DNA from: Acidobacteriota bacterium
GTDB lineage: Bacteria; Acidobacteriota; Thermoanaerobaculia; Thermoanaerobaculales; Sulfomarinibacteraceae
Assembly: GCA_022340775.1 (NCBI GenBank)
Contig: JAJDNH010000004.1
Location: forward strand, 1 to 42,702
Direction: 5' to 3'
DNA length: 42,702 nt
Part shown: one piece after another, positions 1 to 42,702 of the stretch
Layout: each line of letters opens with the position of its first letter
Numbering within the stretch: position 1 is the first letter of the stretch
Notes under the pieces: model-generated
Databases searched by the model: none
The model's input: the letters and a program-made list of their open reading frames with translations, nothing else
What the model was told of the DNA's origin: nothing
Made by a program: the position numbers and the translations under genes

Positions 1-346
1 CCTGCTGCAGAAGACGCGCCGGTGCCAGCCCGACCGACGACAGAAAGAAAACGACTCCTTCGGGCGGCTCGTCCGGCAGCTGAGCGGCGTCATCGAACAG
101 GATCAGGAACGGCGGTACCTCGAGACCGGTGGCCGTGAGACGTTGGTGAAGGTCGAGCGGCTCCATCGCCTTGAGCCCGGTGTGCACCATTGTGAGGGTC
201 GGGTTCAGGCCGGCGGTGAAGCGCAGCGCCTCCTCGCCGTTGACGGCGTTGATGACCTCATACCCGCCCTCGTACAGGGCGAGCCCGAGCTGGCGACGCC
301 TCTCATCCACACTGTCGGCAACGAGAACCGTTGGAGTCTCGGCCAC
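1..346 (-). CDS. Response-regulator receiver-like protein, degenerate, truncated by window edge
   Basis: This gene is missing from the ORF track because it starts at GTG and runs off the left edge. The reverse strand reads (M)AETPTVLVADSVDERR, then ALYEGGYEVINAVNGEEALRF, which is the beta1-alpha1-beta2-alpha2 pattern of a CheY-like receiver. A purine-rich GGGAGGGAG lies just before the GTG. Where receivers usually have the phospho-accepting Asp (PDLVLLDxxMP), this protein reads NPTLTMVHTGLKAMEP, so His appears to replace Asp. The second acidic-pocket residue is also changed (ADS instead of DD). It is therefore probably a pseudo-receiver that signals without phosphorylation. At least 115 residues are visible and any output domain lies outside the window. 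A TATACT-like hexamer sits at 368-373 on the minus strand, but no convincing -35 goes with it. Confidence 0.7.
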   Translation of the reverse strand, partial: MAETPTVLVADSVDERRRQLGLALYEGGYEVINAVNGEEALRFTAGLNPTLTMVHTGLKAMEPLDLHQRLTATGLEVPPFLILFDDAAQLPDEPPEGVVFFLSSVGLAPARLLQQ

Positions 347-531
347 ATCTCCCTCCCCAACCGACACAGTATACATGGCGGAACAGTCAATCTGGCACGG
401 CCGCATCGGCCTGCTGAAAGCCGCGTTTCGCAGGCCGCCCCCGACCTCCGTCAGGCGCCGCCGGGAACCACGGCGCCCCCCGGACGGGCGCCGACGAGGA
501 CGCGGTATCATGCCGTGACCTGGAGGTCTGG

Positions 532-1650
532 ATGAGACTGAAGTTGGTACTCAGACTCGGCGTGGCACTCGTGCTTGCGCCACTGCTGGCGACAGCCACC
601 GTTGCAGCACAGCCGGGGCCAGCCGCACATGCCCGCAGCATCGTTCTCTTCATCGGTGATGGCATGGGCCTCGGCCAGGTCAGCGCCGCGTCCGAGCTCC
701 TGTACGGCGGCCAGGGCTCGCTCTTCCTCGAGAGCGCGCCGGTGATCGGTCTCGTTCGCACCTTCGCCGCTGACAACATGGTCACCGACTCCGCCGCCGC
801 GGCCACCGCGATGGCCACCGGAACCCGGACCGACCGCCGGAGGGTCGGCCTCGAGCCGGACGGACGGCCGCTCCACAGCATCTTCGAGGCCGCGAGAAAG
901 GGCGGCATGGCGACCGGCTTCGTGACGACCTCCGGCCTGGTCGGCGCCACGCCGGCCGGCTACCTGGCCCATGCCGAGAGCCGCTACGACTTCGCCTCGA
1001 TCCTGCGCCAGATGCTGACCTCGAAGGTCGACGTCCTCATCGGCGGAGACTTCACCGGCTACCCACGGGCGGCGCACGACCCAGCCTACCGCGAGCTCCT
1101 GGCCGGCGCCGAGCAGCTGGCGGCGGCCGGCACCACGGTGGTCCGCTCCGCGGCGGCGTTGGCGACCGCCCGAACGCCGGTCGTGGCGCTGCTGCCGCCG
1201 CGCCCCACGATGCCGGAGCAGCACGGCCCGCCGCTCGAGGTCACGACCCGCCGGGCGCTCGAGCTCCTCTCCTCGCACCCCGGGGGCTTCCTCCTGGTCG
1301 TCGAGTGTGAGGTCACCGACGAGATGGGGCACGACAACAACGCCGACGGTGTCGCGAAGGGCGTCGCCGAGCTGGATCAGGCAGTGCGCCTAGCCGTCCA
1401 CATGGCCAGGGCCCGCGGCAACGTCCTGGTGCTCGTGACTGCGGACCACGACACGGGCGGGCTCGCCGTCGTCGACCGCCCCCTCCCCAACGGCAAGGCG
1501 ACCGTTGCCTGGGCCACGACGAACCACACGGCGCTGTGGGTTCCGCTGTTCGCGTTCGGTCCGGGCGCTGGCGGCTTCTCAGGGGTCCTGGACGACACCG
1601 AGCTCCCCGGCCGTATGGCCTCGCTCCTGGGCCTCCAACTGCCCAACTGA
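532..1650 (+). CDS. Secreted alkaline phosphatase
   Basis: This is a metal-dependent phosphomonoesterase of the alkaline phosphatase superfamily (372 aa). A signal peptide occupies about residues 1-27 (LVLRLGVALVLAPLLATATVAAQ), pointing to export. The metal-site motif FIGDGMG (Asp43) comes first. The phosphoserine nucleophile motif VTDSAAAATA follows (Ser87). Later come VECEVTDEMGHD (acidic and His metal ligands), TADHDTGG, and NHTALWVP near the C-terminus. These match the order in PhoA-type enzymes, although the length is below the usual 430-550 aa, so the crown and insert regions are probably reduced. GGAGG lies 6 nt before the ATG, which supports this start. Its neighbours do not form an obvious operon with it. 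The family assignment is solid; the natural substrate is unknown. Confidence 0.9.
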   Translation: MRLKLVLRLGVALVLAPLLATATVAAQPGPAAHARSIVLFIGDGMGLGQVSAASELLYGGQGSLFLESAPVIGLVRTFAADNMVTDSAAAATAMATGTRTDRRRVGLEPDGRPLHSIFEAARKGGMATGFVTTSGLVGATPAGYLAHAESRYDFASILRQMLTSKVDVLIGGDFTGYPRAAHDPAYRELLAGAEQLAAAGTTVVRSAAALATARTPVVALLPPRPTMPEQHGPPLEVTTRRALELLSSHPGGFLLVVECEVTDEMGHDNNADGVAKGVAELDQAVRLAVHMARARGNVLVLVTADHDTGGLAVVDRPLPNGKATVAWATTNHTALWVPLFAFGPGAGGFSGVLDDTELPGRMASLLGLQLPN

Positions 1651-1668
1651 CACGAGAACAAGAGAATA

Positions 1669-1937
1669 ACCGCGGAGACACGCCCGTGAAGAGATCGTTT
1701 CACCACGGAGGAGGAGCTTGACCACTGATTTCACCGATCTCACAGATCTTCTCAGAGGGCAGCAGAAGCTCCTGTCGGGCGCGGGATAATCTGAGCCGTC
1801 CGACATGAGGCTGGCGGGCCTGGGGGCCGCACTCAGCCGGTCTGGCTTCTGCTTCTCACCCGTGTCATCCGTGAAATTCGTGGTTCCTTCTCTTGTGTCC
1901 CCGTGCTCTCTGCGACTCTGTGGTTCTCCGTTCCCGG
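1669..1937. repeat. Long imperfect inverted-repeat element with nonamer units
   Basis: This fills the 300-bp gap before the acyltransferase gene, and no gene is supported in it. The left arm carries three tandem 9-mers: CACTGATTT, CACCGATCT and CACAGATCT (1723-1749). The right arm carries three on the opposite strand: CACGAATTT, CACGGATGA and CACGGGTGA (1856-1882). An inner exact inverted repeat, AGCAGAAGC (1761-1769) with GCTTCTGCT (1845-1853), closes the structure. The outer parts share CACRGAG-type units: ACCGCGGAGACACG on the left and, on the minus strand, ACCACAGAGTCGCAGAG on the right. It could be a palindromic mobile or MITE-like repeat, or a transcribed hairpin. There is no transposase and no clear target duplication. 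Confidence 0.6.
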
Positions 1938-1950
1938 GTAAACTCCGCGT

Positions 1951-2874
1951 GTGGGTGATCCGCTGCGCCGCGTTCGGCACGACCTGGTGTACTACCCGTT
2001 CCGGCTCCTGCTGGCGGGCGGTAGCCGTGTGCCGCTCGCGTTCACGAGGCCGCTCGGCATCTTGGCCGGACGTCTTGCGCTCGCGCTCGCGAGGACCGAC
2101 CGCCGTCGCGCCCGCGAGCATCTCGCGATCGCTTTCCCCGAAAAGCCGGATGCCGACAGGGAGGTGCTCCTGAGGCACACGGCCCGGCATCTGGGGCTGA
2201 TGCTGGCCGAGGTCCTGTGGCTGTGGCGAACGGACCCGCAGGAGGTTCGCGGTCAGGTCTCAATGGTTGGCGCCGAGCATCTCGAGGCGGCCCGGGCCCG
2301 CGGCCGTGGAGCGGTGCTGGTGACCGGACACTGCGGCAACTGGGAGCTCATGAACGCCCGCCTCGGCGCCGGCGGCATCCCTATGAGCATTGCGGTGCGG
2401 GAGGTCTACGACCCCCGGCTGCACGAGGTTGCCACCGCCCTGCGCGCCCGCTTCGGTGCCCAGGTCATCTCCCGTGGTCCCACGGCCGGTCGGCGCCTGG
2501 TGGCTTCCCTGCTTGCCAACCGCGTCGTGGGCCTGCTCATCGACCAGGATATACGGGACATCCCCGGCGTCTTTGTGCCATTCTTCGGCCATCCGGCATG
2601 GACTCCCTCGGGCGCGGCACAGCTCGCCCTCCGGGCCCGCGTCCCGGTCGTCCCCGCGTTCATCTCTCGCGCCGCCGACGGCACCCACAAGGTCGAGGTC
2701 CGTCCGCCGATCGAGCCTACCGGCGATGCCGGCGATCCGAATGCCGTGACCCGACTGACGGCGGAAGCGACCAACGCCATCGAGCAGCAGATCCGCGCCC
2801 ACCCCGAGCAGTGGGTGTGGATGCACCGGCGCTGGAGAACAAGGCCGGAACCGGCTGTCCGGAACGACGATTGA
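1951..2874 (+). CDS. LpxL/HtrB-type lysophospholipid (lipid A) acyltransferase
   Basis: This protein (307 aa, GTG start) belongs to the LpxL/LpxM/HtrB acyltransferase family, which adds secondary acyl chains to lipid A precursors at the inner membrane. The family signature HX4(D/E) is present as TGHCGNWEL (His127, Glu132). Further family motifs are LIDQDIRDIPGVFVPFFG, which matches the usual DQ...GVFVPFFG block, and PEQWVWMHRRWRTRP at the C-terminus, which matches the (P)EQWLWxHRRWK motif. The N-terminal stretch is moderately hydrophobic and could anchor it to the membrane. No strong ribosome binding site precedes the GTG, and no in-frame ATG lies just upstream, so the start is less certain than the function. 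An lpxL relative implies an LPS-like outer membrane. Members also act on other glycolipids, so the substrate is inferred. Confidence 0.88.
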   Translation: MGDPLRRVRHDLVYYPFRLLLAGGSRVPLAFTRPLGILAGRLALALARTDRRRAREHLAIAFPEKPDADREVLLRHTARHLGLMLAEVLWLWRTDPQEVRGQVSMVGAEHLEAARARGRGAVLVTGHCGNWELMNARLGAGGIPMSIAVREVYDPRLHEVATALRARFGAQVISRGPTAGRRLVASLLANRVVGLLIDQDIRDIPGVFVPFFGHPAWTPSGAAQLALRARVPVVPAFISRAADGTHKVEVRPPIEPTGDAGDPNAVTRLTAEATNAIEQQIRAHPEQWVWMHRRWRTRPEPAVRNDD

Positions 2875-2905
2875 ACCCCCAAAATGCGAAGATCGGAAAG
2901 ACCAG

Positions 2906-2920
2906 AAGAAGAATCTTCTT
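2906..2920. promoter_or_regulatory. Palindrome AAGAAGA-A-TCTTCTT
   Basis: This is a perfect 7-bp inverted repeat around one base, between the acyltransferase stop and the CxxC protein gene. The single-base centre is too tight for an efficient terminator hairpin, so a dimeric regulator site is the more natural reading. No regulator in the window can be tied to it. Confidence 0.3.
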
Positions 2921-3043
2921 GGTGGACTTGGCGTGCTTGACGCCATCACGGTTTACAATCAAGCCTCAACCGCTCCCGAGCCGGTGCCTGATGGGAGCGA
3001 GGCTGCGCGAAAGCGATACCCAGGATCCGAGCAAGGAGGAGTC

Positions 3044-3406
3044 ATGCAACACCGTTCAGTCAAGGACTTCCAGCGGGAGCGAGAAGAACTGAACCAGCTC
3101 GTGCTCGACAGTGCCAGCCTCGAGGTCAAGCGCTTCTTCAGCCTCGACTCGCAGACCTATCGCGAAGGCGCTCTGCCCGCCCGGACCAAGGAGATGCTCG
3201 GCTTGGTCGCGTCACTGGTGCTGCGCTGCGACGACTGCATTCTGTACCACCTCGGACGCTGCCGCGACGAAGGCGTGACCGATGAGGAGCTCAACGAGGC
3301 GCTCGGCGTCGGCCTGGTGATCGGCGGGTCGATCACGATCCCTCACCTGAGGCGAGCGATCAGGGCCTGGCAGGAGCTCTCCGGTCCTTCCAGCGCCACC
3401 ACCTGA
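3044..3406 (+). CDS. Carboxymuconolactone decarboxylase (AhpD-like) family protein
   Basis: This is a small (120 aa) all-helical protein of the CMD/AhpD superfamily. The diagnostic motif is CDDCILYHLGRCRDEG, i.e. CxxC followed by His, the redox pair used by AhpD-like peroxidase partners. The surrounding pattern also fits: LPARTKEMLGLVASLVLRC before it, and GVTDEELNEALGVGLVIGGSITIPH after it. The ORF track begins upstream at 2933, but the ATG at 3044 follows AGGAGG closely and begins MQHRSVKDF, so I chose that start. The 3' end overlaps the convergent Cdd1-like gene by 47 bp. It probably has thiol-disulfide or peroxidase-related activity; a true muconolactone decarboxylase is unlikely given the CxxC and the lack of pathway genes nearby. 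Confidence 0.85.
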   Translation: MQHRSVKDFQREREELNQLVLDSASLEVKRFFSLDSQTYREGALPARTKEMLGLVASLVLRCDDCILYHLGRCRDEGVTDEELNEALGVGLVIGGSITIPHLRRAIRAWQELSGPSSATT

Positions 3407-3644
3407 GGAGCTCGGGGTCCGGGTTCGGCTCACTCGCGAAGTAAACCGCACAACGGAAGACGTAGAGCACACAGCGGTCGACGTGGTGGCCGCGGACCAC
3501 ACACAGACGCTCGTACAGCCGCTCGGCGTCAACACCGGCCAGATCCCGAGCTCGATGGATACCGAGGTCCAGTAGATCGCGCGCGATCGACGGGCCTACG
3601 CCGGGGATTCTCTGGAGCTCCCGACCCTCCTCGGTGACAACCAT
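3360..3644 (-). CDS. Cdd1-like helix-hairpin-helix protein (pathogenicity locus family)
   Basis: This is a 94-aa protein resembling the Cdd1 family (Pfam 'Pathogenicity locus'). The helix-hairpin-helix is visible as LQRIPGVGPSIARDLLDLGI, followed by the family-specific ADLAGVDAERLYERLC-like stretch and VDRCVLYVFRCAVYFA, which is its best conserved segment. The ORF track extends upstream to 3821, but a strong AAGGAGG sits 6 nt before the ATG at 3644 (MVVTEEG), which fixes the start. A HhH domain suggests DNA binding without sequence specificity; the biological role of the family is not established. The last 16 codons lie antisense to the convergent CMD-family gene, so the two mRNAs would overlap. 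Confidence 0.85.
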   Translation of the reverse strand: MVVTEEGRELQRIPGVGPSIARDLLDLGIHRARDLAGVDAERLYERLCVVRGHHVDRCVLYVFRCAVYFASEPNPDPELLRWWRWKDRRAPARP

Positions 3645-3753
3645 GGCTGCCTCCTTCGCTCTCCAGGGCGCTCCCAGGGTACACTGAAGCATCAGCCACT
3701 CCGAGGCCAGGCAGCAGCGGCCGGAGCCGCGCCGCCACGAATAAGGAGCTCGC

Positions 3754-6675
3754 ATGCAGTTCCTCGTCCTCCTTGCCCTCGCCATCCCAGCCAGCGCGCT
3801 GGTAGCCGTGGTGGTCGCCATCCTCGCCCTGCGCCGGGTCGGCAGACTCGAGCGCCGCCTGCGCGAGCTGGAGCTTGCCGGAGCGCCGGAAGCGGCCCCA
3901 CCTGCCGTACCGAGCCCAACCGTGGGACCGGCCCGACCCCCGGCGCCGGCCCCGGCTCTCCCCGAGCCGGCGAGCTACCAACCTCCACCAGAGCCGCCCG
4001 AGCCGGTTCAGCCGCCGCACCCACCGTTGGCACCTACAGTCCCGCCGGCACCGGCACCACCGGCTACGAGCACCGCGAGGCCTCGAACCCCGGGTATCGA
4101 GTGGGAGCGGTGGATCGGCGTTCGCGGTGCGGCCGTGGTCGGCGGCGTGGTCCTCGCCCTTGCCGCCATCCTGCTGTTCAAGTACTCCATCGACCACGGA
4201 CTGATCTCGCCCGCTGTCCGCGTCAGCCTGGGACTCGTCGGGGGCATCGTCTGCCTGGGCCTTTCCGAGCGTCTGAGCCGCCAATCCCAGCTCGCCGCCG
4301 CAAACGCACTCGCCGGCGGCGGGATCGTGGCCCTGTACGCCTCGGTGTGGGCCGCGCGAGCCCTGTATGCCCTGGTACCCACCCTCCTGGCCGGACTCCT
4401 GATGGTGCTAACCACGGTCGTCTGCGGCCTCCTGGCAGTGCGCCGAGACTCGCTGCTGGTGGCCGTCCTCGGCCTCGCCGGCGGCTTCGCGACGCCGCTG
4501 CTGATCAGCACCGGCGTCGACCGGCCGATCCCTCTCTTCACCTATGTCCTGCTGCTCGACGCCGGCCTCCTGTGGCTCGCTCAGCGACGGCGCTGGCCGG
4601 CACTGGCGCTGCTCTCGCTCGCTGCGACCGCGCTGTACGAGTCGCTGTGGATTACCGTCCGTCTCGATGCACCGCGCCTGTGGCTGGGTTTGACGATCCT
4701 GGCCGTCTTCGCCGTCCTGTTCCTGCTCGCGCGCCCCCGCGTTGCGAACGAGGAGCGCGCGTGGCGCCTGACCCAGGCCGGCGCGGTCCTGATTCCGCTC
4801 CTTCTCTGCTTCCACCTCGCGGCCTCGGTACGGCTCGGCCTACGTCCGGCATCGCTCGCCGCTCTCCTCGCTCTGCTGGCAGCGGCTAGCGTCTGGATCG
4901 CACGCACCCAGCAGCGCCCATGGCTCACATTGTCCTCCTCGGCGGCGACTCTCGGTGTGCTGCTCGCCTGGCTGGCCGGTCACCGCATCAACAGCCGACT
5001 GGCCTGGGAGCTCGCGCTCGCGGCTGCGGCCCTGGCGGCTCTGGTACACCTGGCGGCGGCCGCCCGTCGCCTGCCCGAGTCGCGAGCCGCCTCCCTCGCC
5101 GATGCCGTGCTCGCGACCGGGCTCATGCTGCTGCTGGTCGGTACGTCGCTCACAACCTCGCGCCCCGGGCTGTGGCCGTGGCTGATCGGCTGGCTGCTGC
5201 TATCCGCGGTTCTTTGGAGGCACGCGGCACGGCACCAGCGACCACGTCTGCTGCTCGCGGCAGCTCTCGGCCCGACCCTCGGCCTCAGCCTCTACCTCAT
5301 GGCACGAAGCGCATCACGGCACGTGCCTCCAGAGATGGTGCTGCTGTCGTTGCTGGCCGCTCTCGCCCTGGTCCTTCAGGTCGTCGCTTTCTCCAGGCAA
5401 CGGCGCTCAGACCACCGATGGGCCGAACGCGCCGCCGCCACGGGAGCGCTCGCCCTCCTGCTTGCAGCCATCGTGCTGATCGATCATGTCCCGGTCCACC
5501 CGGTGCCGGTCGCCGTCACCGTCTCGCTGCTCGGCGTTCTCGCCGCTCTCGCCGCCACCCGCATGAGGAGCGGCGGTTGGTACCTTGCGGCCGTGGCAGC
5601 GACGGCTGTGGCCAGCACCACGTGGCAGCCGAACGCTGTGCGGCCGGAAGCTGTTCCCTTGCTGCTGGTGCAGGGTCTGACGGTTGTCGTGCTGATGACA
5701 TGGCCGGTAGTCTTTCATCCTGCGTTCGCAACGTCGCGGACGGCGTGGGCTGCCGCTGCGCTGGCCGGGCCGGCGTTCTTCTGGCCTCTGAAGGGCCTGT
5801 GGGAGGCCGGCCTCGGTGCCAGCGCCATCGGTCTTCTGCCACTGGCACTGTCCGCGCTCTGCCTGCTCACGATCCGCGCCGCCCAAGGCCGACTGGCCGG
5901 CTCCCCGGTGCGGGTCGGCGCCGTGGTCTGGCTGCTGGCAGTTGCCCTGTGCCTGGTCAGCGTCGCCATTCCCCTGCAGCTGGATAAGTCCTGGATCACC
6001 CTCGGTTGGGCGCTCAACGGCCTTGCCGTGCTGTGGCTGTGGAAGCGGTTCGACCAGGTCGGGCTGAAGTACTTCGGCCTCCTGCTGTTGGGCGCTGCCA
6101 CCGTCCGCCTGGTAGCCAATCCCGCGCTTCTGACCTACTACCCGCGAGGCCCGTTGCCGGTGCTCAACTGGGTGCTCTACACGTACTGGGTGCCGGCGCT
6201 GGCCCTGCTCGGCGGGTGGGCCGTGCTGCGGCGCCTCGAGGCGGAGCGGCTGCGCGACTGGGAACGCCGCAGCATCTCCAGTCGTCCGTTTGCTGCTGCC
6301 TCCTGTGCGTTGGCCGCGGTGGTTGTCATCTTCGTCTGGCTCAACCTCGCCGTGACCGACGCCTTCTCCAGCGGACCAACGTTGGCGCTGAGCTTCACTC
6401 GGCTGCCCGCGCGCGACATGACGACCTCGATCGCGTGGGCGATCTACGCGCTCATCCTGCTCGCCATCGGGATGCGGCGGCGCAGCGTCGGCCTGCGTTG
6501 GCTGAGCCTCGGATTCCTGGTCGCTACGCTGGCCAAGGCCTTCCTCTACGATCTCGGCCATCTGCATGATCTGTACCGGGTGGCCTCCCTGGTAGGACTC
6601 GCGGTGTCCTTGATCCTTGTCTCTCTCGCCTACCAACGCTTCGTGCTGTCCACTGGCTCGACGGAGGAAACATGA
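3754..6675 (+). CDS. DUF2339 polytopic membrane protein
   Basis: This 973-aa protein fits the DUF2339 family. Residues 1-25 form one membrane segment, followed by a short coiled coil (RRVGRLERRLRELELAG). A proline-rich linker covers about residues 50-108. The conserved WERWIGVRGAAVVGGVVLALAAILLF block starts the membrane domain, and from there to the end the protein is almost continuous hydrophobic helices (more than 20 by eye). The pattern GLVGGIVCLGLSERLSR...ANALAGGGIVALYASVWAA is typical of the family. AAGGAG precedes the ATG. The stop overlaps the next gene by 4 nt, so the two products are probably made together. The function of DUF2339 proteins is unknown; a cell-envelope or transport role is only a guess. 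Confidence 0.88.
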   Translation: MQFLVLLALAIPASALVAVVVAILALRRVGRLERRLRELELAGAPEAAPPAVPSPTVGPARPPAPAPALPEPASYQPPPEPPEPVQPPHPPLAPTVPPAPAPPATSTARPRTPGIEWERWIGVRGAAVVGGVVLALAAILLFKYSIDHGLISPAVRVSLGLVGGIVCLGLSERLSRQSQLAAANALAGGGIVALYASVWAARALYALVPTLLAGLLMVLTTVVCGLLAVRRDSLLVAVLGLAGGFATPLLISTGVDRPIPLFTYVLLLDAGLLWLAQRRRWPALALLSLAATALYESLWITVRLDAPRLWLGLTILAVFAVLFLLARPRVANEERAWRLTQAGAVLIPLLLCFHLAASVRLGLRPASLAALLALLAAASVWIARTQQRPWLTLSSSAATLGVLLAWLAGHRINSRLAWELALAAAALAALVHLAAAARRLPESRAASLADAVLATGLMLLLVGTSLTTSRPGLWPWLIGWLLLSAVLWRHAARHQRPRLLLAAALGPTLGLSLYLMARSASRHVPPEMVLLSLLAALALVLQVVAFSRQRRSDHRWAERAAATGALALLLAAIVLIDHVPVHPVPVAVTVSLLGVLAALAATRMRSGGWYLAAVAATAVASTTWQPNAVRPEAVPLLLVQGLTVVVLMTWPVVFHPAFATSRTAWAAAALAGPAFFWPLKGLWEAGLGASAIGLLPLALSALCLLTIRAAQGRLAGSPVRVGAVVWLLAVALCLVSVAIPLQLDKSWITLGWALNGLAVLWLWKRFDQVGLKYFGLLLLGAATVRLVANPALLTYYPRGPLPVLNWVLYTYWVPALALLGGWAVLRRLEAERLRDWERRSISSRPFAAASCALAAVVVIFVWLNLAVTDAFSSGPTLALSFTRLPARDMTTSIAWAIYALILLAIGMRRRSVGLRWLSLGFLVATLAKAFLYDLGHLHDLYRVASLVGLAVSLILVSLAYQRFVLSTGSTEET

Positions 6676-8717
6676 CCCCCTCGACACGCAGTCTCCCGGC
6701 CGTCCTGGCACTTTCGCTGTGGATCTTCATCGCCATGCCTGCGGTGGCCGGGGGCGACCTCCGGCAGCTGTTCCCCCGCACAGCCGCAATCGAGCTGGAA
6801 GGCAGCGGCCTCCACCGTCTTGACCTTCCGGAAACGGTTCTGGCCGCCTGCTCATCAGATCTCGCGGACCTCCGTATCCTGACCGCCGACGGCCGTGAGG
6901 TGCCGTTCGCCCTCGTCCCGGCCTCTGTTGCGAGCGGTGACGACGAGGTCATCGCGCGCCTGCCCGTTCACATCCGGGAGGTCGAGCGTCACGAGCAACG
7001 CCGGCCGGACGGGCCGCCGCTGTTCCACGAGCGCTACCTGCTCAAGGTGCCACCGCTCCCCGCAGGCGCCGGCGGCTGGCAGCTCGTCCTCGACCCGCGA
7101 CCGGCCCAGTTCGTGTGCAGAATCGAGCTCACGGCCGCCGGAGATCGCGGGCGCCCTGCCAGGATGGTGAGCACAGCCTCCGCGTTTCGGCTGCACGCGC
7201 CACCCGCCGAGCACCTGCGTTTCAGCCTGCCGGAGGGAAACCTGGAGACGCTTGAGGTCCGTCTCGCTGGAGAGAACAGCAGCTACATCGAGCCGGCCTT
7301 CGAGCTGGAGGCTTTGCGGCGGCCGCCCTCTCCGCAGCCACTGGTCGTGCCGCTGACCCTGCTCGCGGTCCAGCAGGGAGAGGGACGGACCCTCGCCATC
7401 TTCCGCCGCCCGCGCGGGGTTGTTCCCGCCCGCCTGCGGCTCTCCACCGCCACGGGCGCATTCCACCGCGTCGTCCGGGCCTGGGACGAGGGTCCGGGCG
7501 GACACGGTGAGATCGCCCGCGGGACAGTCTATCGGGTCAACGCCTTTGCCCCCGTCGAAAACCTCGACCTCGCGGTCCGGCCGGCGGCCGGCGACCGCAT
7601 CCGGCTCGAGATCGACGATCGCGACAGCCCGCCGCTGCAGGCGCTGGCGTGTTCGGCCCTGGTGCCGGCACCGGCGCTCGTCTTCTCGCCCCCTCCCGGA
7701 GGCGGTGCACTCGCCCTGTTCTTCGGCGGTAGACGGGCCCACCATCCCGATTACGACCTTGCCGCCTTCACAACCGCGCTCACCAGGCGAAAAACCTGGA
7801 CACCATCCAGTATGCTCGACGCGCACCTCCAGGCGCCGTTTGCGAATCCACGCTTCGATCCCGCTCCCGCTCTCGCTTTCGTCATGCACGCCGGAGCCGA
7901 GATGGACCGTGCACCGTACTCACACCTTCGCCGCCTCGATGTCCGTCCATCCGCAGAAGGGTTGGCGCGGCTCGAGTTGCTGCCGCGGGACCTGGCACTC
8001 CTCCGTCCAGACCTCGCGGACCTGCGCGTGGTCGACGGCAGCGACCACCAATGGGCTTACCTGCTGACGGGCCGGCACGCGTTCTCCCCTGAGGCAGTGC
8101 AGATCGACCGAAAGCCCGCCCGCCGCAACGCCTCACGCTACGTGCTCTCGCTGCCGGCATCTCCGATCGAGGCCGCGGGCCTGACGGTCGACAGCACGTC
8201 TCCCTTCTTCGACCGCAGCTACTCGCTCGTCGGCACGCTGGCCGACGGCAGTCGCCGCACTCTTGCCACAGGTCGGTTGGCACGCCACCGCGGCCGGCAC
8301 CGGCCGATCCGCATCTCCTTCCCGGGCGTACGCGTCACCGGTCTCGAGTTGGTGGTGCAAAACGGTGACGATGCACCCCTCGAGCTGGTGCGGGCCGAGG
8401 TGGGTGTTCAGCACCCGGTGCTCTTTCTGCCCGCTCCCGCCGGCGCCTACACGCTGCTGCTCGGCGACCCCGCTGCCGCGCCACCGCGGTACGAGCTGAC
8501 CTCGGCGAGGTCCACGATCCTGGCGGTTCCTGCGGCCGTCATCACGGCGGGTCCGGTCGAGAGCAACCCCAACTACAGCGCACGCGCCCGGATCGCGGGG
8601 GCCACGTCGCTGCGCCGGCTCCTGCTGTGGGCCGCCCTGGTCCTCGCCGTTCTGGTCCTCGCCGTGCTCACGTTGCGCCTGGCACGCCAGGAAGGACGGA
8701 CACCGACCGAGCCCTGA
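6672..8717 (+). CDS. DUF3999 family exported, membrane-anchored protein
   Basis: This 681-aa protein begins with a signal peptide (LPAVLALSLWIFIAMPAVAGG). A long beta-rich extracytoplasmic region follows, with two related blocks starting YLLKVPPLP and YVLSLPASP. A single C-terminal membrane helix (RLLLWAALVLAVLVLAVLTLRLARQ) and a short basic tail end the protein. The pattern FRRLDLP...CSSDLADLRILTADGREVPFAL near the N-terminus and the C-terminal anchor agree with DUF3999. The start overlaps the DUF2339 stop (ATGA), and pairing of these two families is a known recurring arrangement. The topology suggests that the soluble part faces the periplasm and works with the DUF2339 membrane protein. No catalytic motif is visible. 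Confidence 0.82.
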   Translation: MTPSTRSLPAVLALSLWIFIAMPAVAGGDLRQLFPRTAAIELEGSGLHRLDLPETVLAACSSDLADLRILTADGREVPFALVPASVASGDDEVIARLPVHIREVERHEQRRPDGPPLFHERYLLKVPPLPAGAGGWQLVLDPRPAQFVCRIELTAAGDRGRPARMVSTASAFRLHAPPAEHLRFSLPEGNLETLEVRLAGENSSYIEPAFELEALRRPPSPQPLVVPLTLLAVQQGEGRTLAIFRRPRGVVPARLRLSTATGAFHRVVRAWDEGPGGHGEIARGTVYRVNAFAPVENLDLAVRPAAGDRIRLEIDDRDSPPLQALACSALVPAPALVFSPPPGGGALALFFGGRRAHHPDYDLAAFTTALTRRKTWTPSSMLDAHLQAPFANPRFDPAPALAFVMHAGAEMDRAPYSHLRRLDVRPSAEGLARLELLPRDLALLRPDLADLRVVDGSDHQWAYLLTGRHAFSPEAVQIDRKPARRNASRYVLSLPASPIEAAGLTVDSTSPFFDRSYSLVGTLADGSRRTLATGRLARHRGRHRPIRISFPGVRVTGLELVVQNGDDAPLELVRAEVGVQHPVLFLPAPAGAYTLLLGDPAAAPPRYELTSARSTILAVPAAVITAGPVESNPNYSARARIAGATSLRRLLLWAALVLAVLVLAVLTLRLARQEGRTPTEP

Positions 8718-8745
8718 GCAACCGCCGCCGCTCCGTCCGCAGAAC

Positions 8746-11382
8746 CTAGCGTGCGTCCTTGGCCTTTCTCCGGTGGCCTCCGAACGAGCCCTCCTTCCAG
8801 GCGGCGTCCCACGCCTCCGGCTGCTGCCGCAGGTAGCGGTCGAAAAAGTCGAGCATCAGGGTCCGGTGTCCGACCCAGTTCTTCCAGGTGCCGGCAATGC
8901 CGTGATCCTCACCCGGAAAGGTGACGAGCTCAACGTCGCGGCCGAGGGTGCGGAGGGCGGTGTAGAGCTCCTCGGACTCCGATTCTGGCACGTTGACATC
9001 GGCCTCGCCGTGGAGCAGCAGCAGCGGCGTGTGGATGCGGTCCGCATGGTAGATCGGCGAGTGGCCGGCAAACAGCTTCTCCGCGTTCCACGGGAACGAC
9101 CCAGCCAAGGCCATGTCGCCGTAAGTGTAGCCCCACATTCCGGCCCCCCAGTAGGGGGTGATGTCGCTGATCCCGTACATCGCCACCGCGGCGGCGAAGC
9201 GGTCGCTGGTGCTGATGAGGTACTCGGTCATGAAACCGCCGTAGGATCCGCCGTAGATGCCGACGTGCTTGCCATCGATCTGGGGGTGATCGGCGAGGAA
9301 TGCGTCGATCCCGGCCTGGATGTCGGCCGCCGCCTTCGGACCCCAGTCGTTGACGTGGGCATCGGCAAACCTCAGACCGTAGCCGTAGGCACCGTGCGGG
9401 TTGATGACGAGCACAGCGTAGCCGTTAGCCGCCAACACCTGATGCGTCGTGTTGAAGCGCCGGGTCGTCGGCGTTGCGCCGCCGTAGTAGTAGACGATGA
9501 GCGGGGTCTTGCCGTTGTCGACCTTGACCGTTGGTGGATACCACCAGGCGTCGATCAGGCGCCCGTCGGGCGCCTTGAACGGCGCCTTCTCCGGCACCGA
9601 GATCCGCCAGCTGGTGGCCAGGTCCTGGTTGGGGCGCTCGAGCACGCGCTCCTTGCCGGAGTCGACCTCCATCACCTGGAGCTCTGGCAGGACACCGCGG
9701 TTGGAGGCGACGTACGCCGCCACCAGCCGATCCGGCGAGAGTGTTGGATAGGAGATCGTCTCCGCAATCGTTCCCAGGCGCTCGGCATGCCACGGGGTGG
9801 TGCCCTCATCGAGACGCACGAGGCGTGTGACCGAGCCGTCGGTCGCGGAGGCGATCAGGCCGTGCCCGTTGTGGATCCAGCTCAGCAGATCGCCGCGACC
9901 GATCGTGTACGCCGGTCCCTCGGACTTCGTGACCCGCTCCAGCTTCTTGGTTTCCAGATCGAGAACCCAGATTTCCCTGTTGTAGACGTTGTGCTCATCG
10001 TGCCCGGCTCCCACCTGCTCCGGAGGACCGAAGAACGCCAGCCGTCTGCCGTCCAGGGAGGGGGTCAGGTTTGCCGGGCGGCTCTCCCACCCAGCCACAA
10101 ACGTCTTCACCAGTGTGTCGGTGTTCTTGATCAGGTCGATCCAACGGATCTCGGTCGCGAACCATGGGCGGTCCTGGCGCGGCACGGTGCGCGCGTAGAC
10201 GATGGCCCGCTTGGCAGGTACGAACGCTGCATCGTCCAGCACCCAGTCCCCCGGCGCGGTGAGGCTTCGCCTGGCGCCGGTCGCGACCTCGACCAACCAC
10301 AGGTGGCGTCGCGTCTCGTAGTCCCGCAGCTTCTCACGCAGGGCACGCCGCAGGCGCGCCGCTTTGGGATCTCGCTTCTCGACCTTCACGCCCCGCGCCG
10401 ATGAGATCAGAAGGTGGGTGCCTCCGGGACCGAAGTGGATGAAACCGAGGTCGGGTTCGTCGCGGACGAGGGTATGGAGCGACCTGCTGGCGGCGTCGTA
10501 GAGCACGAGGTTGGTACCGTGCTTCCCCTTCTCCCGCAGCAGCAGGAGGTCGTTCTTCGAGTCCGGCGAGAACGCGACCGGGGATGCCGACGCATCGCCA
10601 ATCGAGGAGGCAACGACATTGCCCTCGGAGTCGAGGAGCTCGACCGAGGAGTGGATTCTCCCACCGGTACGGCCTCGGTAGCGGACGCGGCGGGCGATCA
10701 GACGCCCCTCGTAGGCCACGGCAACCGGGCCGATCGACACGATCGCACGCATCTGGTCGAAGCTCGCCGGCACGACCGGGCCGGGGGCATTCCAGGCGAT
10801 CCCCGCCTGCGGCTGGCAGGATACGGCGAGCTGCACCTTGGGAGCCTCGCCACCACTCGAGCGACGCTCGACTCGCGCGAGCACCAGGTGTCGACCGCGG
10901 GCGAGACCCACGGTCGCCTTCAAAGAACCACCCGGTCCCTCATCGAGGCCAGCCTCCAGCTTGCCATCGACGTACAGCGCCCTCGAGTCGGCTCCCTCGA
11001 GCCCGAGCTCGAGATGAGTCCACCGGTCCAGGGTCGGCCGCACCGCCAGCCAGTACACGCCCTGCCGCGGAAGCGAGATCGGCTCGCCGGGGCCAGGCTT
11101 GACCTCGCGCCAGGCCACCGCGCCGGCCGGATCGAGGACCACCTCGTCCCCCGCCTGCGGGTCGGCTGTCACCGTATCGATCTCAGCAACCGGCTCTGTT
11201 CTGGGCACGAGCGGGCCGCTTTCGGTCGCCGCCGCCGGCAGCGGGAGCGGCCCCAGCACCAACAGGCTGTCCGGCGCCGTGGATGCCGGCCCTGCAGCGG
11301 CCGAGGCCACGGCGGACGCCAGAAGCAGACTCACGGCAAGCAGGAGCCTCTTCGAGGATTTCAGCCATGTCGTCCCCCGCAT
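8746..11382 (-). CDS. Secreted S9-family (prolyl oligopeptidase-like) peptidase
   Basis: This 878-aa serine peptidase has an N-terminal signal peptide (KRLLLAVSLLLASAVASAAAG). A central WD40/propeller-like region follows (about 220-610), and an alpha/beta-hydrolase catalytic domain lies at the C-terminus. The nucleophile elbow GIYGGSYGGFMTEY places Ser713. The acid is in LHGEADVNVPESESEELY and the His in FPGEDHGI, in the order Ser-Asp-His of family S9. A further family hallmark is IDAWWYPPTVK...PLIVYYYGGATPTTRRF. The extra N-terminal 200 residues resemble a beta-sandwich and lengthen the protein beyond the usual 650-700 aa. GGGAGGA lies before the ATG. It converges on the DUF3999 gene with a 28-bp gap. 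It probably cleaves short peptides outside the cytoplasm. Confidence 0.9.
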   Translation of the reverse strand: MRGTTWLKSSKRLLLAVSLLLASAVASAAAGPASTAPDSLLVLGPLPLPAAATESGPLVPRTEPVAEIDTVTADPQAGDEVVLDPAGAVAWREVKPGPGEPISLPRQGVYWLAVRPTLDRWTHLELGLEGADSRALYVDGKLEAGLDEGPGGSLKATVGLARGRHLVLARVERRSSGGEAPKVQLAVSCQPQAGIAWNAPGPVVPASFDQMRAIVSIGPVAVAYEGRLIARRVRYRGRTGGRIHSSVELLDSEGNVVASSIGDASASPVAFSPDSKNDLLLLREKGKHGTNLVLYDAASRSLHTLVRDEPDLGFIHFGPGGTHLLISSARGVKVEKRDPKAARLRRALREKLRDYETRRHLWLVEVATGARRSLTAPGDWVLDDAAFVPAKRAIVYARTVPRQDRPWFATEIRWIDLIKNTDTLVKTFVAGWESRPANLTPSLDGRRLAFFGPPEQVGAGHDEHNVYNREIWVLDLETKKLERVTKSEGPAYTIGRGDLLSWIHNGHGLIASATDGSVTRLVRLDEGTTPWHAERLGTIAETISYPTLSPDRLVAAYVASNRGVLPELQVMEVDSGKERVLERPNQDLATSWRISVPEKAPFKAPDGRLIDAWWYPPTVKVDNGKTPLIVYYYGGATPTTRRFNTTHQVLAANGYAVLVINPHGAYGYGLRFADAHVNDWGPKAAADIQAGIDAFLADHPQIDGKHVGIYGGSYGGFMTEYLISTSDRFAAAVAMYGISDITPYWGAGMWGYTYGDMALAGSFPWNAEKLFAGHSPIYHADRIHTPLLLLHGEADVNVPESESEELYTALRTLGRDVELVTFPGEDHGIAGTWKNWVGHRTLMLDFFDRYLRQQPEAWDAAWKEGSFGGHRRKAKDAR

Positions 11383-11472
11383 CGTATCCTCCCTGCTCTC
11401 GACCGCCTGTGGCGGCCGAACGAACGATAGAAGACGGTACCACAGAGAGCCCGGCCCGGATCGTTCACTGCC

Positions 11473-11525
11473 GGAGCGTGTTCCGCCCGCGTTTCTTGGG
11501 TGGACAGGGGAACCTCATCACCTGA
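11473..11525 (+). repeat. GGGTGG/GGGGAACC intergenic element, copy A (no heptamers)
   Basis: The element begins with a decayed hairpin, GGAGCGTG-TTCCGCC-CGCGTTTC. It continues TTGGGTGG-ACA-GGGGAACC-TC-ATCACCTGA. The same modules in the same order occur at 26845-26973 (with a heptamer array inserted between two GGGTGG blocks), and the second half recurs at 37341-37370. Here GGGTGG occurs once and no array is present. It lies between the divergent S9 peptidase and MarR genes. Confidence 0.6.
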
Positions 11526-11578
11526 CTGTCTGGCCGGCACCTGTGACGTCCTCGGTTGTCCACCTCCTCCTCCGCCAC

Positions 11579-11607
11579 TTGACTTCTTATTATTTGTATG
11601 TTACAAC
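11579..11607 (+). promoter_or_regulatory. Promoter of MarR-arsM unit with overlapping palindrome
   Basis: TTGACT (11579-11584) and TACAAC (11602-11607) are separated by 17 nt, in an AT-rich island of otherwise GC-rich DNA. The -10 is only 7 nt from the ATG at 11615, so the transcript would start at or next to the start codon (leaderless). An exact inverted repeat TTGTA-TGT-TACAA (11594-11606) covers the -10, and a second one, ACAA-CTA-TTGT, overlaps it downstream. This is a natural autoregulatory operator for the MarR-type product. Confidence 0.55.
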
Positions 11608-11614
11608 TATTGTC

Positions 11615-12139
11615 ATGAACAAGACGACCACGGCGCACTTGCACACCGAGGAGCCCGCCAGTCGTCTTCAGCGGCTGGTGCAGGCACTCGTCCGCCGCTT
11701 CGCAGTGGCCGAGCGCGCGGAGATCAGCTGCTGCGGCACGACGGTGGCGCAGGCGACCGCTCTGGCGGCGCTCAGCCTGGGCGGGCCAGCGCGTGCCGGT
11801 GACCTCGGGCGCCGTCTCGGCATCGATGCCTCGACCCTCAGCCGCAACCTCGACCGTCTGGAGGCTCGCGGCCTGGTCACACGGGTGGCTGACAGCGGGG
11901 ACGCCCGTGTCCGCCTCGTCGAGCTGACGGTTCCCGGCCGAGATGCCGCAGCCGCAGTTGCAGAGCAGGAAGAGGCTTTCGCGCGCTCGATCCTCGACTA
12001 TTTACCTGATGGAGAAGAGGCTCTTGTGCTGACCGCCCTCGAACGCCTGCTCGACGCGGTCCGCGCCGCTACCACGGACTGCTGCCCGGGCGTCTACGAC
12101 CACCTGTTCAACCGGCAAGAAGACGGGAGGCAATCATGA
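11615..12139 (+). CDS. MarR-family regulator with paired cysteines, upstream of arsM
   Basis: This is a 174-aa winged-helix regulator. The HTH and wing are visible as GGPARAGDLGRRLGIDASTLSRNLDRLEARGLVTRVADSGDARVRLVELT, the classical MarR arrangement. The ORF track starts far upstream at 11099, but the MarR homology begins only at MNKTTTAHL. The promoter -10 lies 7 nt before this ATG, and no Shine-Dalgarno is seen, so I infer a leaderless mRNA. Cys39-Cys40 (EISCCGTT) precede the HTH and Cys156-Cys157 (TTDCCPG) lie near the C-terminus. These pairs could bind As(III) or another thiophilic ligand. The stop overlaps the arsM start by 4 nt, so regulator and methyltransferase are probably co-expressed, with the regulator repressing its own promoter. 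The ligand is inferred, not shown. Confidence 0.85.
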   Translation: MNKTTTAHLHTEEPASRLQRLVQALVRRFAVAERAEISCCGTTVAQATALAALSLGGPARAGDLGRRLGIDASTLSRNLDRLEARGLVTRVADSGDARVRLVELTVPGRDAAAAVAEQEEAFARSILDYLPDGEEALVLTALERLLDAVRAATTDCCPGVYDHLFNRQEDGRQS

Positions 12140-12984
12140 AGAAACGGCCCACGGAGAGCAAGACCGAGAACATGGTCGCCAAAGTGCGGGAGCGCTACGG
12201 ACGAATCGCGGCCGATGCCGGCAGCTGCTGCTCCACGTGTGCAGGCGCGCCTCTTCCCCCTTCGACCGTGCTCGGGTACGACCGCGCCGAGCTCGACTTG
12301 CTCCCCGGCAGCGCCGACCTCGGCCTCGGCTGCGGAGCTCCTCTCGCAGCGCTCGATCTCGCCCCCGGTGAGACGGTCCTCGACCTCGGCTCCGGCCCCG
12401 GTCTCGACGCCCTTCTGGCCGGCCGTCGCGTCGGCCCGGGGGGCCACGTGATCGGCGTCGACATGACGCCCGAGATGCTGCAGCGAGCGCGGGCAGCCGC
12501 CAAGGCAGCAGGCGCCGTCAACGTCGAGTTCCGTGCCGGTCGGCTCGAGGAGCTGCCGGTCGACGATGCCTCCATCGATGCCGTGACCTCCAACTGCGTC
12601 ATCAACCTGGTACCGGACAAGGCCGCCGTCTTCCTCGAAATGGCACGTGTGCTGCGGCCCGGTGGACGGGCAGTGATTTCGGACATCGTGCTCGATGCCC
12701 CGCTGCCGGACGCCGTGCGGGCCGACGTCCTCGCCTACGTCGGCTGCGTCGCGGGGGCGATGGAGCGCGGACCGTACTTCGACCTCCTCCGCACCGCCGG
12801 CCTGGCGGACATCGAGGTACTGCGAGACATCGACTACCTCGGGATGGTCGGCGACGAGGTCCCAGCGGAGATCGCCAGCCTGCTGGAGAGGACCGGCGTC
12901 ACGATCGAGCAGGTGCGCGGTCGGGTTCGCGCCGTCACCTACCGCGCACGCCCTGGAGACCGGGCGCCACGAAGCATTCGTTGA
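12136..12984 (+). CDS. arsM: Arsenite methyltransferase (ArsM-type)
   Basis: This 282-aa SAM-dependent enzyme methylates As(III). The SAM-binding motif is VLDLGSGPGLDALLAGRRVGP, followed by VIGVDMTPEML. The three cysteines needed for As(III) binding in ArsM are all present: Cys66 (GLGCGAP), Cys154 (SNCVINL) and Cys204 (YVGCVAGA). The N-terminal VRERYGRIA...GSCCSTCAG segment with extra cysteines is also usual for the bacterial branch. It overlaps the MarR gene by 4 nt. No arsR, acr3 or arsC is in the window, so this is a regulator-methyltransferase unit rather than a full ars operon. It probably detoxifies arsenic by methylation and volatilisation in the cytoplasm. The family call is strong; related tellurite or antimony use cannot be excluded. 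Confidence 0.9.
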   Translation: MKKRPTESKTENMVAKVRERYGRIAADAGSCCSTCAGAPLPPSTVLGYDRAELDLLPGSADLGLGCGAPLAALDLAPGETVLDLGSGPGLDALLAGRRVGPGGHVIGVDMTPEMLQRARAAAKAAGAVNVEFRAGRLEELPVDDASIDAVTSNCVINLVPDKAAVFLEMARVLRPGGRAVISDIVLDAPLPDAVRADVLAYVGCVAGAMERGPYFDLLRTAGLADIEVLRDIDYLGMVGDEVPAEIASLLERTGVTIEQVRGRVRAVTYRARPGDRAPRSIR

Positions 12985-13056
12985 CGCCGGTCGGCAGCGG
13001 CCACACAATTGCAGAAGGTCAACGCGCCGGTGGGGGTGTTGGTGGTACACCAGGTC

Positions 13057-13326
13057 ATGGGAACGACCGCCTACCTGATCTTCGTGGCAGTCATCGTCGG
13101 CCTCTTCGTCTGGTTCTTCCTACGCTACGTCGTCGGCAAGCGGCGCCTGTCGACAGGCACACGGACCGTCGGCACGGTGATCTTCGAATCGTTCCGGAAC
13201 GCCGATGGGCAGGAGGCGATCGAGGAGATCATGTACATCAAGGAGTCGTGGCAGAAGGAGGACGGCGAGGGCGACGACATCGACCGCCATCAGGGCAAGC
13301 CCGGGTCGACATCGGTCGACAGCTGA
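13057..13326 (+). CDS. Small single-helix membrane protein, unknown function
   Basis: This predicted 89-aa protein has one membrane helix near its N-terminus (AYLIFVAVIVGLFVWFFL). A short polar soluble part follows (GTRTVGTVIFESFRNADGQEAIEEIMYIKESWQKEDGEGDD). The ORF track begins at a TTG (13009); I prefer the ATG at 13057 because it places the helix directly after it, but the ribosome site is poor for either. It follows arsM by about 70 bp on the same strand, so cotranscription is possible. I do not recognise the family, and nothing in the sequence shows a function. Confidence 0.6.
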   Translation: MGTTAYLIFVAVIVGLFVWFFLRYVVGKRRLSTGTRTVGTVIFESFRNADGQEAIEEIMYIKESWQKEDGEGDDIDRHQGKPGSTSVDS

Positions 13327-13348
13327 GTGGAAACGCGGCTCTCGCGTG

Positions 13349-14767
13349 CTACTCGTTGAGCGTGTGGACCGCCTTGCCGAGAGCGGCCTCGACGGCCTCC
13401 TGCAGCGCCTCCGACATTGTCGGATGAGGATGGATGCTGGCCGCTAGGTCCTCGAGAAAGGCGCCCATCTCCAACGCCAAGGTGGCCTCCCCCATCAGCT
13501 CTGAGACGCCGGGGCCAATCGCCGTGATGCCAAGCAGCTGCTTGGTCGTAGCATCGGCAACCACCTTGATGAAGCCTTCGGCAGCGTTCAGCGTCATCGC
13601 CCGCCCATGCGACCGCAGGGGGTAGGTGCCGGTCACGACCTCCAACCCCTGCTCCCGCGCTTCACGCTCGGTGAGCCCCGACCAGGCGATCTCGGGGTCG
13701 GTGTAGACGACCGCGGGTACGGCGACGTTGTCAAAAGCCGCCGGCTCTCCGGCAATCACCTCCGCCGCCACCTTGGCTTCCTGGTACGCCTTGTGCGCCA
13801 GCAAGGCGCCGCCGGCGACGTCGCCGATCGCGTAGATTCCCGGCGCGGTGGTCTGCTGTCGCTCGTCGACCTTGATGAAACCCTTGTCGTCGAACTGAAC
13901 GCCGATTGCCTCGAGGCCCAGACCGGCGCTGTTCGGGACCCGCCCCACCGACACCAGGACCTTGTCCGCTCCCAGCTTGAGCTCCTTGTCGTCCGGGCCG
14001 AGGGCGGTGACGATCGACGGCTCGCCGGGCTCGAAGGCATGCGCGCGGTGGCTCAGGTGAAGCTCGATGCCGAGCTGTTTGAGCCGGCGCTTCATTGCTT
14101 GGGCAACTTCGGGCTCGAGGGTGGGGAAGAGATCCGGAAGGAACTCGACGACCGACACCTTCGAACCGAGCTTGCTGTACACCATCCCGAGCTCAAGCCC
14201 GATATAGCCGGCTCCGATAACCACCAGCCATTCGGGAACCGCTTCCAGCGACAGCGCCTCCCGAGCGCCGATGACTCGCTCACCGTCGATCGGGAAGCCG
14301 GGCAGCGCCATCGGCGACGAGCCGGTGGCGATGACCGCCTGTTCGAACTCGATCTCCGACCGGTCGTCGCCGGTCGTCACCACGATCTTGCGCTCCGACT
14401 CGAAGACCGCCCCGCCGCCGATCAGCTCGACGCCGTTCTTTTCGCACAGGAACTTCACCCCGCCGGTCAGACGCCGTACGATACCGTCCTTCCACTTGAC
14501 CACCTTGGTCATGTCGACTACGAGGCCGTTGGCCGAGATTCCGAGAGCGGCGGCGTGCTCGACCTCGTACTTGAGGTCCGCGGCGTGGATCAACGCCTTC
14601 GAGGGAATGCAGCCCTCGTTAAGGCAGACACCGCCGAGCGTCGGCGCCATCTCGACCAGCACGACGTCCTTGCCGAGCTGGGCGAGACGGATCGCGGCAA
14701 CGTACCCACCCGGGCCCGCACCGATCACGACCACCTGACACCCTCGCGAAACGGATCCTACGACCAT
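13349..14767 (-). CDS. lpdA: Dihydrolipoyl dehydrogenase (E3)
   Basis: This 472-aa FAD disulfide oxidoreductase reoxidises dihydrolipoyl groups of 2-oxoacid dehydrogenase complexes using NAD+. The FAD-binding VVVIGAGPGGYVAAIRLAQLG opens the protein. The redox-active disulfide lies in GGVCLNEGCIPSK (Cys48/Cys53). An NAD-binding GAGYIGLELGMVYSKLG follows, then the second FAD motif YAIGDVAGGALLAHKAY. The catalytic His-Glu pair is in HPHPTMSEALQEAV near the C-terminus. All key residues are intact and the length is normal. It lies on the same strand as the E1/E2 genes, but a plus-strand gene separates it from them, so it is probably transcribed alone and shared by several complexes. TAGGTGA serves as a modest ribosome site. 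Confidence 0.95.
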   Translation of the reverse strand: MVVGSVSRGCQVVVIGAGPGGYVAAIRLAQLGKDVVLVEMAPTLGGVCLNEGCIPSKALIHAADLKYEVEHAAALGISANGLVVDMTKVVKWKDGIVRRLTGGVKFLCEKNGVELIGGGAVFESERKIVVTTGDDRSEIEFEQAVIATGSSPMALPGFPIDGERVIGAREALSLEAVPEWLVVIGAGYIGLELGMVYSKLGSKVSVVEFLPDLFPTLEPEVAQAMKRRLKQLGIELHLSHRAHAFEPGEPSIVTALGPDDKELKLGADKVLVSVGRVPNSAGLGLEAIGVQFDDKGFIKVDERQQTTAPGIYAIGDVAGGALLAHKAYQEAKVAAEVIAGEPAAFDNVAVPAVVYTDPEIAWSGLTEREAREQGLEVVTGTYPLRSHGRAMTLNAAEGFIKVVADATTKQLLGITAIGPGVSELMGEATLALEMGAFLEDLAASIHPHPTMSEALQEAVEAALGKAVHTLNE

Positions 14768-14937
14768 GGTTCACCTACCCCTCGGCGAGCGCCGCAGACG
14801 GCCCCGCCGTTGTAGATCAGTAGAGTACCAGACGCGATCTCGCTCTCTCTTTCCGCATCCGTGAACCCCAGTCACCATGCCATCGACGGAATCCAGCCTC
14901 TTGAGCGCACGTTGGGATGTTCGGAGGAATTCCGATC

Positions 14938-16950
14938 ATGAGATACTACGTGCCTGTGGGCCTGTCCATCGCACTCTTAGTCGGCACTGCAACAGCACAT
15001 CCCTGCAACTGGCCGCAGTTCAACCTCGACGCCGGCCATAGTGGCAACAACACGACGGAGGTCTTTCTCACAGGGGCCAACGCCCCGAGGCTCACGAGCC
15101 TCTTCCAGGTCTCACTGCCGGCAGTTGCCGATGGCGCCCCGGCGTTCCTCGGTCGGGTGCAGACTCTGGACGGGGTCCGCGACCTGTTGTTCGTCACCAC
15201 CAAGGCCGGGCACTGTGTCGCGCTCGATGCCCACAGCGGCGCACAGATCTGGTCGCAGCAGCCCGCGACCGGCCCGAACTACACGACCTCCTCTCCGGCC
15301 GTCGATCCGAACGGTCAGTACGTGTACTCGTACGGCCTTGACGGATATGTCCACAAGTACGCGGTGGGCGACGGCACAGAGGTGACAACGGGCGGTTGGC
15401 CCGAGCTCGCAACTCTCAAGCCATCGGTTGAAAAAGGCTCCTCAGCCCTCTCGATCGTCACCACCGCCTCGGGGGTTTCCTACCTGTACGTCGCGAACGG
15501 CGGTTATCCGGGCGACCAAGGCGATTATCAGGGTCACGTCACGGCGATCCGGCTGTCGGACGGCAGCCAGCACGTGTTCAACGCGGACTGCAGCGACAAC
15601 CCGGTTCACTTCGTCCTCAACGGGACCCCGGATTGCGCGAATGTTCAGTCGGCAATCTGGGCTCGAGTCGGCGTCGTCTACGACCCTGAAACAAACCGCA
15701 TCTTCATGGCTACTGGTAACGGCGTGTTCGATGCCAACAGTGGAGGCTACAACTGGGGGGACAGCGTCTTTGCTCTGAACCCAGACGGCACCGGTAGCGC
15801 GGGCTGGCCACTCGACAGCTACACGCCGACCAACTACGCACAACTCAATGCCGCCGATCTGGACCTGGGCAGCACCGCACCAGCCATCCTCCCGGCCCCG
15901 TCCTACCCCGGTGTGCTTGCGGTCCAGAGCGGCAAGGACAGCCAGCTCCGCATCCTCGATCTCACTGATCTGAGTGGCCAGGGCGGGCCGGGACATGTCG
16001 GTGGCGAGCTCAGCATAACCGCCGTTCCCCAGGGACGAGGGGTGCTCACAGCGCCGGCGGTCTGGGTCAACCCGGCCGATGACTCGACCTGGATCTTCGT
16101 CGCCAACAACAATGGCCTTTCCGGCCTGCGATTGGTACTCGCGCCACCCGCTCCTCCATCGCTTCAGGTCGAGTGGCAGAAGTCCGGAGCTCGGACATCT
16201 CCGGTAATCGGCAACAACGTCCTCTACACGGAAGGCTCGGGCACCTTGGAGGCGCTAGCGCCGACGACAGGGAACGTTCTCTGGAGCACTTCATGGCCCA
16301 GCGTCCACTGGGAGAGCCCGATCGTGATCGAGGGGATCCTGTATGCCACCGATGAGTCCGGACATCTGTCCGCCTACACGGTGTCCGGTGGCTACACCGA
16401 CGTGCCTGAGAGCGACCCCCGTCACGTGTGGGTGGACTTGGTGGGACGTCACGCCATCTCGGCAGGCTGCGGCGGCGGCAGCTTCTGCCCCGCCAAGCAG
16501 GCCTCGAGGGCACAAATGGCCGTTCTGCTTCTGCGTGCTGAGCACGGCGGTTGCTACACCCCGCCACCCGCCACCGGAACGGTCTTCGACGACGTCCCGG
16601 TTGATGCTTTCGCCGCCGCCTGGATCGAGCAGCTGCACAACGAGGGGCTCACAAACGGATGCAGCCCAACTTCGTTCTGCCCGAATGCTGGCACATCGCG
16701 TGCCCAGGCAGCGGTCTTCGTGCTTCGCACCAAGCACGGTCCAAGCTACCAGCCGCCGGCCGCGACCGGAATCTTCGCCGACGTGCCGGTGGGCAGTTTT
16801 GCCGCCGCCTGGATAGACCAGATCTACCGGGAAGGGATAACCGCCGGCTGCGGGACCGACGCCGACGGGCACCTTCTGTTCTGTCCAGACGCCCCGATCC
16901 AGCGTTGGCAGGCATCCTCGTTTCTGTCGAAGGCAGTTGCACTGCAGTGA
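14938..16950 (+). CDS. Exported PQQ-like beta-propeller with three cysteine-bearing SLH repeats
   Basis: The ORF opens at 14917, but GGAGGA sits just before the ATG at 14938, which begins a clean signal peptide (MRYYVPVGLSIALLVGTATAH). That gives 670 aa. Residues from about 25 to 490 look like a PQQ/WD-type propeller, with repeated blocks such as LLFVTTKAGHCVALDAHSG and YVYSYGLDGYVHKYAVGDG. The C-terminal 180 residues hold three S-layer-homology repeats: YTDVPESDPRHVWVDLVGRHAISAGC, FDDVPVDAFAAAWIEQLHNEGLTNGC and FADVPVGSFAAAWIDQIYREGITAGC. Each continues to an FCP motif, so each repeat carries a Cys pair. The protein is probably displayed on the surface or in the periplasm. There is no PQQ-dehydrogenase active site that I can see, so a binding or structural role is likelier. 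Confidence 0.82.
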   Translation: MRYYVPVGLSIALLVGTATAHPCNWPQFNLDAGHSGNNTTEVFLTGANAPRLTSLFQVSLPAVADGAPAFLGRVQTLDGVRDLLFVTTKAGHCVALDAHSGAQIWSQQPATGPNYTTSSPAVDPNGQYVYSYGLDGYVHKYAVGDGTEVTTGGWPELATLKPSVEKGSSALSIVTTASGVSYLYVANGGYPGDQGDYQGHVTAIRLSDGSQHVFNADCSDNPVHFVLNGTPDCANVQSAIWARVGVVYDPETNRIFMATGNGVFDANSGGYNWGDSVFALNPDGTGSAGWPLDSYTPTNYAQLNAADLDLGSTAPAILPAPSYPGVLAVQSGKDSQLRILDLTDLSGQGGPGHVGGELSITAVPQGRGVLTAPAVWVNPADDSTWIFVANNNGLSGLRLVLAPPAPPSLQVEWQKSGARTSPVIGNNVLYTEGSGTLEALAPTTGNVLWSTSWPSVHWESPIVIEGILYATDESGHLSAYTVSGGYTDVPESDPRHVWVDLVGRHAISAGCGGGSFCPAKQASRAQMAVLLLRAEHGGCYTPPPATGTVFDDVPVDAFAAAWIEQLHNEGLTNGCSPTSFCPNAGTSRAQAAVFVLRTKHGPSYQPPAATGIFADVPVGSFAAAWIDQIYREGITAGCGTDADGHLLFCPDAPIQRWQASSFLSKAVALQ

Positions 16951-16989
16951 CCTGTACCTGAGCCGGCCCGCACCGGTCGAGAGCGCCAG

Positions 16990-18249
16990 CTACAGCCTGG
17001 CCATGAGCAGGCCCGGCTTCTCCACCAGCTTCACCAGATCGGTCATGAAACGCGCACCCTCTGCGCCGTCGATCCAGCGGTGATCGAACGAGACGCTGAG
17101 GTACATCATGCTGCGCACCACGATCTCGCCGTCGACAACGACGGGACGCTCCGTGATCTTGTGCAGGCCGATGATCGCGAGTTCAGGCTGGCGGATGATC
17201 GGGGTCGCGAACACCCCGCCCAGGGGACCGATGTTGGTGATCGTGCAGGTCCCGCCGCGCAGCTCCTCGAGGGCCAGTCGCCGCTCGCGCGCGCGCTGGG
17301 CGAGGTCGACGATCTCGGCCGCCAGCTGCACCATGTCCTTGCCGTCGGCGTTCCTCACTACCGGTACGATCAGCCCCTCTGGCGTGTCCACGGCAATGCC
17401 GATGTTGTAGAAGCTCTTGAGGAGGATCTCGCCCGCCGACTCGTCGATCTCGGCGTTGAACATCGGGTGGTCCTTCAGCACCGTCACCAGCGCCTTGACG
17501 AACAGCGGCAGCAGCGTGAACCGGATCCCGAAACGCTCCTCGATCTCGGGCTTCATGGCCCTGTACTGGGCCATCAGCTCGGTGACATCGGCCTCGTCGA
17601 CGTGGGTCACGTGGGCCGCCGTGTGCTTGGAGTCGCGCATCGACTCCGCGATCACCTTGCGCAAATGGCTGATCGAGACCCTTTCGACAGCACCGTCGGC
17701 AGTATGACCAGGGGTTCCGGACGAGATCCGTACGGCGGGCTGCGCCGGCCGCGCAGGTGCCGCAGCGGGCGCCTGGGCGGCGCGCTCCACGTCATCGTCG
17801 GTGATGCGTCCCCCGGACCCCGTTCCCTCGATTCCGGCGAGGTCGACGCCGAGCCGGCGAGCGAGCGCACGCGTCCTGGGAGTCGCCAGTGGCCGCCGTG
17901 GCTGCGCCTGCTCCCCAACCGCCTGGACGGTTGGCTTCGGCGCATCGGCTGCCGGCTCGCTTGCTGTGGCCGGCGGTGCGGCCTTCGCCGGAGCCGGCGC
18001 CGCCTCTTCTCCCTCCTCACCGATGGTCACCAGTGGGTCGCCGACATGGATGTCTGCGCCGGCCTCCACATGCAACTGGAGAACCGTTCCCGCCTTCGGC
18101 GCCGGAAGCTCGACCACCGCCTTGTCGGTCTCGACCTTGACCAGAGGCTGATCCGCTCCGACCTTGTCGCCGCCCGCGACCAGCCACTCCACCACCCGGC
18201 CCTCGTGGATCCCTTCGCCGACATCGGGAAACTCGAACACGTACGCCAT
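16990..18249 (-). CDS. pdhC: Pyruvate dehydrogenase E2 (dihydrolipoamide acetyltransferase)
   Basis: This 419-aa E2 carries a single N-terminal lipoyl domain with the modified lysine in VKVETDKAVVELPAP (Lys43). An Ala/Pro-rich linker follows, then a peripheral-subunit-binding domain (ATPRTRALARRLGVDLAGIEGTGSGGRITDDDV). A second linker leads into the catalytic acyltransferase domain, which ends in SVSFDHRWIDGAEGARFM, the HxxxDG active-site motif. It is the last gene of pdhA-pdhB-pdhC on the minus strand, 33 bp after pdhB. The linked E1 genes resemble Bacillus-type pyruvate dehydrogenase; a branched-chain 2-oxoacid substrate cannot be ruled out from sequence. Lipoylation could be served by the ligase encoded just upstream of pdhA. 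Confidence 0.9.
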   Translation of the reverse strand: MAYVFEFPDVGEGIHEGRVVEWLVAGGDKVGADQPLVKVETDKAVVELPAPKAGTVLQLHVEAGADIHVGDPLVTIGEEGEEAAPAPAKAAPPATASEPAADAPKPTVQAVGEQAQPRRPLATPRTRALARRLGVDLAGIEGTGSGGRITDDDVERAAQAPAAAPARPAQPAVRISSGTPGHTADGAVERVSISHLRKVIAESMRDSKHTAAHVTHVDEADVTELMAQYRAMKPEIEERFGIRFTLLPLFVKALVTVLKDHPMFNAEIDESAGEILLKSFYNIGIAVDTPEGLIVPVVRNADGKDMVQLAAEIVDLAQRARERRLALEELRGGTCTITNIGPLGGVFATPIIRQPELAIIGLHKITERPVVVDGEIVVRSMMYLSVSFDHRWIDGAEGARFMTDLVKLVEKPGLLMARL

Positions 18250-18282
18250 CTCTCGTCCCTTCTCGAAGAACCGCTGCTTGGC

Positions 18283-19329
18283 TCAGAAGTCCAGGATAGC
18301 GCGAACCGCCTTGACCACGCGCTCCCGCGTTGGCAGGTAGTGCTTCTCGAGTCTTGCGTAGGGGAAGACGGTGTCAAAACCGGTCACCCGCTGCACCGGC
18401 GCCTCGAGGTGGAGCAATGCGTGCTCGTTGATGAGCGCAACGATCTCGGCCCCGAAACCGGCGGTTCGCGGCGCCTCGTGGACGATGACGGCGCGCCCCG
18501 TCTTGACCACCGACGCGAGCAGGGCATCGCGGTCGAGCGGGTTGAGCGTACGCAGGTCGACGACCTCGGCCGAGATGCCGTCACCCGCCAGCTCCTGGGC
18601 GGCGTCCAGGCACACTCGGACCATCGCTCCCCAGGAGATCAGGCTCACGTCCTCGCCAGCACGAGGAACCGCCGCCCGGCCCAAGGGCACCGTGTAGTCG
18701 TCGGTGGGCACGGCCTCTCGAAAGGCGCGGTAGATCCTCTTCGGTTCGAGGAACACCACCGGGTCTTCGTCACGGATCGCCGACGCCAGCAAGCCCTTGG
18801 TGTCATGCGGGTTGGACGGGATGACGACCTTGATTCCGGGGGTGTGTACGAACAGCGCCTCGTATGACTCGGAGTGGCTCTCCGGCGCGTGGATGCCACC
18901 GCCGAACGGCATACGGATCACCATCGGCACGTGAAAGCGGCCGCGTGTGCGCACACGCATGCGGGCAGCGTGGGCGAAGATCTGGTTGAGAGCGGGGTAG
19001 ACGAAGCCCATGAACTGAATCTCGGCGATCGGCCGCAGGCCGCTCATGGCCATGCCGATCGCAGTGGCCACGATGCCGTCCTCGGCCAAGGGAGTGTCGA
19101 TCACCCGCTGCGGACCGAAGCGCTCGATGAGCCCGTCGGTGGCGCGGAAGACACCGCCGTCGACGCCAACGTCCTCGCCCATCACGATCACGCGCTCGTC
19201 GCGCGCCATCTCGGCCGCCAGGCCGTCCCGCACCGCCTGGGCGATGGTCAGCTTCGCGGTGCTGGTCGTGGGAACCGCCCGCAGCCCGCCTTCGCCGTCC
19301 TCGCTGGGGTTGGCCCGCTGCGCCGTCAT
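18283..19329 (-). CDS. pdhB: Pyruvate dehydrogenase E1 beta subunit
   Basis: This is the 348-aa E1beta subunit, which together with E1alpha decarboxylates pyruvate and acetylates E2. The ORF track extends to 19509, but the ATG at 19329 (MTAQRANPSEDG) overlaps the pdhA stop by 4 nt, and E1beta homology starts shortly after it with KLTIAQAVRDGLAAEMARDERVIVMGEDVGVDGGVFRAT. Other family blocks are RVIDTPLAEDGIVATAIGMAM, VIRMPFGGGIHAPESHSES and PNPHD-like IPSNPHDTKGLLASAI. The C-terminal part has VDLRTLNPLDRDALLASVVKTGRAVIVHEAP, typical of the transketolase C-terminal domain. Length and motifs are normal. Tight coupling with pdhA should secure equal subunit synthesis. Confidence 0.92.
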   Translation of the reverse strand: MTAQRANPSEDGEGGLRAVPTTSTAKLTIAQAVRDGLAAEMARDERVIVMGEDVGVDGGVFRATDGLIERFGPQRVIDTPLAEDGIVATAIGMAMSGLRPIAEIQFMGFVYPALNQIFAHAARMRVRTRGRFHVPMVIRMPFGGGIHAPESHSESYEALFVHTPGIKVVIPSNPHDTKGLLASAIRDEDPVVFLEPKRIYRAFREAVPTDDYTVPLGRAAVPRAGEDVSLISWGAMVRVCLDAAQELAGDGISAEVVDLRTLNPLDRDALLASVVKTGRAVIVHEAPRTAGFGAEIVALINEHALLHLEAPVQRVTGFDTVFPYARLEKHYLPTRERVVKAVRAILDF

Positions 19330-20399
19330 GACGCCACCTCTTCGATCAGCGACCGCATCTGCTCCTCCAGGTTCGCTGGCATCTCCGCGTACATATAGCG
19401 GAAGATGTCGGCCGGGTCGGGCGGCGTCATCGCCTCGAGTGCCTCGATCTGTGAGGAGACCCACTTCGCCGCCTCCTCGGCCAACATCTCCTCCCGCGCG
19501 TCGTCCCACAGGCCCCGAGCCTGCAGGTAGCGGCCGAGCCGCAGGATCGGATCGCGCTCTTTCCAGGCTTCGACCTCTTCTTCGGTCCGGTAACGGCCGG
19601 CGTCATCGGCCGTGGTGTGGTCGCCGAGACGGTAGGTGACCGCCTCGATCAGCGTCGGTCCATCGCCGGACCTCGCGCGTTCGAGCGCCTCCATCGTGGC
19701 TGCATAGACCGCAAAGACGTCGTTGCCGTCGACCTGGACTCCGGGAATCCCGTAGGCCAGCGCCTTCTGGGCAAGGGTCGCGGACGCCGTCTGGCCCGAG
19801 CGTGGAACCGAGATCGCCCAGCCGTTGTTCTGGATCACGAACACCGTTCGAGCCTTGAAGACCCCCGCGAAGTTGAGGGCCTCGTGGAAGTCTCCTTCCG
19901 AGGTGGCGCCGTCGCCGCCGAAGGTCACCGCCACCGCCTGCTCGCCACGCAGGCCGAGCGACATTCCGAGCCCCGCCCCGTGGCCGAACTGGCTGCCGAC
20001 CGGGACCGCGATCGGGAAGCAGCGCACGCCGTCGGGAAACGCCGAGCCGCGCTCGTCGCCCGCCCAGTACGCGAGGACCAGGTGCCCCGGGACGCCACGC
20101 AGGATCATGATCCCGTGCTCCCGGAACGCCGGCACCAGCCAGTCGTCATCGCTCATGGCGAGCGCGACGCCGGCCTGTGCCGCTTCCTGGCCCTTCAGCG
20201 GCGGCCACGTTCCCATCCTCCCCTGACGCTGGAGCTTGACCGCCTTCTCGTCGAAGACCCGCATCCGCACCATGTTGCGGTACAGCTCGAGGACCTGGTC
20301 GTCGTTCAGGCCGGGCATCAACCCCTCGTCCACGACTCCGTCCGGCGCCAGGATCTCGAGGCGCTCGATCACCGACTCGAAGACTGTTGTTCGTGGCAT
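19326..20399 (-). CDS. pdhA: Pyruvate dehydrogenase E1 alpha subunit
   Basis: This is the 357-aa thiamine-diphosphate-binding subunit. The ThDP/Mg2+ motif GDGATSEGDFHEALNFAGVFKARTVFVIQNNGWAIS is complete. So are the phosphorylation-loop region YRLGDHTTADDAGRYR and the substrate-side block GSQFGHGAGLGMSLG. The ORF track begins at 20480; I place the start at the ATG at 20399 (MPRTTVFES) because GGGAGGGG lies just before it on the reverse strand and family similarity begins there. It heads the pdhA-pdhB-pdhC operon. The promoter must lie in the repeat-rich 475-bp region upstream, but I could not pick out a convincing one. The sequence resembles two-subunit PDH of Gram-positive type rather than the single-chain AceE. 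Confidence 0.92.
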   Translation of the reverse strand: MPRTTVFESVIERLEILAPDGVVDEGLMPGLNDDQVLELYRNMVRMRVFDEKAVKLQRQGRMGTWPPLKGQEAAQAGVALAMSDDDWLVPAFREHGIMILRGVPGHLVLAYWAGDERGSAFPDGVRCFPIAVPVGSQFGHGAGLGMSLGLRGEQAVAVTFGGDGATSEGDFHEALNFAGVFKARTVFVIQNNGWAISVPRSGQTASATLAQKALAYGIPGVQVDGNDVFAVYAATMEALERARSGDGPTLIEAVTYRLGDHTTADDAGRYRTEEEVEAWKERDPILRLGRYLQARGLWDDAREEMLAEEAAKWVSSQIEALEAMTPPDPADIFRYMYAEMPANLEEQMRSLIEEVAS

Positions 20400-20486
20400 G
20401 CGGGACCCCTCCCTGATCTGCAGCGCATCAATGAAAACAGGTACGGGCGATGGTCTATTTCGGATGTGGCCCCCACCCACCCAGGA

Positions 20487-20563
20487 GGGTGAGGAGTGAA
20501 GAGTAAGGAGTGAGGGGACCCCCTTCCCGCCCGGGGACCGGATAGAGGTTAGAGGTTAGAGGA
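20487..20563 (-). repeat. Two short heptamer arrays between GGGTGG blocks, upstream of pdhA
   Basis: On the plus strand, four 7-mers GGGTGAG, GAGTGAA, GAGTAAG and GAGTGAG run from 20487 to 20514. Three more, TAGAGGT, TAGAGGT and TAGAGGA, run from 20543 to 20563. Read on the pdhA strand these are ACTCYTY and ACCTCTA units. On that strand a G-rich block precedes the first array (GGGTGGATGGGGG) and another follows the second (GGGTGGGTGGGGG). The unit length and the RCNYCTH pattern match the array at 26883. The arrays lie about 90-165 nt before the pdhA ATG. Confidence 0.65.
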
Positions 20564-20629
20564 AAGACCCCCATCCACCCGCGGAACCCTCCCCAACGCG
20601 CCCCAGAGAATGGTGCGCTCGGCGGGGCG

Positions 20630-20849
20630 TGCCATGCTTCGAGGTTTCCTGGAGTGTGCCCTCAATGCAGGCGCGGCGGCAGGAAACCTCGAGCTTGGCA
20701 ACCCGCGGGGAGGGCGGTCGGCCGTGTGGCCTCAGCTTCGATGGAGGCGCCTCGTTGCCTGCCCGGAGCGGGCCTTGAGGGCAATGAACCGTTGGAGATC
20801 TTCGCCCGCTCCGAGGCAGGCGACGACGGGCGTCTGCAGAGCAGACGTC
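20630..20849. other. Structured intergenic region: two long hairpins with complementary loops
   Basis: No ORF here is convincing; together with the arrays it fills the gap between the lipoyl ligase and pdhA. Hairpin 1 pairs TGCCATGCTTCGAGGTTTCCT (20630-20650) with AGGAAACCTCGAGCTTGGCA (20681-20700). Hairpin 2 pairs CGTTGCCTGCCCGGAGCGGGC (20753-20773) with GCCCGCTCCGAGGCAGGCGAC (from 20804). Loop 1 contains TGCCCTCAA (20657-20665) and loop 2 contains TTGAGGGCA (20775-20783), which are exact complements. A third perfect hairpin, CGTCTGC-AGA-GCAGACG, follows at 20831-20847 and could end the ligase transcript. A structured RNA, a regulatory leader or a palindromic repeat are all possible; the strand is unknown. 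Confidence 0.55.
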
Positions 20850-20874
20850 CGGGCGCCGGAGCTGCAGAGAACCG

Positions 20875-21660
20875 CTAGCGAATCGATTCGGGTACCGGTG
20901 CCCAGCGCAGCTCAGCGTAGCGGTCGAGGAGCGGTGCCGGAATCTCGGGAGAGTCCGCACGCTGTACTTCGAGCTCCAGCGCGGCTGCAAACCGGACGGC
21001 CAGCTCGCTCGCAAGCACCTCGGGCGGGACTGCGGCGGCCGGAGACAGTGCGGCCAGCACCCGCGACGTCGGAACTCTGAAGACCTCGGCATAGAGGGTG
21101 GCGTCGAGGCCGAGCAGGACGGCAGCATGGACCAGCACCGCCCGCCGGCGCCGGGCCTGGGCACAGCCGACCGCTTTCTTGCCGTTCACGGCCAACGTGT
21201 CCGCGAGCTGGTCCTCGAAGCAGATCGGCGAGCGGACGCGAGTCGCACGGCGCGGCCTCTCGAGGCGTTCGACCGCGGCTCCGACGGCCGCTAAAGTAGG
21301 CCCGAGAACGTCCAGAAAACGGCTGTACAGCCCGATCACGCCCGCTGCCCAGGGATGATCCGCAGGCAGAGCCAACGCCACCCCAAGGTCTCTGCTATGG
21401 ACCACACCGGTACCGCCCGTGATGCGGCGCAGCACCGGGATTCCCCTCGCCCGGCAGAGCTCGAGATCGACATCTTCGGCCGGCTGACCGTATCCGAGGA
21501 CGACCACCGGGCCCGGCCACGAGGTCATGAGCAACGACGGTCGGCCGCCAGCGGCGAGCGCGATCAGGACCTCTTCGAGGGCGAGGTCGGCCGACGGTCT
21601 CGCCCCGAGCCGCTCATACACGAGCAGATTCCCGGCGGACACGGCCTGGTTCTCAGCCAT
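20875..21660 (-). CDS. Lipoate-protein ligase / octanoyltransferase (LplA/LipM-like)
   Basis: This 261-aa protein belongs to the BPL_LplA_LipB fold. The substrate-binding block is ITGGTGVVHSRDLGVALALP, equivalent to RRxGGGxVxHxxGxL. The catalytic lysine lies in LAVNGKKAVGCAQARRRRAVLVHAAVLL. The stretch SPICFEDQLADTL places a Cys-Phe where LipM-type octanoyltransferases carry their reactive cysteine, so octanoyl transfer is as possible as lipoate ligation. The ORF track extends upstream to 21828; I prefer the ATG at 21660 (MAENQAVSAG). It overlaps the upstream glycosyltransferase stop by 8 nt, so translation is probably coupled. The genes downstream on this strand encode E1alpha, E1beta and lipoyl-bearing E2, so PDH E2 is the likely client. 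Confidence 0.82.
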   Translation of the reverse strand: MAENQAVSAGNLLVYERLGARPSADLALEEVLIALAAGGRPSLLMTSWPGPVVVLGYGQPAEDVDLELCRARGIPVLRRITGGTGVVHSRDLGVALALPADHPWAAGVIGLYSRFLDVLGPTLAAVGAAVERLERPRRATRVRSPICFEDQLADTLAVNGKKAVGCAQARRRRAVLVHAAVLLGLDATLYAEVFRVPTSRVLAALSPAAAVPPEVLASELAVRFAAALELEVQRADSPEIPAPLLDRYAELRWAPVPESIR

Positions 21661-22924
21661 CAGCTCGCCGGATGATGTCCTCCAGGGCCCGTTCCTGAAG
21701 AGGCCACCCGGCCGGCAGCAGCTCACGGAAACCGTCCGACGAGAACCACTCCGCATCACCGGTGTACGCGGGGACAATGAGGCGGGGAAAGCGCGCCAGA
21801 ATCTCGCGGTCCGGAATGCGCCGCACATCTTCCAGCTCGCGCCGACGCACGGTGGTTCGGTCGAGGCCCTGGAGAAAACCTTCCGCCGCCTGCAGCTGCA
21901 TCAACAGCAGGCCGTCGTCCAGGCATGGCTCACCCTCTCGCGGACTCCGGGTCACCCGCGAGATCAGGTGCCGAAGAGCCCCGCCGACGCCCCGCCGGTT
22001 GACCTCCCTCCGGCGCTCTCCGTGCCCAGGCTTCCCACCGACGTCGCCGCGGAAGGGCTCCCCAAGGACCCCCGCCATCGCAGGATCTGCGGCCGCGAAC
22101 GCCGCCAGGCGATGGAGGAAGGTTACCAGCACGGCGGCGCCGAGAGCCGCCCGATGCTCGTCGTCCGCGCAGGCGAAGAACACGCGCAGCGCGTTGCGTT
22201 CGAAGAGCACGCCCCGCCGGTAGTTGCCGAAGGCATTCGAGGTCGTCATGCCGCGGTGCCGGGCAATGGCGGAGGGGGCGGCGATCACCGGACGGCCCGC
22301 CGCCCACAGCCGCCAACCGAGCTCCACGTCCTCGAAGTAGGCGAACAGATTCGGATCGAAGCCACCGACCAGATCCCAGTCGGCACGCCGCACGGCCAGG
22401 TTCCCGCCGCAGGCGAACGGCAGCGGCTCACCGACTTCGGGAACGGCAACGTCCTCGATGTGTCGCCCCTGGCCGAGCTGGAAGGCGTGCGCGTCGAAGG
22501 TCACCACGCCGCGAACGAAGTCGTTCCGACTGCCGTCCCAGCTCACGAGCCGGCCCGCGGACGCGGCCGCTTCGGGGCGGCTCGCCAGCGCGTCGAGATG
22601 GGCGTCGAGCCACTCCGGCGCGGCCGCGGCATCGTCGTTGAGCAGGAGCAGCACCTCGCCGCTCGCTACTTCCACACCTCGGCAGACACCGCCGGCAAAG
22701 CCCAGGTTGGTTTCCTCTCGCACCACATGCACCCACGGGAACCGCCGCCGCGCCTCCTCGCCAAGAGCCTCGGACGAGCCGTTGTCGACCACGATGACCT
22801 CGGTGTCAGCCCGCCGCTCGAGGCCGGCGAGCGAGGCCACGCTGTCGTCGAGACGCTCTCGGCCGGCGTGCACGACGATGATCACCGACGCCTTCACGGC
22901 CGCCGCCACGCCCGACGCGCCCAC
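21653..22924 (-). CDS. GT2-family glycosyltransferase with extra C-terminal domain
   Basis: This 423-aa protein has an N-terminal GT-A domain of family 2: KASVIIVVHAGRERLDDSVASL, VIVVDNGSSEALGEEARRRFP and LLLLNDDAAAAPEWLDAHLDAL (the DxD-like metal site). The acceptor-side ED motif is in FAYFEDVELGWRLWAAG, followed by a conserved HRGMTTS. This is the pattern of rhamnosyl/GlcNAc-type transferases that build surface glycans. Residues from about 285 onward lack GT motifs and are partly hydrophobic and helical; I do not recognise that part. The GTG start overlaps the preceding GT4 gene by 31 nt; a slightly later start is possible. The stop overlaps the lipoyl ligase. Acceptor and sugar are unknown. 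Confidence 0.85.
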   Translation of the reverse strand: MGASGVAAAVKASVIIVVHAGRERLDDSVASLAGLERRADTEVIVVDNGSSEALGEEARRRFPWVHVVREETNLGFAGGVCRGVEVASGEVLLLLNDDAAAAPEWLDAHLDALASRPEAAASAGRLVSWDGSRNDFVRGVVTFDAHAFQLGQGRHIEDVAVPEVGEPLPFACGGNLAVRRADWDLVGGFDPNLFAYFEDVELGWRLWAAGRPVIAAPSAIARHRGMTTSNAFGNYRRGVLFERNALRVFFACADDEHRAALGAAVLVTFLHRLAAFAAADPAMAGVLGEPFRGDVGGKPGHGERRREVNRRGVGGALRHLISRVTRSPREGEPCLDDGLLLMQLQAAEGFLQGLDRTTVRRRELEDVRRIPDREILARFPRLIVPAYTGDAEWFSSDGFRELLPAGWPLQERALEDIIRRADG

Positions 22925-24171
22925 CGCCGCAGCCGCACCGACAACGGCTCGACGATCGCGGGCGGCCCGAGCTCGACGCCGCTTGCCCCCCGATGCCGGT
23001 CACGCCACGGCTGCGCTGCGAACTCCAGCAACGGGCGCGCCACCCGTTCCCAGGTCCGGTCCGCCGCCCACCGTCGACCGGCCTCGCCCGCCTGCGCCCG
23101 GCGCCCGCCATCCCCGAGAACCGCGTTGATAGCGGTGGCCAGCGCCGCCGGGTCGTGAGGAGGTACCACCTCGCCGGCGCCGGTCTCCCTCACCACGCGC
23201 GACATCGTGCCACCCTCGCTCACTACCAGCGGCAGACCCAGCCAGAGCAGGTCGACGAGCCTCGTGCGCAGGCTGAGCATTGTCTCGAGGCCGGGTCGGT
23301 GGGTGACCACGGCGAGGTCGCACACCTGCGGCAGCGAGAAACGGTCCGCTGGCGAGCGCCACGATGTGAATACCACGTGGCTTCCCAGCCAACCCCGTCG
23401 CGTCGCCTCGGCCCGCGTTCGCGCCGCGACTGACTGCGGCGTGAGCTCCGGGTGCGGGTGGTCCACGAACACCACGCACGCCGCCGGATGACGCTCGAGC
23501 ACCGCCGGCAGAGCTTCGAGCACGACCAGCGGATCGTACCAGTCGTAGATGCCTCCGAAGTACAGCAGCTCGGCTGAGCCAGCGCGATCAGGAAGCACTG
23601 CCGCCCGCGCTGGAATCGGCGGTGGCTCGCCGCTCGGCACCCCGAACGGTACCTCGACAATCAGGCGCTCGAGGCCGGGGTCGCCGGCGACGACCGGCGG
23701 GCTGACCCGGCCGAGCGCGGTCAGCCACCCGAGGTAGTAGCCCCGCTGCTCCGCTGAAGAGCACAGGAACAGATCGCCGCACGCCATCTGTAGCCGCCAG
23801 GTGGCATGGTCTGTCGCGAAGGGCTCGAGCCCGAGCTCGGGGTAGTAGTGCAGGTTGTCGATCAGGAACGGATCGTACAGGTCGACCACGACCGGCAGGT
23901 CGTCGCGCTGCTCCAGGTAGTGGTTGCCGAGGTGGCCGTGCAGTAGCACGAGATCGTGACCATCCGCCTGACGACCGAGGCGCTCGGGCTCCGCCCTGAT
24001 GACGCTCACGCCGTCGGAAACGCCGACCGCCTCCTGAGGATCGTTGGGAACCGCCAGCGTGACCGGATGGCCGGCTCCGGCGAGCACTCCGGCGAGGCTG
24101 GTCATCCGGGTCCCGACGCCGGCCGTGACGTTGCGGACCGGTTCGGGACAGATGGCGAAGACTCGGCTCAC
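22894..24171 (-). CDS. GT4-like (GT-B fold) glycosyltransferase
   Basis: This 425-aa protein looks like a GT-B glycosyltransferase. The N-terminal Rossmann part shows GVGTRMTSLAGVLAGAGHPVTLAVPND and HDLVLLHGHLGNHYLEQ. The C-terminal nucleotide-sugar part shows AELLYFGGIYDWYDPLVVLEALPAVLERHPAACVVFVD, then LRTRLVDLLWLGLPLVVSEGGTMSRVVRETGAGEVVPPHDPAALATAIN, which matches the end of family-4 enzymes. The E-x7-E motif is not clear, so the enzyme may be atypical. It starts with GTG and overlaps the deacetylase-GT2 gene by 4 nt (GTGA). It is the middle gene of a three-gene glycan unit. A short basic, Arg/Trp-rich tail (VRLRRWARRAWRRP) may sit on the membrane. Confidence 0.83.
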   Translation of the reverse strand: MSRVFAICPEPVRNVTAGVGTRMTSLAGVLAGAGHPVTLAVPNDPQEAVGVSDGVSVIRAEPERLGRQADGHDLVLLHGHLGNHYLEQRDDLPVVVDLYDPFLIDNLHYYPELGLEPFATDHATWRLQMACGDLFLCSSAEQRGYYLGWLTALGRVSPPVVAGDPGLERLIVEVPFGVPSGEPPPIPARAAVLPDRAGSAELLYFGGIYDWYDPLVVLEALPAVLERHPAACVVFVDHPHPELTPQSVAARTRAEATRRGWLGSHVVFTSWRSPADRFSLPQVCDLAVVTHRPGLETMLSLRTRLVDLLWLGLPLVVSEGGTMSRVVRETGAGEVVPPHDPAALATAINAVLGDGGRRAQAGEAGRRWAADRTWERVARPLLEFAAQPWRDRHRGASGVELGPPAIVEPLSVRLRRWARRAWRRP

Positions 24172-25913
24172 TCCTCGGGCTCTCCGCGGCCGCGCTCGAG
24201 GAGCCGGTGCAGCTTCCAGGTCCTGGAGGAGTAGATCTGATCGAGGATGCCGTTGAGCCGGTCGACCTCGGCCTGCAGTGCCTCGCAGTCGGTCCCCTCG
24301 CCACCCATTCGAACGACCCGGGCCCGCAAACCGTCGCGCTCCCCGGTGACCTCGACCAAGCGCTCGTCGAGGCCTCGCGCCGTTTCGGCCTGGCGGTCAC
24401 GCTCCGCCACCAGCGACATCACCGCGCGCGCCAACGCGACCTCGTCCTCAAACAGCCCATTGCGCCGCCACACCGCTGCAAGCGCCGCCAGCTGACCGGA
24501 CGAACCCGGCGGGTTAGCGGCGGTGATGGCCCCGGTACCGGCCAGTACCCGGTACTCGCAGGTCACCACCGGCAGGTGCACGAGCGGCGTCCGCTCGGCA
24601 AGACGCAGTAGCAGGTCCCAATCTTCGTAGAGGTCCATCGCGGTGTCGAAGCCGCCGACCTCGAGGACGAGCTCGCGCGGGAGGGCCACCGTCGGCAGCG
24701 GAATGAAGTTCACGAGCCGCAGGCGGTCGCGGTCGAAGTCGCCGCCGAAGGTGCGGTGCCGGGCCAGAAGCCGCCAGCCTCCCTCGCCGTCAGGCTGCCA
24801 CACGCCCTGGACAGCATCCGTGTACGGAGCCGTCACGCCCCGGGTGACTGCGCGTCCGAGCACCAGCAGGTGCTCGGGGAGAAAACGGTCGTCATCATCG
24901 AGGAAGACCACATGTGACGCGGACGACTTCTCCAGCCCACGCTGAGCCGCCGCCGCCCGCCCCTCGCTCTCCACCCTCTCCATAACCTCGAGAGGTAGGC
25001 GATCGGCGAACGCAGAGCAGACCTCCCCTACCGGAAGTCCGCCATCGTTGACCACGATGATACGAGCCGGGCTCACCAGCTGGGCAGTCAAGGAGTCGAG
25101 GGCTTGGGCCAGCAGCTGGGGCCGGTCCTTGGTTCGCACGACGACATCGAGAGGCGTTGACCCCGCGCTCTCTTCGAGCTGGGCGGTTGGCCCCTGGGCG
25201 GCGGCCCACTCGGCCGCGCTGTGGGTGCGAATGTAGCGGAGGTCGGCGACGTAGTAGGCCTCGGCCCGCCTGACTCCAGCCGGCAGCGTCAGCCGCCGTG
25301 CCGCCGCCAGCCCCTCCATCACCTCGACGTATGGCAGCACTCCGACCTGGGAGGCGTAGGCCTTGGCAGCCGCGAGCACGTCCTCCCAGACATCGCTGAC
25401 ATCGACCAACAGGTTGGGGCGCAGCACCGCCGACACCTCGTACGCCGCCAGCCGCACCGCCTGCACGGCTGCGTGCAACTCGCTGCCCGGCGCCGCCCGC
25501 TGCAGCACGCGGTACACCGCCAGAGCCAGCGCCCGGTGGTCGGGGTGTATCTCGGCCGGCGACGGCGCCAGCAACACCGCCGGTCGCACCTCGAGCAGCA
25601 ACGCCCGCAACCGCTCGGCGAGCGCCTCGTCGGCCGGCTCGAGCGAGCGGTCGGCGAGCACCCACCGCTCGGGGTCGGGAACGCCGAGACGGCTCGCGGC
25701 CTCAGAGGCCTCGCGCCGCCGCTCCTCGGGATCGCCCTGTGCCCCGCCATCGGTCAGGGTCACGACCCGGACCTCGGCACCCGAACGGACGGCCTGCACG
25801 AGAACGCCCCCGCACCCGAAGACCTCGTCGTCGGGGTGGGGCGCAAGGACCAGAACCGGGGAGCCGTCCAGCCTGCCGGATGCGTACGGCACCAGGTCCG
25901 TCTCGCTTTGCAT
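24168..25913 (-). CDS. Fusion: PIG-L/LmbE deacetylase + GT2 glycosyltransferase + coiled coil
   Basis: This 581-aa protein joins two enzymes. Residues 15-235 are a PIG-L/LmbE deacetylase, with the zinc motif LVLAPHPDDEVFGCGG (His26, Asp29) and a later HPDHRALALAVYR. Residues about 253-475 are a GT2 GT-A domain, with DVVVRTKDRPQLLAQALDSLTAQ, IIVVNDGG, VVFLDDDDRFLPEH and DLYEDWDLLLRLAE. The C-terminal 85 residues form a coiled coil (AERDRQAETARGLDERLVEV...LQAEVDRLNGILDQIYSS) ending in SRTWKLHRLLERGR, a tail often seen on surface-glycan transferases. It heads the glycan operon. The fusion suggests that a sugar N-deacetylation is coupled to transfer. An imperfect inverted repeat (CGGTT..CAT/ATGAACCG) lies 20-50 bp upstream. 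The ribosome site is weak. Confidence 0.85.
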   Translation of the reverse strand: MQSETDLVPYASGRLDGSPVLVLAPHPDDEVFGCGGVLVQAVRSGAEVRVVTLTDGGAQGDPEERRREASEAASRLGVPDPERWVLADRSLEPADEALAERLRALLLEVRPAVLLAPSPAEIHPDHRALALAVYRVLQRAAPGSELHAAVQAVRLAAYEVSAVLRPNLLVDVSDVWEDVLAAAKAYASQVGVLPYVEVMEGLAAARRLTLPAGVRRAEAYYVADLRYIRTHSAAEWAAAQGPTAQLEESAGSTPLDVVVRTKDRPQLLAQALDSLTAQLVSPARIIVVNDGGLPVGEVCSAFADRLPLEVMERVESEGRAAAAQRGLEKSSASHVVFLDDDDRFLPEHLLVLGRAVTRGVTAPYTDAVQGVWQPDGEGGWRLLARHRTFGGDFDRDRLRLVNFIPLPTVALPRELVLEVGGFDTAMDLYEDWDLLLRLAERTPLVHLPVVTCEYRVLAGTGAITAANPPGSSGQLAALAAVWRRNGLFEDEVALARAVMSLVAERDRQAETARGLDERLVEVTGERDGLRARVVRMGGEGTDCEALQAEVDRLNGILDQIYSSRTWKLHRLLERGRGEPEE

Positions 25914-26171
25914 GCTGAGATGGTACCAAAAGCGGTTTGCATCGGGGATTGCATGAACCGATGGGTTCGTTCAAAGCAAGGTCCTCACCCCGCCGAGGGT
26001 CCGCAGGATGGGTCCCGGCCGAGCATCCACGTGTCGCGACCACGGGCTCCCCGCTCTGGCAGGAAGCACCGCAACGAAGAGTAAGATGAAACGGTGGATC
26101 GCAACGCGCGGAGGCAGTTCGGACGTTCCGCACACTCTTCGAGTTCGACGAGAATCGGGAGGCAGCCGAGC

Positions 26172-26828
26172 ATGGTTCAGCCCAAGAGCACAAACATCAC
26201 ACGGTCGGAGCTCAAGGTCACACGCTCGGAACGCGAGCTCAGAATGGGTCACCGCGGCGTCACGGTATGGCTGACAGGTTTACCTGCGTCCGGCAAGTCG
26301 ACCATCGCCGCGCTGGTCGACGGCGTGCTCACGGAACGAGGCGTGCACTGTGCCGTGCTCGACGGCGACAACGTTCGCTTCGGCCTCAACAGCGACCTCG
26401 GCTTCAGCCCCGAGGACCGCAACGAGAACATCCGCCGCGTCGGCGAGGTCGCCAAGCTCTTTACCCAGGCCGGCATCGTCAACCTGGTGGCGTTCATCTC
26501 GCCCTATCGTCACGATCGCGATCGCAGCCGCCAAATCCAGGAGCCAAGGGACTTCATCGAGGCGTACGTGGAGTGTCCGCTTGACGTGTGCGAGTCACGC
26601 GATCCGAAGGGCCTCTACGCTCGGGCCCGCGCCGGACAGATCCCGGAGTTCACTGGCGTGAGCGCCCCCTACGAGTCGCCCCTGCGGCCCGAGCTGGTCC
26701 TACACACCAACCGGGAGACCGCGCAAGAGAGTGCCGAGCGGGTCGTTGCGCTGCTCGAGAGCAGGGGCTATCTCGGCACCTCTCCTGAGGAGAACGAGCC
26801 GGACGCCAACGAAACACTGGAAGCGTGA
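26172..26828 (+). CDS. cysC: Adenylyl-sulfate (APS) kinase
   Basis: This 218-aa enzyme phosphorylates adenylyl sulfate to PAPS. The Walker A motif is TGLPASGKST (about residues 35-44). It is followed by the APS-kinase blocks VLDGDNVRFGLNSDLGFSPEDRNENIRRVGEVAKLF and FISPYRHDRDRSR. Further on are YVECPLDVCESRDPKGLYARARAGQI and FTGVSAPYESPLRPELVL. The ORF track starts at 26094; I chose the ATG at 26172 (MVQPKSTNIT), which follows GGGAGG and matches the usual short N-terminus. There is no cysN, cysD or reductase in the window, so PAPS may serve sulfate transfer, for example to glycans made by the divergent operon; that link is only positional. A strong hairpin terminator follows. Confidence 0.92.
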   Translation: MVQPKSTNITRSELKVTRSERELRMGHRGVTVWLTGLPASGKSTIAALVDGVLTERGVHCAVLDGDNVRFGLNSDLGFSPEDRNENIRRVGEVAKLFTQAGIVNLVAFISPYRHDRDRSRQIQEPRDFIEAYVECPLDVCESRDPKGLYARARAGQIPEFTGVSAPYESPLRPELVLHTNRETAQESAERVVALLESRGYLGTSPEENEPDANETLEA

Positions 26829-26844
26829 CCGAGGTCCTCTTCTG

Positions 26845-26868
26845 GAACGCGCTACATCCGCGTTCTTT
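26845..26868 (+). terminator. Rho-independent terminator after cysC
   Basis: GAACGCG-CTACATC-CGCGTTC is a perfect 7-bp stem with a 7-nt loop followed by TTT, 16 nt after the cysC stop. The same hairpin in decayed form begins the repeat element at 11473, so this terminator may itself be part of the repeat family. Confidence 0.6.
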
Positions 26869-26973
26869 GGGTGGGTGGGGGGTAGCGTCTAGCGTCTTGC
26901 GTCTTGCGTCTTGCGTCTTGCGTCTAGCGTCTAGCGATCTGCCCGGGTGGGCTGGGGAACCCAATCACCTAAT
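26869..26973 (+). repeat. GGGTGG element, copy B, with heptamer array GCGTCTW
   Basis: GGGTGGGTGGGGGG (26869-26882) is followed by seven complete 7-mers and one partial: TAGCGTC x2, TTGCGTC x4, TAGCGTC, TAGCG. The array covers 26883-26936. Then comes a second GGGTGG block reading GGGTGG-GCT-GGGGAACC-CA-ATCACCTAA (26945-26973), and the AT-rich AATATATTGATAACTTAATCACC. Compared with copy A, the array lies between two GGGTGG motifs that are one motif in A, as if it expanded or inserted there. No ORF is supported in this gap. Confidence 0.7.
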
Positions 26974-26984
26974 ATATTGATAAC

Positions 26985-28016
26985 TTAATCACCTTGGGTG
27001 GGCGGGAGGCTCCCGCAATCCAGCACCAGCGCGCCCTCGACGTCACCGGCCCGCAACCGGTCGAGGGCCGTATTGGCCTCGCTCAGCGGCAGCACCTCGG
27101 TGCGGGTGCGAATCGGCACCCGCGGCGCCAGAGCCAGAAGCTCCTCGCCGTCTCGGCGAGTCAGGTTGGCGACCGACCGCACGACCCGCTCTTGCCACAG
27201 TATGCGGTACGGAAATGAAGGGATGTCGCTCATGTGAATCCCTCCGCTGACGACCACGCCACCCGGGCGGACGGAGCGCAGGGCGGCCGGAATCAGCGGT
27301 CCGACCGGGGCAAAGATCAGCGCCGCATCAAGCTCTTCCGGGGGGCTCTGGTCCGAGCCGCCGGCCCATGCAGCGCCCATCCCACGCGCAAACTCCTGCG
27401 CCGCCGTATCGCCGGGACGGGTGAAGGCGAACACCTTGTGACCCTGGTAGACCGCGATCTGGGCGACGATGTGGGCGGCCGCGCCGAAGCCGTACAGCCC
27501 GAGCCTGTCGATCTCTTCGCCTGCCATGCGGTAGGTGCGGTAGCCGATCAAGCCGGCGCACAGCAAAGGTGCTGCCGCCACGTCGGTGTACTCGTCCGGT
27601 AGCGGGAAGGCGTAGCGCTGATCTGCCACCGTGAGCTCAGCGAACCCGCCGTCGAGGGTGTAGCCATGAAAGCGCGCGTTTTCGCACAGGTTCTCATGGC
27701 CTGCACGGCAGTGGGAGCATTCCCCGCACGTCCAGCCCAGCCACGGCAAGCCGACGCGTTGCCCGGCGCTGAAGCGCTCCACTCCCTCGCCGGCGGCAAC
27801 CACCTCACCGACGATCTCGTGCCCCGGAATCACCGGCAGCTTCGGGTCCGGAAGCTCTCCGTCCACCAGATGCAGGTCGGTTCTGCACACCGCGCAGCAC
27901 CGCACGCGCACCAACAGCTGGCCCGGCTCCGGGTCCGGAACGGGGAGCTCGCGCGGTTCGAGGGGGTTCCCAGGTCGCGCCAGGACCATCGCTCGCATCG
28001 TCTGAGGAATCGTCAT
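26985..28016 (-). CDS. Zinc-dependent alcohol dehydrogenase family protein
   Basis: This 343-aa protein belongs to the MDR zinc alcohol dehydrogenases. The catalytic zinc ligands are Cys44 (CCAVCRTDLH) and the His in PGHEIVGEVV. The structural zinc cysteines are in CGECSHCRAGHENLC. The cofactor fold is recognisable as LGLYGFGAAAHIVAQIAVYQGHKVFAFTR, in which the GxGxxG is altered to GFGAAA, as in a known subgroup of this family. GGAGG lies 7 nt before the ATG at 28016, supporting that start rather than the internal MRAMVLA. Genes on either side point away or belong to other units, so it is probably monocistronic. It likely oxidises alcohols or reduces aldehydes with NAD(P)(H); the substrate is not readable from the sequence. 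Confidence 0.9.
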   Translation of the reverse strand: MTIPQTMRAMVLARPGNPLEPRELPVPDPEPGQLLVRVRCCAVCRTDLHLVDGELPDPKLPVIPGHEIVGEVVAAGEGVERFSAGQRVGLPWLGWTCGECSHCRAGHENLCENARFHGYTLDGGFAELTVADQRYAFPLPDEYTDVAAAPLLCAGLIGYRTYRMAGEEIDRLGLYGFGAAAHIVAQIAVYQGHKVFAFTRPGDTAAQEFARGMGAAWAGGSDQSPPEELDAALIFAPVGPLIPAALRSVRPGGVVVSGGIHMSDIPSFPYRILWQERVVRSVANLTRRDGEELLALAPRVPIRTRTEVLPLSEANTALDRLRAGDVEGALVLDCGSLPPTQGD

Positions 28017-28102
28017 CGTCGACCTCCAGCCGCCGCCTCCTCCGACCCAGTGTACCCACCACCCACTCGGATCCTCCCACCGACCACGTACAATGGCGAC
28101 CG

Positions 28103-28228
28103 ATGGGCACCTACCACCTGACCCTGGGAGCCAACCTGCTGCTGTGGGTCTTTCCCCTTGTGCTGACGGTCGTCGTCATCGTGCTGGCATTCACCGACCG
28201 CACAAGAGATGAGAAGGACGTCGGGTGA
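28103..28228 (+). CDS. Symporter small accessory protein (41 aa, single membrane helix)
   Basis: This gene is too short for the ORF track. It encodes MGTYHLTLGANLLLWVFPLV, continuing LTVVVIVLAFTDRTRDEKDVG. One membrane helix (about residues 9-31) is followed by a short charged tail. The TGA overlaps the GTG start of the symporter gene by 4 nt (GTGA), so it is translationally coupled to it. Tiny single-helix proteins encoded directly before sodium/solute symporters are a recognised small-protein type, annotated as symporter small accessory protein. The size, position and topology here match. It probably stabilises or tunes the transporter in the inner membrane. Confidence 0.8.
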   Translation: MGTYHLTLGANLLLWVFPLVLTVVVIVLAFTDRTRDEKDVG

Positions 28229-29865
28229 GCCCGTTGTCCACCTCCACCTTGCTGACCGTGGTGTTGATGATGGCGCTCTACCTCGGAGCGTTGCTCTACA
28301 TCGGCTGGCGCGCTGCACGCCGCACCCACGGCGGCGAGGATTTTCACCTTGCCGGCCGCTCGCTCGGCGCGTGGGCGGCGGGAATCTCGTCCACGGCGAG
28401 CTCGGAGTCCGGCTGGGTCACGCTCGGTGCGGTCGGCATGACCTACACACACGGCGTCTCCGGTCTGTGGTTCGCTCCGGGTTGCCTGGCCGGCTACCTT
28501 CTCAATCTCTTCGTGGTGGCGCCACGGCTGCGAAGGGTGTCCGAGGAACAGGGATCCCTCACGCTGTCCGACGTTCTCACGCGGCGCTGGGGCGATCCCA
28601 GACACGTGCTCAGGATTACCTCAGTGGTGATCATCCTGCTCTGCATGATGGGCTACGTGGCAGCGCAGATGACGGCCGCCGGCAAGGCCTTCTCGTCGAC
28701 CCTTGGCATCGCAGGACCGAGCGGGTACCTTCTCGGCGTCCTCATCGGCGCCGCCGTCATCACCGCGGTGACCTCCTTCGGCGGCTTCCGCGGCGTGGCC
28801 TGGACCGACCTCTTCCAGGGCCTTCTGATGGCGGCCGCCCTGATCGGCCTGCCCCTGTACGCGGTGGCGAAGCTGGGCGGCTTCGAGGCCCTGGTCAACG
28901 GTCTCGGCGCTATCGATCCTCACCTACTGAGCGCGACCGGTGACCGGGTCGGCCCTGCACTGTGGGGGTTCATCGTCGGCGAGCTCGGCATCGGTCTCGG
29001 CTACCCCGGGATGCCGCACGTGATCACGCGCTACATGGCCGCCAGGGACCAGCGTGAGGTGCGCCGTCTGCGCGTGATCGCGCTCCTGTGGGGGGTGGCC
29101 GTCTTCTACGGTGCAGGCGTCGTGGGGCTCGCTGGCCGGGTGATGTTCCCGGCCCTCGCAGACGGCGAGCAGACCCTGATGGTGATGGCGCTCAAGCTGC
29201 TTCACCCCGTGCTCGCCGGGGTCATGCTGGCGGCTGTGATCTCCGCCATCCTGTCGACCGTCTCTTCACAGCTCCTTGTGGCGGCTTCGGCTGTCTCCTA
29301 CGACGTGGTCGAGGAGGTCATGGATCGCACTGCAGACGATCACCGAAGCCTCGTGCTCGGCCGCTGGACAGTAGCTGTGGTCGGCGTGGTCGGTGTCCTG
29401 CTCGCCCTCTCCGGGGTACGCCTGGTGTTCTGGTTCGTGCTCTTCGCCTGGTCCGGGCTGGGTGCGAGCTTCGGTCCTCTCGTCCTCTTGGCGCTGCACA
29501 GAAACGCAGTCAGCCGCCACGGCGCACTGGCCGGAATGCTGACTGGCTTCGGCGTCACGGTGGCGTGGAAGCTCGGGCGCGACGCCGCTTCAGACCCGGT
29601 GGCGTTCTCACGTGTGCCGTTCTTCACTCTCGCGGTGGCCGCCGTGATCCTGATTCTGGGGCGCATCTCCGAGCGCATGGAGGTCGGCGACATGGCCGCG
29701 GTTCTCGCTGCCACTGCAGTCACCCTCGCCTCGTGGTGGCTGGTGCAACGCGGCGGTCTCCACAACCTCTACGAGCTGGTGCCGGCCTTCCTGCTCGCCG
29801 GCTGCGCAGCGCTCGGGGTGAGCAGGGCGTTTCCGGCCGTACACACGACCGCTGAGGAACCCTGA
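28225..29865 (+). CDS. Sodium:solute symporter (SSS/PutP-like)
   Basis: This 546-aa inner-membrane transporter has about 13-14 hydrophobic segments. Family blocks include EDFHLAGRSLGAWAAGISSTASSESGWVTLGAVGM (the sodium-site region of TM1-2), then GYPGMPHVITRYMAARDQREVRRLR. Further on is LKLLHPVLAGVMLAAVISAILSTVSSQLLVAASAVSYDVVEE, the best conserved SSS segment, with the Ser/Thr residues of the second sodium site. It is most like the proline/pantothenate branch, but the solute is not certain. Translation begins at GTG overlapping the 41-aa accessory protein gene. The 3' end faces the aminotransferase gene with a single base between the stop codons. Confidence 0.9.
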   Translation: MSPLSTSTLLTVVLMMALYLGALLYIGWRAARRTHGGEDFHLAGRSLGAWAAGISSTASSESGWVTLGAVGMTYTHGVSGLWFAPGCLAGYLLNLFVVAPRLRRVSEEQGSLTLSDVLTRRWGDPRHVLRITSVVIILLCMMGYVAAQMTAAGKAFSSTLGIAGPSGYLLGVLIGAAVITAVTSFGGFRGVAWTDLFQGLLMAAALIGLPLYAVAKLGGFEALVNGLGAIDPHLLSATGDRVGPALWGFIVGELGIGLGYPGMPHVITRYMAARDQREVRRLRVIALLWGVAVFYGAGVVGLAGRVMFPALADGEQTLMVMALKLLHPVLAGVMLAAVISAILSTVSSQLLVAASAVSYDVVEEVMDRTADDHRSLVLGRWTVAVVGVVGVLLALSGVRLVFWFVLFAWSGLGASFGPLVLLALHRNAVSRHGALAGMLTGFGVTVAWKLGRDAASDPVAFSRVPFFTLAVAAVILILGRISERMEVGDMAAVLAATAVTLASWWLVQRGGLHNLYELVPAFLLAGCAALGVSRAFPAVHTTAEEP

Positions 29866-29866
29866 G

Positions 29867-31309
29867 CTACGCCGCCGGGGGCGGTGTCATCCCGAACGAG
29901 AGCCTGACGTACCGCTGCACCTCCCGCTGGAAGGCAGCCAGGCGCGCCTCGTCCTGGTTGGCGACCAGGCCATGCCGCGTCAGGTTGGGGTTGCCGCAGA
30001 AGCCTGCCAGGGGCACACCACCGATGCCGGTCTCGAAATAGAGCGCTACGGTCGGCGAAACGCCATGGCGGGCCGCCGCCTCGAGGCAACGGTCGGAGAG
30101 CCGAAGCACGGCGTACATCGAGCCTTCCCAGTCAAACCCCTCAGGATCTGGCAGCAACGGTTGCGAGGCGTCGAGCAGCTCCCCGTGACGTGCGAATGCG
30201 CGGCCGAGAATGAGCCGCCGCCGGCGCCGCAGGTGACGGCCGATCCGCAGCTGCAGGCGTAGGCGAGCGCGCTTGAGGTCCTTGTCCCCGGTCACGTATG
30301 GTGCCAGCAACGCCAACGTCATCGCCTGCATCATGTTCGACGGGCCGGCCATCACGTTCTGCGCGTAGCGCGTGATTCCACCCACGAACGGCGTTGCCCG
30401 GCTCAGAATCGCGCCCGCACGCAAGCCCGTCACGCCGTGGGTCTTTGACAGCGAATCGATGAACACCACGCGCTCGGCAAAGCGCGGGTCCTCCCCGAAC
30501 CAGCTCAGCAGCTGCCGGTGCTGCGGATGCAGGCGGACGTACACCGAGTCGAGGATGATCCCGGCATGGGGCCAGCGGTCCAGGAAAGCCGCCAGGAACG
30601 CCCGCAGCTGCTCGGGTGGAAGGGTGCGTCCGGTGGGGTTGTTGATCGGCATCAGGTACAGGCCGTCGATCTCCTGACCATCTCCGATGGTGGTGAGGTC
30701 GTCCGGATCGGGGTCCATATCCGGCCGGGAAGGCGCCAGCAGGTGAACCCGCATCCCCTGCAGTGCCATCTGGTCGAGCGGGCACGAGAAAGTGGGGAGC
30801 GGCACCAGCATGGTCGCTGGGCTGGCACAGCCCTCGCGCTCCCGCTTCGCCTCCGAAACCCCCATGAGGGCGGCCTGCAGGCACTGATTCCCGCCGTGGA
30901 AGACGAACACCTGCGGCAGCGTCCCGGGGCTGTTCGCGAACTCGAGCCCCACCTGGTGCCTCCACACCTCGCTCCATGCTCTGGTGACCGCGGGGTACCC
31001 GATCGAATCGAGGTTGTAGCCCATAGGGTGCTCGGAGAGCTGGCTCAACCACCCATCCACGTGGGTGGCCGCGCATTTCAGGAGATCACCCCAGTCCTGG
31101 CGCAGCTGCGGATCCTCGGGGTCGTTCGTTGGAACGGTTCGCCAGTCGAGGTCCCCTATCGCAGTCGCCAGGTCGCCGAACCCGCGGCTGCGCATCGAGC
31201 TTACGACCCGGCTCATGAGACGGATCGGCGCACTGGAGAACACATCCCGATACCGCTGGTACGTTTCGATGCGAGTGGAAAGCTCATCGGAAGGGTGCTC
31301 GGAATCCAC
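29867..31309 (-). CDS. PLP-dependent aminotransferase class I/II family protein
   Basis: This 480-aa fold-type I PLP enzyme shows the usual anchor residues: the Asn in PINNPTGRTLP, the Asp-x-x-Tyr in GIILDSVYVRLHPQH, and the Schiff-base lysine in IDSLSKTHGVTGLRAG (Lys289). The carboxylate-binding Arg is in QRYVRLSFGM at the C-terminus. The N-terminal 90 residues and the region after Lys289 are longer than in ordinary aspartate aminotransferases (about 390-400 aa), so this is a divergent subfamily. It may act on an unusual amino acid. The start is GTG with AGGAGGTGA just upstream. It is next to, and converges with, a possible amino-acid symporter, which hints at amino-acid catabolism but does not prove it. 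Confidence 0.85.
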   Translation of the reverse strand: MDSEHPSDELSTRIETYQRYRDVFSSAPIRLMSRVVSSMRSRGFGDLATAIGDLDWRTVPTNDPEDPQLRQDWGDLLKCAATHVDGWLSQLSEHPMGYNLDSIGYPAVTRAWSEVWRHQVGLEFANSPGTLPQVFVFHGGNQCLQAALMGVSEAKREREGCASPATMLVPLPTFSCPLDQMALQGMRVHLLAPSRPDMDPDPDDLTTIGDGQEIDGLYLMPINNPTGRTLPPEQLRAFLAAFLDRWPHAGIILDSVYVRLHPQHRQLLSWFGEDPRFAERVVFIDSLSKTHGVTGLRAGAILSRATPFVGGITRYAQNVMAGPSNMMQAMTLALLAPYVTGDKDLKRARLRLQLRIGRHLRRRRRLILGRAFARHGELLDASQPLLPDPEGFDWEGSMYAVLRLSDRCLEAAARHGVSPTVALYFETGIGGVPLAGFCGNPNLTRHGLVANQDEARLAAFQREVQRYVRLSFGMTPPPAA

Positions 31310-31440
31310 GGGTCACCTCCTACTTCGAGCCCCCGCATGGTATCCGCGCCACTTCCCCACGTACAGCCCTCACCGGGACCGACCACTCCCGGTCGCGCGG
31401 GAGACGAGCAGATGGACCAGAGCCCAGGCCGACCGTCCAG

Positions 31441-31470
31441 TTGACATTGTCGTGCCCGCGGTGGAAGAAT
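31441..31470 (+). promoter_or_regulatory. Sigma70-type promoter of the TetR-acyl-CoA ligase operon
   Basis: A consensus TTGACA (31441-31446) and AAGAAT (31465-31470, four of six bases match TATAAT) are separated by 18 nt. The palindromic operator begins at the last base of the -10. Confidence 0.55.
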
Positions 31471-31487
31471 GAATGAGGATTCATTCA
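31470..31487. promoter_or_regulatory. FadR-like operator TGAATGA-n4-TCATTCA
   Basis: This is a perfect 7-bp inverted repeat, TGAATGA-GGAT-TCATTCA, lying between the -10 and the ribosome site of the TetR gene. It has the same half-sites and spacing as the site recognised by Bacillus subtilis FadR (YsiA), a TetR-type regulator of fatty-acid degradation released by long-chain acyl-CoA. The next two genes encode a TetR regulator and a long-chain acyl-CoA synthetase, so autoregulation by acyl-CoA is a good prediction. Confidence 0.75.
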
Positions 31488-31499
31488 CCGGGAGGCCTC

Positions 31500-32135
31500 A
31501 TGCCTGAAGGTCAAACAGCACACCAGCTCTCCCAGCGTGAGCTTAAGCGACAGAGAATCATCCGTGCAGCCATCGACGTGTTTGCTGAGAAAGGCTACTT
31601 CGGCGCCCGCATGACCGACGTTGCCCACGCGGCAGAGGTTGCCGACGGCACCTTGTACCTGTACTTCGACGGCAAGGAGGACCTGCTCCTCAGCCTGTTT
31701 GACCACGTTCTGACACGGTTCGTGGAGCAGCTCAAAGCCGAGATCGCCGACATCGACGACCCGCTCGACAAGCTGCGCGTCATGGTGCGGCTCCATCTGG
31801 AGAAGCTCGGCCGTGACCGCGCTCTGGCGCACGTCCTGCAGATCGAGACACGCCACTCGCGGCGGTTCATGAGCCTGTTCACGCGTGGTAAGCTTGCGGA
31901 GTATCTCAGTCTGCTGCGAGGGATTATCGAGGAGGGGCAGGAGATGGGGCGGTTCCGCCGCGATATCAGCGCCGGTCTCGCCACCAACGTCGTCTTCGGC
32001 GCCGTCGACGAGTTGGTCATGAGCTGGTTGCTCGCAGACCAGCCCGGGGACCTGACCCGCCACCTGCGACCACTCCTCCACATTCTGGCCGAGGGCCTGG
32101 CGACCAACGGCGAGCCCCGGGAGGTGGAGTCATGA
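31500..32135 (+). CDS. TetR/AcrR-family regulator, probable FadR-type control of fatty-acid use
   Basis: This 211-aa regulator has an N-terminal HTH: RIIRAAIDVFAEKGYFGARMTDVAHAAEVADGTLYLYFDGKEDLL, the typical TetR pattern ending in the YxYFxxKEdLL motif. The C-terminal helical ligand domain includes ALAHVLQIETRHSRRFMSLF, which resembles the fatty-acid branch. The ORF track starts at 31473, inside the palindromic operator; the ATG at 31500 follows GGGAGGC and is the likely start. The stop overlaps the acyl-CoA synthetase start by 4 nt. I infer that it represses its own operon through the TGAATGA/TCATTCA palindrome and is released by long-chain acyl-CoA. The ligand is deduced from the operator and neighbour, not seen. 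Confidence 0.88.
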   Translation: MPEGQTAHQLSQRELKRQRIIRAAIDVFAEKGYFGARMTDVAHAAEVADGTLYLYFDGKEDLLLSLFDHVLTRFVEQLKAEIADIDDPLDKLRVMVRLHLEKLGRDRALAHVLQIETRHSRRFMSLFTRGKLAEYLSLLRGIIEEGQEMGRFRRDISAGLATNVVFGAVDELVMSWLLADQPGDLTRHLRPLLHILAEGLATNGEPREVES

Positions 32136-33901
32136 CCGATCTGACGACGCTCGACCTGTACCGGCACGAGGTCGACAACCCGCGCCCCGCGCACTACCTG
32201 CACTATGTCCCCGGAGGCCGGCGCGAGCTCAGCACCGAGGAGTTCTTCGCCCGCACCGCGGCACTGGCAACAGCGCTGGAAGAGCTCGGGGTGGGGCACG
32301 GCGACCGCGTGATGCTGCTGGCCGACAACCGGCCCGAGTGGCATGTCGTGGACCTCGCCACCGCCGACTTGGGAGCCATCCTGGTGCCGGTCTACAGCAC
32401 CCTGACGCCCACCCAGGTGGAGTATCAGGCCAAGGACTCCGGCGCCGTGATCGCAGTCGCCGAGAGCCCCGAGCACATGGCCAAGTTCAGGGAGGTGGTC
32501 AAGACCTGTCCGTCCCTTGCCCATTTGATTCAGATCGAAGGCCAGCCGATCGAAGGTGCCAAGGCGCTGGACGACATCATCGCGGGCACCGACGGGGACA
32601 AGAACGGCGATCTGTTCTGGCAGCGCGCCGCCAAAGTCACCGAGGACGATCTCCTGACCCTGATCTACACCTCGGGTACGACCGGGAACCCCAAGGGGGT
32701 CATGCTGACCCACCGGAACCTGGTCCAGAATGTCCTCGCTTCGGCCGAGCGAGCCCCCGTCGACCCCGACGCTCTGGCTCTCGAGTTCCTGCCTCTATGC
32801 CACGTGTTCGAGCGCATGGTCGGCTACATCTTCATGTACCGCTCCGTTCGCAAGGCCTACTGCTCCGTCTACCACGTCGGCGACCTGGTAGCCGAGATCG
32901 CTCCCAACGCCTTCGCGGGAGTCCCCAGGTTCTATGAAAAGGTGCACGACAAGATCATGGACATGGTCGGTTCGGCGCCCGCCATCAGGCGCGCTCTCTT
33001 CAACTGGGCGCTAGGCGTGGGCCAACGTGCGATCCCGGCGCGGCTCGCAGGCCGTCAGCCCTCGGGGCTCGCCTTTGCGCTCGCTGACAAGCTCGTCCTG
33101 TCGAAGGTCAGAATGGGCCTCGGTGGGCGGGTCAAGTTCTGCATCTCTGGCGGAGCTCCCCTGCCGCTCTTCGTGAACGAGTTCTTCCACGCCATCGGCA
33201 TCGACCTAATCGAGGGCTACGGGCTGACGGAGACCTCTCCGGTGATCGCGGTCAACGGCACGGCAGCGAACGAGTGTCAGCTGGGCACGGTCGGTCGGGC
33301 ACTGTCGAATCTGGAGGTCGCAACAGCCGATGATGGTGAGCTCATGGTCAAGGGGCCGAGCGTGATGAAGGGGTACTGGAACCTCCCCGAGAAGACCGCT
33401 GAGGTCTTCGACGAGAACGGCTTCTTTCACACCGGGGACATCGCCGAGATCCAGACTGACGGCTTCATTCGGATCACGGACCGAAAGAAGGACCTCATTG
33501 TCACCGGCGGCGGCAAGAACATCGCCCCGCAGCCGATCGAGAATGAGCTCAAGCGCTCGCAGTACATCGACAACGCGGTCCTGATCGGCGACCGGCGCCC
33601 GTTCGTCGTGGCGCTGCTGAGCCCGAACACCGAGGCGCTCGAGAAGTGGGCCGGCCAACACGGCGCCGGCGGGTCGACAGTAGCCGAGCTCTCAGGCGAC
33701 CCCCGGGTGGTGGCTCTCTTCCAGGAAACCGTCGACCAGGTCAACGCCGGCCTCGCCCGCTACGAGCAGATCAAGAAGTTCGCGGTGCTGCCCTTGATGC
33801 TGTCGATGGAGGGGGGCCACCTCACTCCGACCCTCAAGGTCAAGAGACGTGTGGTCGAGAAGGAGTACGCCGACCTGATCGACGGGTTGTACTCCGAGTA
33901 A
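32132..33901 (+). CDS. Long-chain fatty-acid-CoA ligase (AMP-forming)
   Basis: This 589-aa ANL-superfamily enzyme activates long-chain fatty acids to acyl-CoA through an acyl-adenylate. The ATP-binding loop is YTSGTTGNPKGVMLTHRN (from residue 179). The A5 motif is IEGYGLTETSPV, the A7/A8 region is FFHTGDIAEIQTDGFIRITDRKKDLI, and the A10-like GGGKNIAPQPIENELK follows. The internal LEFLPLCHVFERMVGY and ISGGAPLPLFVNEFFHAIG segments are typical of the FadD15/FACS branch that lacks a membrane anchor. It is translationally coupled to the TetR gene, so expression is likely induced when acyl-CoA accumulates. It may serve beta-oxidation or lipid repair; no beta-oxidation genes are in the window. Confidence 0.93.
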   Translation: MTDLTTLDLYRHEVDNPRPAHYLHYVPGGRRELSTEEFFARTAALATALEELGVGHGDRVMLLADNRPEWHVVDLATADLGAILVPVYSTLTPTQVEYQAKDSGAVIAVAESPEHMAKFREVVKTCPSLAHLIQIEGQPIEGAKALDDIIAGTDGDKNGDLFWQRAAKVTEDDLLTLIYTSGTTGNPKGVMLTHRNLVQNVLASAERAPVDPDALALEFLPLCHVFERMVGYIFMYRSVRKAYCSVYHVGDLVAEIAPNAFAGVPRFYEKVHDKIMDMVGSAPAIRRALFNWALGVGQRAIPARLAGRQPSGLAFALADKLVLSKVRMGLGGRVKFCISGGAPLPLFVNEFFHAIGIDLIEGYGLTETSPVIAVNGTAANECQLGTVGRALSNLEVATADDGELMVKGPSVMKGYWNLPEKTAEVFDENGFFHTGDIAEIQTDGFIRITDRKKDLIVTGGGKNIAPQPIENELKRSQYIDNAVLIGDRRPFVVALLSPNTEALEKWAGQHGAGGSTVAELSGDPRVVALFQETVDQVNAGLARYEQIKKFAVLPLMLSMEGGHLTPTLKVKRRVVEKEYADLIDGLYSE

Positions 33902-33947
33902 GGCGCGATCCGACGACCCCGAGCTCGCGCCGAAGTACACTCGGCAG

Positions 33948-36125
33948 GTGAACGGCCGGCCACTCGAACCTCTGTTTCCCCCTCAGTCGGCGGTCCGCTT
34001 CGCGCTCATCGCGCTCGTGTTCGTGGTCGCCATGTCCCGTCTGGCGGCGATCCCGGGCCAGCCTTGGGAGCAGGACGAGGCGCTTTTTGCTGCCGCGGCC
34101 TTCAACACCAACATCATCGAGCACCGTCCCCACCCCCCCGGCTTTCCGCTCTGGGTCGCCGCCGCCAAGGCCAGCAACATGGTCCTCGGTGATCCCCTCC
34201 TCGGCCTGCAGCTTCTCTCGGCCCTTTCCTCGATCGCTCTCCTACCACTGCTGGCCCTGCTGTGGGGTCGCCTGCTCGGCCCCGAGCTCGGCCTCGCTGC
34301 CTCCGCTCTCTTCGCGTTCCTCCCCGGGGTGTGGTTCCACGCGCCACGCGCGTTCTCGACCACCCCGGCGGTCGCCATCGCGGCGCTGGCTGGGCTGCTG
34401 TGGCTCGCTCCAGGGAGAGGGCGCCTCCTCGCCGGCTCGGTCGCCATGGCATGTGCGGTGCTAGTCCGGCCAGTGCTGGCACCGCCGCTCGTGGTCGCCG
34501 GCATCGCCGCTGCCTGGTTGAGGAGGGATCGGATACGTGACGTTGTGCTCTCCGGTGTGTTGGCGGCCGGAGTTATCCTCGCCGGCTTCCTGCCGCTCAT
34601 CATCGACACCGGAGGCCTTGGACCTTTCCTCGACGCACTGGCCGCGCACGGAACATACCAGGAGAGAAACGTCGGCCTGGTGACGTGGACGGCGGGCCGG
34701 CTGGGGATCGTTCGCGCTGTCGGCGGCCCGCCCGCCGCCGTCCTCGCTCTCGCGCTCGGCGTTCTCGGCTGGCTCGGCCTCGTCCGGCGCCACCGCCGAG
34801 TTGCGTGGGGGCTCGCGCTGGTCACGATCGTGGCCGCGGCCTGGCTTCTCCTCGCACACAACCGAACCTACACCCGGTACACCGTGCCGTGGCTGGCGTT
34901 GTGGGTCGGGCTCGCGGTGCTCGGTATCGTTCGCCTGGTCGGCTCGAGGCGTTACGCGCTGATCGCGGTCGCCGTCCTTACCACAGCAGCGGCGGCATGG
35001 ACACTGCCGGCCATCGCCAGCCAGGCGACCGCACCGTTCCCGCCGCTCGCGGCGCTGTCAGCTGCGCAGACCTCCGGTTCGGCGCGATCGATCATCACGG
35101 ACGGAGGCATCAGTCCGTTCGTTGACCTGCTGAGCCTGGCCCGGCGGGGGTCGCGACCGACCTACTGGCGGCCACTGCTACTCGACGGACGGCAGGATGC
35201 TCGTTCGATCCGCGGACCGTGGACCTACACCTGGGCCGAGGGGACGCGGCCGGCGCTGGTACCGGCGCCCGCGCCCCCGCCGCGGGTCTTCCAGTGTCGG
35301 GAAACGCGGCTCGTGTACCTGTCGCAGCAACGCTACCTAACCGCGTGGTCGGCCTCTCGCGGCGCCATCGTGCTGGGCCCCGCCCACCTTCTTCCTGCCG
35401 CTGGGGGAAGATTGGCGATCAAAGGGAAGGTCGACCTCCTCGCCCAGCCTACCCCTCCGGGCAGCTGGCTCGGTGCAGTTTTCTCGGTCCGAGGGCGTCC
35501 GGCCTCCGTCAGCCTGGAGCTGGACCAAAGAGAGATCCTGTCGACAGAGTTACCCCCCGGCACTCATGTCTACCGGATCCCCCTCCGAGACCACGTCGTG
35601 AGCGACGCGAAGCGGACGGCGATCGTCAGCATCCTCCGCCATGGGGACGACGGTGGAGATCTCGAGCTCCGCCACCTCTGGATCGATGCTCCTGGACGGC
35701 CGGTGGGCCCGCGCATGATCCCGGCCACAGCACTCCCAAACGGGCTCTCAGGGTTGATCGACGGGGACGGCCTGTACGGCCTCGAGCAACTGGGCGAACC
35801 CCCACGTCCGGCGCGGTGGACCGGGCCGCGGGCATGGCTGTCGATCCCTGCGGGCTTCCCCCGCATCAGTATCGCTCTGTGCGCACCTCGGCCCGGCGGC
35901 GCCCGTGTCCGCCTTCGAACCGAGCCACTCGGGTCGGAGATCACCGTGGTGGTGGGCCCCCAGTGGACAACGGCAGAGCTGTCGCTACCGCGCGCTGCCG
36001 GCCGTTGCGTCCTGAGCCTGGAAGTTCTGGATCCCTTCGTGCCGGCAAAGGCCGATCCGTCGAGCACGGACCATCGCCGCCTCGGAGTGGTCCTCGGCAA
36101 CATCCGCTTCGACGAGGTTCGGTGA
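33948..36125 (+). CDS. GT39-like (GT-C fold) membrane glycosyltransferase
   Basis: This 725-aa protein has an N-terminal half of roughly ten membrane helices and a C-terminal half that is beta-rich and soluble. The first loop contains PWEQDEALFAAAAF (Asp43-Glu44), the acidic motif of PMT/ArnT-like GT-C enzymes that use polyprenyl-phosphate sugars. RPHPPGFPLWVAAAKAS is the next conserved stretch. After the last helix (about residue 350), the rest is probably periplasmic and may bind the acceptor or a carbohydrate. The start codon is GTG, 46 bp after the acyl-CoA ligase stop, so it could be in the same transcript. A GC-rich hairpin follows. The sugar donor and acceptor cannot be read from the sequence. 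Confidence 0.75.
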   Translation: MNGRPLEPLFPPQSAVRFALIALVFVVAMSRLAAIPGQPWEQDEALFAAAAFNTNIIEHRPHPPGFPLWVAAAKASNMVLGDPLLGLQLLSALSSIALLPLLALLWGRLLGPELGLAASALFAFLPGVWFHAPRAFSTTPAVAIAALAGLLWLAPGRGRLLAGSVAMACAVLVRPVLAPPLVVAGIAAAWLRRDRIRDVVLSGVLAAGVILAGFLPLIIDTGGLGPFLDALAAHGTYQERNVGLVTWTAGRLGIVRAVGGPPAAVLALALGVLGWLGLVRRHRRVAWGLALVTIVAAAWLLLAHNRTYTRYTVPWLALWVGLAVLGIVRLVGSRRYALIAVAVLTTAAAAWTLPAIASQATAPFPPLAALSAAQTSGSARSIITDGGISPFVDLLSLARRGSRPTYWRPLLLDGRQDARSIRGPWTYTWAEGTRPALVPAPAPPPRVFQCRETRLVYLSQQRYLTAWSASRGAIVLGPAHLLPAAGGRLAIKGKVDLLAQPTPPGSWLGAVFSVRGRPASVSLELDQREILSTELPPGTHVYRIPLRDHVVSDAKRTAIVSILRHGDDGGDLELRHLWIDAPGRPVGPRMIPATALPNGLSGLIDGDGLYGLEQLGEPPRPARWTGPRAWLSIPAGFPRISIALCAPRPGGARVRLRTEPLGSEITVVVGPQWTTAELSLPRAAGRCVLSLEVLDPFVPAKADPSSTDHRRLGVVLGNIRFDEVR

Positions 36126-36135
36126 AGAGAACAAA

Positions 36136-36161
36136 GGCCCGGGACTCAGGCGCCCCGGGCC
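36136..36161. terminator. Bidirectional terminator hairpin between GT39 and hsp20
   Basis: GGCCCGGG (36136-36143) pairs with CCCGGGCC (36154-36161) around a 10-nt loop. On the minus strand it is followed by TTTGTTCTC, so it would best end the hsp20 transcript; it also lies 10 nt after the GT39 stop. Confidence 0.65.
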
Positions 36162-36182
36162 CGCTGATCGACAGGACAGGTG

Positions 36183-36629
36183 CTACTTCACCGAAACTTT
36201 GATCGAGCGGGGCTTGCTCTCCTCTCGCTTCGGCAGGCTCACGTACAGGACGCCGCTGTCGAAACGCGCGTCGATCTTCGCGGGGTCGACGTTGTTGGGA
36301 ACCTGGAACGAGCGCTCGAACGAGCCGTACGTCCGCTCGACCCGGTGGCAGGTCTCCCCCTCGGCCGCTTCCTCGAAGCTCCTCTCGCCTGAGATCGTGA
36401 GCATGGAGTTTTCCAGCGTGACGTCGACGTTGTCGGAGCTGAAACCCGGGAGCTCGATCTCGAGCTTGATCGCGTCCGCAGTCTCGCGGACGTCTACCGG
36501 CGGAGTCCAGCTGCCACGCACGGACTCTCTGCCGCTCCGTCCACTGAAGACCTCGTTCATGAGCCTGGTCATGTCATCGGCGAAACGCGCCATCTCACGC
36601 GGCTGTTGCCAGATCGTCATACGTGCCAT
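36183..36629 (-). CDS. Hsp20/alpha-crystallin small heat-shock protein
   Basis: This 148-aa small heat-shock protein is an ATP-independent holdase. The alpha-crystallin domain runs from about residue 40: WTPPVDVRETADAIKLEIELPGFSSDNVDVTLENSMLTISGER, then CHRVERTYGSFERSFQVPNNVDPAKIDARFDSGVLYVSLPK. The C-terminal tail is short (REESKPRSIKVSVK) and carries an IKV-type tripeptide that could fit the oligomerisation groove. AAGGAGG lies before the ATG. A textbook promoter sits upstream (see 36678-36706), and a GC hairpin (CCGGGG-AAC-CCCCGG) lies in the 5' leader. The hairpin is close to, but does not include, the ribosome site, so a heat-sensing role is uncertain. Confidence 0.94.
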   Translation of the reverse strand: MARMTIWQQPREMARFADDMTRLMNEVFSGRSGRESVRGSWTPPVDVRETADAIKLEIELPGFSSDNVDVTLENSMLTISGERSFEEAAEGETCHRVERTYGSFERSFQVPNNVDPAKIDARFDSGVLYVSLPKREESKPRSIKVSVK

Positions 36630-36677
36630 TGTTCTGTTCCTCCTTTCGCTTCTCCCCGGGGGTTCCCCGGCACGATC

Positions 36678-36706
36678 AATATATGACCTGACCGACCACT
36701 TGTCAA
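36678..36706 (-). promoter_or_regulatory. Sigma70 promoter of hsp20
   Basis: On the minus strand, TTGACA (36706-36701) and TATATT (36683-36678) are separated by exactly 17 nt. This near-consensus housekeeping promoter lies about 50 bp upstream of the start codon. The -35 sits inside CTTGACAAG, a short palindrome. No CIRCE element was found. Confidence 0.75.
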
Positions 36707-36832
36707 GTCCTAATTCTAGATACTATCTGAATCTTAGTGTATAAGACTCATGTATGGCCGACGGGGATCGATGTCAACCCGCACCAAGCATCGATCGTCC
36801 CTCCCATGCAAACGGGAAGGAGGGACCACGGA

Positions 36833-37159
36833 ATGAACGCCACGAGAAGCTCGAGACCGTTCGCTTCGGCTGTCTTGATCCTCGCCCTCACGGTGCCCGC
36901 AAGCTGGGCGTGTGTCTCGCCTCGCAGAACCGTTCTGGTGCGCGTTCCGCCGCCTGCGGCGCGCGTCGAGGTGCGGCCAGCTCGACCCGGCCCCGGCCAC
37001 GTGTGGGTCGCTGGTCACTGGCGGTGGAGCGGCCGGCGATACGTTTGGGCCAGCGGCCACTGGGCACGGCCACCGCACGCCGGCGCGGTTTGGGCCGCCG
37101 GCCACTGGGCACGGCGTGGCGGCGGCTGGCTGTGGGTTGCCGGTCACTGGAAGCGGTAG
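36833..37159 (+). CDS. YXWGXW-repeat exported protein
   Basis: This 108-aa protein is basic and rich in Trp, His and Arg. The ORF track starts at 36737, but the ATG at 36833 follows GGAAGGAGGG and opens a signal peptide (FASAVLILALTVPASWAC). A cysteine right at the predicted cleavage site could make it a lipoprotein, though the lipobox is weak. The mature part carries four repeats: HVWVAGHW, YVWASGHW, AVWAAGHW and WLWVAGHW, which matches the YXWGXW family. The family is widespread in envelope proteins but its role is unknown. It is transcribed divergently from hsp20 across about 200 bp, which may reflect shared stress control or chance. Confidence 0.8.
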   Translation: MNATRSSRPFASAVLILALTVPASWACVSPRRTVLVRVPPPAARVEVRPARPGPGHVWVAGHWRWSGRRYVWASGHWARPPHAGAVWAAGHWARRGGGWLWVAGHWKR

Positions 37160-37199
37160 GAGCAAGAGGGGCCTCTCCGCGTCCACCACCCCACGGGAG

Positions 37200-37306
37200 T
37201 TTGTCGATGAGGTTCTTCGAACCTTGTCTTCGGCGACAAAGATCCCTGGGACGCGACATGCTCCGGTTTGGGCTTTGCCCACGTCACTTGGGGAGGTGGG
37301 TGACGT
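37200..37306. other. Cluster of hairpins downstream of the YXWGXW gene
   Basis: A nested structure TTTGTCG-atg-AGGTTC-TTC-GAACCT-n9-CGACAAA (37200-37240) comes first, then GGGC-TTT-GCCC (37270-37280). ACGTCAC (37281-37287) pairs with GTGACGT (37300-37306) across a GGGGAGGTGG loop. Together with the element at 37290-37370 this fills the 334-bp gap before the HD-GYP gene. The first may end the YXWGXW transcript although no T-run follows. No ORF here is convincing. Confidence 0.45.
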
Positions 37307-37370
37307 CTCGCGCTTTCCCTCTGCCGTCTTGCGGTACTACTGGGTGGCTCGGGGAACCGAATCACTTAAT
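37290..37370 (+). repeat. GGGTGG element, copy C, with decayed heptamer array
   Basis: GGTGGGTG is followed by a degenerate 7-nt pattern (ACGTCTC, GCGCTTT, CCCTCTG, CCGTCTT) and then GGGTGG-CTC-GGGGAACC-GA-ATCACTTAA at 37342-37370. The module order equals copy B at 26869-26973. A further CTCACTT/CCTCACC/TTCTGAC stretch lies at 37423-37443, resembling the ACTCYTY array found upstream of pdhA. Confidence 0.55.
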
Positions 37371-37493
37371 GAGCCAATAACTCTGTCACTTCTCCGTCCC
37401 GTTGGCGGTACCTCCCGGCCTTCTCACTTCCTCACCTTCTGACCTCCCTGCATCCTCGCTCTCGATCTCCGCTACAATGGCGACGGAGTCACC

Positions 37494-39368
37494 ATGGCCA
37501 ACATCCCGGTCTTCTTCACCGCCGACCTGGCGGCCGTGGCCGGTGTGGCGGGCGTGATCGAGAGCCTGACAGAGGCTCCTGAGCCGGCCGTCGTTGTCGC
37601 CTCGGCCCCGGCTTGCGCCGGCGTCCCGGTTCCGCTCGACGGCAACAGGGTACTCGTTGTTCTCGGAGAGGCGCCTCATGGCCTGCGCCCGTTTCTGAGC
37701 CTTCCCGCCGAGCCGTCTTCCGGCCACCTCGACAGCGCCGTGGCGGCGGCTCGGGTCGCCCTCGAGAACGCCATGGAGGTCGAGCGTCTCCGCCGCACGT
37801 TGACGGCTCACCGAGCCCTCGAGCGCGAGCTGCTGGAGATCGGCACGGCGCTGTCGGCGGAGAACGATCTCAGGCGCCTCCTGGACCGCATCCTGACGTC
37901 GGCCCGCACGCTGGTCAACGCAGACGCCGGATCGCTGTACCTGGTCGACCAGGGCGGTGGTGAGGAGCCCCGGTTGCGATTCGTCCTGGCCCAGAACGCG
38001 TCGAGGGAAATGGCGTGGAGCGAGGTGACGCTCGCAATCGATCACAGCAGCATCGCCGGCATGGTTGCGAGCACCGCGAACCCGCTGCGGATCGACGATG
38101 CCTACACGCTGCCGGAGGACTCGCCGTTCGGGTTCAACCGCAGCTTCGACGAGGAGACCGGCTACCGCTCGCGCAGCCTGCTCGCGGTCCCGATGCTGAC
38201 CCGCGCCGGAGAGCTCGTGGGCGTGGTCCAGCTGCTCAACCGAAAACGGGACCCGGAGGCCCTGTTGCGGACCGAGGACGACGTCGAGAGGCTGGTCTTG
38301 CCCTTCACCTCGCAGGATGAGGACCTGCTGCGTGCCCTCGCCTCGCAAGCCGCTGTTGCGCTCGAGAACACACGGCTGGTGGAGGAGATCCAGGCGCTGT
38401 TCGAGTCTTTTGTTCGCGCCTCGGTAACCGCAATCGAGCAACGAGATCCGCCGACCTCGGGTCACTCGTTTCGGGTTGCGGGATACACGATCGGTCTGGC
38501 ACAGGCGCTCGAGAAGACCCCGCCGCCCAGCTACCGCGGAATCAGGTTCTCCCGTGACGAGGTGCGGCAGCTGAGGTACGCCGCCCTCCTCCACGACGTC
38601 GGCAAGGTCGGCGTTCGCGAAGCGGTCCTGACCAAGGCACGCAAGCTGTACCCGTACCAGGAGCTTCTCGTCCGTGAGCGGTTCGAACGGGCCCGCCACG
38701 CGCTCAAGCTCGAGCGTACCCGAGCCCTCATCGAGGACCTGACGCGCCGCGGAACCACGCCCTCGGCGGGGAATCTGGAACGGCTCTCGGAGGAACTGCT
38801 GGCGATCGACGCCGAGCTCGACGATGCCCTGGAGGTCATCGACCGCGCCGGCAGGCCGAACATCACCGACCGTGAGGTCACACGGGTATTGGAGGAGATC
38901 GGGCGCCGCCAATTCCCAGGCCGTCACGGGGAGCCGGTTCGCCTTCTCCAGCAGGAGGAGCTCCACTTCCTCCACCTTTCGCGCGGCAACCTCGACGAGC
39001 GCGAGCGCGAGGAGATCCAGTCCCACGTCGTACACTCTTTCCAGTTCCTCAACACCCTGCCGTGGCCGAGCCACCTGCGACGGGTGCCGGAGATCGCGGC
39101 GCTGCACCACGAAAAGCTCAACGGCCATGGATACCCCTCGCGCGTGTCCGCGCCGGACATTCCGGTCGAGGTACGCATGCTCACGATTTCCGACATCTAC
39201 GACGCGTTGACCGCCGGAGACCGCCCCTACAAGCGTTCGGTGGACTCGACCCGAGCGCTCGAGATCCTCGAGCAGGAGGTCAGGGAGGGTGCCCTCGACG
39301 CAGCGCTCTTCAGGGTGTTCGTCGAGGCCCAGGTGTACCGGTACCCCGCCGCGCCTCCCCCGGCGTAG
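37494..39368 (+). CDS. GAF + HD-GYP domain protein with large insertion
   Basis: This 624-aa predicted cyclic-di-GMP phosphodiesterase starts with about 105 residues of unassigned sequence. A GAF domain (about 110-290) follows: DLRRLLDRILTSARTLVNADAGSLYLVD...SLLAVPMLTRAGELVGVVQLLNR. The metal-dependent HD-GYP domain then shows TSGHSFRVA, LLHDVGKVGVREAVL (365-379), SHVVHSFQFL (510) and LHHEKLNGHGYPSRV (HHE at 538-540, intact GYP), then SDIYDALTAGDRPYK. In most HD-GYP proteins the HD motif and the next His are about 25-30 residues apart. Here they are about 140 apart, with a charged helical insertion (RERFERARHALKLERTRALIEDL...). GGAG precedes the ATG. The GAF domain probably senses a small ligand. 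Catalytic residues are kept, so activity is likely. Confidence 0.88.
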   Translation: MANIPVFFTADLAAVAGVAGVIESLTEAPEPAVVVASAPACAGVPVPLDGNRVLVVLGEAPHGLRPFLSLPAEPSSGHLDSAVAAARVALENAMEVERLRRTLTAHRALERELLEIGTALSAENDLRRLLDRILTSARTLVNADAGSLYLVDQGGGEEPRLRFVLAQNASREMAWSEVTLAIDHSSIAGMVASTANPLRIDDAYTLPEDSPFGFNRSFDEETGYRSRSLLAVPMLTRAGELVGVVQLLNRKRDPEALLRTEDDVERLVLPFTSQDEDLLRALASQAAVALENTRLVEEIQALFESFVRASVTAIEQRDPPTSGHSFRVAGYTIGLAQALEKTPPPSYRGIRFSRDEVRQLRYAALLHDVGKVGVREAVLTKARKLYPYQELLVRERFERARHALKLERTRALIEDLTRRGTTPSAGNLERLSEELLAIDAELDDALEVIDRAGRPNITDREVTRVLEEIGRRQFPGRHGEPVRLLQQEELHFLHLSRGNLDEREREEIQSHVVHSFQFLNTLPWPSHLRRVPEIAALHHEKLNGHGYPSRVSAPDIPVEVRMLTISDIYDALTAGDRPYKRSVDSTRALEILEQEVREGALDAALFRVFVEAQVYRYPAAPPPA

Positions 39369-39424
39369 CGCTGGCCATCAGCGCCAGCCGTGTACAGGTC
39401 CGCGGCCGGGCATCCACCGCTGTC

Positions 39425-40489
39425 TCACATTAGAGGAACCAGGTCGACCGGCGGCTCGAGAGGAATGTGCCATCGTTTGAGGCAGCGAGCGCAGCCGGCC
39501 GGGGGATCCACGAACGTCAGCCGGCGCCGGAACGCGCGGCTCTCGGTGGTGCGCCAGGCAGCGCCGACTCCAGCGGGAGACGCTTGCCCGTAAGAGTACT
39601 GGTACCGCGGCTCGACACCGCTCCAACCGAAGGAGGCGAGCGGCTCAGCCACGGGAATACCGGTCATCACGCACGGGTGAACGCGGCCGTCCGCCCCGAC
39701 GAATACCGACGTCTCCGGATTCTCCGGACACTCCCCGGGCTCGTTGAACGGCGACAGGAGATGCCAGTGGATGCCCACTCCGCGCCGTCGGACCTCCCTG
39801 CCGACATCTGCAAGCCGCCTCCTGAGAGCCTCCATCCTCGCCGCGTCGGGAGCCAGCACGGCCTCGGCCAGCAGCTCACGACGGGCCACCAACGACAGCG
39901 AGCTCACCACAACCTCGTCGACGCCTGCCGCGCACGCCAGTTCCGGCAGCCGCTCGATCGACGCCAGACCCGAGCGTAGCAGCAGGTATGCCAGGTGGAT
40001 GCGAGGCCGCGCTCTGCCATGGCGCTCCTCTGCAAGGGTCCGGGCCGCTGTTATGACGCGTGCGAGGGGCGCGCCCCGGCGGACAGCATCGTTGGTCTCC
40101 TCGTCCGCACCGGCAACGGACAGGGCGACGACCTCGACCCCGGCCGCAACGAGGGCGCGGGCGCAGTTCCGGTCGAGCAGGAGGCCATTGCTGGTCGTAC
40201 CGACCCTTCGCCCCGCGGCGCGCAGCCGGGCGACCATCTCCAGAAACTGGGAGTTGAGAAGGGGCTCGCCCCAACCCTGCAGATGAACGTAGGCAGTCCT
40301 CGCCAGCGACGGTGTCAGCTCCTGGAGGAGCTGCAACGGCATGTCTCGGCCGCTCCAGCGGGCTCCCGACGCAGCTCGCGGGCAGTAGGCACAGCTCGCG
40401 TTGCAACGTGACGTGATCTCCAGCTGCACCCAGTCCAGGCGTGGCGGCCGCCGACCAAGGTAGGTACGGACACGTGCTAGGACGTTCAT
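39425..40489 (-). CDS. Radical SAM/SPASM-type protein
   Basis: This 354-aa radical SAM enzyme has the cluster motif LEITSRCNASCAYCPRA (Cys29, Cys33, Cys36). A YVHLQGWGEPLLN block corresponds to the GGEP motif and is followed by TTSNGLLLD. C-terminal cysteines lie in GECPENPETSVFVGADGRVHPCVMTG and GCARCLKRW, as in SPASM or twitch domains that hold an additional Fe-S cluster. This arrangement is used in peptide modification and cofactor assembly, but no precursor peptide is apparent next to it. AAGGTGA precedes the ATG. It lies downstream of the sulfurtransferase gene on the same strand, separated by a perfect 11-bp terminator hairpin. The substrate is unknown. Confidence 0.87.
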   Translation of the reverse strand: MNVLARVRTYLGRRPPRLDWVQLEITSRCNASCAYCPRAASGARWSGRDMPLQLLQELTPSLARTAYVHLQGWGEPLLNSQFLEMVARLRAAGRRVGTTSNGLLLDRNCARALVAAGVEVVALSVAGADEETNDAVRRGAPLARVITAARTLAEERHGRARPRIHLAYLLLRSGLASIERLPELACAAGVDEVVVSSLSLVARRELLAEAVLAPDAARMEALRRRLADVGREVRRRGVGIHWHLLSPFNEPGECPENPETSVFVGADGRVHPCVMTGIPVAEPLASFGWSGVEPRYQYSYGQASPAGVGAAWRTTESRAFRRRLTFVDPPAGCARCLKRWHIPLEPPVDLVPLM

Positions 40490-40580
40490 CGCTTCACCTT
40501 ACCGCCGCACACCGATTACGGAGCTTGTTCCCCGGGACCACCGTCTGCCGTTGACGAGGTTCCCACCACGCACAACCACA

Positions 40581-40607
40581 GGGAGGGGCATCCACGATGC
40601 CCCTCCC
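40581..40607 (-). terminator. Strong hairpin terminator after the sulfurtransferase gene
   Basis: GGGAGGGGCAT-n5-ATGCCCCTCCC is a perfect 11-bp stem, 18 nt past the sulfurtransferase stop. On the minus strand it is followed by TGTGGTTGTG, a T/G-rich but not pure T tract. It probably separates this gene from the radical SAM gene. Confidence 0.65.
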
Positions 40608-40625
40608 TAGTGAAACCTCATGGCC

Positions 40626-41726
40626 TCAGCTCTCGGTCTCCCTGGTGTCCTCCTTGGCCACCGGGTTGCCGTCACCGTCCAGCACGGGCAGGTCGGGCGA
40701 GTTGCCCCAGCCGATCATCGACGAGTCGAAGATGTGCAGGTGCTCGAGCGGCCAGCCGTCCAGGTAGAGTGCGAACAGGGTCTGCGTGACCCGCACCCCG
40801 GACTGGCAGTAGAACACGTTGTGATCGGTCGGCTTGATGCCGATCCGAGCGATGTAGGCGTGCAGCTCGTCGGCTGTCACGAATGATCCATCCTCACCGT
40901 GAACGTCCTTCCACGAGTGCCACCCCTCCTTCTGCCACGGAATGTGGCCGGGACGGCGTACGCGCTTGCGCTTGCCGGTCCACTCGTCCTTGCTACGGAT
41001 GTCCCACAGTGCCCAGCGGGGGTCGTCCTTGCACCTCCACACCGCGTCTCGGCCGACCTTCAGGTAGGGATGCCCCCAGTCGGCGAGCGTGATCGTGCCG
41101 TTGCCGGGGCGATCCGTCGACCCCAGCCGGTCAATATCGTAGCCGGCCTTTTTCCACGCCTTGATGCCGCCGTCCAGGACCCGCGTCTCGAAGCCGTACA
41201 GTTTGCAGGCCCACCACAGTCGCGTCGCGTCATACTTGTGGTCGTACCACACCACCATGCTGTCGTTGTCGATGCCGAGGGTGCGCAGGAACGCCTCGAA
41301 GTCGGCGCGGTTCATCAGGTCCTCGCCCCGCGCCCCCCAGTGCTTCTCGGCCGACTCGTAGTCCGAGCGCCAGATGTTGACGGCGCCGGGGATGTGGCCG
41401 TCCACGCGGAACTGGGTCACCGGGTTGCCGACGTCGATGATGACCAGCTTGGGATCGCTCTTCGGCATCGTGCCGTCGTCGAGCGGGATCTTTGTCTGCC
41501 ACGCCTTCTGCAGGTCCATGGCGTGCTTGAGCTCCTGCGGGCTGATCAGGGCCCAACCGCGCGCGTAGCCCTTATACGGCTGGGCCGCGTTCTGCATCCA
41601 CGGCGGGAAGTTCCAGGCCGGCGCGCTGACCTCTCCTCCGACTCCCCACGCGGGAGCCGTCGTCAGGAGAAGAGCGAGCAACGCCACGCCCGCCGCACCT
41701 ACACCGATTCTTGCCAGGTTCCTCAT
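40626..41726 (-). CDS. Exported two-domain sulfurtransferase (rhodanese)
   Basis: This 366-aa protein has a signal peptide (ARIGVGAAGVALLALLLTTAPAWG) and two rhodanese domains. The first (about residues 90-190) shows VIIDVGNPVTQFRVDGHIPGAVNI and VVWYDHKYDATRLWWACKLYGF. Its active-site position is not Cys, as is normal for the inactive N-terminal half of thiosulfate/3-mercaptopyruvate sulfurtransferases. The second has ALWDIRSKDEWTG and the active loop VFYCQSGVRVTQ with Cys307. AAGGAGGT lies before the ATG, which overlaps the upstream gene's stop by 4 nt. It is likely periplasmic or lipid-side, transferring sulfane sulfur to an unknown acceptor. A selenium or cyanide role is possible. Confidence 0.9.
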   Translation of the reverse strand: MRNLARIGVGAAGVALLALLLTTAPAWGVGGEVSAPAWNFPPWMQNAAQPYKGYARGWALISPQELKHAMDLQKAWQTKIPLDDGTMPKSDPKLVIIDVGNPVTQFRVDGHIPGAVNIWRSDYESAEKHWGARGEDLMNRADFEAFLRTLGIDNDSMVVWYDHKYDATRLWWACKLYGFETRVLDGGIKAWKKAGYDIDRLGSTDRPGNGTITLADWGHPYLKVGRDAVWRCKDDPRWALWDIRSKDEWTGKRKRVRRPGHIPWQKEGWHSWKDVHGEDGSFVTADELHAYIARIGIKPTDHNVFYCQSGVRVTQTLFALYLDGWPLEHLHIFDSSMIGWGNSPDLPVLDGDGNPVAKEDTRETES

Positions 41727-42702
41727 CGTGCTACCTCCTTTTCGACCGAATCAGGGTTATCGAGCCGTGCGCACCACTGCTCCAGCCGGCTCAACAGCTT
41801 CTTGTCGCTTCCCCGAGAGCGAAGGTGGTCGGCGCTCCGCCGCAGCAGGAAGGCGAAGAAGTCGGGCGTCACGCTCCAGCGGGTCAGAAGCTCCAGGCTG
41901 CCACGCACGAACTCCAGCGAGCCCTGGTCGCGGTCGAGCCGCTGGAGAGCCAAGACGAGGCGATTACGATCGTCGGCTGGCGGAGCTCCCCGGTCCCACC
42001 AGGGCGGCGGCGCGACTGCCAGGTACCGGCTCATGGCCTGTGCCACCTGGTGGCACCGCATACCCTGGCTGACCAGCTCGCGGGTCCGCCTCACCTCCGG
42101 TTCGAGCAGTCTCACCGCCGAGCCGGGACCCACACGCTTCTCGAGGACACCGAGGAGCCTGTCCGCCATCACGAACCGTCCCTCATCCAGCTGTGCCCGC
42201 ACCTCCCGCAGCAGGCGGCCATGAACGTCGAGAGACCGCTCAGGGTGCCGCTCACCGATCAGGTTCAGCCTCGTTTCCAGATCGGCCCCGGCAACCTCGG
42301 CCATGTACAGCCGCCCCAGCAGGGCAACCTGCTGCTCGAGGGCCGGCGACTCCAGGCCCAGGGCCTCATCCAGGATGGCAAGAGCTTCCAGCGGCGAGGC
42401 CTCGAGGCGGAGGTGGGCCGAGCGCGCATAGGCCCAACCCCGGCGTGCTGCGGAGAGGTCATGCTGACGAGCCAACCGATCGTAGATCTGGCGCGCCTCG
42501 TCGGTCCTGCCACACCCTCTCAGGCCGCCCGCCAGCAGGTACTCCGCCCACCCCAGTAGCTCCGGTCCAATAGCCGACCGATGGCGACCCAGCAGATCGC
42601 GGATGGCCCCGACAGAATCCGCCGCCCGCCCTTCGTCTTGGTCGAGGATGGCCAGCTCGAGCCCGGCTTCGACCACTGTGGCCGGGTCGTCCGCGAACCA
42701 CT
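41723..42702 (-). CDS. Helical-repeat (TPR-like) protein, N-terminus outside window
   Basis: At least 326 residues are visible; the reading frame stays open to the right edge (WFADDPATVVEAGLELA), so the real start is outside the window and the ORF-track GTG is internal. Alpha-alpha repeats with small-residue spacing are evident (LGWAEYLLAGGLRGCGRTDEARQIYDRLARQ, WAYARSAHLRLEASPLEALAILDEAL), which fits tetratricopeptide-like scaffolds. The C-terminal 150 residues are charged helices without a recognised domain. The stop overlaps the sulfurtransferase start by 4 nt, so the two are in one operon, but a functional tie is not visible. The repeat class is inferred from pattern only. Confidence 0.7.
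   Translation of the reverse strand, partial: WFADDPATVVEAGLELAILDQDEGRAADSVGAIRDLLGRHRSAIGPELLGWAEYLLAGGLRGCGRTDEARQIYDRLARQHDLSAARRGWAYARSAHLRLEASPLEALAILDEALGLESPALEQQVALLGRLYMAEVAGADLETRLNLIGERHPERSLDVHGRLLREVRAQLDEGRFVMADRLLGVLEKRVGPGSAVRLLEPEVRRTRELVSQGMRCHQVAQAMSRYLAVAPPPWWDRGAPPADDRNRLVLALQRLDRDQGSLEFVRGSLELLTRWSVTPDFFAFLLRRSADHLRSRGSDKKLLSRLEQWCARLDNPDSVEKEVAR

Follow-up and report, generated by a model that had tools for sequence, protein, structure and literature searches.

A large multi-hairpin extragenic repeat confined to one family of Acidobacteriota keeps its hairpins paired while stem sequences swap between copies

REP sequences fall into classes of 20-40 bp that are tagged GTAG or CGTC, sit between convergent or tandem genes near 3' ends and form head-to-head dimers, and CGTC repeats, too, lack a flanking transposase (PMC3733652). 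In Acidobacteriota, atypical structured repeats have been described together with class 3 TnpAY1, with about 600 copies in Solibacter usitatus (PMC6006769). For the Acidobacteriota hairpin repeat reported here, we found no description in the open-access literature searched. ERIC/IRU and pneumococcal BOX, from unrelated lineages, are composite intergenic repeats that, like the present one, are longer than REPs, foldable as RNA, intergenic and composite or modular; to our knowledge, whole-hairpin swapping at orthologous loci has been described for neither.

The window, by which we mean the whole stretch of 42,702 nucleotides that was analysed, carries at 20598-20871 one copy of a repeat of about 275 bp, whose unit order is P0, hairpin A, hairpin B and hairpin C (all parts of the copy are given on the + strand). 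Sequence, copy alignment and consensus fold place the small hairpin P0 (GCGCCCC-AGAGAAT-GGTGCGC, 20598-20618) at the left edge of the unit. Hairpin A (20622-20708; [NGN]CG-TGCCA-stem-loop-stem-TGGCA-A[NCN], loop about 20652-20679) is delimited by covariation and by a 92.9-bit match to R1, our covariance model of this hairpin; its folded part (20625-20704) comprises ~20 pairs and a ~28-nt loop, and its stem pairing is broken by a T.T mismatch, by a bulged T and by an internal loop (CG/A). The A-B linker contains the short hairpin GGCC-GTGT-GGCC (20720-20731; fold and consensus fold), followed by hairpin B (20752-20826; sequence, fold and consensus fold), with a ~22-bp stem, one mismatch or bulge and a 30-nt loop at 20774-20803, and by hairpin C (20827-20851; sequence and fold), with 11 perfect pairs around AGA. 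A proposed junction (20746-20857), based on the fold and on the consensus fold of 27 copies, would enclose hairpins B and C through pairing of GGCGCC at 20746-20751 with GGCGCC at 20852-20857; in other genera a closing helix around B and C is visible by eye, not always in the minimum-energy fold. The twin hairpins and the third, perfect one reported at 20630-20849 by the first-pass annotation, made from the sequence alone, are thus present, and the region 20600-20880 (281 bases) folds to -172.2 kcal/mol versus -134.7 +/- 5.4 for dinucleotide shuffles (z -7.0; none of 200 shuffles as good), the opposite strand folding less well (z -5.4).

On the right, similarity between aligned copies stops with GGCGCCGGAGCTGCAGAGAA (20852-20872), so that the repeat ends a few bases (within 4 bp) from the stop codon of a lipoyl protein ligase gene (lplA, 20875-21660, - strand; PF21948, 9e-20), and some 200 bp separate its A side from the start of the pyruvate dehydrogenase E1 alpha gene (pdhA, 19326-20399, - strand; PF00676, 2e-85). 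Gene calling and the protein-family matches agree with the neighbours named from the first reading, and both are host genes outside the element. On the left, repeated sequence reaches to about 20470, further than had been noticed before. Repeat coverage defines here a left companion (20470-20596, + strand) made of the C-rich motif CCCCCACCCACCC (20470-20482) and purine-rich minisatellite tracts, which adjoins many copies, not all, is also found alone, and is probably a separate repeat class. Elsewhere in the window, a (TAGCGTC)7.7 minisatellite lies between the G-rich tracts GGGTGGGTGGGGGG and GGGTGGGCGGGAGG (26866-27010), and its G-rich strand could form quadruplexes. Its C-rich boundary, CCCCCRCCCACCC, is found next to different 7-9-mer satellites at other loci; with 129 genomic occurrences versus 2 for the reversed control, it also supports the left companion, and minisatellites with this boundary are probably a second dispersed repeat class.

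With the repeat region of the window as query, about 45 distinct places were found in the organism's own genome (251 contigs, 3.83 Mb), at 76-92% identity over up to 272 bases, a dispersal that the first-pass annotation had not seen; since some copies lie at contig ends, the true number is probably higher. The copies stand at unrelated genes, and their neighbours differ over the 36 copies compared. When genes were called around the copies with a simple codon-usage script, the 22 copies with a called gene on both sides were in 13 cases between convergent and in 9 between tandem genes, with none between divergent genes; of 31 copies, 25 had the C end of the unit directed towards the 3' end of a gene, and no copy overlapped a called gene by more than 60 bp. 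One frame of the repeat looks protein-like by eye, and a protein-coding repeat was ruled out by stops, single-base indels and flat codon-position diversity. Hairpin A occurs in this genome in two stem types, TGCCATGCTTCGAGG and TGCCATCTATGACATT, each with a matching 3' arm. At several loci (L038 1608-2054, L027, L033, L035, L039 and L041) the foot of hairpin A contains an optional hairpin domain of ~110 nt, which at L038 itself encloses another hairpin, with a stem of 14 bp.

The structure of hairpin A is conserved through compensatory change. Across 31 sequences from three genera, pairing is kept in 88.8% of cells, and the covariation score is 0.337, versus 0.120 +/- 0.012 for shuffled and at most 0.146 for slid alignments; the column pair 5-86 reads GC in 15 sequences, AU in 6, CG in 5, UA in 4 and GU in 1, that is, all four Watson-Crick forms and no break. 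The 122 copies from a sister genus score 0.440 versus 0.164, a comparison that leans towards structure because their alignment was fitted to the model. The main stem type of hairpin A conserves the T.T mismatch, the bulge and the CG/A internal loop, the last within an invariant foot, CG-TGCC...GGCA-A. Over whole units, the excess of covariation over random column pairs is modest (12 versus 5.5 and 11 versus 4.5 expected), and the stronger covariation evidence is that from hairpin A alone. Since the copies are related and possibly convert each other, the compensatory counts are not independent events. Units of other genera have the identical A-B-C order with unrelated stems. In genus g8 (L112-L141), loops A and B carry a similar motif, CCTCCCGATTC, despite unrelated stems, and the loops are more conserved than the stems, whereas the opposite is usual.

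A pattern scan of public genomes found hosts among Thermoanaerobaculales, 'Holophagae' and Acidobacteriota MAGs; pattern matches outside Acidobacteriota fold differently and were taken as chance, as were two on viral contigs, whose folds differ from the A hairpin. R1, with scored candidates capped at 29 per genome, matched 13 of the 20 family genomes, five of them with at least 28-29 matches each, and 0 of 129 other genomes of the class; an even sample of 396 genomes across the phylum gave positives in the same family only. Taken together, about 500 other Acidobacteriota gave none. An origin from phages or plasmids was rejected, as no similar DNA was found in collections of either. The repeat is therefore confined, within the sampled phylum, to one family of Acidobacteriota.

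These properties invite comparison with REP, BIME and REPIN sequences (PMC3733652, PMC3116915), which are likewise extragenic, dispersed, palindromic, multi-copy and devoid of coding content, lie near 3' ends in the gaps of convergent and tandem gene pairs, and occur as head-to-head doublets and mosaic combinations with heterogeneous stems and loops. Like REPINs and BIMEs, the present repeat has inverted doublets (in genus g8) and mosaic units, in which A and B types assort independently. Whereas a REP is a single hairpin of 20-40 bp, the Acidobacteriota unit spans ~275 bp and contains three or more hairpins, with stems of 11-22 bp and loops of roughly 30 nt in A and B, and no GTAG/GTGG or CGTC tag stands at the hairpin foot. 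In the GTAG class the repeat flanks a RAYT gene, whereas the Acidobacteriota repeat frames the gene at none of 20 Y1 loci scanned. The repeats associated with class 3 TnpAY1 (PMC6006769) share with ours that they are high-copy, atypical and structured and occur in Acidobacteriota; the repeat studied here, however, is absent outside one family in the sampled phylum, and no class 3 signature turned up in those Y1 proteins whose motifs were inspected.

Comparison between species revealed how units and hairpins turn over. Head-to-head doublets of units, C'B'A'-ABC and about 560 bp long, are found in the sister genus g8, where several unit sites are common to more than one species. At one common site, G016 and G018 carry a doublet and G012 a single unit; in an orthologous gap (L247 1077-1416 and L281 1292-1588), the units of G018 and G012 point in opposite directions, which is what would be seen if an ancestral doublet had lost one half in one species and the other half in the other. 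At two orthologous sites hairpin A is 98.8% and 98.9% identical, versus 86-92% for nearby coding DNA. At other common sites the A stem type has been replaced while linker and flanks stay orthologous, with identities in A versus downstream sequence of 70% versus 89%, 50% versus 87% and 74% versus 96.5% (at doublets, some A comparisons could pair non-orthologous units), and at one site hairpin B has been replaced and hairpin A kept. Six types of A arm recur, and each of them is found in three or four species; within a unit, the types of A and B vary independently (mutual information p 0.21, n 87). It is unusual that hairpins keep pairing while their stem sequences swap between copies. With regard to a possible non-autonomous mobility in trans, as in REPINs and BIMEs, what these comparisons record is the presence or absence of units at sites, together with a lineage-specific copy between lplA and pdhA.

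We consider it probable, at roughly 0.8 (0.82), that the element is a dispersed extragenic repeat, non-coding, clade-specific and built of several hairpins: a large counterpart of REP/BIME/REPIN sequences, with non-autonomous spread and hairpin exchange. Units composed of P0, hairpin A, linker, hairpin B and hairpin C, single or as inverted doublets, would move as non-autonomous DNA, be retained by vertical descent at some sites, and trade whole hairpins with copies elsewhere through ectopic gene conversion or hairpin-specific replacement. Spread and exchange may both pass through a single-stranded or cruciform hairpin intermediate. Copies would be tolerated beside gene 3' ends and excluded from promoter-side gaps, where tolerated they may have a secondary effect on transcript 3' ends, and mRNA 3'-end structure would be the putative host role, if there is one. 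Against this explanation count the failure to find a mobiliser, with the Y1 results given below, the lack of any recent near-identical insertion seen in the own genome and of any target-site duplication established for the copies, as well as the strong compensatory conservation and the identity of hairpin A above that of coding DNA at two sites, which would fit a selected host function. We also entertain, as a speculative and rather improbable refinement, that the fixed CGTGCC...GGCAA at dispersed sites is a scaffold for exchangeable cassettes, accepting complete hairpins from a small common set with both paired arms replaced together; if true, this would imply either an activity dedicated to hairpins in single-stranded form or conversion that is very frequent and limited to hairpins.

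A selected host function is the core of the alternative that the copies make up a family of structured RNAs or mRNA 3'-end elements, each functional by itself, for example ones that block 3' exonucleases or end convergent transcription. Compensatory changes that retain mismatches and internal loops, the location at gene 3' ends and the A hairpins that exceed coding identity at some orthologous sites are consistent with it. So is the strand preference: the consensus energy is lower on the A-to-C strand, where G.U also exceeds A.C. On pairs common to both strand folds this excess is small (36 versus 25 and 32 versus 18; pooled 68 versus 43) and hence does not decide between RNA and DNA; the two strands differ weakly, and DNA, too, tolerates G.T. 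No intrinsic terminator (a G+C-rich stem followed by a U-tract) was found in 20300-21000, and elements lacking a U-tract are not canonical terminators. Most sites, moreover, are not shown to be common between species, and hairpin stems are freely swapped, so we regard this alternative as possible, if doubtful.

The copies could instead be MITE-like or REP-like derivatives moved by resident Y1 transposases of the TIRYT type, a proposal that we think unlikely. TIRYT elements and their miniatures (PMC3733652; TnpAY1 subclass 2.1 in PMC6006769) have counterparts here in that Y1 genes of that type occur in the own genome, which has three Y1 transposase matches, two of them with inverted ends GGTGCCAGGCTT that weakly resemble the hairpin A foot, GTGCCATGCTT / TTGCCAAGCTC. 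These TIRYT-like genes (L052 550-1670 and L053 1410-2491) are bounded by inverted GGTGCCAGGCTT and an element-specific arm, and 72-bp hairpin miniatures of Y1 element ends exist (G000 C125:145-216 and C204). The likeness of motif was, however, spotted after the fact; the terminal sequence common to the repeat and the resident Y1 inverted ends is TGCCANGCTT only, R1 matches neither the Y1 ends nor their miniatures, and GGTGCCATGCTT stands at none of 13 GGTGCCANGCTT sites. Y1 transposase genes exist in the family, yet among 20 Y1-gene loci none has its transposase gene framed by the repeat, and one has a hairpin A in the fetched flank, one-sided and about 1 kb off. Two genomes with many A copies, G007 and G018 (both incomplete), have no Y1 match. 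We regard Y1 as an improbable mobiliser, the likeness of motif coming with no association with hairpin A.

Much less probable still is the idea, raised by the first-pass annotation, of a structured regulatory RNA, in the form of a riboswitch-like or attenuator element acting in cis on pdhA or the ligase gene according to lipoylation. The location between two functionally linked genes and the stable fold suggest it, and its structural half stands on the many compensatory changes described above. The regulatory half fails on the copies at about 45 unrelated places: many unrelated genomic copies had been named there as the observation that would speak against regulation, and they bear out the paired palindromic repeat that had been offered as the other reading. 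The better-folding strand is, in addition, antisense to both genes, and the window gave no match at gathering score to Rfam families, HEARO included, a permissive search yielding sub-threshold matches only. Ten relatives yielded the ligase gene, and in five genera of the family pdhA lay on the same fetched stretch. In four of these five other genera, 59-111 bp separate the aligned lplA and pdhA ends; in the fifth, whose ligase alignment stops short, the distance is 338 bp. The sequences between lplA and pdhA showed no A-type hairpin in any of these five genera. Since the gene pair is kept there without the repeat, the window copy is lineage-specific, and we conclude that chance alone connects it with lipoate and pyruvate dehydrogenase and that it has no specific tie to lipoylation.

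Least probable of all is a kissing-loop RNA formed by hairpins A and B: the nine exact complementary bases on which it was proposed, TGCCCTCAA in loop A (20657-20665) and TTGAGGGCA in loop B (20775-20783), are real in the window copy and the best of 32 copies, the next best having runs of 6, but they are not conserved, loops pairing no better with their own partner than with those of other copies (mean longest run 4.94 within versus 4.76 between copies, permutation p 0.12; duplex energies, p 0.56).

An RNA switch for lipoylation was a tempting lead, and the comparison of copies corrects it: the repeat is ordinary in its position next to pdhA and unusual in its size, modularity and hairpin swapping. 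As a dispersed extragenic repeat, it adds a large, complex and clade-restricted family to the REP/BIME kind, of which little has been described in Acidobacteriota. Its swappable hairpin types at orthologous loci provide a natural record of exchange between dispersed palindromes in bacterial genomes, and are relevant to the question of what keeps REP-like families uniform, or lets them diversify, when no transposase is obvious.
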